From Gammaproteobacteria bacterium (GTDB taxonomy: Bacteria > Pseudomonadota > Gammaproteobacteria > Ga0077536), in the NCBI GenBank assembly GCA_016209015.1, contig JACQWY010000035.1, positions 1-64,000 on the forward strand: a stretch of DNA of 64,000 nucleotides. Direction: 5' to 3'. A program made the translations under genes and the position numbers. The notes below the pieces were generated by a model, which made no database searches, had not been told where the DNA came from, and saw only the letters and a list, made by a program, of their open reading frames with translations. Positions within the stretch are counted from its first letter, which is position 1. The number at the start of each line of letters is the position of its first letter. Positions 1 to 64,000 of this stretch are shown here, piece by piece.

Positions 1-13
1 TCACCCCAGCGCC

Positions 14-49
14 GTCGCCCTCGCGCAGGCGAGGGCCCAGTCGGCGACC
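14..49 (+). repeat. REP element (GTCGCCCTCGCGCAGGCGAGGGCCCAGTCGGCGACC)
   Basis: Palindromic CCCTCGC-GCA..GGCGAGGG core; same sequence recurs at 111, 811, 29911, 30249, 40597 and 58297. Confidence 0.9.
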
Positions 50-110
50 TACGGCACGCGCAGCGAACCTCGGGTCGCGCATGAACGGACGTCGAAATCA
101 CCCCAGCGCC

Positions 111-276
111 GTCGCCCTCGCGCAGGCGAGGGCCCAGTCGGCGACCCGTGGCGCGAGCAGAGAAGCTCGGGGCATTTGTCCGACCATGAGCCCGGTGCAG
201 GAAGTTCGTTCCACGCCCGCGGTTCGACGTAGATGCCGGGGCTGAGCGATTGGGCCCTCGCCTGCGCGAGGGCGAC
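111..276. repeat. REPIN: REP 111-146 (+) and inverted REP 248-276 (-)
   Basis: Two REP cores in inverted orientation around a ~100-bp spacer. Confidence 0.85.
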
Positions 277-340
277 GCCGTGGGGGTGTAGGGTCTCACG
301 GTGGGGCGAGCGGGGCGGGGAGGCGGGGCGCGTCAGCGCG

Positions 341-631
341 TTACGCGAGCTGTACTGATAGATCCCGCCACGCCGGATTCGCTTCTTCGATCAGCCGCAG
401 CTTCCACAGTCGATTCCAATGTTTCAGTTGCTTCTCGCGCTCGATCGCCGAACGCATTGAAGGGTGGACTTCGTACCAGACCAGCAGGTGCACGCCGTAC
501 CGTCGCGTGAATCCCTCAACTACGCCGTGCTGGTGTTCCCAAACACGCTTCGGCAGGTTCGAGGTGACGCCGATGTAGAGCGTTCCATTCGGGCGGCTCG
601 CGAGGATGTAGACGTATCCCTGTCTTTCCAT
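341..631 (-). CDS. Small GIY-YIG nuclease family protein
   Basis: GYVYILASRPNGTLYIGVTSNLPKRVWEHQ...EKQLKHWNRLWKLRLIEEANPAWRDL: GIY-YIG core (YVYIL..TLYIGVT) and conserved tail. Confidence 0.92.
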   Translation of the reverse strand: MERQGYVYILASRPNGTLYIGVTSNLPKRVWEHQHGVVEGFTRRYGVHLLVWYEVHPSMRSAIEREKQLKHWNRLWKLRLIEEANPAWRDLSVQLA

Positions 632-702
632 GCGGTCATATTAGGCAAGGTGTCGCCCTCGCGCCGCATTCGTGTGTGGACGGCGAATTCATTAACCAAG
701 CC

Positions 703-845
703 GTCGCCGTGGCGCAGGCGAGGGCCCAGCCGGTGACCCGCGGCAGATGCAGTGAACCGCGGGCCCGCACTGCGTGGAGATCGAACGGACGTCGAAGTCA
801 TCCCAGCGCCGTCGCCCTCGCGCAGGCGAGGGCCCAGCCGTTCAG
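703..845 (+). repeat. REP doublet (703-738 variant; 811-845), direct repeat of 14-146
   Basis: Shared spacer GAACGGACGTCGAAgTCAtCCCAGCGCC upstream of the second REP in both copies. Confidence 0.85.
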
Positions 846-1033
846 CCCCGGCGCCGAGGTCGAACCGCGCGGCCAGCGCAGAAGACGAGCGCGGTGCGGA
901 ACGGAGCTCTCGAAAGTCCGAGGTTCACTGCGCGTGCCGTGGGTCACCGACTGGGCCCTCGCCTGCGCGAGGGCGACGAAGATCAGCCGAGGCGGAATGC
1001 CTCGACTGACCCCACAGTCTGGAGAAGATCCGT
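811..1033 (+). repeat. Long REPIN copy with right-hand arm ending CCCCACAGTCTGGAGAAG
   Basis: ~220 bp homologous in inverted orientation to 40545-40763; translated repeats match (GTELSKVRGSLRVPWVTDWALACARAT vs GTERSKVRGSLRVPWVTDWTLACARAT). Confidence 0.9.
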
Positions 1034-1186
1034 CCCCCTTTTCCGATTCCTCGGACGCGAGTCGGTCGCGCCAGGAAATAAATCCGTCACCTTTTCCCCG
1101 CCCCGTCACCTTTCCCCCGGCTCCCGATGATCCGTCCCGCATTGCTCATGGCGTTGGACGGACACGGTGAGAGGTTTTTTAGCTCT

Positions 1187-1317
1187 TCTCCGAACTGCGG
1201 GACTGTGCCTCGGTCCACTGCGGCGCATATTTCCCACTCGTCGCCCTCGCCTGCGCGAGGGCGACGAAGATCAGCCGAGGCGGAATGCCTCGACTGACGC
1301 CGCAGTCGGGAGAAGAA
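1187..1317 (+). repeat. Short MITE-like element with inverted termini and a single REP core
   Basis: Starts CTCTTCTCCGAACTGCGG, ends CCGCAGTCGGGAGAAGA; both arms match those of 40545-40821. Confidence 0.75.
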
Positions 1318-1351
1318 AAAAAAGCGCGGAGCCCTTGAAGGCATCCGCGCT
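1313..1351 (-). terminator. Rho-independent terminator for the PEP-CTERM gene
   Basis: Minus strand AGCGCGGA-TGCCTTCAAGGGC-TCCGCGCT followed by a run of T (polyA on + at 1316-1323). Confidence 0.9.
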
Positions 1352-1390
1352 CAACAGCTTCAGTCTGAAGGATCGGTACGAAGACCCCGA

Positions 1391-1975
1391 TCAGCTCCGG
1401 CGACGTTTGACCCCCGCCAGACCCAGCAGCCCAGAACCCAGCAGCACCGCAGCGCCCGGAACGGGCACGGCCGCCAACTTGATCGTCAGCAGGTACGGAA
1501 AATTCGTACTGCCGCCGCCCAAATTGAAGTTCAGGTCCGAGGATCCAGTGACCGCCACGAGGTAGATCCCCAGGTGCGTGGTCTTGAACGAAAGAAGCGA
1601 ATCGAAGCCAGGCCCGCTGTCGTTGTCCGACGCCAGGAGCGGCCCGCCGATTCCATCGAACAAGCCAACTTTCGGGTCGTCGCCGAAGTTCGGTCCGTTC
1701 GAGCTCGCCACGGTGATGGTAAGCGCCCGGTTCGCGTCCGCGATGAAGGCATAGAAGTCGGGATTGCTGTCATCCAGAATCAGACCACCATAGACCTCGC
1801 CGCGCAGACCGAAGACATTGATGATGCCTTCGGGACTGAATGAACCGACGAACTGAGGATGAAAGGGAGTGCTGTTGTCGATGGACAGGTCCTCGGTCGC
1901 AGCTTGCGCCGATGGCGCGCCGAGACCGATCGCCAGCGCGACTGCAGCCCCCAGTTTTTTCCACTGCCTGTACAC
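1391..1975 (-). CDS. Exported PEP-CTERM (VPLPA-type) sorting-domain protein
   Basis: Signal peptide VYRQWKKLGAAVALAIGLGAPSAQA from a GTG start with upstream GAGGAG; C-terminus VPVPGAAVLLGSGLLGLAGVKRRRS. Confidence 0.88.
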   Translation of the reverse strand: MYRQWKKLGAAVALAIGLGAPSAQAATEDLSIDNSTPFHPQFVGSFSPEGIINVFGLRGEVYGGLILDDSNPDFYAFIADANRALTITVASSNGPNFGDDPKVGLFDGIGGPLLASDNDSGPGFDSLLSFKTTHLGIYLVAVTGSSDLNFNLGGGSTNFPYLLTIKLAAVPVPGAAVLLGSGLLGLAGVKRRRS

Positions 1976-2410
1976 TTTGTGCTCCTCATGCAATTGCTCG
2001 AGCAAATGCCCGGTCGCCGCGAACGGTGGCCTGGCAGAAGGCATGCTACGCGTCTGGTAATACCTGCCTAGATCTGACGGGCGCCGAACAGCGATACGCA
2101 GCGAACGGCTACAAATGTTCACGTTTGCGGCTGCTCGCGAGCGTCGAATCCGGCGGCCGCGGCGGCGATACCCGGCCGGAACGCACTCACCGACTCTGCC
2201 CATCCTCGTAACCGGAGGTGCGACTCGTCGCAGCGCGCCGCAGGAGGAGGCATCGGCCCGGGCAAGCGGCCTGGCGCCACCGCGTTCGCCGTGCGTTCTC
2301 GGCATTGCCGGGGGCGACCCCGAATTGCGGGTGCAATGGGTAACCGCTGCGGCTTATCATCACCTCAATGTCACCGCTGCCCGGCACGCCGAGTTGCCAA
2401 TGAGAAAGTC

Positions 2411-2716
2411 ATGCGATTGAAACCCGAATCCGCCCGCGCGATCCACGATGCCGCCTTGCGGCACTTCGGCGCTGACGCTGAGGTGTGGCTGTTCGGCTCG
2501 CGGACGGACGATGCCCGACGCGGCGGTGACATTGATCTCTACATCGAAACGGGCGCGATGGACGAGGAAAAGTTGCTGAAGCGCAGGCTCGCGTTCCTCG
2601 CTGCCTTGTACATCGCGCTAGGCGAGCAGCGTATCGATGTCGTCGTCAGGCCGCGGAACTCGCGCCGGCATCTCCCGATCCACGAGATTGCGAAGCGCGA
2701 GGGCCTCCGGCTTTGA
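2411..2716 (+). CDS. MNT-type nucleotidyltransferase (MntA-like antitoxin candidate)
   Basis: VWLFGSRTDDARRGGDIDLYIE: GSxxxxxxxxxxDxD motif; overlaps next gene. Confidence 0.85.
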   Translation: MRLKPESARAIHDAALRHFGADAEVWLFGSRTDDARRGGDIDLYIETGAMDEEKLLKRRLAFLAALYIALGEQRIDVVVRPRNSRRHLPIHEIAKREGLRL

Positions 2717-3198
2717 ACCTGGACGCTGCACGGATGCGTCTCGAGAATCTGTTGCGGCAGTGCCAGAGCCACGCCGCGCGCCTCGAGACGGCTGCGCGCG
2801 AAATCGGCGAACTCGGGACGCTGGACGCCAGCCGTCTCGCCGCCGCGTGCGAAAGCGATGCCAAGCGCATCGACCTGCTCTTGTTCCGGTACATGCGCTT
2901 GCAGGACGCGCTCGGCGGCCGGCTTTTTCCAGCCCTGCTCGAAGCAGGCTCGGAAGAGCCCGTGGAAAGTGCTTTCATCGACAACTTGCACGCGCTCGAG
3001 CGACTGGGCGTCATCGATTCGTCAGAGGCCTGGATGGAACTGCGAGCGCTGCGAAACCAGATGGCGCATGACTACCCCGATCCGGAAATCAACGCGCGGA
3101 TCCTGGCGGAGGCCGTGCGGTCGGCTCCGGAACTCGTGAGGGCCCTGGCCGCGGCGCTCCGCTACGCGCGGGACAAGCTGCGACTCGTGCTGGAGTAG
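2713..3198 (+). CDS. HEPN-domain protein (HepT-like toxin candidate)
   Basis: Helical protein with ALRNQMAHDYPD (RNxxxHxY HEPN motif), translationally coupled to MNT gene. Confidence 0.8.
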   Translation: MNLDAARMRLENLLRQCQSHAARLETAAREIGELGTLDASRLAAACESDAKRIDLLLFRYMRLQDALGGRLFPALLEAGSEEPVESAFIDNLHALERLGVIDSSEAWMELRALRNQMAHDYPDPEINARILAEAVRSAPELVRALAAALRYARDKLRLVLE

Positions 3199-3353
3199 GG
3201 GCGGGCCGGCGGGCCACGAGCAACGTTATCCGCCGATTGCATTCGTGACGATCCGTATACGTGTGCCGGTGGTCACATACGCGAGGCGTGACTTGTCACA
3301 ATGACCTTTGACAATATGCGCCGAACTCAGCAACGCAGATCGGCGCCACGTCA

Positions 3354-4826
3354 ATGCAGCTCGTTCCCATCATCCTCGCCGGCGGCGGCGGCACGCGGCT
3401 CTGGCCGTTGTCGCGGACCCATTACCCGAAACAGTTCCTCGCCGTGGAAGGGAAGCTCACGCTTCTCCAGGGCACGCTCCAGCGCATCGTCCCCGGGCAC
3501 CCTGCGACGGCCGGCGCTGAATCTCTCGACATCACCGCCCCAATGATCGTCTGCAACGAGGAGCATCGTTTCCTCGTCGGCGAGCAGGCCCGCCTGCTCG
3601 GGCAGAAGGTCTCCCGGATCGTGCTCGAGCCGGTCGGCCGCAATACGGCCCCGGCGCTGACCTGCGCCGCGCTGGTCGCCGCTGCGGATGGTCAGGACCC
3701 GCTCTTGCTGATGATGCCGGCCGATCACCTGATAAAGGATCTCGCGACGTTTCGCGCCGCAGTCGAGAAGGGCGCCGCACATGCCGCCGCCGGACACATC
3801 GTGACGTTCGGCATCGTGCCGAGCGCGCCCGAAACCGGCTACGGCTACATCCAGCTCGGGGCAGAGATCGCGAGCGGCGACGCGGACCCGAAGGCCCATG
3901 CGCTCGCCGGCTTCCGCGAGAAGCCGGATCTCGCCACGGCGGAGAGCTATCTGGCCGACGGCGGTTACCGCTGGAACGCCGGCATCTTCCTCATGAAAGC
4001 GAGTGCCTGGCTGGCTGCGATCGGCGAATACCGGCCCGACATCCTGAAGCACTGTGACGCCGCGGTCCGCGAGGCGGCCACCGACGGGGACTTCTTCCGC
4101 CTGGCGCGCGAGTCCTTCGAGGCGGGCCCGAGCGACTCGATCGACTATGCGGTGATGGAGCGCATCGCGAAGCAGGATCCGGCGCGCGGCTGCGTCGTCT
4201 CGCTCGAGGCCGGCTGGTCCGACGTTGGCGCCTGGTCCAGCATCTGGGAGGTCTCGCAGAAGAACGCCGAAGGCAACGTGGTTCGGGGCGACGTCTGCGC
4301 GATCGATTGCCGGGACAACGTCATCTTTTCGGAATCCCGTCTCGTCGCGGCCATTGGCTGCGAGGAGCTGGTCATCGTCGAGACCCCGGACGCGGTGATG
4401 GTCACCCCGAAGTCCCGCGCCCAGGACGTGAAAGCTATCGTCGACTGGTTGAACGAGCGGTCCCGGGAGGAGCGCCAGACCCACCGCCGGGTCTACCGGC
4501 CCTGGGGGAGCTACGAGGGGGTCGATTTCGGCGAGCGCTTCCAGGTGAAGCGGCTCGTGGTGAAGCCCGGTGCATCGCTCTCGCTGCAGATGCACCACCA
4601 TCGCGCCGAGCACTGGATCGTCGTCAAGGGCACAGCGAAGGTGACCCGGGACGGGGAGGAGTTCCTCATTTCCGAGAATCAGTCGACCTACATCCCGATT
4701 GGCGCGAAGCACCGGCTCGAAAATCCGGGAACGATCCCGCTGGAAATCATCGAGGTCCAGTCGGGCGCTTACCTCGGGGAGGACGACATTGTGCGCTTCC
4801 AGGATAAGTACAACCGCGTCAAGTAA
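3354..4826 (+). CDS. manC: Mannose-1-phosphate guanylyltransferase / mannose-6-phosphate isomerase
   Basis: LAGGGGTRLWPLSRTHYPKQF, GFREKP, cupin C-terminal domain RPWGSYEGVDFGERFQVKRLVVKPGASLSLQMHHHRAEHW. Confidence 0.96.
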   Translation: MQLVPIILAGGGGTRLWPLSRTHYPKQFLAVEGKLTLLQGTLQRIVPGHPATAGAESLDITAPMIVCNEEHRFLVGEQARLLGQKVSRIVLEPVGRNTAPALTCAALVAAADGQDPLLLMMPADHLIKDLATFRAAVEKGAAHAAAGHIVTFGIVPSAPETGYGYIQLGAEIASGDADPKAHALAGFREKPDLATAESYLADGGYRWNAGIFLMKASAWLAAIGEYRPDILKHCDAAVREAATDGDFFRLARESFEAGPSDSIDYAVMERIAKQDPARGCVVSLEAGWSDVGAWSSIWEVSQKNAEGNVVRGDVCAIDCRDNVIFSESRLVAAIGCEELVIVETPDAVMVTPKSRAQDVKAIVDWLNERSREERQTHRRVYRPWGSYEGVDFGERFQVKRLVVKPGASLSLQMHHHRAEHWIVVKGTAKVTRDGEEFLISENQSTYIPIGAKHRLENPGTIPLEIIEVQSGAYLGEDDIVRFQDKYNRVK

Positions 4827-4843
4827 CCATAAACTAAGCAATA

Positions 4844-5746
4844 TCACATCGATTGTGGATCATCGAAAGCGGGCAACGTGAGCAGAGATGAGGTGCGGGG
4901 ACGACGGGAGCGTTCGAAGGTTCGCCGCAAAGCCGCGTCGCGTTCTTCAGTGGTCTGGTAGAACCGATTATGCGTAGTAAATTTGCGCGTCGTTTTCCAG
5001 ATCGATTCGACCGAAATGAATTCAACCGAGTACCGCGGCAAGCGATGCAAAGAAATGCGCCGCCACGCGTTGATCCGTTCGGGGCGCGGAAGGCTGACAA
5101 CCCACGCGCGACCAAGTGTAATGGAGGGTGCCGTCCAGTCAGAATCTGGCCTCGTCCTCGTACAGGACTACTCCTCGGCAGGCAGCCGCTTTTTTTTGTC
5201 GCCCGAAACGTTTCCTTCAGCCATACAACCTCGCGTTCGGCGTCGGCCGCCGCCAACCGCTTGCGCGGTCGCTGCACTGAAAAACCTAACTTATGCAGCA
5301 GTCACGGGATATGATGGTTGTGGTAGCTCACCCCAATTCGGCGCCGGATAATTTCGCCAATCATCGGTCCGGTCCATATGCCACTCTGAAAGCCGGCGGC
5401 CATGGGTCCTGCCTCGGCCAGCGCAATCAATTGCTGCTGCTCGTCCGTCAGTCGCGCTTCGCCACCCGGTCGTTCCCATGGGCGCAGACCGTCGGTGCCC
5501 TTCGCTTCGATCCAATGCACTCAGCGATTGACGGAGCCTCGCGTGACGTCGAGCTGTGCGGCTTGACGAATGACACTGCCGCCGTCGAGGCAGCCCAGCA
5601 CGGCCCTTGCCCGCCGCCAAGTTTGCAGATCTCCATCTACTTCGCTTCACGCTGCAATTTGCGCAATGCGCGCAGTTCTTGCCGCGTAGCCCCGTCTGCA
5701 TTTGTGGCTTTGCCGTTCTGCGAACGCGCCACGGTCTCAATCCCAC
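4844..5746 (-). pseudogene. Degenerate IS630-family transposase
   Basis: Fragments in different frames with internal stops: LTDEQQQLIALAEAGP..IGEIIRRRIGVSY, LGFSVQRPRKRLAAADAEREVVWLKETF, LYEDEARF*LDGTLHYTWSRVGC, VESIWKTTRKFTTHNRFYQT. Confidence 0.85.
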
Positions 5747-5840
5747 ACGTGGAGCTCAGACCACATTGATCCTCCGGCGATCACCAGTCAATACTTTGGA
5801 TCCGTTTCGACGAGATCATTATGTTTAGCGAGGGGCATAC

Positions 5841-7022
5841 GTGCAGCCGCCGACATCCATTAAGCGAGTAGCAATTGTTTATCATTTTTTCGCGCACTAC
5901 AGGGAGGCCGTGCTGAAGGAGTTGCTGGGCGCCCGGGAATTTGAGACTACGCTCGTTGGCGATGTTGCAGACCCGGATGGATCAATTCCGGCGTGGATTC
6001 CGTCCGCTCCTGGACTATTCGTAATCGCACGCTGCCGGAAATTTGTCGGGCGGATTTTGTGGCAAAGCGGCTTGCTTGGGGTGGCACTTGGAAACTACGA
6101 GTGCATTATCTTTCTGGGAAATGCCCAATGGCCGGCAACCTGGATCGCTGCTGTGTTGGCGCGATTGAGCGGTAAGCGGGTCTTGTTCTGGACGCACGGA
6201 TGGACGCATCAGGATCACGGGATTGTTCGGTACGTTCGTAACGCATTCTATCGAATAGCACACGGACTCCTGCTCTATGGCGAGCGCGCAAGAAATATCG
6301 GCATCGCAAACGGTTTCAGACGCGATAGGCTGTATGTCATCTACAACAGTCTCGACTATGCCGAACAGAAGAGGATTCGATCTGCGATATCACACGAACG
6401 CTTACTGGAAATCAGATCACGGTATCTGACTTCAGCAAAAGGAGCGTCATTAGTAGTCTGTACTGCGCGCATCACAGCAGCTTGCAGATTCGATCTACTA
6501 ATTGAGGCACTAGCCTTATTGAAGAATCAGGGCCGGGAAATCGCGGCCGTTCTGGTCGGAGACGGACCTAGCCGCGCGACTCTTGAAAGGCAGGCTTCAA
6601 TTGCGGGTGTGACGCTCCACTTCTTCGGAGCGTGCTACAAGGAGGAACTTTTGGCCGAGTTGTTGATGGCGGCCGATGTGTGCGTTTCACCAGGTAAGGT
6701 CGGTCTGACTGCCATGCACAGTCTTGCGTACGGAACTCCGGTTATCACCCACGACAACCCAGAACACCAAGGTCCGGAGTTCGAAGCGGTAGTCCCAAAG
6801 GTGAGTGGTGATTTCTTCCGACAAGGAGATGCTGCCGATCTGGCGCGCGCCATCAATGACTGTACCAGTCATCCCTGGCGGGCCGAGGTGTCGCAGCAAA
6901 AGTGCATCGATATCATTGAGTCCAAATACAACCCGGAATTTCAGGCGGCGATGATTGCAAGTGCCATTTTCGGCCGGCAAGACAGTGCAAGCAATGTGCG
7001 GGGCGGACCATGCGCTGTCTAG
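5841..7022 (+). CDS. Glycosyltransferase (GT4-like)
   Basis: Rossmann-like; LLMAADVCVSPGKVGLTAMHSLAYGTPVITHDNPEHQGPEFEAV. Confidence 0.88.
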   Translation: MQPPTSIKRVAIVYHFFAHYREAVLKELLGAREFETTLVGDVADPDGSIPAWIPSAPGLFVIARCRKFVGRILWQSGLLGVALGNYECIIFLGNAQWPATWIAAVLARLSGKRVLFWTHGWTHQDHGIVRYVRNAFYRIAHGLLLYGERARNIGIANGFRRDRLYVIYNSLDYAEQKRIRSAISHERLLEIRSRYLTSAKGASLVVCTARITAACRFDLLIEALALLKNQGREIAAVLVGDGPSRATLERQASIAGVTLHFFGACYKEELLAELLMAADVCVSPGKVGLTAMHSLAYGTPVITHDNPEHQGPEFEAVVPKVSGDFFRQGDAADLARAINDCTSHPWRAEVSQQKCIDIIESKYNPEFQAAMIASAIFGRQDSASNVRGGPCAV

Positions 7023-7579
7023 GTAACTGGATTCGCGCCCGGCCGGGCCTGCGTTTAATGGTTCGCAATTGGATTGCCCGCCTGCGGCACTGGAGGATGG
7101 GACTGAGTTACGTGCATCCGACTTTCTATCCGGCTAGTTCTGCGGTCCTGAGCCCGGATTTGCGCGCTGGAGAATACAGCTTCGTGAATCACGGATGCTC
7201 GGTGGGCCCGAGAGTCATTCTTGGTCGGTACGTGATGCTAGGGCCTCGCGCAAGCATCGTCGGCGCCGATCACGTTTTTTCAACAGCCGGGGTGCCTATG
7301 ATTTTTGCAGGGCGCCCAGAACTTCCTGAGACTGTCATTGAAGACGACGCCTGGATCGGTTTCGGGGCGATCATTATGGCTGGAGTGCGGGTCGGGCGGG
7401 GCGCGATAGTCGCGGCTGGTGCCGTAGTGACTCGCGACGTACCAGCATACGAGATTCATGGTGGCATCCCCGCTCGGAAGATTGGACAGAGATTCGCGGA
7501 TGAGGAGGAAAAGCGGATTCACGATCGAATGCTCAATGGCGGGACTTACCATGGGATATTTTGCGGCCCTCGGCTCTAG
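7010..7579 (+). CDS. Left-handed beta-helix acyltransferase (LbH/CatB type)
   Basis: Hexapeptide repeats: VIEDDAWIGFGAIIMAGVRVGRGAIVAAGAVVTRDVPAYEIHGGIPARKIG. Confidence 0.92.
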   Translation: MRCLGNWIRARPGLRLMVRNWIARLRHWRMGLSYVHPTFYPASSAVLSPDLRAGEYSFVNHGCSVGPRVILGRYVMLGPRASIVGADHVFSTAGVPMIFAGRPELPETVIEDDAWIGFGAIIMAGVRVGRGAIVAAGAVVTRDVPAYEIHGGIPARKIGQRFADEEEKRIHDRMLNGGTYHGIFCGPRL

Positions 7580-8084
7580 CCCTTCGATTTGCGCGACATG
7601 CTGTCAGTGAACGTTCGGGTCCTCCTCTATGTGCAGTCAGCGAAAGAGCTCCATACACTGAATCTTTGCTGATGGTGCAAGAACCCTATAGGGACAATAT
7701 TCATCCGAAAATCGCGGCCGAGAAGTCATCACTGACATAATCTGCTGACAACAAATGCGAGGGCGCGCCCTCGATAGACTCAAACACCTGTCAGGCAAAT
7801 CTTCCGTCGGCGCACCGCGTTGCGATAGCGGCAATTGAAAAACTTTGTGCTGTCGTCGCGACAGTACTTTAAAGGGTATATCCCAAAACGCGAACGGATC
7901 TAGGCGCGGCTTCGTGCGCCACCTCAAGCATTGTCCATGGGGGGTCGCTCTACGTGCGGCGGCGGTGCGACGTCAGTGGGACGAAAGCGCTGACGATCGT
8001 AACGCAGGCCGGTCGGTGCGGCCGAAATGCTCATGAAAGCGAGATTGCCGCGATACCGCAATTATACTTGTAAGGACAACGCTA

Positions 8085-9374
8085 ATGAACCGACGAATAA
8101 CGCTGTTGATGTGGATTTTGGTACTGACGATTTCGGGTTCCGTCGAAGGGGCCACTTGGTACATGAGGCAGTCGACAGACGTCATCAAATGGCACCTCGT
8201 GAATCCTGATGACGTTATTTGCGTCTCGGGCACGATCACCTCAAAAATTATGGTTTCGGCATCCGGTATTCCAGGTCACCCAATTCTTGTGGATTTTCGC
8301 TGCCCGGGTCTCCCTGCTGGAGTTGCCGATGGCAGTGGGCAAGCCGGCTCGCCAATTCAGGTTATCGGTCGCAACAACATCACTTTACGGGGAGCCGAAT
8401 GTCGCAACTCTTCTGCGGCGTGCGTCTTCGTCGGAACTTCGACTGATGTGTTGCTCGAGAATATCAACGCCCATCACTCCAAGCGCGGCGTCGAGTTCTA
8501 CAATGTTTCGAACTCTACGATCCAAAACAGCAACGCATTCAGTAACGCGTCCAATGGCATCTTTATTCAGACGGTAACGGGAGGCACATCAGCAGCAATC
8601 ATGCTCGATGGCGTGCGGGCGTGGGCTAACTCCGGCGGCGGTATTCGGACCCACGGGACGTCCACCTCTAACCCTGTCCGCGACGTGACAATTCGTAACT
8701 GTGAGACCTATGGGAATAGTGACGGGGTTTATCTAGTCAACACGTCAGGCGCCGTCGTTAATTCCAGCGTGTCCCACGACAACACCCTCGCGTCGATGTA
8801 TGGGGAGGGATATGGGTTTGCCGCAGAGGCTTGTGACCATTGCACGTTTTACGGAAATGAAGCTTACGGCAATCAGTACAAAGGGTTGGAATTGTGGGCG
8901 GAGGATTCGCGCCCGGTGTACGGTCTCGACGTACACCAGAACTACTTTCACGACAACAATGTCGCCCGGGCGCCGTGGGCCTGCGAGGTGGATCTCAACC
9001 ATCAAATTGGCAGTGTGGCAGCTGGGGCGAGGGTTAAGATCTATTCGAACATTATTTCGGGCCCGTGCGGCCTGCTGATTCATGACGGCTTTACCGGCAT
9101 CGAGATTTATAGCAATAGCATTATGGGTGCCAAGGCTTGGGCCGGACTGGCGGCAATGTTTTTCTCAGCAGGTGCGAATAACATTTCCTGGCATAACAAT
9201 ACGCTGCAAGGTGATGATGCCCCGGCATTCTGGACTTCGAATGCTGGGGTCGGGTCGTCGCTCCGACATTACGGGAACTCGTACTATTCCCGATCGAGCG
9301 CGGCGGTCCGCTACCAGGGTAGCGACCATACTTCTGCGGATTTCGAGACCGGGGCGATTGGGATATCGAATTAG
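8085..9374 (+). CDS. Secreted right-handed parallel beta-helix protein (possible polysaccharide lyase/epimerase)
   Basis: Signal peptide; repeated N..I.NS..S.NA...I turns typical of pectate-lyase-like beta helices. Confidence 0.8.
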   Translation: MNRRITLLMWILVLTISGSVEGATWYMRQSTDVIKWHLVNPDDVICVSGTITSKIMVSASGIPGHPILVDFRCPGLPAGVADGSGQAGSPIQVIGRNNITLRGAECRNSSAACVFVGTSTDVLLENINAHHSKRGVEFYNVSNSTIQNSNAFSNASNGIFIQTVTGGTSAAIMLDGVRAWANSGGGIRTHGTSTSNPVRDVTIRNCETYGNSDGVYLVNTSGAVVNSSVSHDNTLASMYGEGYGFAAEACDHCTFYGNEAYGNQYKGLELWAEDSRPVYGLDVHQNYFHDNNVARAPWACEVDLNHQIGSVAAGARVKIYSNIISGPCGLLIHDGFTGIEIYSNSIMGAKAWAGLAAMFFSAGANNISWHNNTLQGDDAPAFWTSNAGVGSSLRHYGNSYYSRSSAAVRYQGSDHTSADFETGAIGISN

Positions 9375-9404
9375 ACTCCAAAATACTGGCAAGGAGGGCA
9401 CTGG

Positions 9405-9443
9405 GGCCACGTTGCACGTGGTCCTTGGCCCTGACGTTCAGGG
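9405..9443 (+). terminator. Two tandem hairpins after beta-helix gene
   Basis: CCACGT-TGC-ACGTGG (9407-9421) and CCCTGA-CGT-TCAGGG (9429-9443); no U tract. Confidence 0.35.
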
Positions 9444-10022
9444 TCTGGGTCCGCCGAAGGGCTTGGCACATGGTTCGCGTCAGACGCACCCTCCCCAGTA
9501 GCCTGCACGCATATCAAATTGAGCCAATCACGGTCGCGGAGCATTGGCAAGGCCCGGTTTCCCCAATCTTTTCAAACTCTTCACAGCCGTTACGCCATTG
9601 AAGCGCCGTTGGATTGGACGATTGCGCTCCCCCTCGAACTCATGCGCTGCCGTATCGAAGGGAATGCGAACTGGCCGGTCGTGGGCCGCTTTCGGGAGGC
9701 TCGGATCCCGTTTGCCTAGGAAGTCACAGGCCTACTACCGTTCATAGATGCGCGGCGGCCAAGTTGATAAACTACCCGACAACAATTAGTTAGCGCAGCT
9801 TCTTCGAGAAACCGCGCTGATTGTGTGCGAACTAGGACGAGTGCACCAATGCCGCGGGAGTCCTGGTCCTCAACCCGCGTCGGAGGCCGCCCGGGACCCG
9901 GGACCCGGAACCTTCGTCACGAGGCCCCCGGGGGGCTAATTAAGCAGCCGCCGGACGTGGCTCGAGGAACCAGGAACCCAGGTTGGGAATGGGGATCTGC
10001 TCTATATGAAGAGGAAGAGTCC

Positions 10023-10607
10023 ATGAAAAAGAAGCTAGCTTACGTAACACCCATCATCCGTCGCGGCGGCTCTGCCCTGGCATTGTTTTGCGCGATGAGT
10101 GGTGCGGCACTAAGCGACGAGGCGCGCCAGTATCAAGTTCAACCTGGAGACGTCCTGACCGTCGCCGTATGGAAAGAGAAGGACATGACAATGGACGTGC
10201 TGGTCCGGCCCGACGGCAAGTTTTCTTTTCCGCTTGGGGGAGACCTTCAAGCGGGGGGGAGAGCGACAACGGAAATTCAGGCGGAACTCGTGAAGAAAAT
10301 TGGAGCCTACATTCCCGATGCTGTGGCAACGGTTCTCGTGAAGGAAATCGCAGGGAACAAAGCATATGTAATCGGTAAAGTGAATCGCCCGGGACCATTC
10401 GTGATGAACAACGACACCGACGTTATGCAAGCCCTAAGCATTGCCGGCGGCACGGCGACCTTCGCCGGCCTGAAGGACATTGTCATTCTGCGGAGACAAA
10501 GCGGCCAGTTGACGGCAATTTCATTCAACTATGATCAGGTACAGAGTGGAAAGAACTTGCAGCAGAATATCGTCCTGCTGCCGGGCGATGTAGTTGTCGT
10601 TCCTTAG
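10023..10607 (+). CDS. Polysaccharide export protein (Wza/EpsE-like, SLBB domains)
   Basis: YQVQPGDVLTVAVWKEKDMTMDVLVRPDGKFSFPLGGDLQAGG...YVIGKVNRPGPFVMNNDTDVMQALSIAGG. Confidence 0.93.
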   Translation: MKKKLAYVTPIIRRGGSALALFCAMSGAALSDEARQYQVQPGDVLTVAVWKEKDMTMDVLVRPDGKFSFPLGGDLQAGGRATTEIQAELVKKIGAYIPDAVATVLVKEIAGNKAYVIGKVNRPGPFVMNNDTDVMQALSIAGGTATFAGLKDIVILRRQSGQLTAISFNYDQVQSGKNLQQNIVLLPGDVVVVP

Positions 10608-10627
10608 GTTCATGGGGTAAGTCCCGC

Positions 10628-11884
10628 ATGGACACACATAGTGTTCGATTTGGGCTCTGGCGGCGCGGGGAGATTGTCGCGTTTGTCAGTTTAATGGCGA
10701 CGTTGGCGCCAACTACAGGTTCGGCGTTCGATCTGTTCTGGAATCCCCAGGCCGCCGTTAAGATGCGGCTAGACGACAATGTACGCGGATCTGCCGTTGA
10801 TCCAGTCCGGGCTTGGGGCTTCGACAATGGTGCGGGCGTCCAATTGATGGCGAAATCCGAAACTTGGACGTCTGAGTTGTCCCCAAGATTCAATGTCCGA
10901 CGTTTTGCCATAGGCGACAATTTGGATGCCGATGAATATTCGGTGGACTTCAAGAACGGCCTTTCGCGAGAACGATGGCATGCCGATCTCGACGTCCGGT
11001 ACGCACAAGACTCGACTCTGACTGCAGAAGCAACGGAAACGGGCGTTCGGAACGACGTCACTTACCGCGATACCGTAGAAGTCCAACCAAACATCTCTTA
11101 TCAGGTCAACGAAAAGACGAATATTCAGGCGGCGTTCGCTTATGACACTGTCTCCTTCGCGAAGGTGCCTGGCGCTTCCTTGATCGACTACCAATACCAA
11201 CAGGCGTCCCTTACGCTGAATCGTGCACTTGACAACTCAAGTCGAATTTTCGCATCACCGTTCGTGAGCGAATTCGTAACTCAGGAAGTAGGGGGAAAGA
11301 CGCGTACGTATGGCGGGCAGGTAGGTTACACGCGGGCGTTTTCGCCGACCTTCGAAGCCGACATGGCGGTGGGGTTCGTCAGTAGCGAAATTCGGTTTCG
11401 CGAACAACAAGTCGGGCTGGTTCTTACGCCATCCCCTCACCTCGTGCTGGTAAACGTCAATAAGCTGGCGTCGAGCAGCGGTCCGATCGTAAATGCAAGT
11501 TTTCGAAAAAAGTTCGACCAAGGCTTAGCAACACTTGCTTATTCACGGCAAATTAGCCCGAGCGCTCGCGGTTCGCAGTCGATCAGCGATCTAATTAGCT
11601 TGTCCATGCGCCGCGATCTTTCTCAGCGCTGGTGGTTGAACTTTAATGGAACCTACGAAATGAGAGGTGCCGAAGGCGACCGGCTTATATCCGCTCTGAG
11701 CCAGGACCGAACGAATGTCTCCGGGTCAGTGCAGTATCGATTAAGCGAGCAGCTCACCGTACGTGGGGTCTACCGGCACACCATGTTGGACTCGGGACCT
11801 GGAACTCGCTCTGTTTCAATGAATGGGCTGTTTCTTGAATTGCAATATAACGGCGGGCTGCGGCCCTACTTAGGCGGCTATTGA
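10628..11884 (+). CDS. Outer-membrane beta-barrel protein of the EPS system
   Basis: Signal peptide and alternating amphipathic strands (FNVRRFAIGDNLDADEYSVDFKNGLSRERWHADLDVRYAQDS...). Confidence 0.75.
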   Translation: MDTHSVRFGLWRRGEIVAFVSLMATLAPTTGSAFDLFWNPQAAVKMRLDDNVRGSAVDPVRAWGFDNGAGVQLMAKSETWTSELSPRFNVRRFAIGDNLDADEYSVDFKNGLSRERWHADLDVRYAQDSTLTAEATETGVRNDVTYRDTVEVQPNISYQVNEKTNIQAAFAYDTVSFAKVPGASLIDYQYQQASLTLNRALDNSSRIFASPFVSEFVTQEVGGKTRTYGGQVGYTRAFSPTFEADMAVGFVSSEIRFREQQVGLVLTPSPHLVLVNVNKLASSSGPIVNASFRKKFDQGLATLAYSRQISPSARGSQSISDLISLSMRRDLSQRWWLNFNGTYEMRGAEGDRLISALSQDRTNVSGSVQYRLSEQLTVRGVYRHTMLDSGPGTRSVSMNGLFLELQYNGGLRPYLGGY

Positions 11885-13638
11885 AGATGGATCAGATTCT
11901 CGGGCGAAAGTTTGATTATGTCGGTGCTGTTCGGCGACGCCTTCCCGTCGGAGTCGCCGTGCTTGGAGTTCTATTGCTAGTGACTATTGCGCTGTCGATG
12001 GGGTTGCCGGCGATCTACAAGTCCAACGCCGTAATTCTAATCGAGCAGCAGGAGGTGCCTCAGGACTTTGTCCGCTCGCTGGTGACGGGATATGCCGATC
12101 AGCGCATTCAGATGATTTCCCAGCGAGTGCTAACCAACAGCAATCTGAGTTCAATCATCGATAAGTACAACCTTTACGAGGCGCGCCGCAAATCCGATCC
12201 GCTGGAATCCGTGATTAAGAACATGCGAGATGACATCAGCGTGGAACCGATCAGCGCGGATGTCGTTGATCAGAAAAGCGGCCGGCCATCGCAGGCAACA
12301 ATTGCGTTTCAACTCAGCTATCAGAGTCGATCCGCCGATATGGCGCAAAAGGTCACCAACGAAATCGTAAGCTTGTTTCTAAAAGAGAATTTGAAGGAAC
12401 GAAGTGAAACGGCTGCTGAAACAACGTCGTTCTTGACTTCCGAAGCCGATAAATTGGGAAAGCAAGTCGCTGACCTTGAAACACAGTTGGCAACGTTTAA
12501 AGAGAAGAATGTAAACCGGCTACCCGAACTCCAGAATATCAATTTGGAACTGATGAATGGCACCCAACGGGAACTTTCCGAACTGAATTCTCGGATAAGG
12601 GCGTCCGAAGAGCAACGAATCTACCTGATGTCGGAACTAGCGCAGCAAAAGCCAACGACTACGCTTTTGACCGAAACGGGAGAGCGGGTGCTCGGACCTG
12701 CCGATCGCTTAAAGGTACTTGAATCGCAGTTTGTCTCTTTATCCGCCCGATATGGCGCTTCGCATCCTGATGTTGTAAATGCGAAGAAGGAGATGAATTC
12801 ACTGCGAGCCGAGACCGGGAAGCGTCCGTCCATCTCTGAAATTGAAAACAAGCTGACTGCACTGAAGACTCAACTAGCGGCATCCCAGCAGAAATATTCG
12901 AAGGACCACCCTGACATTAAAAGTCTGAGTCGAGAGATTGACCGCGTTACGGCGGAGCTTAGCAAAGCTCAAAATGCCGGGCCGGAAGTAGCCACGACGT
13001 CGACGGATAGGCCCGACAACCCTGTTTACATTCAGTTGCAAGCGAGGCTCCAGGCAGCAGATGCGGACATCAGAGGACTAAATGCGCAGCGGCAGGATCT
13101 TCAAAAGCGCTTGGCAGAGTTCGAATCCCGTTTAGCCAGCGCCCCTCTTGTGGAAAAGGAGTATCGCGCGCTGAGTCGCGATTACGAAAGCGCGATGCAA
13201 AAATATCACGAGATTACGGCGAAGAAGCAGGAAGCGGAATTTGCCAAGAACCTTGAGAGCGCGCAAAAGGGCGAGCGATTCGAACTCATAGAACCGCCGA
13301 TAATGCCTGAGCAGCCGGACAAGCCAAATCGGATTGCTATCGGTCTGCTAGGGCTACTTCTATCACTAGCTGGCGGAATTGGTACTGGCACATTGGCCGA
13401 GACGCTGGATTCCCGTATTTATGGACGAATCGGCGTAACTCAGATTCTTGGTGTGGCTCCTCTCTCCGTGATCCCGGACATAGAGAATAAATTCACGCGG
13501 AGTCGCAGGACCAGAAACAGATTTCTTGCTGCTATTGCTGCCGTGGCATTGATCGCAATAGGTCTCGGGATTGTTCAAGTCTTTGTCCAACCTCTGGATG
13601 TACTTTTCTTTCGAATCAGTCGGGTGATGGGTTTTTGA
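11881..13638 (+). CDS. Polysaccharide chain-length determinant (Wzz/GNVR, exosortase-system type)
   Basis: N- and C-terminal TM segments, long coiled coil, PEYxxLxRDYES-like AYALVEKEYRALSRDYESAMQKY; PPIMPEQPDKPNR. Confidence 0.93.
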   Translation: MKMDQILGRKFDYVGAVRRRLPVGVAVLGVLLLVTIALSMGLPAIYKSNAVILIEQQEVPQDFVRSLVTGYADQRIQMISQRVLTNSNLSSIIDKYNLYEARRKSDPLESVIKNMRDDISVEPISADVVDQKSGRPSQATIAFQLSYQSRSADMAQKVTNEIVSLFLKENLKERSETAAETTSFLTSEADKLGKQVADLETQLATFKEKNVNRLPELQNINLELMNGTQRELSELNSRIRASEEQRIYLMSELAQQKPTTTLLTETGERVLGPADRLKVLESQFVSLSARYGASHPDVVNAKKEMNSLRAETGKRPSISEIENKLTALKTQLAASQQKYSKDHPDIKSLSREIDRVTAELSKAQNAGPEVATTSTDRPDNPVYIQLQARLQAADADIRGLNAQRQDLQKRLAEFESRLASAPLVEKEYRALSRDYESAMQKYHEITAKKQEAEFAKNLESAQKGERFELIEPPIMPEQPDKPNRIAIGLLGLLLSLAGGIGTGTLAETLDSRIYGRIGVTQILGVAPLSVIPDIENKFTRSRRTRNRFLAAIAAVALIAIGLGIVQVFVQPLDVLFFRISRVMGF

Positions 13639-13694
13639 GGTCTCCAAAGTGATCAGCAGAACGCTAACTCTCGGTATTCAGTGCGGAGAATGTT

Positions 13695-14510
13695 ATGGAG
13701 CGCATTAAGAAGGCCTTGGACTTGGCTCGAAAGGAGCGGGACTCGAAGCCGGCGGAGGATCTGACAGCTAGTCCGGAGGACGGGCGCGCGAAGGAATCCT
13801 CAGATCTTAAGAACATTCAGTATTCTCAGACCCGGGTGCTGAAGCTAGACACCGAGAAATTGCGTAGCAATCGAGTGTTGGTGAACAATGAAGAACCGGA
13901 TGCCGCGACTGCATTTAAAATGCTCCGCACCCAGGTTCTTCAGCGCATGGTGGCTAAAGGATGGAACGCCCTCGCCATAACGAGCCCGGCGCCGGAGGAC
14001 GGCAAGACATTGGTTGCAGCCAATCTCGCGATCAGCCTCGCGCGGGAACTGCATCACACGGTATTGCTGGTTGACCTCGATTTAAGGAATCCGAGCATTC
14101 ACAAGTATTTCGGTATGCATCCGGAACGCGGGATCAGTGATTATCTGTTGGATGGTGCCGCAATCGGGGATGTCCTCGTCAATCCCGGTCTAGAGCGACT
14201 CGTAATCCTTCCTGGTCGCGAGCTAATTGAAAATTCTTCGGAGTTACTTGCCTCACCACAAATGGGACAACTCGTGCAGGAACTCAAGTCGCGCTATCCG
14301 AATCGCTTTGTGCTTTTTGATCTTCCGCCAATTTTGTCGGCCGATGATGCGCTCTCTTTTGCGCCATATATTGATGCCGTGCTACTTGTAATCCGAGAAA
14401 AGAAAACGACGCGATTTGAACTACAGCACGCCATGGAACTACTCAGCGCCGTACCTGTTCTCGGGACTGTTCTGAACGGCTCTGTCGAGCGAATATCATC
14501 GTATTACTGA
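13695..14510 (+). CDS. Exosortase-associated tyrosine autokinase (CpsD/CapB family)
   Basis: ALAITSPAPEDGKTLVAANLAISLARELHHTVLLVDLDLRNPSIHKYFG: Walker A/A' BY-kinase motifs. Confidence 0.93.
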   Translation: MERIKKALDLARKERDSKPAEDLTASPEDGRAKESSDLKNIQYSQTRVLKLDTEKLRSNRVLVNNEEPDAATAFKMLRTQVLQRMVAKGWNALAITSPAPEDGKTLVAANLAISLARELHHTVLLVDLDLRNPSIHKYFGMHPERGISDYLLDGAAIGDVLVNPGLERLVILPGRELIENSSELLASPQMGQLVQELKSRYPNRFVLFDLPPILSADDALSFAPYIDAVLLVIREKKTTRFELQHAMELLSAVPVLGTVLNGSVERISSYY

Positions 14511-14539
14511 CCCTTCGCATCGTAATTGGGCCGGTCTCA

Positions 14540-15418
14540 GTGTACGAAAAATACTTCGGGTTCCGGGAAAAACCGTTTTCACTAATTCCAGATCCAAGTT
14601 TCCTCTATTTAGGAAAAAAGCACAGTTTGGCGTTGACGATGCTCGAGTATGCGTTAGTCAACGAAGCGGCGATGGTCGTGGTTACTGGAGAGATCGGATC
14701 AGGAAAAACGACAATAGTTCGCCATATTTTGGGCAAGTACTCTAACGACGCGGTTGTTGGCTTGATCGCGAATACTCACAAAGCTTTCGGCGATCTAATG
14801 CAGTGGGTCTCTATGGCGTTCGGACTCGTACACGAGGGGAAAGACAAGGTCACGCTTTATCACAATTTTGTAAATTTTCTTATTGGCGAATATGCGCGTG
14901 GCAAACGAACCATACTTATAGTCGACGAAGCGCAAAATATGGATGTGGACACGCTTGAGGAGTTGCGAGTCCTTTCCAACATAAATGCCGACAAAAACCT
15001 GGTGTTGCAACTGGTGTTGGTTGGCCAGCCGGGACTGCGAGCCACTTTGCGAAAACCAGAACTTGAACAATTCGCTCAGCGCATTCTAGTGGACTACCAC
15101 CTCGACGCATTGGATGTACGCGAAACGAGAGCATATATCTTGCACAGACTCTTGGTTGCTGGCGGTCGCCCCGAGATCTTCTCGCGAGAGGCTGCGGACC
15201 TAATTCATGAATTAAGTGGCGGCATCCCGAGGCTAATAAATTCGCTCTGCGATCAATCGCTCGTATATGCATATGCGGACCAACGAGCAAAGGTTACTAC
15301 TCGCGTGGTTAAGGAACTGGTTGCGGACAAGAAATCGCGGAGTCTGTTTGGCGCTGGAAAGATTAACTACGTTGCCGTGGGCGAAACCGCGCCGGTCGAT
15401 TACCTCAAACCAAACTAA
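14540..15418 (+). CDS. Exosortase-associated ATPase (ExeA/AAA family)
   Basis: MYEKYFGFREKPFSLIPDPSFLYLGKKH..VVTGEIGSGKTTIVRHIL..TILIVDEAQNM. Confidence 0.95.
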   Translation: MYEKYFGFREKPFSLIPDPSFLYLGKKHSLALTMLEYALVNEAAMVVVTGEIGSGKTTIVRHILGKYSNDAVVGLIANTHKAFGDLMQWVSMAFGLVHEGKDKVTLYHNFVNFLIGEYARGKRTILIVDEAQNMDVDTLEELRVLSNINADKNLVLQLVLVGQPGLRATLRKPELEQFAQRILVDYHLDALDVRETRAYILHRLLVAGGRPEIFSREAADLIHELSGGIPRLINSLCDQSLVYAYADQRAKVTTRVVKELVADKKSRSLFGAGKINYVAVGETAPVDYLKPN

Positions 15419-15503
15419 TGACATCTGTTCTAGTTTTCGTTGCGATAACAGCGGCCAGTTGAGCTCGCCAGTTTTGGAACCAATGCAGACAACAAGGTTA
15501 TCT

Positions 15504-16613
15504 ATGAGCAGTTACCTCATATTAATCGTCGCGGGCGCCAGGCCTAATTTCATGAAGATTGCGCCGATCATCCGAGCACTTGAACGACATCGTGATGCCT
15601 TCGCGTGGCGTCTTGTCCATACTGGACAGCACTACGATAGGGAAATGAGCGACGTCTTTTTCGAGGAACTCGAGATTCCCAAGCCGCATTATCATCTCGA
15701 TGCGGGAGGAGGAACCCACGCGCAGCAAACTGCGAAAATTATGATAGGTTTTGAAGACGTCGTACAGAAAGAACGACCACAACTCGTGATGGTCGTCGGC
15801 GACGTTAATTCTACGCTGGCCTGCTCAATTGTCGCTAAGAAGCTTCAGATTCAAGTCGCTCACGTTGAGGCTGGGCTAAGAAGCGGAGATCTGATGATGC
15901 CGGAGGAAATCAATCGGATCGTCACGGACGCGATCTCAGATTATTTCTTCGTTACTGAGCCGAGTGGCGTTGAGAATCTCAGGCGGGAAGGCAAGCGGGA
16001 AGAGCAAATCTTTTTTGTTGGACACGTAATGATTGATAACCTTTACCATCAGGTGAAGAAGTTGCAGGAAATGGACGACTCTGCGTTCCCAACCGCCACA
16101 CTAAAGAGCAAACTCGGAAAGTATGGCGTTGTAACTCTCCATCGCCCCTCGAACGTCGATAACGCAGAGCGGCTAGGTGGTATCGTAGAGGCGCTTGCGC
16201 AAGTGGCAAACCATATTCCATTGATTTTTGCGGTCCATCCGCGGACCGCGCAGAACCTGGACAAATTTGGAATTTGCCTTCCGGATTCGATTATTCGCAC
16301 GAATCCGCTTCCCTATATGGAGTTTTTAAATCTATGGATGGATGCGCAGGTTATTCTTACTGACAGTGGAGGCATCCAGGAGGAGAGCACCGCTCTCGGC
16401 GTTCCCTGTGTGACGCTACGCGAGAACACAGAACGGCCGATCACGATCTCGGAAGGCTCAAATGTCTTAGTTGGCAGCGACCCAGAAAAGATTGTGGCAG
16501 CTGCGCTGAAGGTTCTTTCTCACCCGGGTCAAGCGAGAACCAAGCGGCCCGCGTTATGGGATGGGGCGGCCTCTGATCGCATTGTCGATGAACTGGCGAA
16601 ACTGATCGTCTAA
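15504..16613 (+). CDS. wecB: UDP-N-acetylglucosamine 2-epimerase (non-hydrolysing)
   Basis: VAGARPNFMKIAPIIRAL, HTGQHYDREMSDVFFEEL, HVEAGLRSGDLMMPEEINR, DSGGIQEESTALGVPCVTLRENTERP. Confidence 0.96.
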   Translation: MSSYLILIVAGARPNFMKIAPIIRALERHRDAFAWRLVHTGQHYDREMSDVFFEELEIPKPHYHLDAGGGTHAQQTAKIMIGFEDVVQKERPQLVMVVGDVNSTLACSIVAKKLQIQVAHVEAGLRSGDLMMPEEINRIVTDAISDYFFVTEPSGVENLRREGKREEQIFFVGHVMIDNLYHQVKKLQEMDDSAFPTATLKSKLGKYGVVTLHRPSNVDNAERLGGIVEALAQVANHIPLIFAVHPRTAQNLDKFGICLPDSIIRTNPLPYMEFLNLWMDAQVILTDSGGIQEESTALGVPCVTLRENTERPITISEGSNVLVGSDPEKIVAAALKVLSHPGQARTKRPALWDGAASDRIVDELAKLIV

Positions 16614-16826
16614 GGCGACGTGCGGATGTCGTGATACTCGACGGCGTCCGGAATTGCAGTCGCAAGCAGACAATCTCAACTCAGATGGGGCGATTGGCCA
16701 CGAGACTGGTGACGAGCGCGTGGCCGAGATGGCTTGGATTACTCATGCCAGCCTCGGGGTTGCTCGTATTCTGCACCGCACTGATCGGTCGGTCGATATT
16801 GGTCGATCGACATTCCCGGCGGTCGA

Positions 16827-18386
16827 GTGGCTAAATTAGCTGACCAAGAAAGGCGATCCGATTTGCGGCGCATATTGGCGACGTCGATTTTTGGCATTTT
16901 GGGTCGCTCATCACGTCTCGCGATCAACGTCGGTCTCATAGGCTATGCGGTGGCGAAGCTGGATGCGCAGACGTGGGCCATCACGGCAATCGCGGCATCA
17001 CTTAGCAGCTACCTGGGCCTATTGCAGTTGGGGGCCTCGTCTGGCATAGGCCGTCTGCTCGGTGAAGCTGTTGCGACCCGGAGCCAAGACTCGTTTGTTG
17101 AGCGATATAGCGCGAGTTGGGTGGTGTGTGGCCTTGTTAGCGTCGCCGTCGTCAGTGTGGCGGTGTTGCTCGCGCGTCTCGGGTTCGGGCGCCTTGATAT
17201 ACCCGTGCCCTTACATGAGGACGCATATGCCGCGCTCGTTTTCACTGTAATTAGCGTCGTCCTCACGACTTGCAACCTAGTCAGTATCGGGACTCTCCAG
17301 GCTATTGGAAAACTTGAACTGTTTCTTGGCGCTGAATTTGGAGCGGCGATAGCCCGGGCACTCCTTACAGTGCTGGGATTCGAGCTGCTTCATCCAACTG
17401 CGGCGGTATATACGGGCGCATTGGCGGCGGCGAATTTGTTGCTGTTGCTCTGGTGCAATTGGGGAATGACAAGATCCCTCGGGCCTGAGCGCGCGCGCTT
17501 TCGATGGCCAAGCATTGCAGCCCTCAAAAAGGCGTTCCTTTTTAACTCTCTAGCGTTCGCGGATTCGATTATCTACGTGGGATTTTTGCAGTCGCCCGTT
17601 TTCCTTCTTCGCCCAGACTTGGTTCAAATTGGCGCCTATGGGCTATTCGTTCAGGTGAACAATGTCCTTCGCACGCTTATTGGTCCGACGTCCCAATCTC
17701 TTTCGGCGCTGTTAGTTTCCTACCGGGCTACCGGTCAGCATGAGCGGCTGGATCGTACATTCGCTGCGTCATCGAAGACGTTCTTTGCGATAGGGGGCGT
17801 CGTTAGCGCAGAGTTAGTGGTATTTGGACAGGAAATGCTCTCTTTATGGCTCCACAACGTGGAGTTGCTGAATTCTTTAGCCTCAGCGTGGCCCTATTTG
17901 GCCATGATGATCGGGATGGGGATTGCGGCGATTCCATCAGCAGTGTTCCTCGTGTCAGTCGGTCGGATCGAGTTCCCTGCGCTAATTGGAATTGTCATAT
18001 TGTTGATCTTCTTGACCGTTGCCCACCGAATTACCTCAGCAAGTGACGAGCCGGGCAGGTTTGTTGACACGGCCGTTGTATTGCTTATCGCGTACGGCTT
18101 ACATCAAGTGATCCGGATAATATTCGCTTGGAGCACCCTGTCGGTCGCTGAGCGAAAGCTTCCGTTCGCCGGACTTGCCGCCAGTTCGCTCTTTAGTCTA
18201 GTTGTTGCTGGTACAGCGGCTTTTCTTGGTAAGTCACTAGACCACACGTCAGCGGCGCAGTTGATTCTCGGGGTAAGTCTATTAGCAATCATATCAGTTG
18301 CGTGTTGGTGGAGCGTGATGCTTACGCCTGGCGAGCGAGCGATGATATTGAAGAAGCGCCCGGCGTCGGAATCTAAAGAGGTATGA
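16827..18386 (+). CDS. Polysaccharide flippase/Wzx-like multi-TM protein
   Basis: ~12-14 hydrophobic segments, MATE/oligosaccharide flippase-like; EPS gene context; GTG start. Confidence 0.8.
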   Translation: MAKLADQERRSDLRRILATSIFGILGRSSRLAINVGLIGYAVAKLDAQTWAITAIAASLSSYLGLLQLGASSGIGRLLGEAVATRSQDSFVERYSASWVVCGLVSVAVVSVAVLLARLGFGRLDIPVPLHEDAYAALVFTVISVVLTTCNLVSIGTLQAIGKLELFLGAEFGAAIARALLTVLGFELLHPTAAVYTGALAAANLLLLLWCNWGMTRSLGPERARFRWPSIAALKKAFLFNSLAFADSIIYVGFLQSPVFLLRPDLVQIGAYGLFVQVNNVLRTLIGPTSQSLSALLVSYRATGQHERLDRTFAASSKTFFAIGGVVSAELVVFGQEMLSLWLHNVELLNSLASAWPYLAMMIGMGIAAIPSAVFLVSVGRIEFPALIGIVILLIFLTVAHRITSASDEPGRFVDTAVVLLIAYGLHQVIRIIFAWSTLSVAERKLPFAGLAASSLFSLVVAGTAAFLGKSLDHTSAAQLILGVSLLAIISVACWWSVMLTPGERAMILKKRPASESKEV

Positions 18387-19348
18387 GCATGAAGTGGGCA
18401 TATGCGAATTTCACCGATAGTTCGTGTAATTTCGGGAACTATGTCATTGACTACGCGACCCGACGCCTGCTGACTAACGTGCTGCCGCCCCCGGTACGAG
18501 AGTTCGATTCATTTCGAGAAGGCCTAGGGGAACAGCGGTACGACGCGGTAATAGTGCCTGGATGTACCATGCTGACCAGAGGCCAAAACCCTGGCCTGGA
18601 ATGTCTAAGTGAAAAGAACGGACCAGTATTTTGTCTCGCCGGATCGATTTGGACCCAAGCGCCGCGGCACGGTTTTCTTCTACGAAATAGAATCCTTGGC
18701 CGGCGTGTTAGCGCTCCCGATCTTTGCATTGCGAACATGATCACCGGCCCCGTTGGTGTTAGAGATCCCTTTACACTGAATACGCTGACCGAACACGGCA
18801 TCCCGGCTCTTTACACAGGTTGCCCTACGCTCTTCCTCGAACGTAATTCTCGACTCGAAGGCGATTACGTGCTTTTTTCTTTCGGCCGCCATGCAATGCG
18901 CGCTCAAGTGCGGGCGGGACGTCGTTTGGCCCGAACAGAACATGTCATAGGAATCGTCCACGAACCTTACGACGAGGCTCGGATTCGCGCGGCTGGCTGG
19001 GATTTGCCACTGATCAATTTTCGTGGGGATATAGAATTGTTCTTGTCGTATTTTCAATCTGCCGCACTGGTCGTGACTGGGCGCCTTCACGGAGCATTGC
19101 CCTCCATTGCGTATGGCCGGCGACTGGTGTATTTCGGGCAAAGGGACACCAGAACGACCCTTCTGGACGATCTGGGTGTCCCAATTGTTGATGTGAGAGA
19201 CATCGATGATTTGCGAACGCACGCGAGGGTCTATTCAGCGGACGTCCTTGTGACGCACTTCAAGAGGAACTGGGAGGAATTACTCCGCCGCGTCGAAAGT
19301 GTAGGAGTCGGTGACGAACATGTCGACCTACTTAGCGGCCGTCCTTGA
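18383..19348 (+). CDS. Polysaccharide pyruvyl transferase family protein
   Basis: NFGNYVIDYATRRLL, GVRDPFTLNTL, VVTGRLHGALPSIAYGRRLVYFG. Confidence 0.87.
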   Translation: MSMKWAYANFTDSSCNFGNYVIDYATRRLLTNVLPPPVREFDSFREGLGEQRYDAVIVPGCTMLTRGQNPGLECLSEKNGPVFCLAGSIWTQAPRHGFLLRNRILGRRVSAPDLCIANMITGPVGVRDPFTLNTLTEHGIPALYTGCPTLFLERNSRLEGDYVLFSFGRHAMRAQVRAGRRLARTEHVIGIVHEPYDEARIRAAGWDLPLINFRGDIELFLSYFQSAALVVTGRLHGALPSIAYGRRLVYFGQRDTRTTLLDDLGVPIVDVRDIDDLRTHARVYSADVLVTHFKRNWEELLRRVESVGVGDEHVDLLSGRP

Positions 19349-19428
19349 CTACCGACCCGCAGCGATCTGGATGACTGACCGGCAACCGAAACGCGGAGTA
19401 TTTCCCCGCTTCTCCGAAAGGGGATGAT

Positions 19429-20721
19429 ATGCGCAGCTTTCTAATTTGGTGTTGGGGCGGCATCTACCTCGCGTCAATTTTTCTTGTGCCGCCCACGCTA
19501 TTTTACCGGCCCGAATATTTTATGGCGCTTTTCACGGCCGCGCTGGCCGCTACGGTCGTGCAGTCGCGGGTAATAGGAGCCTTCAAGGTAGAGGCTGCCT
19601 TGATTATTTTTCTCGGCATCTTCGGCGCTATTGCAGTGTTTCAACAGTCTCTGGCAGGCAAGCCATTCGTTGCTGCTGATGCAATGATTATTCTCCGCTA
19701 CGGCTACTACGTGGCGGCGCTAATAATGGGCGGTGTTATCGCGGAAAAAGTGAGGCTTGGTAGCGTTCGAAGTTACGTCCTTCCGATGCTCGTGGCGTGC
19801 CTTGCCTTGAGTATTCTTCAGTATAAGAACGTGTTTGGTCTCAACAAAATTGTCGTGCCACTGTATACCGTGAAGGGCGATCTACTGATTCACGGGGATT
19901 ATTGGCGGCGGGTAGTGGGGACCTACGGCAACCCAAATTATTGGGGCTTACTTCTTGGCTTCGGATTTCTATTTGCAGTCCCGGGGTTTCTTTGGGGGCG
20001 GCGGTTGTGGGTGGTTATTTTGTTCCCCGCGGTGGCTTACTGTCTTCTGCTAACGGGATCGCGCGCAGCCATGGTGGCGACGGCGGTAGCGATGTCTGTC
20101 GGCGCTGCAATTGTATCCGGTGCTGCGCGAAGGAGTCCCAGAGCGCTGCCCATGCTTATCATTTTTGTGGGCTTCATTGCTCTTGTGGGGATGAAACTAA
20201 GTTTATTGTCGTCTGTGGGTTACGAAAATCCGGATAGGTTCACCAATGTTGAGAGTTTTTATACGCGAGTCAAATATTGGGAAGGAATACTGGACAACAT
20301 AATGAGGTCAAACGGGTTTCAGGTGCTTTTCGGGCGAGGACCGATGAAGGAGGTCGCGAAGCCGTACGGAGACAATATTCTAATTTTGTTGCTGCGAGAT
20401 TATGGCGCGATAAGTGTCGTTTTGTATTTGGCGCTCTTCACACGGATGTATTTTCGTTCAATTCAACAGCTCCGTCACCATGAAACGGGGCCGTTCAATC
20501 AGGACATCGCTGCGCTTTCAATGGTTACGCTGGCATACGGTATATTCGATCTTAGTGCGGATGCGTGGTTCAACGTGCGCGTTGCGGGTTTATTCCTGTT
20601 CTTCTATGGATTCATCGTTGTGAATGCCATGGGCGTATCGGCTAACGGTCGCACCGCAGTTCCAGACTACCAACCTCAAGCGAATGCCCCAAGATATGCG
20701 AATCTCTGTAGTAATACTTAA
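19429..20721 (+). CDS. O-antigen ligase/polymerase (Wzy/WaaL-like)
   Basis: Multi-TM; GTYGNPNYWGLLLGFGFLFAVPG..LLLTGSRAAMVATAVAM. Confidence 0.85.
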   Translation: MRSFLIWCWGGIYLASIFLVPPTLFYRPEYFMALFTAALAATVVQSRVIGAFKVEAALIIFLGIFGAIAVFQQSLAGKPFVAADAMIILRYGYYVAALIMGGVIAEKVRLGSVRSYVLPMLVACLALSILQYKNVFGLNKIVVPLYTVKGDLLIHGDYWRRVVGTYGNPNYWGLLLGFGFLFAVPGFLWGRRLWVVILFPAVAYCLLLTGSRAAMVATAVAMSVGAAIVSGAARRSPRALPMLIIFVGFIALVGMKLSLLSSVGYENPDRFTNVESFYTRVKYWEGILDNIMRSNGFQVLFGRGPMKEVAKPYGDNILILLLRDYGAISVVLYLALFTRMYFRSIQQLRHHETGPFNQDIAALSMVTLAYGIFDLSADAWFNVRVAGLFLFFYGFIVVNAMGVSANGRTAVPDYQPQANAPRYANLCSNT

Positions 20722-21679
20722 CTGGAACGGCGGCGCCGCTAATTGCATTGAAGCAGTCCAGTCTGCTCTTGAGCAGGACTATTTTGACAAGGAGGTCATA
20801 TTTGTTGATAACGGCTCGACGGATAACTCTGGTTCTGAAACTGCTAGAGCATTCCCGGATGTCAATTTCATTTTTTTGGAAGCAAATACAGGGGTCTCTC
20901 ATGGTCGCAATGTCGGAGCCGCAGCGGCGTCAGGCTCTCTAGTCTTTTTTTTGGAGAACGATGGGGCGTGGCAGTCTACAAGCGTGATCTCCGATGCGGT
21001 ACGACTTTTCGAAAGCCTGCCGGACCTTGGGGCAATATATACAAAAGTTGTAGGTTACGATTCCGGGAAGGTGGATGCTCCAATCGATTTCCACGGTGGC
21101 ATTAGCGATGATGGAATCTACTACGCCTCGTCGTTTCGGGGTGGGGCGTCGGTAATTAAACGCGAGACATATCTGAGCTTGGGGGGCTTTCCGGACGATT
21201 ATTTCAGGCAAGGTGAAGAGCGATTTCTATCGTTGCGGATGTATGAGGCTGGGTTTCGGGTCGCGTACTGGCCGCGCCACACGATGCGTCACAAGGGGTC
21301 GGATTACACAGGGAAGCGGGACACGGTGCAGCGATTTTCGTGTGAGAATGAGCTCAAGACGGTCGTTCGTCTTTATCCAAATCCCATCTTCATCGGTGTG
21401 CTTCTGTACAAGCTCTTCGCCTGGGGAATACGCTTCGCGCGAGCTGGGCGGATCGCGATATTTCGTAAGATACTGAGCTGTATTCCGGCTTGGCTTGCTG
21501 AGCGCCGGACTATGACGCAAGTCTCGTTTGATACAATTCGTCTAGTTGAAGGGCTTCAATTTTCCGGTGCTGGAACGTGGAGGTTACAGGACAAGACTCT
21601 GTCCGAGATGAAATCGCTCACGGGCAAAATGAACCCATTGGTCACGAGACTCACATTCAAGATGAGGAAGTGGTTATGA
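20684..21679 (+). CDS. Glycosyltransferase family 2
   Basis: ISVVILNWNGGAANCIEAVQSALEQDYFDKEVIFVDNGSTDNS. Confidence 0.92.
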   Translation: MPQDMRISVVILNWNGGAANCIEAVQSALEQDYFDKEVIFVDNGSTDNSGSETARAFPDVNFIFLEANTGVSHGRNVGAAAASGSLVFFLENDGAWQSTSVISDAVRLFESLPDLGAIYTKVVGYDSGKVDAPIDFHGGISDDGIYYASSFRGGASVIKRETYLSLGGFPDDYFRQGEERFLSLRMYEAGFRVAYWPRHTMRHKGSDYTGKRDTVQRFSCENELKTVVRLYPNPIFIGVLLYKLFAWGIRFARAGRIAIFRKILSCIPAWLAERRTMTQVSFDTIRLVEGLQFSGAGTWRLQDKTLSEMKSLTGKMNPLVTRLTFKMRKWL

Positions 21680-22536
21680 AATCCCCCTGCTCAAATTTGG
21701 GTCGACTGCGATTGGCGGCGATGCTTCTGTTTTGTGGGTGCTTTCTCGCAGCGGAGGGCAGCTCCGCAGCGGGTTCGACTACGTTCGAAATATATGACGG
21801 CACCAGCTATAGAAACAAGCCTAACTTGGTCAGGTACGGGATCCAGCCCGTCTATATACTCACCGAAGGTAAGTTCTGGGACAAGAAGACAGATCAGTCG
21901 CTGCCCGATGCGAAGAGAGTGAAGAAGGCCGCTGCGGACGCGGCATCGAAAGGCCTATTAACCATCATAGATATAGAACGCTGGAAAATGTGGGCCGGCG
22001 TCGGAGTCGAAGAAAACGTCCCGAAATACGTCGGCGTGCTTAAGAAATTCAAGGAGTCTGCTCCAAACCTGCGCGTCGGTTATTACGCCACGGCGCCTCA
22101 GGGAAGTTACGGAACTGCACAAGTTCCAAGTTCCAATAGCGGATACCGTCGGTGGATGCAACTCAACGATTCATTGCGTCCAATTGCAAATCTTGCTGAC
22201 GCGGTGTTCCCGTCGATCTACACATACTCCACCAATCGAGAAGCCTGGAAACGTTTTGCGTTGGCGCAAGTAAATGAGGCTCGAAGGTACGGCAAGCCCG
22301 TATACGCGTTCATCTGGCCTCAATACGTAGATAACGCGCCTGATAAAAGCATTGCCCTTAAGTGGCTCCCGGAAGATTTTTGGAGGTTTCAGCTGGATAC
22401 GTTAAGCGGCGTCGCGGATGGCGTTGTAATTTGGGGGGGATGGGATTTCAAAGGATGGCGAGCAATCGAGTGGGATGACAGTGCCCCTTGGTGGGGCGCA
22501 ACGAAAGACTTTATTGCTCGCATTCCACAAAAATAG
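21676..22536 (+). CDS. Secreted glycoside-hydrolase-like TIM-barrel protein (hyaluronidase-like fold)
   Basis: Signal peptide; TIIDIERWKMW, YYATAPQGSYG, ADAVFPSIYTYS, KPVYAFIWPQY, DGVVIWGGWDFKGW. Confidence 0.65.
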   Translation: MKSPCSNLGRLRLAAMLLFCGCFLAAEGSSAAGSTTFEIYDGTSYRNKPNLVRYGIQPVYILTEGKFWDKKTDQSLPDAKRVKKAAADAASKGLLTIIDIERWKMWAGVGVEENVPKYVGVLKKFKESAPNLRVGYYATAPQGSYGTAQVPSSNSGYRRWMQLNDSLRPIANLADAVFPSIYTYSTNREAWKRFALAQVNEARRYGKPVYAFIWPQYVDNAPDKSIALKWLPEDFWRFQLDTLSGVADGVVIWGGWDFKGWRAIEWDDSAPWWGATKDFIARIPQK

Positions 22537-22656
22537 CGCGGATTGTCGATTCGGACCGCCCAATGCAACCGGATAGATACGTTTTGATGGTTCTTCGGAC
22601 TACACGCGCAAAGTCCGCGTGAAGCTGGCTGCCCGAGAGCGTTCACAGCTAGGGGG

Positions 22657-23232
22657 ATGGGAATGGTGTCGAGCACGAGCCCTTCGTTAGCCGACTATCG
22701 AGTGGCGGGATACTGCCCAGGGGCGGGGAGACTGAAACGCGCGGCCTGGTACGTGCTAAACGCAATATTTTTCGATTCTTGGCTGTGCCCATTCTATCCC
22801 CTAAAGAATCTTATTCTCCGATTGTTCGGTGCTCGGATTGGTATTGGGGTGATCATCAAGCCTCGCGTGAATATTAAACACCCATGGCGTCTAAGTGTGG
22901 GTGATCACGTTTGGATTGGCGAAGGCGTCTGGATTGATAATTTGGTCCAGGTCACCATAGGTTCGAATGTTTGCATATCGCAGGGAGCAATGCTGTTGAC
23001 AGGTAACCACGATTATAAGGACCCGCATTTCGGGCTAATCACTGGAGAAATCACAATTGGCGACGGAGTTTGGGTTGGCGCGCAAAGCATCGTCGGACCA
23101 TCGGTTCGCTGTTACGAAAATGCTGTAATAACGGCGGGAAGTATCTTGACCAGTGAGGCGGAGCAAAATGCCATTTACAGGGGCAACCCGGCGGTTCGGA
23201 TTCGTGAGCGGATATTGCGCAGTCATCCATGA
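22657..23232 (+). CDS. WcaF-type hexapeptide acetyltransferase
   Basis: IIKPRVNIKHPWRLSVGDHVWIGEGVWIDNLVQVTIGSNVCISQGAMLLTGNHDY. Confidence 0.92.
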   Translation: MGMVSSTSPSLADYRVAGYCPGAGRLKRAAWYVLNAIFFDSWLCPFYPLKNLILRLFGARIGIGVIIKPRVNIKHPWRLSVGDHVWIGEGVWIDNLVQVTIGSNVCISQGAMLLTGNHDYKDPHFGLITGEITIGDGVWVGAQSIVGPSVRCYENAVITAGSILTSEAEQNAIYRGNPAVRIRERILRSHP

Positions 23233-24449
23233 ACAAGTTGGTTTTTGTAAATCGATATTTTTTTCCAGACAGCTCTGCCACGAGTCAACTCCTAAGTGAC
23301 CTCGCATTCGAATTGAGTGGCGCGGGCTGTACGGTGTATGTCGTGACTAGTAGGCAGCTTTATCACGATCCAAATGCTGACTTGACGCCTTCGGAATCGA
23401 TCAACGGTGTGAATGTCGCTCGGGTATGGTCCAGTCACTATGGCAGGAAGATATTGATCCTGCGTGCGCTTGATTACTTTTCCTTTTACATAAGTGCGTG
23501 CGTTGCGCTCCTGTCGATGCTAGGAAAGGGCGATGTCGTAATTGCGAAGACTGACCCGCCGTTGCTTTCATTGGCAGTTTGGCCGGTTGCGGTGTTGAGG
23601 GGAGCGCGTGTTGTTAACTGGCTTCAAGATGTTTATCCAGACGTGGCCCAGGCACTAAACGTCGCAGGCGTAAAATATTTGGCTCCATTGCTGAAGTGGA
23701 TGCGGAATCTGACTCTAAAGCACGCAACCGTAAATGTGGTGATCGGCGAGAACATGGCCAGCCTGCTCGAAGGCGAAGGTGTTCAACCGCGCAAGATTCA
23801 GGTGATTCATAACTGGATTGATGGCGGCAAGATTGTTCCACAAAAGGAAGTTGGCAGGGGCTTGCGCGAAGAGTGGAATCTGGACAGTCGCTTCGTCGTG
23901 GGGTATTCCGGAAACATGGGGCGCGTCCATGATTTCGCGACGATCATTAGTGCAATAAAGACCCTTGCGTCGAAAGTTTCCGATATAAGTTTCCTTTTTG
24001 TCGGGGCGGGAGCTCGCGAAGCATTTATTAAAGAAGAATTACGGGGCATTCCGAATGTCTTATTCAAGCCGCATCAGCCCTTTGAAAAACTCTCGGAATC
24101 ATTGGGAGTTCCTGATGTACACCTAGTTTCCTTATTGCCAGAGATGGAGGGTTTGATTGTGCCGAGCAAATTCTACGGTATAGCTGCTGCAGGGCGTCCT
24201 GTGATTTTTGTTGGAAGCAGAACTGGGGAAATTGCAAAGATAATTGGCCGTTCAAAATGCGGTTATGCGGTCCCGAGCGGTGATTCAGCGAGCCTGGCGG
24301 ATTGTATCGAAAGCATCTATTGGAATCGTGAAGATGGACGACGCAGAGGGGGCGAGGCGAGAAAACTGTTTGATAGTGAGTTCAATCGAGACATCGCAAT
24401 GCGGAAATGGAAAGAAGTGCTGGGCATCGCGCATGTGGCGAGCTTATGA
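23229..24449 (+). CDS. Glycosyltransferase GT4 (WcaI-like)
   Basis: VNRYFFPDSSATSQLLSDLAFELSGAG..KTDPPLLSLAVWPVAVLRGARVVNWLQDVYPDVAQALNV. Confidence 0.92.
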   Translation: MNKLVFVNRYFFPDSSATSQLLSDLAFELSGAGCTVYVVTSRQLYHDPNADLTPSESINGVNVARVWSSHYGRKILILRALDYFSFYISACVALLSMLGKGDVVIAKTDPPLLSLAVWPVAVLRGARVVNWLQDVYPDVAQALNVAGVKYLAPLLKWMRNLTLKHATVNVVIGENMASLLEGEGVQPRKIQVIHNWIDGGKIVPQKEVGRGLREEWNLDSRFVVGYSGNMGRVHDFATIISAIKTLASKVSDISFLFVGAGAREAFIKEELRGIPNVLFKPHQPFEKLSESLGVPDVHLVSLLPEMEGLIVPSKFYGIAAAGRPVIFVGSRTGEIAKIIGRSKCGYAVPSGDSASLADCIESIYWNREDGRRRGGEARKLFDSEFNRDIAMRKWKEVLGIAHVASL

Positions 24450-26011
24450 ATTCAATTAAGTGGACGGCGAAACCAAGTTACTGGCTGGGACTCCTTATCC
24501 CGACTGCGATAGCCGCTTTCCTGTGCAGGAATGGTATTGAGCACATGTCTCGGGCTTGGTTCCACCAGGAAGAATACAGCCATGCCGTCTTAATTCCATT
24601 CATCGCTGGTTATTTGGTTTGGCAGAGACGCGCGGATTTGTCCCGAGCTTCCTTTACAGGGTCATGGCTCGGAGTTGTTATGGTCGCGATGGGCGTTCTT
24701 ATATTTATTGGCGGAGAACTGGGAACGCTGTTTGTTTTGATCGAATACGCATTTCTTATTCTTCTTTATGGAATCACGCTGAGCGTAGTGGGGGGGCGGG
24801 CTTTCAAGTTGCTAGCTGTACCGCTACTTATTCTCGCATTCATGATCCCTCTGCCGAATTTTCTGTATAACAACCTTTCCTCGCAGCTCCAACTGTGGTC
24901 ATCTCAAATCGGTGTGGCGGTCGTCCGTCTTGCAGGAATTAGTGTTTTCCTTGAAGGCAATGTCATCGATCTGGGCAGTTACAAACTGCAGGTAGCTGAG
25001 GCCTGTAATGGACTCCGGTATCTGTTCCCGTTGACGACATTGGGATTTATCGTTGCCTATTTTTATCACGCTGCATTTTGGAAAAGGGCAATCATCTTTT
25101 TATCGACGATCCCCATCACTGTCCTCATGAATAGTTTTCGGATCGGAATAATTGCGGTAATGGTGAATTTTTGGGGCCAATCTATGGCGGAAGGCTTCCT
25201 TCACGATTTTGAAGGATGGGCCGTGTTCATGGCTTGTTTCGGTGTGTTGTTCATTGAAATGTGGATTTTGCTTCGCGTGACCAATGATAAACGCCCCCTT
25301 CGGGAGGTTTTTGGACTTGAGGTTCCGGAGAGGCTGCCTGAGGGCGCGGAAATTCGTGTTCGTTCCTTTCCTCGCTCAGGAATAATTGCAGCCGTTGTAA
25401 TCGCTCTTGGGCTTCTCCCGGCCCTTTCAATTCCAGAGCGCGCCGAAATAATTCCATCGCGGTCCACATTTGATGAGTTTCCACTTCAAACAGCGGGCTG
25501 GGTAGGACGGCGCGATGCTCTTGAGAAAGTCTACATCGATACTCTAAAATTCACCGATTACATTCTGGTGAACTACCATCGCAACGCAGATTCGACGTTA
25601 ACGTTCTACGTCGCCTACTACGAGTCACAGCGTAAGGGGCAATCCGCGCACTCGCCGCGGTCTTGCCTGCCCGGCGGCGGCTGGCGGATCGAGGCCCTGA
25701 CGCAGGAAACGATCGAGGGCGCCACAGTGGCCGGCAAGCCGCTTCGTGTCAACCGCGTCCTGATCAGCTACGGGGATCAAAAGCAACTAGTCTATTACTG
25801 GTTCCAGCAGCGCGGGCGCGTCATCACTAACGAATACCTGGTGAAATGGTATATGTTTGTGGATGCGATCCGCAAGAACCGCACGGACGGCGCGCTGGTC
25901 AGGCTGACGATGCCCCTCGCGCCGGGTGAGGACCCAGCGAAAGCGGATATTGCCCTCTCGCAATTTTCGCGGGATGTTGCCCCGGAACTGGCCAAGTACA
26001 TTCCCGAATAG
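24446..26011 (+). CDS. xrtD: Exosortase fused to EpsI domain (VPLPA-CTERM-specific XrtD-like)
   Basis: Cys (VAEACNGLRYLFPL), Arg (MNSFRIGIIAVMVNFWG) and His (FLHDFEGWAVF) catalytic motifs; C-terminal EpsI region (HSPRSCLPGGGWRIE). Confidence 0.88.
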   Translation: MNSIKWTAKPSYWLGLLIPTAIAAFLCRNGIEHMSRAWFHQEEYSHAVLIPFIAGYLVWQRRADLSRASFTGSWLGVVMVAMGVLIFIGGELGTLFVLIEYAFLILLYGITLSVVGGRAFKLLAVPLLILAFMIPLPNFLYNNLSSQLQLWSSQIGVAVVRLAGISVFLEGNVIDLGSYKLQVAEACNGLRYLFPLTTLGFIVAYFYHAAFWKRAIIFLSTIPITVLMNSFRIGIIAVMVNFWGQSMAEGFLHDFEGWAVFMACFGVLFIEMWILLRVTNDKRPLREVFGLEVPERLPEGAEIRVRSFPRSGIIAAVVIALGLLPALSIPERAEIIPSRSTFDEFPLQTAGWVGRRDALEKVYIDTLKFTDYILVNYHRNADSTLTFYVAYYESQRKGQSAHSPRSCLPGGGWRIEALTQETIEGATVAGKPLRVNRVLISYGDQKQLVYYWFQQRGRVITNEYLVKWYMFVDAIRKNRTDGALVRLTMPLAPGEDPAKADIALSQFSRDVAPELAKYIPE

Positions 26012-26025
26012 AAAGCGATCCCTGG

Positions 26026-27711
26026 ATGCTCGCAACTTTCTCGTTCATCGTGGCGATGTTCATCACTATGGTGCTTATTCCACCATTGATGAGGTCCGCG
26101 CGTAAGCTCTCAATAGTAGACATACCCGACGAGCGCAAGGTGCATACGGGGGCTGTTCCGCGCATCGGCGGCGTCGCCATGGTCGCTGGGGCGGTCACGC
26201 CGGTGCTGCTTTTTCAATCCCACCCGCCGGTCATAATTTCCTATCTGCTGGGCATCGGGATCATTCTCTTTTTCGGGGTCTGGGACGATCGTTCGGGCCT
26301 CGATTATCGGCTCAAGTTCCTGGGGCAGTTCCTGGCCGTGTGTGTCGTCGTCTTTTACGGCGACATCCATATCCGATTCGTGCCGTTCCACAGTCTTGAA
26401 TCTATTCCCTACGGCGTCTCGGTACCGCTGACGATATTTGCGCTGCTCGGTATCACTAACGCCATCAATCTCGCTGACGGGCTCGATGGTCTCGCGGGTG
26501 GCACGACGTTCATGAGCATTGCGGGATTGGCGTTGCTCGCCTTTCTCGCGGCCGATCAGCCGCTCGTGTCGCTTTCATGCGCTGTCCTCGGCAGCGTCGT
26601 GGGCTTCCTGCGTTACAACACCTATCCTGCTCAGGTCTTCATGGGCGATGCGGGCAGCCAGTTCCTCGGCTTCTCGGCAGGTGTATTCGTGGTCGTGCTG
26701 ACCCAGCAGTCGAATCCGGCGCTGAGCCCCGCGATGCCGCTGCTCCTGCTGGGGCTGCCGATCATCGATACGTTCCTCGTCATGGGGCAGCGCATCTACG
26801 AAGGGCACTCGCCCTTCAAGCCGGATCGCAACCACACGCACCACAAGCTGCTCGCGCTCGGCTTCGATCACTACGAGGCCGTGCTGATCATCTATCTCGT
26901 GCAGGCTTGCCTGGTCACCGGCGCGTTTTTCTTCAGGTACTCCGCGGATTGGGTGAACCTGTTGCTCTTTGTTGGCTTCACCGCCTTCGTCATGATCGGA
27001 TTCCGCGTGGCTGGAGTAAGCGGCTGGCGCGCCCACCAGTACTCTTTGGAAGAGCGCCGCACGCCGTTGACGACGTTCATTTCTCATCTTCGCCAGAGCG
27101 GTGCGCTGCGGCGTTGGCCGATGCGCTTCATCGGGGTCACGGTGCCGATCTATCTCGTCTATGCCATGCTTTCGGCCGGCACGATTTCGGGCGATGCGGC
27201 CGTGACGCTGGGGGTGCTCGCTGTGGGCTCGTTACTCGCGCTCCTGCTCCAGCCCCAAGCCGGCATTACACTTCCGGAACGTCTGCTCATCTGCGTGACG
27301 ATAGTTGCGAGTGTCTACTACTGGGTCGCTTCCGCGACTGAACCCGTTGCCCAGCACCAGATCGAGAACCTCTACTTCGTACTGCTGACCATCGCGCTCA
27401 TTGCAGCTTATCGTTTCCGCCAGCCACGTGCGTTCGATGTCACTCCGATGGATTTCCTGGTCGTGTTCGCCGCCATCGTGGTTCCGAACCTGCTCGGTGG
27501 CAACGCCATCGAAAGCCATCTGGGGGAAGTGGCCGCCAAGTCGGTCATCCTCTATTACGCGAGCGAAATCCTGATCTCGTATGGCGAGAGCCGGCCTAAG
27601 CTCGTTCGAGGCGTGGTCGTGCTGGTGCTGGCAGTGTTTGCGGCGAAGTATGGATGGTTGCATACCGTTAGCGGTGGAGCGGATGCTGCGGCCAGTAGCG
27701 CGCCGCCCTGA
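26026..27711 (+). CDS. WecA/MraY-family undecaprenyl-phosphate sugar-1-phosphate transferase with C-terminal membrane extension
   Basis: ITNAINLADGLDGLAGG, VFMGDAGSQFLGF, KPDRNHTHHKLL motifs; ~200 extra hydrophobic residues at C-terminus. Confidence 0.92.
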   Translation: MLATFSFIVAMFITMVLIPPLMRSARKLSIVDIPDERKVHTGAVPRIGGVAMVAGAVTPVLLFQSHPPVIISYLLGIGIILFFGVWDDRSGLDYRLKFLGQFLAVCVVVFYGDIHIRFVPFHSLESIPYGVSVPLTIFALLGITNAINLADGLDGLAGGTTFMSIAGLALLAFLAADQPLVSLSCAVLGSVVGFLRYNTYPAQVFMGDAGSQFLGFSAGVFVVVLTQQSNPALSPAMPLLLLGLPIIDTFLVMGQRIYEGHSPFKPDRNHTHHKLLALGFDHYEAVLIIYLVQACLVTGAFFFRYSADWVNLLLFVGFTAFVMIGFRVAGVSGWRAHQYSLEERRTPLTTFISHLRQSGALRRWPMRFIGVTVPIYLVYAMLSAGTISGDAAVTLGVLAVGSLLALLLQPQAGITLPERLLICVTIVASVYYWVASATEPVAQHQIENLYFVLLTIALIAAYRFRQPRAFDVTPMDFLVVFAAIVVPNLLGGNAIESHLGEVAAKSVILYYASEILISYGESRPKLVRGVVVLVLAVFAAKYGWLHTVSGGADAAASSAPP

Positions 27712-27823
27712 GCGCCGATTCCGTGGGGAAACGTGCACGGAAAAGATTGGAATCTGCGTGATATAGTCGGACGGAGCCAGTTCCCGGCTGAAACGAAATC
27801 TGTTTAATCGTATTGGATTGACG

Positions 27824-28915
27824 ATGACCAAGAAGAAAGCCCTCATCACCGGCGTCACCGGCCAAGACGGCGCCTATCTCTCCGAGCTCCTCCTCAAAAA
27901 AGGCTACGAGGTCCACGGCATCAAGCGCCGCGCCTCGAGCTTCAATACCGGCCGCATCGATCACCTCTACCAGGATCCGCACGCCAAGGATCGCCATTTC
28001 GTCCTCCACTACGGCGATCTCACGGATTCAACGAACCTGATCCGCATCATCCAGCAGGTGCAGCCGGACGAAATCTACAACCTCGCGGCGCAGAGCCATG
28101 TCGCGGTGTCGTTCGAAACACCGGAGTACACGGCGAACGCGGACGCGGTCGGCACACTGCGGCTGCTCGAGGCGATCCGCATCCTCGGCCTCGAGAAGAA
28201 GACCCGCTTCTATCAGGCCTCGACGAGCGAGATGTTCGGCAAGGTGCAGGAAATCCCGCAGAAGGAGACGACGCCCTTCTATCCGCGCAGCCCCTACGGC
28301 GCGGCCAAGGTCTACGCCTACTGGATCTGCGTGAACTACCGCGAGGCCTACGGGATGTTCTGTTGCAACGGCATCCTCTTCAATCACGAATCGCCGATCC
28401 GCGGCGAGACGTTCGTGACGCGGAAGATCACCCGCGCGGTCGCACGCATCGGGCTCGGGCTGCAGGAGAAGCTCTTCCTCGGCAACATCGATGCGCTGCG
28501 CGATTGGGGTCATGCCCGCGATTACGTGCAGGCGATGTGGCTCATGCTCCAGCAGGACGAGCCGGACGATTTCGTGGTCGCGACCGGCAAGCAGGTCTCG
28601 GTACGCTGGTTCGTGGAGCGGGCGTTCAAGGAAATAGGTGTCGATATCGAGTGGCGTGGCACCGGGGTCGACGAGAAGGGCATCGACAAGGCCAGCGGCG
28701 TGGTGCGTGTCGAGATCGATCCGCGCTATTTCCGGCCGACCGAGGTCGAGACGCTGCTCGGCGATCCGGGCAAGGCGAAAGCGAAGCTCGGCTGGGAGGC
28801 GACGACGCCGCTCGAGGAGATGATTCGGGACATGGTCCGCGAGGACAAGCGCGACGCGGAGAAGGACGAGTTCTGCCGCCGTGAGGGCTTTCGCGTCTTC
28901 GATTACTTCGAATGA
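27824..28915 (+). CDS. gmd: GDP-mannose 4,6-dehydratase
   Basis: [46 protein letters not shown]. Confidence 0.97.
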
Positions 28916-29847
28916 AAGCGCTCGATCCGAAATCGCGGGTCCTCGTGGCCGGCGCGAAGGGCATGGTGGGCTCGGCGATCGTCCGGGCGCTGGAGAAGAG
29001 CGGGCACACGGCCGTTCTCGCGCCGTCGCGCCGCGAACTGGATCTCATGAACCCGGCGGCGGTCGAGGCGTATTTCGCGGAGCACCGGCCGGAATTCGTG
29101 TTCGTCGCGGCGGCGAAGGTCGGCGGGATCCATGCGAACAACAGCTACCCCGCGGATTTCATCTACGACAATCTCGTCATCGAAGCGAATCTCATCCACG
29201 CGGCGTTCCGGCACAAAACCGAGAAGCTGCTCTTCCTCGGTAGCACCTGCATCTATCCGAAGCTCGCGCCGCAGCCGCTGAAGGAGGAATACCTGCTGAC
29301 CGGGCCGCTCGAACCGACGAACGAGTGGTATGCAGTGGCGAAGATCGCCGGAATCAAGCTCTGCCAGGCGTTCCACAAGCAACACGGCTGCCGCTTCATC
29401 TCGGGGATGCCGACGAACCTCTACGGCGAGAACGACAATTTCGACCTCGAGACCTCGCACGTCATGCCCGCGCTCATCCGCAAATTCCACGCCGCGAAGA
29501 CGAGCGGGGCGGAGGAGGTCGTGGTGTGGGGCAGCGGCAGGCCGCTGCGCGAGTTCCTGCACGTCGACGATTGCGCGGAGGCCTGTCTGTTTCTGATGCG
29601 GAACTACGAAGACCCGGAAATCTGCAATATCGGGGTCGGCGTGGATCTCTCGATCTTGGAGCTCGCGCAGACGATCAAGCGCATCGTGGGCTTCGAGGGC
29701 CGGCTCGTGTTCGACAGTACGAAGCCGGATGGCACGCTGCGGAAGCTCGTCGATACGACGAAGATCAATGCGCTCGGGTGGAAGGCCAGGATCCCGTTGG
29801 AAGAGGGGATTCGGGAGACTTACGCCTGGTATTGCGCGCAGCGTTGA
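28912..29847 (+). CDS. fcl: GDP-L-fucose synthase
   Basis: [62 protein letters not shown]. Confidence 0.96.
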
Positions 29848-29874
29848 TTCGATTGCGAGTCGCATGGTTCGACC

Positions 29875-30076
29875 GGCGCTTCGACGCCGGCGGCCGGAAG
29901 CTCAGTGCCCGTCGCCCTCGCGCAGGCGAGGGCACAGTCGGTGACCTTCGGCGGGTGCAGTGAGCCTCGGGTGACGTGCCGAGGACGGTCGCTGCGGCCA
30001 AGCCGTGGCGCCGGCCCCGGGGCTCGACGAAATCTCCGAGGTTGAACGACTGGGCCCTCGCCTACGCGAGGGCGAC
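29875..30076. repeat. REPIN copy 1 (REPs 29911-29946 + and 30048-30076 -)
   Basis: Inverted REP cores around spacer CGGCGGGTGCAGTGAGCCTCGGGTGACGTGCCGAGGACGGTCGCTGC. Confidence 0.9.
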
Positions 30077-30240
30077 GCGGTGGGGCGGTCGATGCTTCGG
30101 ATTCGGATCCGCGACGCAGTGGGGTGGTCGATGCTTCGGATTCGCGACGCGCGACGCGACGCGGTGCGGTGGCCGATGCTTCGGATCCGGATCCGCGACA
30201 CGTGGGGTGGCCGATGCTTCGACGTCGGCGGCCGGAAACT
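30077..30240 (+). repeat. Imperfect ~35-40 bp minisatellite (TGGGGTGGTCGATGCTTCGGATTCGGATCCGCGACGCGG)
   Basis: About four diverged consecutive units between the two REPIN copies. Confidence 0.85.
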
Positions 30241-30414
30241 CAATGCCCGTCGCCCTCGCGCAGGCGAGGGCCCAGTCGGTGACCTTCGGCGGGTGCAGTG
30301 AGCCTCGGGTGAGGTGCCGAGGACGGTCGCTGCTGCCGAGCCGTGGCGCCGGCCCCGGGGCTCGACGCAATCTCCGAGGTTCAACGACTGGGCCCTCGCC
30401 TGCGCGAGGGCGAC
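30241..30414. repeat. REPIN copy 2 (REPs 30249-30284 + and 30386-30414 -)
   Basis: Near-identical to REPIN copy 1. Confidence 0.9.
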
Positions 30415-30610
30415 GTGGTGGGAGGGTCGATGCTTCGGCTTCGGATCCGCGACGCGGTGGGGTGGCCGATGCTTCGGATTCGAATGCGCGGCGCGGGTGG
30501 GACGATCAATACTTCGAAGGCACGACGTGGTGGTTCGGCCGATGTTTCGGATTCGGATGCGCGACGCGGTGGGGTCGCGGATGCTTCGGATCCGGATCCG
30601 CGATGCGCCG
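30415..30610 (+). repeat. Second minisatellite block, same ~35-40 bp unit
   Basis: About five further units (GGTCGATGCTTCGGCTTCGGATCCGCGACGCGG etc.). Confidence 0.85.
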
Positions 30611-30770
30611 GCCTTCGGGCGCGTTCGCGTCGAGCGCATCGTCGGCGCGATGAGGCCCGCAGCGAGGGGCCCCGACGGCCCCCGGTCGCCTGCGAATCCT
30701 GTTGCAGTTTTTTCACAGCGGGCTGTGTAGAATCCGAGGTCCCAACTGCCGGAAACAAAACGGGTTTCAA

Positions 30771-33167
30771 ATGAATCGAATTGCCGTCACGTTCGTCCTC
30801 GTCCTGTCCGTCGTGCTCGCGTCCTGCGGTGGCGCGGCGGATCGCAAAGCGGCCTATATGCAAAAGGCCCAGGCGCTCTACACGGAGGGCAACTACGAGA
30901 AGGCCCGGCTCGAATACAAGAACGTGCTGCAGATCGATCCGAAAGACGTACCGGCGCGCTTCGGTCTCGCCCAGACGCTCGAGAAGCTGCAGGACTGGCG
31001 CGGCGCGGCCGGCATGTATCTCGCGGTCATCGAGGCCGATCCGAGCCACAAGGAAGCGCTGGCACGCATGGGCCAGATCTACCTGCTCGGGCGCAATCTC
31101 GAAGAGGCCGACAAGCTCGCCGACAAGCTGCTCGCGCTCGAGGCGACGAATCCCGATGGCCTGGTGCTGAAATCCGGCATCAAGGCGCTGCGCAATGATC
31201 TGCCCGGCGCGCTCGAGGACGTCCAGAAGGCGCTGAAGGCAAAGCCCGGCCATGCGAATGCGTCCGCGCTGCTCGCCTCGATCTACATCCAGCAGGAGAA
31301 GCCGGACGAGGCGATCGCGGTGCTGAGGACCGCGCTCGATGCCGATCCCAAGAATGCCACGGTGCGCACGATCCTCGCCCGCGTCTATGCCCAGGTCGGC
31401 AAGAACGCCGAGGCGGCGAAGCTCCTCGAGGAAAGCGTGAAGCAGGAGCCGACCGCGCTGTCCCACCGCCTGCAGCTCGCGAGCTTCTACGTGACGGAGA
31501 AGAAGCTCGACGAGGCCGAGGCCGTGCTCAATACCGCGGTGAAGGATTTCAAGGCCAAGGACGGAACGGCTGCGCGCCTCGCGCGGGCGGAGTTCCTGGC
31601 CCGCACCCGCAGCGTCGACAAGGCCGCCGAGGCGCTCGCCGGCGACATCAAGGAAGACCCGGACAACCACGAGCTCCGCTTCGCGCTCGGCAAACTCTAC
31701 GAGGCGTCGAACAACGGCGAGAAAGCGAGCGGCGTGTACAACGACATCGTCGGCCGCGAGAAGGACCAGACGAGCCCGAACGTCCTGAAGGCCAAGACCC
31801 GGCTCGCGATCGTCGCGGCCCGCGGCGGCAAGCGTGACGACGCGAACCGGCTCATCGGCGAGGTGCTGAAGGACAACCCCCGCGACAAGGATGCGCTGAT
31901 GCTCCGCGGCACGCTCGCGCTCGACGCCGGCAACCCGACGGCCGCGATCGGTGATTTCCGGGCGGCGCTGAAGGACAACCCGAACGCGCCCGACCTGCTC
32001 CGCGCCCTCGCCAAGGCCCACATCGCGAACAAGGAGACGGATCTCGCCCGCGACACGCTGAAGAAGGCCGTCGACGCGAACCCGAACGACGTCGCCGTGC
32101 ACGGCGATCTCGCGAACTTCTATGCAGTCCAGAAGGATCTCGACAGCTCGATCGCCGAGCTCCAGGAAGTGCTGAAGCTCGATCCCAAGAACCGGCAGGC
32201 GCTGGAAGGCGTCTTCAAGGTGCGTGTCTACCAGCAGAAATGGGACGAGGCGATGAAGGTCGCGGATCAGATCAAGACGGTCTTCCCGGCGGAGGCGACC
32301 GGCTTCTACTTCGCGGGCCTCGTCGATCAGGCGCAGAAGAAGTTCCCGGAGAGCATCGAGCAGTTCGAGTCCGCGCTCGCGGTCGCGCCGGACGCGGTCC
32401 AGCCGCTGTCCCAGCTCATCAAGAGCCATCTCGCGATGGGCAAGCCGGAGCTCGCGGAGAAGCGCCTGCAGGAGGTGCTCGAGCGCAACGGCAAGAACTT
32501 CGTCGCGCTGAACCTGCTCGGCGAGCTCGAGCTCGGCGCGAAGAAATTCCCCGAGGCGCAGAAGTACTTCGAGGACGCTATCGCCGTCAATCCGAAGTGG
32601 CCGATCCTGTATCGCAACCTCGCGAGCGCGAAGCTCGGTCAGAAGGACGAGGCGGGTGCGATCAAGGCGATGGAGGACGGCATCCAGGCGACCGAGGGCT
32701 CGGCACTGCTCGTCACCGGACTCGCGGCTTATCTCGAGAAGACCGGCAAGCTCGACGAGGCCATCGCGCAGTACGACAAGATCCTGAAGGATTCCCCGAA
32801 CGCCGATCTCGCCCGCAACAATCTCGCGATGCTGCTCATCGAGTACAGGAACGACGATGCCTCGCGGGCGCGTGCGGCCGAGCTGACGAAAGGCTTCGAG
32901 GCTTCGACGAACGCGGCCTTCCTCGATACCGCGGGCTGGGTGGCGTACAAGACGGGGGCCAACGAGCATGCGATCGAGCTGCTCGAAAAAGCGGTCAAGG
33001 CCTCGCCCGATGCGGCCATCATGCATTACCACCTCGGCATGGCTTACCTGAAGGGCGGCAACGAGGTGCAGGCGAAGGACCATCTGAAGCAGGCCACCGA
33101 GGGCAACGCCGACTTCAAGGGCAGCGACGAGGCGAAAGAAGCCTTGAAGAAGTTGGGAGACGCCTGA
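30771..33167 (+). CDS. prsT: Exosortase-system TPR-repeat lipoprotein (PrsT-like)
   Basis: Lipobox LVLSVVLASC; many TPR units (YTEGNYEKARLEYKNVLQIDPKDVPARFGLAQ...). Confidence 0.88.
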   Translation: MNRIAVTFVLVLSVVLASCGGAADRKAAYMQKAQALYTEGNYEKARLEYKNVLQIDPKDVPARFGLAQTLEKLQDWRGAAGMYLAVIEADPSHKEALARMGQIYLLGRNLEEADKLADKLLALEATNPDGLVLKSGIKALRNDLPGALEDVQKALKAKPGHANASALLASIYIQQEKPDEAIAVLRTALDADPKNATVRTILARVYAQVGKNAEAAKLLEESVKQEPTALSHRLQLASFYVTEKKLDEAEAVLNTAVKDFKAKDGTAARLARAEFLARTRSVDKAAEALAGDIKEDPDNHELRFALGKLYEASNNGEKASGVYNDIVGREKDQTSPNVLKAKTRLAIVAARGGKRDDANRLIGEVLKDNPRDKDALMLRGTLALDAGNPTAAIGDFRAALKDNPNAPDLLRALAKAHIANKETDLARDTLKKAVDANPNDVAVHGDLANFYAVQKDLDSSIAELQEVLKLDPKNRQALEGVFKVRVYQQKWDEAMKVADQIKTVFPAEATGFYFAGLVDQAQKKFPESIEQFESALAVAPDAVQPLSQLIKSHLAMGKPELAEKRLQEVLERNGKNFVALNLLGELELGAKKFPEAQKYFEDAIAVNPKWPILYRNLASAKLGQKDEAGAIKAMEDGIQATEGSALLVTGLAAYLEKTGKLDEAIAQYDKILKDSPNADLARNNLAMLLIEYRNDDASRARAAELTKGFEASTNAAFLDTAGWVAYKTGANEHAIELLEKAVKASPDAAIMHYHLGMAYLKGGNEVQAKDHLKQATEGNADFKGSDEAKEALKKLGDA

Positions 33168-33317
33168 TTACCGTTCGGGCCGGCCAGCGCTCCCACGCAG
33201 GTGGAGCGCGGTCGGGTGCCCACGGCTTCACGCAGTATCGCGACGAAATCGCAGGAGCGACCTGGCCTCGCGTCACAGCCCGGTCCCGCGGATGATCGAA
33301 AGCGCCGAGGACTGAGC

Positions 33318-33557
33318 ACTGGGTCCCGGCCTTCGCCGGGACGACGCCGCGGTGCATTCGCGGTCTGCGCCGGGGCTTCAAGCGCTACGCGCGTCTCCGA
33401 TGTCTCGTCCCGGCAGAAGTCTGTCGTCCCGGCAGAAGTCTGTCGTCCCGGCAGAAGTCTGTCGTCCCGGCAGAAGTCTGTCGTCCCGGCAGAAGTCTGT
33501 CGTCCCGGCAGAAGTCTGTCGTCCCGGCAGGTCCCGGCGAAGGCCGGGACCCAGTCG
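33318..33557. repeat. Outward-facing pair of second-family REPs (33318-33345, 33531-33557)
   Basis: ACTGGGTCCCGGCCTTCGCCGGGACGAC ... GTCCCGGCGAAGGCCGGGACCCAGTCG. Confidence 0.85.
33408..33530 (+). repeat. Tandem repeat, 19-bp unit TCCCGGCAGAAGTCTGTCG, 6 full copies + 9 bp
   Basis: Exact copies start at 33408, 33427, 33446, 33465, 33484, 33503; partial at 33522. Confidence 0.98.
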
Positions 33558-33797
33558 TCGAACTTCGGCAGTCACGATGAATCGTGGGCATTCACCGGGG
33601 ACCTCGAGCGACACAGCGGCCGCTGCGGCTGAACGACTGAGCAGAGGCTGCTCGAAGCAGGCGACGCGCTGGCGCGTTTCGGCAGCGGGCGCGGCGCCAG
33701 CCGTCGGAGCCGCCGCAAGAACGCCACCTTCGAAAAACGACGACCACACGAACGCGACTTCGCGCGACCCCGAGCCGGGGGAGGCTCGACCCGATCC

Positions 33798-35594
33798 ATG
33801 GACTCCTTGCTGTTCCTCATCCTGACCGTGCTCGCCGCGGCGGTGCTCGTCGTGCCCGTCGCGAAGCGCCTGCGGCTCGGCGCCGTCGTCGGCTACCTGC
33901 TCGCCGGACTTGCGCTCGGGCCGGCCGGCCTCTCGATCATCGCGGATGCCGAATCCGTCCTGCGGGTCGGCGAAATGGGCGTCGTGTTCCTGTTCTTCCT
34001 CGTCGGCCTCGAACTGCACCCGCGCCGGCTCTGGGATCTCCGCCACACCATCATCGGCATGGGCGGCTCGCAGCTCCTGTTCACGACCGCGCTGCTGCTC
34101 GGTGCCGGCATGGCCTTCGGCTTGCCGCTGCAGCGCGCGCTGCTCGTCGCGATGGTGCTCGCGCTGTCCTCGACGCCCTTCGCGCTCCAGCTCCTCGCCG
34201 AGCACACGCTCGAGAAGACGCGGGCCGGCGAGGTCGCGTTCTCGGTCCTGCTCTTCCAGGACATCGCGGTCGTGCCGATGCTCGCACTCGTGCCGCTTCT
34301 CGGCGCCCACGTGACGCCGGCGGCCGGCAATGCCTGGCTCGCGGCCGGCAAGGCGGGTCTCGTCGTGCTCGCGATCGTCTTCGCGGGCCCAATCGCCACG
34401 CGGCCGCTGTTCCGGCTCGTCGCGAATTCGGGCTCGCGCGAGCTCTTCACGGCGTTCTCGCTGCTGCTCGTCATCGGCGTCTCGGTGCTCGTGAATGCGG
34501 TCGGGCTGTCGATGGCGCTCGGCGCGTTCGTCGGCGGCGTGGTGCTCGCGGAATCGGAATACCGGCACGAAGTCGAGATCGATCTCCAACCGTTCAAGGG
34601 GCTCCTGATGGGGCTCTTCTTCATGGCGGTCGGCATGTCGCTCGACGTGCCCCTGCTGCGCGCTGCGCCGGGCCCGCTGGTCGGCCTCGCGGTCGGACTC
34701 GTGACGCTGAAATTCGGCGTGATGCTCGTGCTCGCGAAGGCCTCCAAGATCCCGGCACACCAGTCCTGGCTGCTCGGCGCCTTGCTGTGCCAGGGCGGCG
34801 AGTTCGGCTTCGTGCTGTTCGGCGCGCTCGAGGACGAAGCCGTGCTGCCCGCACGGCTCGTGCATCTGCTGGTGGGTGTCATCGTGCTCTCGATGGCGCT
34901 GACGCCGCTCGTCTACGCGGCAGCCGAGCGCATCGTCGGCTGGCGTCTCACGCGGCGGCGGCCGGCGCCGGGTGCGGAGCCGGAGCAGGATGCGGCCGGG
35001 GCGCCGGTCATCATCGCCGGCTTCGGGCGTTACGGGCAGGTCATCGACCGACTGCTCAGCGCGAACCGGATCCGGGCCACCGTCATCGATCACGATCCCG
35101 AGCAAATCGAGCTCCTGCGGCGCTTCGGTCACCAGGTGTTCTACGGGGACGCGACGCGGCTCGACCTGCTGCGCGCCGCTGGTGCGGCGGAAGCGCGTCT
35201 GCTCATCGTCGCGCTCGACGACGAGGACGCGACGCTCCGCCTCGTCGACGTCGCGCGCCGGCATTTTCCGGCGCTGCCGCTGCTCGTGCGGGTGCGCAAT
35301 CGAACCCAGGCTTATGCGATGCTCGACCGCGGCATCACGGACTTCGAGCGCGAGACGTTCGCCGCGGCGCTGAACACCGGTGTCAAGGCGCTGCTGAAGC
35401 TCGGACTGCCGCGCGAGAAGGCGTCCGAGGCTGCGCGGCTCTTCCACCAGCACGACGACGCGACGCTCAGGCGGCTCTATCCGGTGCACCTGGACCAGGA
35501 CAAGCTCATCTCGCTCACGGCCCAGGCGCGTGCCGATCTCTTCGAGCTCATGAACGCGGAACGGCCGGAGGAAGTCGAGGCGCTCGGCGATTGA
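33798..35594 (+). CDS. Kef-type monovalent cation:proton antiporter (CPA2) with RCK domain
   Basis: LRLGAVVGYLLAGLALGP, LFQDIAVVPMLALVPLLG; RCK IIAGFGRYGQVIDRLLSANRIRATVIDHDPEQIELLRRFGHQVFYGDATRLDLL. Confidence 0.94.
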   Translation: MDSLLFLILTVLAAAVLVVPVAKRLRLGAVVGYLLAGLALGPAGLSIIADAESVLRVGEMGVVFLFFLVGLELHPRRLWDLRHTIIGMGGSQLLFTTALLLGAGMAFGLPLQRALLVAMVLALSSTPFALQLLAEHTLEKTRAGEVAFSVLLFQDIAVVPMLALVPLLGAHVTPAAGNAWLAAGKAGLVVLAIVFAGPIATRPLFRLVANSGSRELFTAFSLLLVIGVSVLVNAVGLSMALGAFVGGVVLAESEYRHEVEIDLQPFKGLLMGLFFMAVGMSLDVPLLRAAPGPLVGLAVGLVTLKFGVMLVLAKASKIPAHQSWLLGALLCQGGEFGFVLFGALEDEAVLPARLVHLLVGVIVLSMALTPLVYAAAERIVGWRLTRRRPAPGAEPEQDAAGAPVIIAGFGRYGQVIDRLLSANRIRATVIDHDPEQIELLRRFGHQVFYGDATRLDLLRAAGAAEARLLIVALDDEDATLRLVDVARRHFPALPLLVRVRNRTQAYAMLDRGITDFERETFAAALNTGVKALLKLGLPREKASEAARLFHQHDDATLRRLYPVHLDQDKLISLTAQARADLFELMNAERPEEVEALGD

Positions 35595-35820
35595 GCATCA
35601 CCTGCCCGTTGAGCGACCGGCTAAAACCTTCGGCGTGCCGAGATGCGCCTCTTCTGAGCCGCCCACGCAGCCGATAAGCTCCGGGCGCCGGGATTCCTTG
35701 CGTTGCGGCGTAAGCTGGCATAACTTGCGTCCACCGTATGGGGTAGGAGGATTCCTGGCTTCGGGATCTCCACCGCACCGCCGATTCCTACTGACCACTG
35801 CCGCCGAGGAGGGGCCGCTG

Positions 35821-36321
35821 ATGCCGATCGAAGGGACCCGCACGAGGATCGGAAACGCGCGTCGGCCGCTGGTCCTGGTCGCCGAGGACGATCCGCTCGA
35901 TCGCCGCTTCATCGATGCCGCCTGGCACGAAGTCGGCAGCGGGGTGGAGCTGCGCTTCGTCGAGGACGGCGTCCAACTCGTCGACTCCCTGCGCGAGGAA
36001 ACCGCCGACGGCCAGCGCCTGCCGAAGCGCCTCGACGATTTGCCCCGGCTCATCCTGTTGGACCTCAATATGCCGCGCATGGACGGGCACGAGGTCTTGC
36101 GGGACATCAAGAGCGATCCCACGCTGAAGCGCATTCCCGTCGTCGTGCTCTCGACTTCGAGCAACGAGCGCGACATCGCTCGTGCCTACGCCGCCGGCGC
36201 GAACTCGTACATCATCAAACCAATGACTTACGAAGAACTCGTGAAGGCCATCGAGGGTCTCAACAGCTACTGGTTCGATCTCGTCCAGTTACCGATCCGG
36301 GGCGACAGTCAGGCTCGCTAG
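35821..36321 (+). CDS. Single-domain response regulator (Rcp1-like receiver)
   Basis: LVLVAEDDPLDRRFIDAAW...PRLILLDLNMPRMDGHEVLRDIK..VVVLSTSSNERDIARAYAAGANSYIIKPM. Confidence 0.95.
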   Translation: MPIEGTRTRIGNARRPLVLVAEDDPLDRRFIDAAWHEVGSGVELRFVEDGVQLVDSLREETADGQRLPKRLDDLPRLILLDLNMPRMDGHEVLRDIKSDPTLKRIPVVVLSTSSNERDIARAYAAGANSYIIKPMTYEELVKAIEGLNSYWFDLVQLPIRGDSQAR

Positions 36322-36415
36322 ACGGCTCGGAGCGCGGCGCCCATGGGCTCGTCCGGCGCCGTAGTTCCATATATCGAACGTACTTCAACAGTTTATTCTA
36401 ACTTCATGAAAAATA

Positions 36416-37792
36416 ATGGTTAGCGTCTTTGAGCTCTTCAAAGTCGGCATCGGCCCCTCGAGCTCGCACACCGTGGGCCCGATGGTCGCGGCGAAGCGTT
36501 TCGTCGACGAGCTCCCCGCTGCCGGCGCCCTGGCGCGGACGGCCCGCGTGCGCGTCGAGCTCTACGGCTCGCTCGCCCTGACCGGCCACGGCCACGGCAC
36601 GGATCGCGCCGTGCTCCTCGGACTCGAGGGGCATGCGCCGGCCGGCGTGCCGCTGGAGATGGCGGGCGCCGCCGTCGACCGCGTGCAACGCGAGCGGACG
36701 CTCGCGCTCGCGGGGACCCGGGGCATCGGCTTCGATTACGGCGCCGATCTCGCCTTCAACCGCGAGCGCCGCCTGCCGCAGCATTCCAATGGGCTCCTGT
36801 TCCAGGCGTTCGACACGCAGGGGGGCCTGCTCCACGAACAGACGTACTTCTCCGTCGGCGGCGGCTTCGTCGTCAGCGCCCACGACTACGGGGCAGGGGA
36901 GACCTCCGCGCCGGCCGCGACACTGCCCCATCGGTACGAGACGGCTGCCGAGCTGCTCGACCTGGGCACGCGTACCGGCCTCACCATTGCTCAGATAGTT
37001 TTCGAGAATGAGCTCGTAAGGCACGGTAAAGACGAGATATTCACTAAGCTCGACTCACTCTGGACGGTGATGGACGCCTGCATCGAGCGCGGCTGCCGCG
37101 GCACCGGGCAGATGCCGGGCCGGCTCGCTGTCCGCAAGCGGGCGGGGCTGCTCTACGAGCAATTGCAGGCGCGCGACGCGCGGCACGCGCCGGACCCGCT
37201 CGCGGCCATGGACTGGGTGAACCTGTGGGCGATCGCGGTCAATGAAGAGAACGCCTCGGGCGGCCGTGTCGTGACGGCGCCGACGAACGGCGCGGCCGGC
37301 ATCATCCCGGCCGTCATCAAGTACTACCTGACGTACTGCGACGCGCCGACCACCGCGGGCCTGCACGAGTTCTTCCTCGCCGCCACGGCGATCGGCGGGC
37401 TCTACAAGCGCAACGCCTCGATATCGGGGGCCGAAGTCGGCTGCCAGGGCGAAGTCGGCGTCGCATGCTCGATGGCCGCGGCCGGGCTCGCGGCCGCGCT
37501 CCACGGCAACAACGCGCAGGTCGAAAACGCCGCGGAGATCGGTATGGAGCACAACCTCGGTCTCACCTGCGATCCCATCGACGGTCTCGTCCAGATCCCC
37601 TGCATAGAACGCAACGCGATCGGCGCCGTGAAGGCGATCAACGCTTCCCGCATGGCGCTGCTCGGTGACGGCAGCCACGTCGTCTCGCTCGATCAGGTCA
37701 TCGCGACGATGCGGCAGACCGGCGCCGACATGAAGGACAAGTACAAGGAAACGGCGCTCGGCGGGCTCGCGGTGAACGTCGTCGAGTGCTGA
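36416..37792 (+). CDS. sdaA: L-serine ammonia-lyase (iron-sulfur)
   Basis: [29 protein letters not shown]...[22 protein letters not shown]...[21 protein letters not shown]. Confidence 0.96.
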
Positions 37793-38006
37793 TCCGCCCC
37801 TTCTTCGTGCGCCGCTTGCGCAATATCAAATACCGTCAAGTCGCAGGGATATTGCGCCGCTAACCGGGCCGTGCCCAGGCGTAGTAGTTGTCCGATATTC
37901 CACGCCGTCGCACGTTGGGGGGAGGACGGCCCAGCGTTCCGACCCACGTGACCGGCGAGACATGCTCCAGACCCCGGCACCCCCATTTACGTCGGAGCGT
38001 CCCATC

Positions 38007-39992
38007 ATGAAATTCCTGAATCGCATGCCCCTGGCCCGAAAGTTCGGTCTGGTGGGCTTCCTTGTGGTCGTCCTGTTCGGCGTACCGACCTATCTGTTCG
38101 TCGCAGGCATCAACGAAAAGATCGCGTTCGCCCAAACCGAGATCGAGGGCTCCACGTTCCTGTCGGGCGTCGCGGAATATCTGCACAGCGTGGAACAAGA
38201 AGGCTATCTGGCGGCCAGCGGCCAGGGTAGCAAGCTCGAAGCGGCCCGCCAGGCGAGCGACAAGGCCGCGCAGGGCATCGACACCGGGGTGCGCAACATC
38301 CCGGATCCCGCGGTCGCGAAACAATGGGATGGCCTCAAGGAGAAATTGCAGAAGTTGCGCTCGGGCGGCGACTCGGATGCGGCGCAGCTCCGGGAGGGCT
38401 ATGCGCAGCTCACCGACACTGCCCGCAATTTCATCGTCCGCATCGCGGATGCTACGGGCATCACCTACGACCCCACGGTCGACGGCTATCAGCTCGGGTC
38501 GCTGTCGACGCAGCTCGTGCCGGTGACCTCGGATTCCCTGGCCCACCTGCGTGAATACGGCGCCGCGGCGCTCGCCGCCAGGAAACTGAGCATCGAGAAC
38601 AAGGTGCGCCTCAGCGATCTGGTGACGAATATCAACGAAGAGCTGGACGGCCTTCTCGACACGGCCGAGAAGGCCTACGCCGCGAATGCCGCGCTGAAGC
38701 CGGCCATCGACCCGGTAGCGGAGCGGGCCGTTCAGGCTGCGCGGGGCGCGCTGGAGCTCACGACGAAGCAGGTTCTCGAGCCGGCGAATCTGGAATTCGA
38801 CGTCGGCCGTTACGACGCGGCCATGACCGCGGCGCTCGATGCCATGTTCGACCTGCTCGATACCATGACGGGTCAACTCGATGCGGCGCTGGATACGCAT
38901 GTCCGTGAATTCCGCACCGAGGAATACGAGCTGCTCGGCAGCGTGCTCGCGCTCTTCACGTTCTCGATGCTGCTCGGGGGCTACGTCATTTTCGGTGTCA
39001 TCCGTCAGCTCGGCGGTGAACCCGAGTATGCGGCCGGCATCGCCCGGAAGGTCGCGGCCGGCGAGCTCTCGCTCGAGATCGCGGTGAAGAAGGGCGACAC
39101 CTCGAGCCTCGTCTTCGCGATGAGCTCGATGGTCGAGAACCTCCGCACGCTCGTCGGCCAAGTCCGGCAGTGCGCGGACGGACTCTCCAGCGCCTCGGAG
39201 GAAGTGAGCGCGACGGCCCAGAGCCTAAGCCAGAGCGCCTCGGAGCAGGCGGCGAGCGTCGAGGAGACGAGCGCATCGATTGAGGAGATGTCGAGCTCGG
39301 TCAGTCAGAACAGCGAAAACGCGAAAATCACCGACGGCATGGCCGGCAAGGCAGCGAAGGAGGCGGGCGAAGGCGGCCGGGCGGTCGGTGACACGGTGCG
39401 TGCGATGAAGCAGATCGCCGAGAAGATCGGCATCATCGACGACATCGCCTACCAGACGAACCTGCTGGCGTTGAACGCGGCGATCGAGGCGGCCCGGGCC
39501 GGTCAACATGGACGTGGGTTCGCGGTCGTGGCGGCCGAGGTCAGAAAGCTTGCTGAGCGCAGCCAGGTCGCGGCACAGGAGATCGGCACGGTGGCCTCGA
39601 ACAGCGTCGAGCTGGCCGTACAGGCCGGCTCGCTGCTCGACGAAATCGTCCCGGCCATTCAACGGACCTCGGACCTCGTCCAGGAGATCGCGGCGGCCTC
39701 GAACGAACAGTCCACCGGAATTGCGCAGATCAACTCCGCCATGAATCAGCTCAACCAGGCGACCCAGCAGAATGCTTCGGCCTCTGAGGAGCTCGCGGCG
39801 ACCGCGGAGGAGATGAGCGGGCAGGCGCAATTCCTGCAGCAGCTCATGGCGTTCTTCAAGGTGGATGGCGCGGTCACGAGCCAGGACGTGAAGCCGGTAC
39901 GTCGCGAAAGTACCCGGCCCGCGGTGGGTAAGCCGGTAGCGTCCCGCGGCGCACCCAGAGAGTACAGCGACGCCGATTTCGTGAAGATGTAA
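38007..39992 (+). CDS. Methyl-accepting chemotaxis protein
   Basis: TM-periplasmic-TM; signalling domain [47 protein letters not shown]. Confidence 0.95.
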
Positions 39993-40020
39993 GGAGGCTC
40001 TGAATTCGTTCAGAGCCTCC
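39993..40020 (+). terminator. Perfect 12-bp stem with TTCG loop abutting the MCP stop codon
   Basis: GGAGGCTCTGAA-TTCG-TTCAGAGCCTCC; not followed by a T tract. Confidence 0.6.
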
Positions 40021-40243
40021 GTAAGTCGATCAGCTCCCGCACGAGCGCGGCCGGCGGCCCCGAGGCGCCGGCCGCGCTGCGTTACGGGCTTGCAGGATTC
40101 GAGCGCGCAACCCGATCCGGGATCTGCGCAAACGGGAAGTCAGTCGAATGGGCATGGCAGCGGAGGTGCCGGCCGTATCCCGACCCGAGGAGGACTGGAG
40201 CGGCCGATCGAGGGTCTGCGGCCCCCGAGCCGCAGAATAGGTT

Positions 40244-40271
40244 ATTTAACATAATATACATTATGCGCAAT
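40244..40271 (-). other. dif: Candidate dif site (XerC/XerD chromosome dimer resolution)
   Basis: Minus strand ATTGCGCATAATGTATATTATGTTAAAT; matches E. coli dif GGTGCGCATAATGTATATTATGTTAAAT at 26/28, including whole central region and XerD arm. Confidence 0.93.
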
Positions 40272-40544
40272 AACGCCATCGAGCGGAGGAGGCCCGTCCG
40301 GCGAGGAAATAACGTCCCTCACAGGGCCACGCAACCACCGAAGCTCGAACGCCGAATCGTAGGCGCTTGAACTCGGGCCCCCTTGAACCCGGCACCTCAC
40401 GATTCGGGCCGACTCCATCGCAACGTCCGTCAGGTCCCAGCGTCCAGCTTTGAGCTTTAAAGAATCGCCATAATCAATTGTTATTGCGTAACTTTAGCTC
40501 CAAGTTAAAGTAGATTCTAGGAATCGCACACGACACGAAAAAGG

Positions 40545-40821
40545 TTCTTCTCCAGACTGTGGGGTCAGTCGACGCATTCCGCCTCGGCTAATACCTGTCG
40601 CCCTCGCGCAGGCGAGGGTCCAGTCGGTGACCCACGGCACGCGCAGTGAACCTCGGACTTTCGAGCGCTCCGTTCCGCACTGCGCTCGTCTTCTGCGCCG
40701 GCCCAGTCGTTCAGCCTCGGCGCCGAGGCTGAACGACTGGGCCCTCGCCTGCGCGAGGGCGACACGTGGGAAATACGCGCCGCGGTGTGCCGAGGAACAG
40801 CCCCACAGATCGGAGAAGAGC
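40545..40821. repeat. Full-length MITE-like element containing REPIN (REPs 40597-40632, 40735-40763)
   Basis: Inverted termini TTCTTCTCCAGACTGTGGGG / CCCCACAGATCGGAGAAGAGC; flanked by CACGAAAAAGG / CACGAAAAAAGG. Confidence 0.8.
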
Positions 40822-40825
40822 CACG

Positions 40826-40850
40826 AAAAAAGGCCGCATTGCGGCCCTTT
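40826..40850 (-). terminator. Rho-independent terminator of the thiolase/apc-like operon
   Basis: Minus strand AAGGGCCGCAATGCGGCC followed by TTTTTT. Confidence 0.85.
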
Positions 40851-40870
40851 CCCGTCACCCGGATCAGCGG

Positions 40871-42052
40871 TCAGTTGCTGCGATACATCGTCACGACGCA
40901 CGCGCCACCGAGGCCGAGATTGTGCTGGAGCGCGATACGCGCGCCTTCCACCTGGCGCTTGTCGGCATTGCCGCGGAGCTGCTGGACGAGCTCCGTGCAC
41001 TGGGCGAGACCCGTCGCCCCCAGCGGGTGGCCCTTGCTCAACAGGCCACCGGAGGGATTCGTGACGACCCGGCCGCCGTAGGTGTTGTCGCCCTCGCAGA
41101 CGAACTTCTCGGCACCGCCCTCCGGGCAGAGGCCGAGCGCCTCATAGCTGATGAGCTCGTTCTGCGCGAAGCAGTCGTGGAGCTCGACGACGTTGACGTC
41201 CTCGGGGTCGACGCCCGACTTCGCGTACACCGCTTTCGAGGCGTCGAGCGCCATGTCGAAACCGACGACCTTGCGCATGTCGCCGGATTCGAAGCTGCTC
41301 GCGGTGTCCGTCGTCATCGCCTGGGCGGCGATCCAGACCTTCGTGCTGAGGCCGTGGCGCTTCGCGAAGTCTTCCGAGCACAGCACCGCCGCCGCGGCGC
41401 CGCAGGTCGGCGGGCAGGCCATCAGGCGGGTCATGACGCCCGGCATGATCGTCGGACTCGCGAGCACGTCGTCCTCGCTCACCACGTTGCGGAACACCGC
41501 CAGCGGATTGTTCGCGGCGTGCCGGCTCGCCTTGGCGCGGATTTTCGCGAACGTGGAGAGCTTCGTGCCGTACTTCTGCATGTGGTCCATACCCGCACCC
41601 GCGAAGAAGCGGATCGCGAGCGGAATGTCGCGGTTCGGGATGAGCTTGTCGCACTCCTCGTCGAACTTTTCGAGCGGCGACGGGCGGTCGGTGTAGACAT
41701 TGCCGAGCGCGCCGGGGCGCATCTGCTCGAAACCGACGGCGAGCGCGCAATCGACGACGCCCGCCTCGATGGCCTGACGGGCCAGGAACAGCGCCGTCGA
41801 GCCCGTCGAGCAGTTGTTGTTCACGTTGACGATCGGAATGCCGCTCAGGCCGACCTCGTACAGCACGCGCTGGCCGGCGGTCGAATCGCCGTACACGTAG
41901 CCCGCGTAGGCCTGTTGGATCTCGTCGTAGCCGATCCCGGCGTCGGCGAGCGCAGCGCGGACCGCGACGCTGCCCATGACGGGATAGGGCTCGTTCGCGC
42001 CCGGCTTTGTGAATGGAATCATGCCGACACCGGCGACGATGACCTTGCTCAT
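40871..42052 (-). CDS. SCP-x-type thiolase / acetyl-CoA acetyltransferase
   Basis: NNNCSTGSTALFLARQAIEAG; NVVELHDCFAQNELISYEALG; GGLLSKGHPLGATGLAQ. Confidence 0.94.
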   Translation of the reverse strand: MSKVIVAGVGMIPFTKPGANEPYPVMGSVAVRAALADAGIGYDEIQQAYAGYVYGDSTAGQRVLYEVGLSGIPIVNVNNNCSTGSTALFLARQAIEAGVVDCALAVGFEQMRPGALGNVYTDRPSPLEKFDEECDKLIPNRDIPLAIRFFAGAGMDHMQKYGTKLSTFAKIRAKASRHAANNPLAVFRNVVSEDDVLASPTIMPGVMTRLMACPPTCGAAAAVLCSEDFAKRHGLSTKVWIAAQAMTTDTASSFESGDMRKVVGFDMALDASKAVYAKSGVDPEDVNVVELHDCFAQNELISYEALGLCPEGGAEKFVCEGDNTYGGRVVTNPSGGLLSKGHPLGATGLAQCTELVQQLRGNADKRQVEGARIALQHNLGLGGACVVTMYRSN

Positions 42053-42212
42053 GCGTTGTCTCCTGATCCGAATGCGGTTGGAAGTGCCTGCGCGCCGCGA
42101 CGTGCGTCCGTCCGAACCGCTGGAATACAGCGGCGGCGACAGGGCGGCGAGAGGGAAATCAGCGCGGCCCGCCGGGTCTGGGCGTCGGGGCGGGCGTCGA
42201 AATTCGCTGCGC

Positions 42213-43280
42213 CTAGCATACTCGAAAAGCCGGGGCCCGGTCCCCCGCCGGGGCGCCCTCACCCCCACCCGTTTGAGGTGGTGCGAGGCCGCACGGCGCG
42301 AACGCGCGGACGACCTCGTCCGCATCGAGATCCCGCCCGATCACGACGAGCACCGAGCGCCGCGGCTCGTACGGACGCCACAGTGCCGCGGTATTCGCCT
42401 GGACGAGCCCTTGCACGCCCTGCACCACGACGCGCGCCTTCAGGCCCTCGATCGCGAGCACGCCTTTCAGCCGCCACAGCCGTTCGCCGTAGCGCGCCTG
42501 CAGGCTCGCGAGCCCGCGATTCAGCGCGACGCCGTCGAGCGGTCTCGCGGCGCGCAAGGCGACCGAGCCGACGCCGACCGTATGCGCCGCCGGCGCGCTC
42601 CGGAGCGTGACGTCCGTCGGCTCGGGCACGAACTCCACCCGATCGAACTGGTAACCGCGGAGCGCGAGCAGCTTCTCGAAGATCTCGCCCCAGGGCGCAC
42701 GCGGCACGTCGAGCACGGCGACGTGTGCCGCCCGGTTCAGAGCGCCGAGCCGGGCACATCGGGCGTCGAGCGCGCCGCGGTCCACGAGGTCCGGTTTCGT
42801 GACGAGAATGGCATCCGCATAACCGAGCTGCGCGCCGGCCTCGACCGCCTCCTCCAGGGTCCGCTCGCCGTTGAGCGCGTCGAACAGCGCGACGACGCCA
42901 TCGAGGTGGAACTTCGTCAGGAGCGCCGTCTCGGCGAGGAAGGTGCGAACGATGGGCCCCGGATCCGCGAGCCCGCTCGTCTCGAGCAGCACATGATCGA
43001 ACGCGACGCGGCCGGCCTCGCGCGCGGCGGCGAGCTCGCCGAGCGCGCGGGCGAGATCGCCGCGCACCGTGCAGCAGACGCAGCCGTTCGAGAGCTGGAC
43101 GAGCGTCTCGTCGGGCGTCTCGAGCAGCAGCTCGGCATCGACGTTCACCGCGCCGAACTCGTTCTCGATGACCGCAAAGCGCCGGCCGTGCGCTTCACCG
43201 AGGAGGCGGTTGACGAGCGTGGTCTTGCCCGCGCCGAGGAAGCCGGTCAGCACCGTGACAGGCACGGTGTGCCGCATCAT
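42213..43280 (-). CDS. CobW/COG0523-family GTPase (putative metallochaperone)
   Basis: [39 protein letters not shown] (CxCC). Confidence 0.95.
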
Positions 43281-43282
43281 GG

Positions 43283-44182
43283 TCAGGCGCGCTCCAGCTC
43301 GAGCATCGCCGCGCAGGCCTCGGCGAGCGCGTCGAGGGGAAAGTCCGCCGCGATCTCCCCGCCGCTGACGAGCGTGCGGGCGCCGGCGAGGCCTGCGGGA
43401 TCCCAGGTCGCGGGATCGGCTGAGACCGTGAGCCCGTACGGCTTCGCGCCGCCCGGCGCCGTGCGCGGACAAGGCACCATGCTCACCGGCCACTCCGGCG
43501 CGGCCGCTTCGCCGAAAGACAGCAGGACCGGCACGCGATGGAACTTCGCGACGTTGCCGAGCGTATTCAGCGCGGTCTTCCACGCCGCCGTGGCTGCAGG
43601 CGGCACGCGCTCACAGACGACGAAGCCTGCGACACCGGATTGCGCATAGCGCCGCGCGAGTGCCGACAGCGCCCGACCCGCGAAGTCGTAGCCCTCCTCC
43701 GTCTCGATCGCCGCCGCACCGAAGGTCTCGGCGAGCAGCGTCGCCGGCCCCGTCAGCGCCGCGAGCGGCAGCGCATCGTCCGCGCCTTCCGCGGCAAGGC
43801 GCGCCGCGACTTCGAGCGAGGCCTCGAGATGCGCAGAGGCCGCCCAGACGGCGTCGAAGTCCGTGAGTGCGAGCGCGCCCTCTTCCGCCGGCGCGCTGAT
43901 TTGCGGCGGCCACCTCGTACGATCGATCGTCGCGCCGAAGGCCTCGGCTTCCATGCCCGACGGTGCGCTGACGTACAGCGCGGAGGTGCCGAGCACGCGG
44001 CCGAGCTCGAGCAGCGCCTTGCGCAGCCGCGTCGGATCGGCCGTCACCTCGCTCGCCGGCAGCGCTTCGATCTGCGCGCCGACGCCGTAGAGCAGCGGCG
44101 CGAACAAGGGCCCGTGCGGTTTGCCGACGCCGCGGCCGAGCTCGGAGAGTCGCCGCCGCCAGAGCGCGATTAGCTCGCTCAA
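43283..44182 (-). CDS. Apc5-like accessory subunit candidate / hypothetical protein
   Basis: No motif recognised; 299 aa, position and size fit the fifth gene of an apc1-5-like operon. Confidence 0.5.
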
Positions 44183-44185
44183 CGC

Positions 44186-46243
44186 TCAGGCCCGCATCAG
44201 GACCTGGGTCGGCTTCGCGTCCGGCCAGGATCCGTAGTACGTGAGAATGTGCTCGGGCGGTCGCTTCTTCAGCCATTCCTGCTCGAACTCCGCGTACGGC
44301 ACGCCGCGCCGCTTGCGGGCCTGCATCTCCGCGTCACGCGCGGCCTTCGTCGCGGCGGCGTCGATGCGCCGCGTCGCCTCGTCCCACACGACCTTGTAGA
44401 TGGCCTTCGCGCTCGCCGCGGTGACGGTGCCCTTCGCGATATCGGCGACGACGGATTCCGGATCGCGGTCGATGGGATCGCCGTAGCCCGTGCCGCCCGC
44501 CGAGAAGCCGAACGTGATCACCTCGCCGTTCTCGTAGGGCCGCACCGAGCGGCCGAGGAACTCCGTCTGGTACTCGCCTTCGACCGTGCGCTTCTCGAGG
44601 ATCTCCTGCATGTCGAGCGTGAGCGCCGCACTCTCGCCGAGCTGCTCCTTGATCCTCGACTTGCGGATCGAAATCCCGGGCACGGTGCACGGCGCGTAGC
44701 CGCCGAACAGCGGCTGCGGCGTCTGCAGCTTGCTGTTGTCGGCGATCGACATCATGAACACCTGCGGCACGTGGTGCGCGACCCACATCTGCACCGTACC
44801 GACGCCGCCGCGGTACTTGCCGTGACCGCAACTGTCCGTCCAGTGGTTCGACAAGGGGATGAGCAGCGGGAATTCGTTCTCGACGTTCTCCGTGTTCGGC
44901 GCGCGCCCGCCGTGCGCCCAGGGGAAGCCGTAGGCATCCATCCCGTCCTGCTCCGGTCGCGCGCCCTGCCCTTCGGAGTTGATCGAGTAGGCGAGCATGT
45001 CCGCGAACGGCGCACCCCACTGCGAGAGTCCGGCGAGCACGAGCGCGTTGCCCGCGTTCGCCATCGAGGCACCCGCCTGGCGCCAGTTCGCGGTCGAGAA
45101 CATCGTCTTCGCGACGCAGTTGTGGACGGCGCTCATGATGCCGGTCGCGATCATGACCGAGTTGCTCGTCGCGGCGCGCGGATCGGGCCAGAGACAACTG
45201 CCCGGCTCGAACTTGAAGTCGATGTTGTTGAACGTGCCGTTCGAGAGCGGCAGGTCGTAGAACAGGTATTCGTAGATGTAGTTCGTGAAGTGCGCTATCG
45301 CGGCCTGGGGATGCGCGTTGTACGAGCTCGGCGTCTCGGGCCCCGTGCCGCTGAAATCGACGAGCAGGCGATCGCCCTTCTTCTCGAGCGTCATGTAGCA
45401 ATTTCTCACGAGACTCTGTTTGAGGCCGACGCCGTCGGAGAACGTGACGCAACGGAACTTGCCGTCCGGCCACTGGCGGATGATCTCACGCGCGCCCTGA
45501 TCCGCGGTCTGGATCATCTTCCTGAAGAGGCCGCGCACGAAGTCCGGCCCCTCGCGATTGCACATCTCGATGAGCCGCGTGCGTACGCGATCGACCGTCG
45601 TGCAGCGCGCCTTGAGATCGACTGCGATCATCTGCGGCGCGCGGATCCCGAAGGCCTGGAACATGCTCTCGACATCGGGCCTGAGCTTGAAGTTCTCGCC
45701 GATGCGCATCGGCGGCAGATTCATGCCCTCCTCGAAGCGCGATGTCGCCGACACCGGCATGCCGCCCGGCTCGATCGCGCCCGTCTCCGTCGTGTGCACG
45801 AGCGCGACGGACCAGGCGATGAGCTCGCCCTTGTAGAACACGGGCATCGTGACCATCTGGTCGGGATTGTGCACGCCGCCGTAGACCGCATCGTTCGCGA
45901 ACCAGAGATCGCCGTCGTTCACGCCGATGCTCTCGCCGAACGTGTGCCGGATGTACTTCACGATGATCGGCGGGATGACGGAATGCAGGTACGTACCCAT
46001 CGAGCCGTTCACGATGTCGCCGTCCGCCGTGAGCAGGCCGACGAGCGAATCGCCTGCGACACCCATCGCGCAGCGGCAGGAGCGCTGGAAGACGTCCATG
46101 CCTTCGTCGAGGATGTCGTTCGTGCGCTGGAAACCGATTTCGAAGCGCGCGGGATCGATGGCTTCCGCGAGCGCGAGCTCTGCAGCGGACGGCGGCGAGG
46201 TCTTGAGCCAGGCGAGCTTCTGTTCGAGGGTGGGGATGGCCAT
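44186..46243 (-). CDS. Hydantoinase B/oxoprolinase family carboxylase subunit (Apc4-like)
   Basis: FEIGFQRTNDILDEGMDVFQRSCRCAMGVAGDSLVGLLTADGDIVNGSMGTYLHSVIPPIIVKYI. Confidence 0.92.
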   Translation of the reverse strand: MAIPTLEQKLAWLKTSPPSAAELALAEAIDPARFEIGFQRTNDILDEGMDVFQRSCRCAMGVAGDSLVGLLTADGDIVNGSMGTYLHSVIPPIIVKYIRHTFGESIGVNDGDLWFANDAVYGGVHNPDQMVTMPVFYKGELIAWSVALVHTTETGAIEPGGMPVSATSRFEEGMNLPPMRIGENFKLRPDVESMFQAFGIRAPQMIAVDLKARCTTVDRVRTRLIEMCNREGPDFVRGLFRKMIQTADQGAREIIRQWPDGKFRCVTFSDGVGLKQSLVRNCYMTLEKKGDRLLVDFSGTGPETPSSYNAHPQAAIAHFTNYIYEYLFYDLPLSNGTFNNIDFKFEPGSCLWPDPRAATSNSVMIATGIMSAVHNCVAKTMFSTANWRQAGASMANAGNALVLAGLSQWGAPFADMLAYSINSEGQGARPEQDGMDAYGFPWAHGGRAPNTENVENEFPLLIPLSNHWTDSCGHGKYRGGVGTVQMWVAHHVPQVFMMSIADNSKLQTPQPLFGGYAPCTVPGISIRKSRIKEQLGESAALTLDMQEILEKRTVEGEYQTEFLGRSVRPYENGEVITFGFSAGGTGYGDPIDRDPESVVADIAKGTVTAASAKAIYKVVWDEATRRIDAAATKAARDAEMQARKRRGVPYAEFEQEWLKKRPPEHILTYYGSWPDAKPTQVLMRA

Positions 46244-46258
46244 GTCGTTCTCCTCGGA

Positions 46259-48463
46259 TCAGGCCTTCGCGGCCTTGGCTGATTTCGTTTTCGCGGGCTT
46301 CTTCGGCGCGGGCGCAGCGCTCTCGAGGATGCCGAGCCGGTGCACGTCGATCGAGAAACGCTGCCCGGGCGGCACGACGATCGTCGTGAGCTCGGCTTCG
46401 ACGACCGCCGGCCCCGTGATTTCGTTGCCGGGCTCGAGCTGCTCGAACTGGTAGATCGCGGTCGGCGCCACGGCTTTCAATTCCGCCCAATAGGCCTCGC
46501 GCGTGCCGATGCGCGCGGCCTCGGCATCGCGTCCGACGAGCGGATACTCGGCAATGGCGGGCTTGCGCACCGGCACCGTCACGCGCAGCACGAAATTGTC
46601 GAGATACACGCCGCCCGGCTTGTTCACGACGAGCGGGCTGAAGGCCGTCGAGAATTCGTGCTCGAAGGCCTCGTAGACCGCGTGCTCGTCGGCCTCTGAA
46701 TCTATCTCCAGTACCGGCGAGCTCATGCGCTTCACGTTCACCTGGCCGCCGTAGAGCATGTCGAGCTCGAGCGAATACTTCGCCTCGTCGACGCGCAGGT
46801 TCTCGGCGACGAGATCCTCGTTCGCTTTCGCCACGAGCTCGCGCACCGTCGCATTGAACGCGGCGCGATCGATGACGAAACGCTCGCTCACCGGCTCCAT
46901 GAAGATCATGCGTTTCGATTTCTCGTAGAGGTGCACGATGTCCATGATGGACGAACCCATGGCACAGAAGACGGGCGCCGCGGGGAAGACGACCGCCTTC
47001 GGCACGTCGGCCTTGAAACCGGCGACGTGCGTCGGGCCCGCGCCGCCGATCGCGAACAGCACGAAGTCCTCCGGGTGGTAGCCGCGCATGTGGACTTCGC
47101 GCTTGATGGCGGAGGCCATGTTCTCGTCGACGACGAAGCGGATCATGGCCGCGGCCTCGTGCACGGAGATGCCCAGGGGACCCGCGATCTTCTCGCGGAT
47201 CGCCTTTTCGGCCTTCGCCTTGCTCAAGGGCATCTGGCCGCCGAAGTAGGAATCCGGGTTGATGTAGCCGAGCACGACGTCGGCGTCCGTCACCGTCGGC
47301 TCGACGCCGCCGAGGTCGTAGCACACCGGCCCCGGCATCGAGCCCGCGCTGCGCGGCCCGACGTGCAGGCGCCCGCTCGCCTTGTCGACCCAGGCGATCG
47401 AGCCGCCGCCCGCGCCGATCGAAATCGTCTGCATCATGGTGACGTTCACCATCCAGCGATCGATGACGGGCTTGAAGTCGTAGTTGCGCACGCTCGACTC
47501 GACGACGAGTGCCACGTCGAAGCTCGTGCCCCCGACGTCGCCCATGATGACGTTCTTGTAGCCCAGCTTCTCGGCGAAGTACGCACTGCCCATGAGGCCC
47601 GAGACCGGCCCGCCGTTGAACGTGCGCGAGGCCGGTGTCTTGAAGATGTCCGCGCAGCCGCCGGAGTTGTGGATCATGAGGAAGGTGCCGCGATAGCCGC
47701 GATCGCGGAGCTTGTCCCAGGTGCCGCAGATCTCCGTCTGCATGGCGTGCTGCAGATAGGCGTCGAGCACGGCCGTCATCGCGCGCTCGTACTCGCCGAG
47801 CTTCGACGTCACCGCGTGCGAGAGCACGACCGGCACGAAGCCGATGTGATATTCCTTGTACTCGTCGCGGATGATTTCGCGCACGCGCTGCTCGTGCGCC
47901 GGATTCTGGAACGACCAGAGCAGCGTGACCACGATCGCGCGCGCGCCGCGGTCCATGAGGAGACGAAGCTTGCGCCGCACGTCGTCCTCGTCGAGCGGCC
48001 GGATGACGTCGCCCGCCGAATCGATGCGCTCCTTCACGCCGACGACGAGATCGCGCGACACGAGCGGCGCCGGCTTGTTCTGGACCGCGAGATTGCGGCG
48101 CTCGGAAATGCGCTTGCCGTCCACCCATTGCGCGCCGCGGCCGATGTGGATCATGTCCTCGTGGCCTTCCGTCGTGATGAAGCCGATGCGCGGCCCCTGG
48201 CGCTGCAGGAGGCGGTTCAACGCGACCGTGGTCGAATATCTCACGATGTCGATGCGGGGGAGCAGCTCTTCGAGCGACAGCGCGTTCTTGTCCGCGGCGG
48301 CCTCGACGGCATTGAGGAAGCCGATGGACAAATCGTGCGGCGTCGTCGGGCTCTTCACGATGTGGCGCTCGCCGTCGAGCGTCAGCACGAGATCGGTGAA
48401 CGTGCCGCCGACGTCGAGGTCGATGGAGTTCATGAGCGCGGTGGTCTTCGCGGCGGTGCTCAT
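46259..48463 (-). CDS. Hydantoinase A/oxoprolinase family carboxylase subunit (Apc3-like)
   Basis: NSIDLDVGGTFTDLVLTLDGE, KNVIMGDVGGTSFDVALV, GAGGGSIAWVD. Confidence 0.92.
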   Translation of the reverse strand: MSTAAKTTALMNSIDLDVGGTFTDLVLTLDGERHIVKSPTTPHDLSIGFLNAVEAAADKNALSLEELLPRIDIVRYSTTVALNRLLQRQGPRIGFITTEGHEDMIHIGRGAQWVDGKRISERRNLAVQNKPAPLVSRDLVVGVKERIDSAGDVIRPLDEDDVRRKLRLLMDRGARAIVVTLLWSFQNPAHEQRVREIIRDEYKEYHIGFVPVVLSHAVTSKLGEYERAMTAVLDAYLQHAMQTEICGTWDKLRDRGYRGTFLMIHNSGGCADIFKTPASRTFNGGPVSGLMGSAYFAEKLGYKNVIMGDVGGTSFDVALVVESSVRNYDFKPVIDRWMVNVTMMQTISIGAGGGSIAWVDKASGRLHVGPRSAGSMPGPVCYDLGGVEPTVTDADVVLGYINPDSYFGGQMPLSKAKAEKAIREKIAGPLGISVHEAAAMIRFVVDENMASAIKREVHMRGYHPEDFVLFAIGGAGPTHVAGFKADVPKAVVFPAAPVFCAMGSSIMDIVHLYEKSKRMIFMEPVSERFVIDRAAFNATVRELVAKANEDLVAENLRVDEAKYSLELDMLYGGQVNVKRMSSPVLEIDSEADEHAVYEAFEHEFSTAFSPLVVNKPGGVYLDNFVLRVTVPVRKPAIAEYPLVGRDAEAARIGTREAYWAELKAVAPTAIYQFEQLEPGNEITGPAVVEAELTTIVVPPGQRFSIDVHRLGILESAAPAPKKPAKTKSAKAAKA

Positions 48464-48846
48464 GCGTGCTCTCCCTGCGGCAGGCAGAGCTTGCCGTCGA
48501 CGACGACGTATGCGCCGGCATCGAGGCGCGCCTTGAGGCTTGCGACGTCGAGCTCGATGTCGTGCGTGATGGGATGGCCGGGCGGCAGGTATTCCGTTTC
48601 GATCTGCCGCCCGCACCCCGGGCAGTAGAATTCGAGGATGCGCGCCCAGTCGGGATCCGGCGCGAAGCTGTAATCGCCTTCGATCACGGGCTGATGCACT
48701 TCGCGCGGATCGCGCTCGGCGACGAGGCAACCCTTCTTGTAGCTCTCGTGCGCGGAGACGAGCTGCTGTCCGCAATCGTGGCAGTGCCAGTGCGCGGTGT
48801 TCATGTCGAGATCGAGATACTCGGTGAATCGGATCAGGGGATGCAT
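48460..48846 (-). CDS. Acetone/acetophenone carboxylase gamma-like small zinc-ribbon subunit (Apc2-like)
   Basis: CHDCGQQL...CPGCGRQIETEYLPPGHPITHDIELD; ATGA-coupled to the next gene. Confidence 0.88.
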   Translation of the reverse strand: MHPLIRFTEYLDLDMNTAHWHCHDCGQQLVSAHESYKKGCLVAERDPREVHQPVIEGDYSFAPDPDWARILEFYCPGCGRQIETEYLPPGHPITHDIELDVASLKARLDAGAYVVVDGKLCLPQGEHA

Positions 48847-48858
48847 GGCGTCCTCCTC

Positions 48859-50838
48859 TCAGGCCGCGGGCGTCAGTGCGCCGTGGCCGTTCGCGTCGAT
48901 GGTGAGCCGCCAGCCGGCGGGGACGGGGCAGGTCAGCGTGTCGCCGTTGATCATCGCGGGGCCGATCACGGTCTGCGCCGCGCCGAGCGCCTCCCAGGCG
49001 TAGGATGGCAGCTCCTGCGCGCCGCGGCCGTCGAAGATCATCGGTCGCCTCGTGGCGGCGGCCGGGGCACCCCCGAGCGTGCGTTTCGGCATCGTCTTCG
49101 AGCCGAGGCCGAAGCGCGTCGCGAGCCGCACGAGCAGCACGGGTGCGGCGTGTACGTCGATATCCGCGGCGTGCACCGCGCCCTTGGCGCTGCGGATGAA
49201 ATCGCCTTCCGAGGTCAGGAAGCGGCAGCCCTTCACGTCGGACTCGTCGTGGCCGAACTCGAGCTCGTAGCGGAACTCCGCTTGCGCCGGATCGAAACCC
49301 TCGCCTTCGAGATCGCGTTCCGCCTGCCGGCGCAGCCGGGACGCGGCGCCGGCGATCGCCGCCTCGTGCGCCGGATCGAACGCCAGGCCGACCCCGCGCT
49401 CGTAGACGTGCACGACGTCCGAAACCGCCGAGCCGAACGCGCCGAACACCGGCCCGAAATCGAAGACGTGCGCGGCGCGGATGCCGAGGCGCTCGGCGAC
49501 GAACGTGCCGAACATCGGGCCGTTGCCGCCGTAGGCGAACAGCGCGACCTCACTGGCGGACAGCCGCGCTTCGTCGAGCGTGTGCGCGACGAGCTCGGCC
49601 ATGACGGTCACGGCCTCGTCGCGGATCGCCGCGGCCGCCTGTTCGAGCTCGAGGCCGAGCGGCTTGCCGACGGCGCGCTCGATGGCCGCACGGGCGAGCT
49701 CGAGCTTCAATTCGCGCCGGCCGCCGAGGAACCGGTGCGGCTCGAGATAACCGAGCACGAGCAGCGCATCCGTCAGCGTCGCTTCGCGGCCGCCGAGGCC
49801 GTAGGACGCAGGCCCCGGCGCGGCACCCTGGCTCTCCGGCCCGAGCGTGAGGCGCCCGTTGCGCACGCGGGCAATGGAGCCGCCGCCGATCGCCGCCGAG
49901 CGCAGCATCGCGAACGAGGTCCGGACCGGGATCTCCATCAGATCCCCGCCGCGCTGGAAGACGGGCTCGCCGTTCCTGACGATCGAGGCCTTCGTCGTCG
50001 TGCCGCCGACGTCGAAGCAGACGACGTTCGCGACGCCGTATTCCCGCGCCACGAAGGCGCCGCCGAACGTGCCGAAGATCGGGCCCGATTCGATCGTGTC
50101 CACGGCCTTCGTCTTGCCGATGCGCGCGAAGCCGCCGTCGGTGTGGCCGATGAGCAGTGCGCCCGGCCAGCGCTGACCCTCGCGCAGGGCGTCTTCCGCC
50201 TTGAACAGCGAAGTCGCGAGATGGCTGTGCGTGTAGGCGTTCATCACCGAGTAATGCGCGCGCGTCTGGTCGTGCGCGATCGGCGCCATCTCGCTGCCGA
50301 GCAGCACCGGCACGGCGCCGATGATGTGGTCGGGATACTGGGCCTCGATGACCCGCTTGATATCGAGCTCCGGGCCGTTGTCCGGAAACGCGCCGGCGAG
50401 CGCGACGCAGATGCGGCGGACGCCCGATTCGAGGAGCTGTTTGACCGCGAGCAGGATGTCCTTCGCGGCCGGGGCGGGCGGGAGACCGATCACGTTCTCC
50501 GCGGCGACGAGCTCGTCGAGCACGGCGGAGCGCCCCGCGCCGTACAGATCCTGTTCGTGGCCCGCGCTGACGAGCAGGCCCACTTTCGCGCCGCGGCGCT
50601 CCGCGATCACGTTCGTCGTGATGGTCGACGACCAGCAGATGAGGCGCACGCGCTGCAGGAAGACGTCGAGCTCGGCCTCGCCGTAGAGCTTCGCCGCTTC
50701 GCGCAGGCAGTTCTCGAAGGAGACGGTGAAATCGTGCGGCGTCGTGTCGACCTTGATGCAATGGCGCGTGACGCCGTCCGTCACGAGCGCGTCGGTCATT
50801 GTGCCGCCGGTGTCGATGTCGATGGTCAGCATCGGCAA
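48859..50838 (-). CDS. Hydantoinase A/oxoprolinase family carboxylase subunit (Apc1-like)
   Basis: [69 protein letters not shown]. Confidence 0.92.
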
Positions 50839-51016
50839 ATCCTCGGTGCGTGGCTGCGGGTGGACGCCGATCCTCGCCCTCGCACGTCGGCCTGTATACC
50901 CGGATCGTGCCCTTAAGGCCTAGGGCGAAACCCGTAGTGCGGTGCATAATCCCCTCGCGCGCCGTCGCGGCGCGTACCATGCCGGAAGCCTCGGCATGCC
51001 AACCCAGGAGTGCCTC

Positions 51017-52675
51017 ATGACGGGTTCGACGCGGCCGCTCACGCCGCGATCCGGCGCCGCCCCGCGCCCGCTGCTCGACGACGATCCCCTGCTCTACAAG
51101 CAGGTGTTCGACAATGCCGTGGTCGGCATCTGCTTCATGCAGGACCGGCGCTTCGTGCGGGTGAACCGCCGCATGGAGGAAATGCTCGGCTACGCCCCGG
51201 GCGAGCTCGTCGGGCAGTCCGTGCGCGTCGTCTATGCCCGCGAACAGGACTACCTCGAAGTCGGACGCGTCATGACGAGCGTGCCGCGCGGCAATGCCTA
51301 CACCCACGAGCGGCCGCTGCTCACGAAACAGGGCGAGCTGCGCTGGTGCCTCATCGGCGGGAGCTGGCTCGATCCGCTGGACCGCGATTCCGCGTCCGTC
51401 TGGATCGTGCAGGACATCAGCGCGAAGAAGGACGCCGAGGATCAGCTCGCGCGCGCGAACCAGCGCCTCGAACACCGCGTGCAGAGCCGCACGCTGAACC
51501 TCCAGAAGACGAACGAGATGCTGAAGCTCGAGGTCGAGAAGCGCCGCGCGAGCGAGCGGGCGATGATCGAGAGCCGCGAGAAGTACCGCGTGCTGATCCG
51601 CAACGTCCGCCTCGGGATCGTGATCACGGATGCCGAGGGCGGCGTGGTGGAGATCAACCCGACGATGCAGGCCTGGCTCGCGGCCGCGGACCTCCGTGAC
51701 TTCGTGGCGCGCGCCGGTCGCACGGCCTGCACGATCGCGGGCGAGACGGCACCGACGATGCTCGGCGATCTGCTCGGCAACGCGAGCCGCTGGGCGGCGC
51801 GGCGTCACGGCCAGGCGACCGTGTCCTGGACCGCGCCGGACGGCGGCACGCTGTGGTTCGACGCGATCGGCGTGCGCGTGCCGGTGCAGGGCCTCGGCGC
51901 CGCGCTCGTCTTCGCGGATCGCACCGAACAGCACGAGGCCCGCGATCGCGAGCTCGCGCAACAACAACAATTGGCGCACGCCGCCCGCCTCTCGCTCATG
52001 GGCCAGTTCACCTCCGCGCTCGCCCACGAGCTCGGCCAGCCGCTGAACGCGTGCCAGAGCTATGCGGCCGGGCTCAGCCACCGGCTCGCCGCGGTATTGC
52101 GCGCGCAGCCCGACGCAAAGGACGCGCTGGAGCGCATCCAGACCCATCTCGCGCAGGCCGGTGAGGTCATCCGCAACGTGCGCACGTTCATCGCCCAGCA
52201 CCGCCCCGAGGACGAGGCGATCGACGTGCCGGCGCTCGTCCGCCAGACGCTCGAGCTGCTGCAGCTCCAGATCCGCGACGCCGGCGTCCGCGTCGTGCTG
52301 AAGCTGCCGGCCGATCCGCCCGCGCTCCGCGGCACGCGCGTCGAGCTGCAGCAGGTGCTCGTGAACCTCGTGCTGAACGCGATCGAGGCGCTGCAGACGG
52401 TCGAGGGCGAGCGGCGGATCACGATCACCGTGAGCCAGCCGCGGGCGCGACGGCTGAGCGTCGCGGTCGCGGACAACGGACCGGGCGTCGCGGACGAGCT
52501 CGGCGAGGAAATCTTCGAACCCTATGTCACGACGAAGTCCGAGGGCCTCGGCATGGGCCTCATGATGTGCCGGACGATCATCGAATCGCACGGCGGCGAC
52601 CTGAAGCTCGAAACGCGGCGCCGGCGCGGCGCGACGTTCCGCTTCACGCTGCCGGCCGGCGAGGCGGCGGCATGA
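51017..52675 (+). CDS. Cytosolic PAS-domain sensor histidine kinase (FixL-like architecture)
   Basis: PAS (FDNAVVGICFMQDRRFVRVNRRMEEMLGY), H-box ALAHELGQPLNACQSYAAGL, HATPase NLVLNAIEAL..VADNGPGV. Confidence 0.93.
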   Translation: MTGSTRPLTPRSGAAPRPLLDDDPLLYKQVFDNAVVGICFMQDRRFVRVNRRMEEMLGYAPGELVGQSVRVVYAREQDYLEVGRVMTSVPRGNAYTHERPLLTKQGELRWCLIGGSWLDPLDRDSASVWIVQDISAKKDAEDQLARANQRLEHRVQSRTLNLQKTNEMLKLEVEKRRASERAMIESREKYRVLIRNVRLGIVITDAEGGVVEINPTMQAWLAAADLRDFVARAGRTACTIAGETAPTMLGDLLGNASRWAARRHGQATVSWTAPDGGTLWFDAIGVRVPVQGLGAALVFADRTEQHEARDRELAQQQQLAHAARLSLMGQFTSALAHELGQPLNACQSYAAGLSHRLAAVLRAQPDAKDALERIQTHLAQAGEVIRNVRTFIAQHRPEDEAIDVPALVRQTLELLQLQIRDAGVRVVLKLPADPPALRGTRVELQQVLVNLVLNAIEALQTVEGERRITITVSQPRARRLSVAVADNGPGVADELGEEIFEPYVTTKSEGLGMGLMMCRTIIESHGGDLKLETRRRRGATFRFTLPAGEAAA

Positions 52676-53310
52676 GCGAGACCGTGCAGGTCTGTCTCGT
52701 CGACGACGAGCCCGACGTCACGCGGAGCCTGTGCTGGCTGCTCGAATCCGTGCACGTCGCGGCGCGCGCGTTCCACTCGGCCGACGAATTCCTGGCCGCG
52801 CTGCCCGCGCTCGAAGGCCCGCAGTGCCTCGTGCTCGATCTGCGCATGCCCGGCACGAGCGGGCTCGAGCTCATGGAAAAGCTCGTCCGCGCGCGGCCCG
52901 ACATCCCGGTCGTCTTCCTCTCGGCGCACGGCGACGTGCCGAGCGCGGTACGCGCCATGAAGCTCGGCGCGTTCGATTTCCTGCAGAAGCCGTTCAACCC
53001 GCAGGCCTTCCTCGAAATCGTGAACCGCTGCAGCGCGCTCGCCCGCGAGCGCCACGCCGAGATGCTGAGCGAGCACGGCTATGCCTCGCGCTTCGCCCTG
53101 CTCTCGCCGCGCGAGAAGGAAGTGTTCGCGCGCCTGATCACGGGCGAGAGCAGCAAGGAGATCGCACGCCGTCTCGAGATCAGCCACAAGACGGTCGAGG
53201 TGCATCGCGCGAACGTGCTGCGCAAGTTCGACTGCGCGACGACGCGCGAGCTCGAGATGCGCTTCGGCAAACGGCTGCATCCGCCGGTCGCGGCGCGGCG
53301 CGAGGGCTGA
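52672..53310 (+). CDS. FixJ/LuxR-type response regulator
   Basis: VCLVDDEPDVTRSLCWLLES..CLVLDLRMPGTSGLELM; HTH LSPREKEVFARLITGESSKEIARRLEISHKTVEVHRANVLRK. Confidence 0.95.
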   Translation: MSETVQVCLVDDEPDVTRSLCWLLESVHVAARAFHSADEFLAALPALEGPQCLVLDLRMPGTSGLELMEKLVRARPDIPVVFLSAHGDVPSAVRAMKLGAFDFLQKPFNPQAFLEIVNRCSALARERHAEMLSEHGYASRFALLSPREKEVFARLITGESSKEIARRLEISHKTVEVHRANVLRKFDCATTRELEMRFGKRLHPPVAARREG

Positions 53311-53313
53311 ACG

Positions 53314-54585
53314 ATGGCCGCGAACGGTCTGCTCGATCGCCGGCTCTTCCTCAAGCGCGGGCTCGCGTTCGCGACCGCGGCACCGCTCGTCGCCGCCGCC
53401 GACGAGCCCTGGCTCACGACCCCGGGCGCGCCGTTCACGAACTACGGCCAACCCTCGCCGCACGAGAAGGGCGTGGTGCGCTGGATTTCCGCGAATGCCG
53501 CCGTGCCGGGCAACGGCATCTCCTGGACGCCGCTGCACGAGCTCGAGGGCACGATCACGCCGACGGGGCTGCACTTCGAACGGCATCACAACGGCGTGCC
53601 GCAGATCGATCCCGCGCGTCACGCGCTGCTCGTCCACGGCGAAGTCGAACGCGCGCTCGAGTTCTCGATGCCGGCGCTGCTGCGCTATCCGCGCGAGTCG
53701 ACGATCTTCGCGCTCGAATGCGGCGGCAACAGCAACGCGGGCTGGCAGGACAAACCGATCCAGGCCGCGGCGGGTTATTTCCACGGCCTCGTCTCGTGCA
53801 GCGAATGGACGGGCGTGCCGCTGCGCCTCGTGCTCGCGGAGGCCGGCGTGACATCCGGCGCCGCCTGGATCGTCGCGGAAGGAGCCGACGCGTTCGGCAT
53901 GACCGTGAGCCTGCCGCTCGAGAAGGCGCTCGACGACTGCCTGCTCGCGCTCTATCAGAACGGCGAGCGCCTGCGGCCCGAGCAGGGCTATCCGCTCCGG
54001 CTCGTCGTGCCGGGCTGGGAAGGCGTGCTGAACGTGAAGTGGCTCAGGAATCTGAAAGTGGCGAGGGAGCCGGTCATGGCACGCAACGAGACCTCGAAAT
54101 ACACCGAGCTCATGCCGGACGGCCGCGCCCGCCAGTTCACGTTCGTGATGGACGTGAAGTCGCTGCTGACCTCCCCCTCGCACGGCATGCATCTCGACGC
54201 GCACGGCCTCTACGAGCTCTCGGGCCTCGCCTGGTCGGGACGCGGACGGATCACGAAAGTCGAAGTCTCGGCGGACGGCGGCCAGACCTGGGCGGACGCC
54301 GAGCTCGGCCATCCCGTGCTGCCGCGCGCGTTCGCGCGTTTCCGCGCGCCGTTCGACTGGCAGGGCCAGCGCGCCGTCCTGCAGAGCCGGGCGACGGACG
54401 AGACGGGTGCCGTGCAGCCGGCACGCGCCGCGCTCGTCGCGGCGCGCGGCACGCAGGGCTATTTCCACTACCACGCGATCGTGAGCTGGGCGCTCGCCGC
54501 CGACGGCACGGTGACGCACACCTATGTCGACGCGCTTCCGGCACCCGCGGCGCAGGGCCAGGGCTTCGATGCGCCCTGGGAGTGA
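53314..54585 (+). CDS. soxC: Sulfite dehydrogenase SoxC-like molybdopterin oxidoreductase
   Basis: Tat motif DRRLFLKRG; ALECGGNSNAGW; GLVSCSEWTGVPLRLVLAEAGV. Confidence 0.92.
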   Translation: MAANGLLDRRLFLKRGLAFATAAPLVAAADEPWLTTPGAPFTNYGQPSPHEKGVVRWISANAAVPGNGISWTPLHELEGTITPTGLHFERHHNGVPQIDPARHALLVHGEVERALEFSMPALLRYPRESTIFALECGGNSNAGWQDKPIQAAAGYFHGLVSCSEWTGVPLRLVLAEAGVTSGAAWIVAEGADAFGMTVSLPLEKALDDCLLALYQNGERLRPEQGYPLRLVVPGWEGVLNVKWLRNLKVAREPVMARNETSKYTELMPDGRARQFTFVMDVKSLLTSPSHGMHLDAHGLYELSGLAWSGRGRITKVEVSADGGQTWADAELGHPVLPRAFARFRAPFDWQGQRAVLQSRATDETGAVQPARAALVAARGTQGYFHYHAIVSWALAADGTVTHTYVDALPAPAAQGQGFDAPWE

Positions 54586-55150
54586 GCGCCGCGTGCTCGC
54601 CGCGCTGCTCGCGTTCCTGGTGACGGGCGCGCCGGCCGCGCCGTCGCGCGGCCCGAACCTCGGCGTGCCGGCGAGCCCGGCCGCGATCGCCGCCCGCGAC
54701 ACGCTCGTCTTCCCGGACGGGACCGGCCTGCCCCCCGGCAGCGGCACGGCGGCCGACGGTGCCGCGCTCTACGCGAGCCGCTGCCTGAGCTGCCATGGCC
54801 CGGAGGGACGCGGCGGGGCGGGCGGCGAGCTCGCCGGCGGCAACCCGGATCGGAGAGCGCCCTCCCCCGACCGCACGATCGGCACGTACTGGCCCTATGC
54901 CACGACGCTCTTCGACTTCGTCCGCCGCGCCATGCCGATGACCGCCCCGCGTTCACTCACGAACGACGAAGTCTATGCCCTGACCGCCTACCTGCTCGCG
55001 CTGAACGGCGTCGTGGCGAAAGATGCCCGGCTCGATGCGGGAACTTTGTCGCGTATCGCCCTGCCCAACCGCCACGGCTTCGACTGGACAGACGTCTCCG
55101 GCCCGCCGCATTCCGGGCGCCTCGCACCCGCGGTACGCCGCGGCCCCTGA
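54569..55150 (+). CDS. soxD: SoxD-like c-type cytochrome
   Basis: CLSCHGPEGRGGAGGELAGG (CXXCH); TIGTYWPYATTLFDFVRRAMPM. Confidence 0.87.
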   Translation: MRPGSERRVLAALLAFLVTGAPAAPSRGPNLGVPASPAAIAARDTLVFPDGTGLPPGSGTAADGAALYASRCLSCHGPEGRGGAGGELAGGNPDRRAPSPDRTIGTYWPYATTLFDFVRRAMPMTAPRSLTNDEVYALTAYLLALNGVVAKDARLDAGTLSRIALPNRHGFDWTDVSGPPHSGRLAPAVRRGP

Positions 55151-55331
55151 GCGCGGCCCGGACTGGCGGCGCGCGGTTTTTCCGGCATACTGGCGCCCGG
55201 GCCAGGGCAGGTCCCAGCCAATAGAATCATGGGCGAGCTCCCCGCGACGACGGGGGCGCGGGCGGACGCTCTGGGGGCATCCGGGCCCGGGGTCGTCCCT
55301 CCATCAACCTGCATCGGACGTCTGCCTCGCC

Positions 55332-57260
55332 ATGCGCTATCTGCATCATCGATTCGGCTTGCCGCTCATCTTCGCCTGTGTCTCGGTCGCGGCCTTCGCG
55401 ATCCTGAGGCTCGTCCTCCTCGCGTATTCCTGGACGGACGTGAACGCCCATCCCTGGCTGCTCGCGAAGGTCTTCGTGATCGGCGGGATCTACGACCTCG
55501 CGGCGCTGTGCTATTTCGCGATCCCGTTCTGGATCTACCTCGCCCTCATTCCGAACCGCTGGTATCAGAAACCCTGGCACCGCGCGCTCACCTGGTTCGT
55601 GTTCGCGGCGAGTGTCTACGGCATGTTGTTCGAATGCGTCGCCGAGTACTTCTTCTGGGACGAATTCGGCGTGCGCTTCAACTTCATCTCGGTCGACTAC
55701 CTCGTCTACCGCCAGGAAGTGACGGGCAACATCTGGGAGTCCTACCCGGTCGTGCCGCTGCTCGCGGCGATCGCCGTCGTGACCCTCGCGATCTGCTGGG
55801 GCGTGCGCAAGCACGTGCACGCCGCGCTCGCGAGCCCGATGCCGAGGACGCGCCGCTTCGTGGCCGCGACCGGCTGGCTGCTGCTGCCGGCGATCGTCTA
55901 CGCCGCGATCGACGGCCGCCTGCAGAATCTCTCCGACAACCGCTTCGACAACGAGCTCGCAGGCAACGGCTTCTACCAGTTCGTGCACGCCTTCAGGCAC
56001 AACGAGCTCGACTACGATCAGTTCTATCTCACGGCCGATCCCGCGAAGCTCGACGTGCGCCTGCGCGCGCTCGTGAACGAGAAGAACGCGCACTTCCTGT
56101 CCGACGCGCCGCTCGACATCCGCCGCCGCATCGACAACGGCAACCAGCAGGAGCCGGTGAACGTGATGCTCGTGATGGTCGAGAGCCTGAGCGCGAGCTA
56201 TCTCGGCGTCTATGGCGGCAAGGGCAATCTCACGCCTTATCTCGACCAGCTCTCGAACGAGAGCCTGTGGTTCTCGCGCCTCTACGCGACCGGCACGCGC
56301 ACCGTGCGCGGCATGGAGGCGGCGACGCTGTCGATGCCGCCGACCGCCGGCCAGTCCATCGTCCGCCGCCCGCACAACGAGCACCTGCCGAACCTCGGCC
56401 GCGTCTTCCAGGAGCGCGGCTACGACACCCGCTTCATCTACGGCGGTCACGGCTACTTCGACAACATGAACGCGTTCTTCGCGGGCAATGGCTTCGAGAT
56501 CCTGGATCGCACGGACATCCCGGACGACGAGGTGATCTTCTCGAACGTATGGGGCGTCGCCGACGAAGTGCTCTTCAATCAGGCGATCAAGGCCGCCGAC
56601 AAATCCTTCGCCGCGAAGAAGCCCTTCTTCCACTTCGTGATGACGACCACGAACCACCGTCCCTACACCTATCCCGACGGGCGCATCGACATCGAATCCC
56701 CGCACAAGGGCGGCGCCGTGAAATACACGGACTACGCCATTCACAAGCTCCTCGAGGACGCCCGCACGAAACCCTGGTTCAAGAACACGGTATTCGTGAT
56801 CCTCGCCGACCACTGCGCGAGCAGCGCCGGCAAGAGCGAGCTGCCGGTGAAGAACTATCTCATCCCGATGTTCATCTACGCCCCGGAGCTCGTGAAGCCC
56901 GCGAAGATCGAGACGCTCGCGAGCCAGATGGATCTCGCGCCGACGCTGCTCGGCCTGCTCGGCTACGACTACGACAGCGAGTTCATGGGCAAGAACGTCC
57001 TCGAGATGAAGCCCGACGAGGGGCGCGCCTTGATCTCGACCTACCAGGCCCTCGGCCTGCTCACGGATCACGAGCTCGAAATCCTCTGGCCGCAGCGCAA
57101 GATCGAGCGCCAGCTCGATCCTTTCGGCAAGCCGACGAAGAACATCAGCGCCGATGCGCCCGCGACCCTGCCGGACGCCGTCGTCTACTACCAGGCGGCG
57201 AGCGCGCGCTGGCGGAGGCATGTCGAGCAGCAGATGAAGGCGCAGGGCGGCGCGCCGTAG
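55332..57260 (+). CDS. LTA synthase-like membrane sulfatase/phosphoglycerol transferase family protein
   Basis: N-terminal TM segments; VMLVMVESLSASYLGVYGGKGNLTPYLDQLSNESLWFSRLYATGTRTVRGMEA; VILADHCASSAGKSELPVKNYLIPMFIYAP. Confidence 0.93.
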   Translation: MRYLHHRFGLPLIFACVSVAAFAILRLVLLAYSWTDVNAHPWLLAKVFVIGGIYDLAALCYFAIPFWIYLALIPNRWYQKPWHRALTWFVFAASVYGMLFECVAEYFFWDEFGVRFNFISVDYLVYRQEVTGNIWESYPVVPLLAAIAVVTLAICWGVRKHVHAALASPMPRTRRFVAATGWLLLPAIVYAAIDGRLQNLSDNRFDNELAGNGFYQFVHAFRHNELDYDQFYLTADPAKLDVRLRALVNEKNAHFLSDAPLDIRRRIDNGNQQEPVNVMLVMVESLSASYLGVYGGKGNLTPYLDQLSNESLWFSRLYATGTRTVRGMEAATLSMPPTAGQSIVRRPHNEHLPNLGRVFQERGYDTRFIYGGHGYFDNMNAFFAGNGFEILDRTDIPDDEVIFSNVWGVADEVLFNQAIKAADKSFAAKKPFFHFVMTTTNHRPYTYPDGRIDIESPHKGGAVKYTDYAIHKLLEDARTKPWFKNTVFVILADHCASSAGKSELPVKNYLIPMFIYAPELVKPAKIETLASQMDLAPTLLGLLGYDYDSEFMGKNVLEMKPDEGRALISTYQALGLLTDHELEILWPQRKIERQLDPFGKPTKNISADAPATLPDAVVYYQAASARWRRHVEQQMKAQGGAP

Positions 57261-57349
57261 TTTCCGTCGGGGATGCGCCGGCGCAGGAGGTGCGTCGTTA
57301 GCGTCTTCGATCGACAGCGTTGCGGCGCCGACGGGAAATGGGGTCAGGC

Positions 57350-57507
57350 GTCGTCCCCGCGCAGGCGGGGACCCAGTCGGTGACCTTCGGCACATCGAGC
57401 GAACCTCGCCGTTCCAAGCCGTCGACGCTGAATCCGTGCATATGGCCCCGGGGCTGATCTTCATCGCCGCGGCTCGATGACTGGGTCCCCGCCTGCGCGG
57501 GGACGAC
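57350..57507. repeat. REPIN of third stem variant (REPs 57350-57385 and 57479-57507)
   Basis: GTCGTCCCCGCGCAGGCGGGGACCCAGTCGGTGACC ... GACTGGGTCCCCGCCTGCGCGGGGACGAC. Confidence 0.9.
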
Positions 57508-57683
57508 GAGCTGGGAGGGGCGTCGACGGAGGCGCCAGGGACGACCCCAGCCTTGGCGCATTCGCACCGTCGCCGTTCCTGACTGCGGTTCTAGCGTCGG
57601 CGTCATACCTTATACGCCGACGCATCGATCGCGTCTCCGAATCGCGGGCAGCGCCGCGGCCGAGCGCCGCCGATGATTTGTAG

Positions 57684-58094
57684 TCAGGCCTCCGGGAAGA
57701 AATTCAGCTCGATCGTCAGCCCGTCCGGATCCTTGATGAAGAGCTGATCGAGCCGCATGTCCGGCACGACACGATGGCGATAGCCGATCCCGTCCGCGTC
57801 GAGCCGCGCCCTGAACTCCTGGAACGCCGTGCAGCGGAACGCGATGTGATCGAGCGCGCCGGTGTGCGCGTTCTCTCCGGCCTTGCGTTGGCCGAGGTAG
57901 TACTCGAGCTCGGGTGAAAGTTCGCCCGTGCCGAGATGCACGACCGGCCGGCCGCCGAGATAGAGCCAGTAGCCGTCGAAGCCGAAGGGCGGACGGTAGC
58001 CGACCTCGAGACCGAGCACGCGCTCGTAGAAGCCGCGCGAAGCTTCGAGATCCTGGGCGTAGATGAAGAAGTGATCGAGAGAATCGAGCGCCAT
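57684..58094 (-). CDS. VOC/glyoxalase family protein
   Basis: LDSLDHFFIYAQDLEASRGFYERVLGLEVG...IKDPDGLTIELNFF. Confidence 0.94.
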   Translation of the reverse strand: MALDSLDHFFIYAQDLEASRGFYERVLGLEVGYRPPFGFDGYWLYLGGRPVVHLGTGELSPELEYYLGQRKAGENAHTGALDHIAFRCTAFQEFRARLDADGIGYRHRVVPDMRLDQLFIKDPDGLTIELNFFPEA

Positions 58095-58296
58095 GATCCG
58101 CTCCTCGTGGCTCGGGGTTGGGCGATAGGGTGAGGCCGCGGCGGGCGCGGTGCAAGGGGAGATCGCGTCGCCGACGGATGCGCGGGAGACCCGATCGATG
58201 CACCCGCCGGGTCGGCATCTCCTCTAGAAAGCGAGGTTCATCGCCGAACTGGAGTGTGCGCTTGCTTGGCGACGGCTCGTGATCCGCACCCGCCCC

Positions 58297-58332
58297 GTCG
58301 CCCTCGCGCAGGCGAGGGCCCAGTCGGTGACC
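58297..58332 (+). repeat. REP element, with decayed inverted partner near 58430-58470
   Basis: GTCGCCCTCGCGCAGGCGAGGGCCCAGTCGGTGACC; partner GAACGACCGGGCTCTCGAATGTGCGCG is degenerate. Confidence 0.85.
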
Positions 58333-58514
58333 TGCGGCGCGAGCGGCGAACCTCGCGGAACGGGTATTGTGATCAGCTTTGCGCCGCTGCCCGGCATTCG
58401 CCTCGCCGTTGAGCGTGAGTGCCGAGGCTGAACGACCGGGCTCTCGAATGTGCGCGCGCCGGCGCCCATCCCCGCCCTTGGGAGGAGAACCGAGCGTGCG
58501 AGGTGCCGCGCGCG

Positions 58515-58955
58515 CTACTCCCGCGTCGGGATCGTCACCAGCACGCTGCACGGCGCGTGCTCGAGCAGCGACTGTCCGACCGAGCCGCGCCACCAGCGCG
58601 CGAACGCGCTCTGCTCGCGATGTCCGACGACGATCAGATCCGCACCGACGTCGCGCGCGATGACGCCGATCTCCTCGGCAGGCTGGCCGCGGCAGAAGTG
58701 CGTCGTGACGTCGAGGCCGGCTTCGCGCAGGCGTACCGCGCCTTCGTCCAGCACGCGATCGACGTCGTCCTGCTGCCATTGCCGGCACATGCCCGAGGGA
58801 TACGCGGCCTCGGCGAGCTCGACACCGGCGGACGGCGTGAGGACGGCGACGAGGTGGACTTTCGAACGGCACAGCGCGGCGAGCTCGCTGCCCTGTTCGA
58901 GCGCGGCGCGGCCGTCGGCGCTGCCGTCGTAGGCGAGGAGGATGGTCTGGTACAT
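58515..58955 (-). CDS. Universal stress protein (UspA family)
   Basis: MYQTILLAYDGSADGRAALEQGSELA...ADLIVVGHREQSAFARWWRGSVGQSLLEHAPCSVLVT. Confidence 0.94.
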   Translation of the reverse strand: MYQTILLAYDGSADGRAALEQGSELAALCRSKVHLVAVLTPSAGVELAEAAYPSGMCRQWQQDDVDRVLDEGAVRLREAGLDVTTHFCRGQPAEEIGVIARDVGADLIVVGHREQSAFARWWRGSVGQSLLEHAPCSVLVTIPTRE

Positions 58956-59059
58956 CGGTGCTCCGGCGGAGTTCGGGGTTTGTGCCGGTCCGACGCGGGA
59001 CCGGCGCGGCGATACTACCACCGTCGCAGTGTACCGGCGCGCGCCGGCCGGTGAGACGT

Positions 59060-62000
59060 TCAGTGGGACACGGGCCCCGTGTCGTAGGCTGTCCATGTAT
59101 TGCCGTTGCCGACGTTCGTCGCCTGGATGATGCCCGTCGTCGCGGGCGCGTTCGAAGCACGTCCCATCTCGACCTTGCCCGCACCGCCCGCGCCGCGGCC
59201 GATCGCGAGCTGACCGTCGATGACACCGCGGTTCCTGCCGCAGGACAATCGCGTCTCCCCGTTCGCCTGGTTGTACGCGGCATCACTGGCCTGGAACCAC
59301 GCCGTGCCGCTCGGCGTGCGTGTTGACGCCCGGTAAGCCGTGTTCGGATCGAGCGCCGTCATCCAGCCCTGGCTCTGCGGCCCGTAGCCGAGCACGAGCT
59401 GGTTCGCGTCGTCACCGCGATCGCAGACCGCTGGCCACACCGTGCCGTTCACTGCGGCGTACCACGCCCACTCGCCGCGCGCCCAGCCGCCGCCATAATT
59501 CGTCGGCACTTGTCCGAAGCCGTTGCCGGCGTCGTCGAAGATCATCACCCAGCCCGCGTTGCCCGCCGCACCACCGAGCACGATTTCCGCTTTGCCGTCG
59601 CCGTCGAGATCGCCGACCGCCGGATGGATCTCACCGTTCGCCGCGTTGTACGTCGCCCACTGCCGCCACAGCCAGCCACTGCCCTGTGGCGTCGCCATCG
59701 GGGCGTAGTTCGCGCTCGCGTCGTCGAACACGTACGACCAGCCCCCGCCGCCCGTGCCGAAGCCGACGACGATCTCCTCGCGCCCGTCGCCATCGACGTC
59801 ACCGCAGGCCGGGAAGGTCTCGCCGTTCGCGATGTAATAACTGTCCCACGCGCCGGGCCGTATCCAGCGCAGGTGCGCGAAGCCCTGCTGCGCCGAGGCC
59901 TTCACTTCGAGCCAGCCGCGCCCGCCCTTGCCGAGACCGATGACGAGCTCCTTCGCGCCGTCGCCGTCGACGTCGCAGAACGCGGGACGCGTCTCGCGCG
60001 CGCCGACCGCATAGTTCGCGAGATCGGGATTGCTCGCGACGTCGAGCGTGACCGTCACCTTCGCCGTGCTCGCGGGATCCGCCGAACGCACTTCGACGAC
60101 GCCGTTCCCGCCCGCGCCCGTGCCGATCGCGACGAGCGGCGGCGCGAAGGGCTTGGAAACCGCGTTCTGCGGATCGCTGTTGCCGCGGAACTCCTCGAGG
60201 TTCGTCGCGCCGTCACCGTCGGAATCGAGATTCGCGTCGTTCGCGAGCGGGTTGAGACCGTGGGCGTTCTCCCAGCCGTCCGTCATGCCGTCGCCGTCCG
60301 TGTCGGCGAGCTCTGGCGCGGTGCCGAGCGTCTGCTCCTGTGCATTCGTCAGATCGTCGCCGTCGAAGTCACCGCCCGCACCGTTGCGGCCGTCCGCGCT
60401 CTTCGGGTCGAGACCGTGCGCGAGCTCGTAGACGTCGCTCATGCCGTCGTTGTCGTCGTCGGTATCGGCGTTGTCGCCGACGCCGTCGTGATCGGTGTCG
60501 AGGGATTCGCTCGGATCGTTCGGGAAGGCATCGACGGCATCCGGCACGCCGTCGCCGTCCGTGTCGACCGGCAGCTCGCCGCCGATTGCGGGCCACTCGC
60601 CGGCCCACGTCCCCGCGCCGCTGGCCGTCGTCGTGACGAGCTTCGTGAGCTGCGTGCCGGCGATCGCATAGACGTCGATGCGACCGTCGACGACCGTGCC
60701 GCCACTGCCGACGACGAGCTCCGCCTTCGCGTCGCCGTAGAGATTGCCGCAGGCCGGGTGTGTCTCTTTGTAGTTCGCCGCGTCCGCGATGGGTGTGGCG
60801 AGCCAACTGCCGGCGACGGGCGCAATGCTCGAGCCCGCATTCGCATTCGCCGGATCGAGGATCTGCACACCGGCGCCCGTCCCCGCGACGATCTCAGCCT
60901 TGCCGTCGCCCGAGAGATCGCAGGTCGCCGGCCAGACGCTGCCATCGGCCGTGTCGTACGACGCCGTGCCGGCCGGGATCCAGCCGAGCGTGTCCCTCGT
61001 CGCCATGAAGCCGAAGCCCGCGACCGCATCGTCGATCGCCTGCAGCCAGCCGCCGCGACCCTTGCCGCCGCCGAGCACGATCTCGGCACGGCCGTCGCCG
61101 TCGAGGTCGCCGACCGCGGGATAGCTCGCACCGTTCGCCGTGTTGTAACTCCCATACGTACCGCGCAGCCAGCCGCCGCCGATCGGCGTCGCCAGCGGCG
61201 CGTAGTTGTGGGCCGCATCGTCGACGACCCACACCCAGCCGCCCGAGCCCGGGCCGTAGCCGAACACGAGTTCGTCCTTGCCGTCGCCGTCGAGATCGCC
61301 GCACGCCGGGAAGGACTCACCGTTCGCCGCGTAGTACGGTGCCCAGTTCGGCGCCTGCAGCCAGGCGAGATGCGCGTAGCCTGCCGCCGCGTCGTCACGC
61401 ACTTCGATCCAGCCCTTGCTGCCCTTGCCGAAGCCGAGCACGAGTTCCTTCCGACCGTCGCCGTCGACGTCGCACCACGCCGGATGCACGGCGCGTTGAT
61501 CGACCGTGTAGCCTGCGAGATCCGCGTTCGTCGAGACGTCGACGGTGATGTCGAAGGTCTTCGTGCTCGCACCGTTCGCGACGAGCTCGAGCGGGTTCAG
61601 CACCGGCGAGCGCCCCTGCCCTCCTGCGCCCGAGCCGAGCAGCACGAGCGACTTCACCGTCGGCACCGAGGCGTTCGACGCGGGATCCGTGCCGGCGAGA
61701 TACTCGACGAAGTTGCTCACGCCGTCGGCATCGTTGTCCGCGGTCGCGTCAGCCGCATCGTTCGGGTTGAGACCGTGCGCCTGCTCGTAGACGTCCGGCA
61801 TGCCGTCGTTGTCGGCATCGGGATCGCAGGCATTGCCGATTCCGTCGCCGTCGCTGTCCGCCTGATCGGCGTTCGCGACGAGTGGGCAGTTGTCGGCGGT
61901 ATCGAGGACGTTGTCGTCGTCCCGATCGAGATCGCAGACGTCGCCGGCGCCGTCGCCGTCCGTGTCGCTCTGGTTCGCGTTAGCGATCTTCGGGCAGTTG

Positions 62001-63985
62001 TCCTGGTAGTCGTTGATGCCGTCGCCGTCGGTGTCGACGTGCGCGGCGACGATCGCCTTCGTCGACCCTGTGGTCTGGCCCTGATAGGAGATTTCGCCTA
62101 TGCCACGGCTGTACACCGTAGTTCCGGTGATACTCGTTGCGCCCAACGTGGCGATGTTGAGAATACCGGTCGTCACGTCCGTCACCGTCTGGAAGTCACC
62201 GAAAGGTGTTCCGTAGGTGGAGAACCCCTGAAACGTCGTCGTATAAGTCATGGTCGCGGAATAGGTCTGCGTCTTTCCATTGCGCGTTATCTTGACCAGC
62301 GCACCGGACACCGAGGAGAACGATCCGCTGGCGGCGAACTGCGCCGGTAGCTCGGTTATGGGAGGCACATAGAGAATTTCCATCGGTATTCCGCCCGCAC
62401 TCGTCCCGATGGTCTTGTAGCCCATAGTCCCGGTCGAAGTGCTCCCGTAGTAACCGACCTCGCCATCGTCCCGCAGGACAGGCGTGACGGTCGAGCCGTT
62501 GAGCGAGATCGGGGGCTGCACTGAATAAGTCCGGACGACGCCGGCACCGACGTTGTAAGACCAAGTCGCACCGGCAGGAAACGGGGCATAATCTTCTGCG
62601 CGCAACACGGCCCTGGCGGGATCGATGAGACCGAGATCCTTGCGCACGGCCTTGTCGGCCGACAGGAATGTTTCGGTCGTCAGCCGCGTGCCGGGATTGA
62701 AGTCGCTGTCGTTGTAACCGTTCACGGCTCGTGGGCTTATCCCGGGGCTGCCGCTGAATCCGGCCGGCGTGGCAATCGGAAAGTACACGCCGTAGTTGTG
62801 TCCTTCGGGAACCTCCAGAACGTAGTTGCCCGAGGCATCCGTCTGCACGTATTGGGAAGTGAGAAAGCCATTCAAAGTGGCCTGCAATTGGGCGTTGGCG
62901 ACACCGGGTTCGTCACCATCCTGGACGCCGTCGCCGTTCAAGTCGTTCCACACGCGACCTCGAATCGTCGCAGTGCGATTGAGCATGAACCCGGCATTCG
63001 CCGTGGCCTGGGCACCATTCGCGTCGGGCGAGCTGAATCGTTCGGTGGTCAGGGAATAAGTCGATATGTCACTGTCAATGGTGCGGTCGCTACCGACGTT
63101 CATGTCCGTCGGTTTGTAGGTCGCTCCCGGCGAATCGAAGCGCACCTGATAGAGGCCAGCCGGATAGTCGAACGCGTACCGACCGCTGGCGTCGGTGATT
63201 GTCGTTGCAATCACCGCGAAGTTCCTGAGAAGGCTGACGGTAATGCCCTCAAGCCCCTGATCTCCCGCATCCCGTATGCCGTTACGATTCAAATCCAGAA
63301 ACACGAAGCCCGCCGCACCGCCGGGCAGAGCGACGAGACCACCGTCATGACCCGTCACATCGGCGCCTGCGCCGGGCAAGTCGACGGTGGTCGTCCACGT
63401 CGCAGGGTCGAAGTCACTGTCGATACCGGGATTGTTTCCAGCGTGCGATGAGGTCGCGCGATACGCAAACATTCCATCTTGATTGGTGCTCAGACCAGGA
63501 ACGATCCGTAGCGTGTAGTGGCCAGCGGGTGCTTCGATCGCATAGTTGCCGTTCGCGTCGGATTGCCCGCTCCGCGGCGCGGCGATGCCGTCGTCGAGTT
63601 GCAGCGCGATACCCGCAACGCCCGGCTCGCCGCTGTCGCGGATGCCATTACGATTCAGGTCGTTCCACACGACACCCTTCACCGTGTTCGAATCGTTATA
63701 AAAGCCAGCGTCGATGTTCGCGGTGAGGGAGCCGGCAGCAAGGAAAGCTGCGTCGGTGACGCCCGTGCCACGGGCAGGTCCGGGTTTCATGTCGTTGTCG
63801 AGAGTCGGATCGCCGGTCTTGAAGAGCGTCGAGACGTAGCGTTCCGGAGCACTCACCAGCAGGCTGTGCATCCCCGGCGAATAGGTGATGCTGTAGTTGC
63901 CTTCAGCGTCCGTGCGTGTCGCCGGCACGAATTGCGGATAAGCGGGAGTTTCACGCAGTTCCACTCTGGCGCCACTGATCGGCAA
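59060..63985 (-). CDS. Giant surface protein: SdrD-B-like domains, thrombospondin-type-3-like Ca-binding repeats, FG-GAP/VCBS repeats (5' end beyond window)
   Basis: VWNDLNRNGIRDSGEPGVAGIALQL repeats; DTDGDGINDYQDNCP..DSDGDGIGNACDPDADNDGMPD; repeated CDVDGDGxKELVxGxGKGxxGW. Confidence 0.9.
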   Translation of the reverse strand: MPISGARVELRETPAYPQFVPATRTDAEGNYSITYSPGMHSLLVSAPERYVSTLFKTGDPTLDNDMKPGPARGTGVTDAAFLAAGSLTANIDAGFYNDSNTVKGVVWNDLNRNGIRDSGEPGVAGIALQLDDGIAAPRSGQSDANGNYAIEAPAGHYTLRIVPGLSTNQDGMFAYRATSSHAGNNPGIDSDFDPATWTTTVDLPGAGADVTGHDGGLVALPGGAAGFVFLDLNRNGIRDAGDQGLEGITVSLLRNFAVIATTITDASGRYAFDYPAGLYQVRFDSPGATYKPTDMNVGSDRTIDSDISTYSLTTERFSSPDANGAQATANAGFMLNRTATIRGRVWNDLNGDGVQDGDEPGVANAQLQATLNGFLTSQYVQTDASGNYVLEVPEGHNYGVYFPIATPAGFSGSPGISPRAVNGYNDSDFNPGTRLTTETFLSADKAVRKDLGLIDPARAVLRAEDYAPFPAGATWSYNVGAGVVRTYSVQPPISLNGSTVTPVLRDDGEVGYYGSTSTGTMGYKTIGTSAGGIPMEILYVPPITELPAQFAASGSFSSVSGALVKITRNGKTQTYSATMTYTTTFQGFSTYGTPFGDFQTVTDVTTGILNIATLGATSITGTTVYSRGIGEISYQGQTTGSTKAIVAAHVDTDGDGINDYQDNCPKIANANQSDTDGDGAGDVCDLDRDDDNVLDTADNCPLVANADQADSDGDGIGNACDPDADNDGMPDVYEQAHGLNPNDAADATADNDADGVSNFVEYLAGTDPASNASVPTVKSLVLLGSGAGGQGRSPVLNPLELVANGASTKTFDITVDVSTNADLAGYTVDQRAVHPAWCDVDGDGRKELVLGFGKGSKGWIEVRDDAAAGYAHLAWLQAPNWAPYYAANGESFPACGDLDGDGKDELVFGYGPGSGGWVWVVDDAAHNYAPLATPIGGGWLRGTYGSYNTANGASYPAVGDLDGDGRAEIVLGGGKGRGGWLQAIDDAVAGFGFMATRDTLGWIPAGTASYDTADGSVWPATCDLSGDGKAEIVAGTGAGVQILDPANANAGSSIAPVAGSWLATPIADAANYKETHPACGNLYGDAKAELVVGSGGTVVDGRIDVYAIAGTQLTKLVTTTASGAGTWAGEWPAIGGELPVDTDGDGVPDAVDAFPNDPSESLDTDHDGVGDNADTDDDNDGMSDVYELAHGLDPKSADGRNGAGGDFDGDDLTNAQEQTLGTAPELADTDGDGMTDGWENAHGLNPLANDANLDSDGDGATNLEEFRGNSDPQNAVSKPFAPPLVAIGTGAGGNGVVEVRSADPASTAKVTVTLDVASNPDLANYAVGARETRPAFCDVDGDGAKELVIGLGKGGRGWLEVKASAQQGFAHLRWIRPGAWDSYYIANGETFPACGDVDGDGREEIVVGFGTGGGGWSYVFDDASANYAPMATPQGSGWLWRQWATYNAANGEIHPAVGDLDGDGKAEIVLGGAAGNAGWVMIFDDAGNGFGQVPTNYGGGWARGEWAWYAAVNGTVWPAVCDRGDDANQLVLGYGPQSQGWMTALDPNTAYRASTRTPSGTAWFQASDAAYNQANGETRLSCGRNRGVIDGQLAIGRGAGGAGKVEMGRASNAPATTGIIQATNVGNGNTWTAYDTGPVSH

Positions 63986-64000
63986 TTCTCCGGGCTCACG

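Follow-up and report, generated by a model that had tools for sequence, protein, structure and literature searches.

The 280-bp repeat at positions 40543-40822 of the window (the 64,000-nucleotide stretch analysed here, taken from the genome of a bacterium of the Gammaproteobacteria) is probably a non-autonomous MITE, once mobilized by a DDE transposase that was most likely of ISL3 type, inserted into the U-tract of an intrinsic terminator and carrying a REPIN; the carrier now looks inactive. A chemotaxis-receptor gene flanks the repeat on one side and a convergent thiolase gene (minus strand, 40871-42325, recognized by Pfam) on the other, and all the ORFs of at least 80 aa that overlap the repeat extend out into flanking DNA. 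The original prediction had placed a transposed element at 40545-40821, between near-direct repeats of 11 and 12 nucleotides. Flanking direct repeats are indeed present, but the true duplication is the perfect 8-mer ACGAAAAA; the extra C and GG of the longer repeats are partly the first GG and last C of the element itself, and the boundaries are corrected to those given above (Table 1). The predicted inverted termini and inverted REP cores were both recovered, the former as two 22-nt arms that are 82% complementary, the latter as two 46-nt arms that are 87% complementary and 83 nt apart. The inner arms of the window copy form a perfect 44-bp palindrome, which is found in this copy only, its left arm being diverged in the 30 other copies; it is probably the product of a template switch. 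Positions 40806-40821 (CAGATCGGAGAAGAGC) resemble an Illumina adapter (AGATCGGAAGAGC), a resemblance taken as coincidence since the stretch fits the family consensus and sits inside the contig.

Table 1. Parts of the element at 40543-40822 and related copies in the window (TSD, target duplication; TIR, terminal inverted repeat).
Feature	Position	Strand	Observation
MITE copy, complete, 280 bp	40543..40822	+	one of 31 full copies aligned from end to end, which are on average 88% identical pairwise
Left TSD, ACGAAAAA	40535..40542	.	perfect 8-bp match to 40823-40830, the length that scores best across the family
Right TSD, ACGAAAAA	40823..40830	.	terminator U-tract side
Left TIR, GGTTCTTCTCCAGACTGTGGGG	40543..40564	+	
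Right TIR (reverse complement GGCTCTTCTCCGATCTGTGGGG)	40801..40822	-	
REP 1 and extension: tag TGTC, stem GCCCTCGC/GCGAGGGT, loop GCAG, tail CCA	40593..40638	+	inverted arm; exact core match; 96.5% identity among copies
REPIN loop, holding the left arm of the 44-bp palindrome (40700-40743)	40639..40721	.	
REP 2, inverted partner of REP 1	40722..40767	-	97.8% identity among copies
Intrinsic-terminator hairpin GGCCGCAATGCGGCC-TTTTTTCGT of the minus-strand thiolase gene	40830..40849	-	element inserted in its U-tract
Second MITE copy, right-truncated (left TIR and REPIN)	811..1031	-	
139-bp variant, same termini, one REP hairpin instead of the REPIN	1181..1319	-	

The 280-bp unit is present in about 50 copies in the genome (5.7 Mb, 65 contigs), a number that is a lower bound because many copies lie at contig ends. 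Searching with the TIR pattern, three mismatches being tolerated, gave 60 + 70 matches in this genome and none with the reversed control; a set of 35 further genomes from the same taxonomic family gave two matches, both isolated ends. A match in genome G003 (L090), a single end located in DNA that looks coding, was put down to chance. The REP core matches 15 times in the window (0.34 expected) and 209 times in the genome at up to three mismatches, several of these REPs lying outside any TIR pair. Since the REP is also found, at weaker similarity, in at least two genomes of the taxonomic family, the REP family seems to be wider than the TIR family. A long interior pattern used as a genome-wide probe returned noise only. 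Plasmids and phages gave no match to the element, and a single IMG/VR match, located inside a long ORF resembling a phage tape-measure protein, was discarded as fortuitous. As to base composition, the window has a G+C content of 57% in its first half (1-32000) and of 67-68% in its second half (32001-64000), a shift that may mark acquired DNA.

The ends of the copies bear the mark of transposition. The family termini read GGYTCTTCTCC-N3-CTGYGGGG, and copies at dozens of unrelated loci stop at the same GG...CC ends, with no homology extending past them. Two-ended elements were catalogued (49 in all, 133-562 bp long) and, after two doubtful ones had been dropped, 47 were tested. On both sides, the A/T fraction of the flank lies between 0.66 and 0.96 over the first eight positions and is 0.21-0.43 beyond them. 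The left-hand 8-mer of an element agrees with its right-hand one at a z-score of 5.6, above all of 2000 shuffles, and the z-score is highest at 8 bp. Three elements have identical left and right 8-mers (0.28 expected) and ten have 8-mers with at most one mismatch (1.35 expected). Duplications are imperfect in many copies, the perfect ones being those of the window copy, C57:268939 (TGAAAATA) and C36:84337. The sharp termini shared by the copies and the matching 8-bp A/T-rich flanks therefore bear out the prediction that the element, non-autonomous and with a REPIN as its core, was transposed. An A/T-rich 8-bp duplication is the signature expected of a DDE transposase making staggered cuts 8 bp apart.

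The sites hit are to a large extent terminators. For the window copy, the site is the U-tract of the hairpin located downstream of the thiolase stop codon, and this hairpin retains a full U-tract because the tract was duplicated on insertion. A terminator-like hairpin adjoins the element, with its T-tract reading into it, in 24 of the 46 elements with a testable flank. When only flanks with a T-tract toward the element are considered, a hairpin is present in 24 of 33, in contrast to 44 of 305 control T-tracts, but as the control spanned genic as well as intergenic DNA, some of this enrichment is accounted for by counter-selection of insertions within genes. In a G+C-rich genome, the A/T-rich octamers suitable as targets would largely be the U-tracts of intrinsic terminators. 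Insertion there would probably be cheap for the host, as the hairpin and one full U-tract stay in place.

Carrier and cargo have aged unequally. Across 31 aligned copies, identity is 96.5% for REP1 and 97.8% for REP2, as against 83-84% for the TIRs and about 83-84% for the subterminal parts; the copies were chosen by their recognizable TIRs, so that selection of the sample works against this difference. The MITE/REPIN junctions are common to the 31 copies, suggesting that MITE and REPIN were amplified as one composite unit. The MITE probably captured a CGTC-type REPIN first, both then being amplified together, so that the REPIN would have travelled on the MITE. The ends of the carrier are decaying and no transposase gene was found for it, hence it now looks inactive, while the near invariance of the REPs inside this decaying carrier suggests that they are kept for a separate reason. 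The two inverted REPs come together in one hairpin, as in a REPIN. Their architecture, TGTC/CGTC-GCCCTCGC-GCAG-GCGAGGGC-CCA, fits the CGTC superfamily in its tag, 8-9 bp stem, 4-5 nt loop and CCA tail. The first two stem pairs, however, are G-C then C-G and not A-T, as they almost invariably are in that superfamily, and the REP is for this reason best described as CGTC-like and outside the four published families.

The strength of the hairpin, the near invariance of the REPs and their location 3' of genes could all be accommodated if the repeats persisted as functional terminators or mRNA-stabilizing hairpins and spread via recombination without transposing. The RNA of the element folds as a single long hairpin whichever strand is considered (z about -10.75 and -8.7). 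However, two-sided changes occur in 3 of 59 pairs, so little covariation that I claim conservation of the sequence and not selection of an RNA fold, and duplications of fixed length in A/T-rich DNA, together with sharp ends, require a transposition step. Spread by recombination alone therefore seems highly improbable. No Rfam family scored above threshold, the weak miRNA matches merely reflecting the palindromes.

Which enzyme performed the transposition step was approached through the ends. According to the favoured scheme, a DDE transposase acting in trans would recognize the termini and insert the element into 8-bp A/T-rich targets, which become duplicated. Sequence comparison makes an ISL3-type transposase the probable mobilizer. 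The family of the enzyme is not identified by duplication length alone, since transposases of the IS256, IS66 and ISAs1 types also generate 8-bp target duplications; one of these might have moved the MITE, all the more so as the autonomous partner is missing from an assembly in which many contig ends fall within element copies. This alternative appears rather unlikely, given that both the tip, GGYTCTTC, and the A/T-rich 8-bp target agree with those of ISL3 elements from sister genera. The latter have GGSTCTTC tips, ends of sequence GGGTCTTC/GGCTCTTC and perfect 8-bp A/T-rich duplications (GATATTTC at L112, CGAAAAAC at L110), their likeness to the MITE ends being confined to the 8-nt tip and a G-rich block, with modest overall alignment scores. 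Eight bp is also the classical length of ISL3 duplications, e.g. TTCTTTTT, and the published CLJ-ISL3 ends (GGGTATCC...) differ from those of the MITE (PMC7643977). A transposase with the ends of the MITE was found neither in the genome itself, where ISL3 and Y1 types were sought in a fragmented assembly, nor in an exact-pattern scan of GTDB. No ISL3 transposase was found in this genome: its sole PF01610 match is a stretch of a 391-aa desaturase-like ORF (L070:3651-4826, contig C57). Most genomes of the family contain one such match, and a Lysobacteraceae MAG (G051) contains one weak match, in a 395-aa frame.

Alternatively, the repeat could be nothing more than a REPIN that a RAYT has moved; the outer inverted repeats would then represent an extended palindrome or else a palindromic site preferred as target. 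The outer palindromes of REP dimers in Halothiobacillus and Anabaena are read as targets in a published study (PMC3733652), five Y1 transposase genes are present in the genome, and the window contains solo REPINs without MITE ends (29905-30080 and 30242-30421). However, the 8-bp duplications are located outside the outer repeats, HUH/Y1 enzymes generating no target duplication, and this REP was found within 1 kb of none of the five Y1 genes, the nearest lying 1023 bp from the C39 gene match; a RAYT is therefore disfavoured as the mobilizer. What the outer repeats enclose elsewhere also argues against this reading, which I consider quite improbable. The same termini surround REPINs with other subterminal sequences as well as single-REP cores (the 139-bp variant in the window and C55:32825), and in one other genome, the Lysobacteraceae MAG, which belongs to another genus, they surround an unrelated palindromic core, again adjoining terminators, as at L143, where the duplication CAAAAAAA lies beside a terminator. 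Some cores are broken up by a further palindrome (motif GGGGACACGACAC), nested in MITE copies L071, L079, L082 and L084. Many palindromes of this kind surround the Y1 transposase gene of contig C39 (L051:7268-8913), and their motif is consistent with GGGGWSAS, the one reported for tyrosine transposases associated with TIRs.

Copies of the MITE also occur side by side. Adjacent units separated by a short A/T spacer are arranged head to tail in 13 of 13 pairs, none being inverted (L011, L012, L030, L037, L040, L051 and others). Insertion of a circle junction and recombination are candidate causes of this order. Recent local duplication was rejected as the origin of the arrays: neighbours are about 84-96% identical, random pairs giving 86.4 +/- 4.0, and different variants stand next to each other in arrays L004 and L009. 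Insertion beside a resident copy is thus likelier than local duplication.

REPINs, CGTC REPs, MITEs and ISL3 insertion sequences have each been described already. ISL3 insertion sequences and the MITEs derived from them share with the present element the GGxTCTTC tip and the A/T-rich 8-bp target duplication (PMC7643977); unlike the insertion sequences, the window MITE is a 280-bp unit without a transposase gene but with a REPIN core, and the inner half of its TIRs differs from the sister-genus ends. CGTC REPs, as presented in PMC3733652, have the same (C/T)GTC tag, 8-bp stem, 4-nt loop, CCA tail and head-to-head dimers, and no adjacent dedicated transposase; the REPs described here differ in their first two stem pairs, almost invariably A-T in the published ones, and in being embedded in a MITE with target duplications. 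The same paper reports REP dimers inside an outer inverted repeat that is not found without REPs, namely CGTC-1 of H. neapolitanus and GTAG-15 of A. variabilis; these palindromes are interpreted there as targets, with no duplication described in the passages concerned, and their outer sequences are unrelated to those of the MITE. The claim that the family is undescribed thus holds for its sequence, unmatched in the open-licence literature, but not for REP dimers within outer palindromes, which that paper had reported in 2013. The REPINs of P. fluorescens resemble the present ones in being inverted REP doublets that form one long hairpin, in their high copy number and in some tandem clusters, but are associated with RAYTs (PMC3116915), whereas here no RAYT is flanked by these REPs and a subset of the REPINs rides in a MITE. 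In its size and structure the element resembles the bacterial MITEs RUP, NEMIS, ERIC and Nezha, which, according to PMC3733652, are non-coding, 70-300 bp long, with TIRs of 15-30 bp and strong secondary structure. It differs from these MITEs by its targeting of U-tracts and its REPIN core. I know of no bacterial MITE, and the open-licence literature yielded none, that combines terminator U-tract targeting with a REPIN core. The present analysis adds evidence that the outer palindrome around a REP dimer is itself a transposon with duplications, together with the targeting of terminator U-tracts, the diversity of the cores that a single set of ends encloses and a carrier that has aged differently from its cargo.

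PMC3733652 leaves open the way in which CGTC-type REPs move. Of the more than 200 such REPs of this genome, a subset is housed in a mobile element of a second kind, which is better understood and leaves a clear signature on insertion; in each of these copies, the conservation of the REP can be set against that of its carrier. The 8-bp duplication offers a simple reason why U-tracts tolerate insertions, since the terminator is left whole. A tentative hypothesis is that CGTC REPs, which have no known dedicated transposase, spread, at least in part, as the cargo of DDE-mobilized MITEs landing in terminator U-tracts, that the REPIN outlasts its dead carrier by selection or homogenization, and that MITE ends swap palindromic cores between lineages. 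A REPIN borne by a MITE suggests how REP hairpins may travel around a genome.
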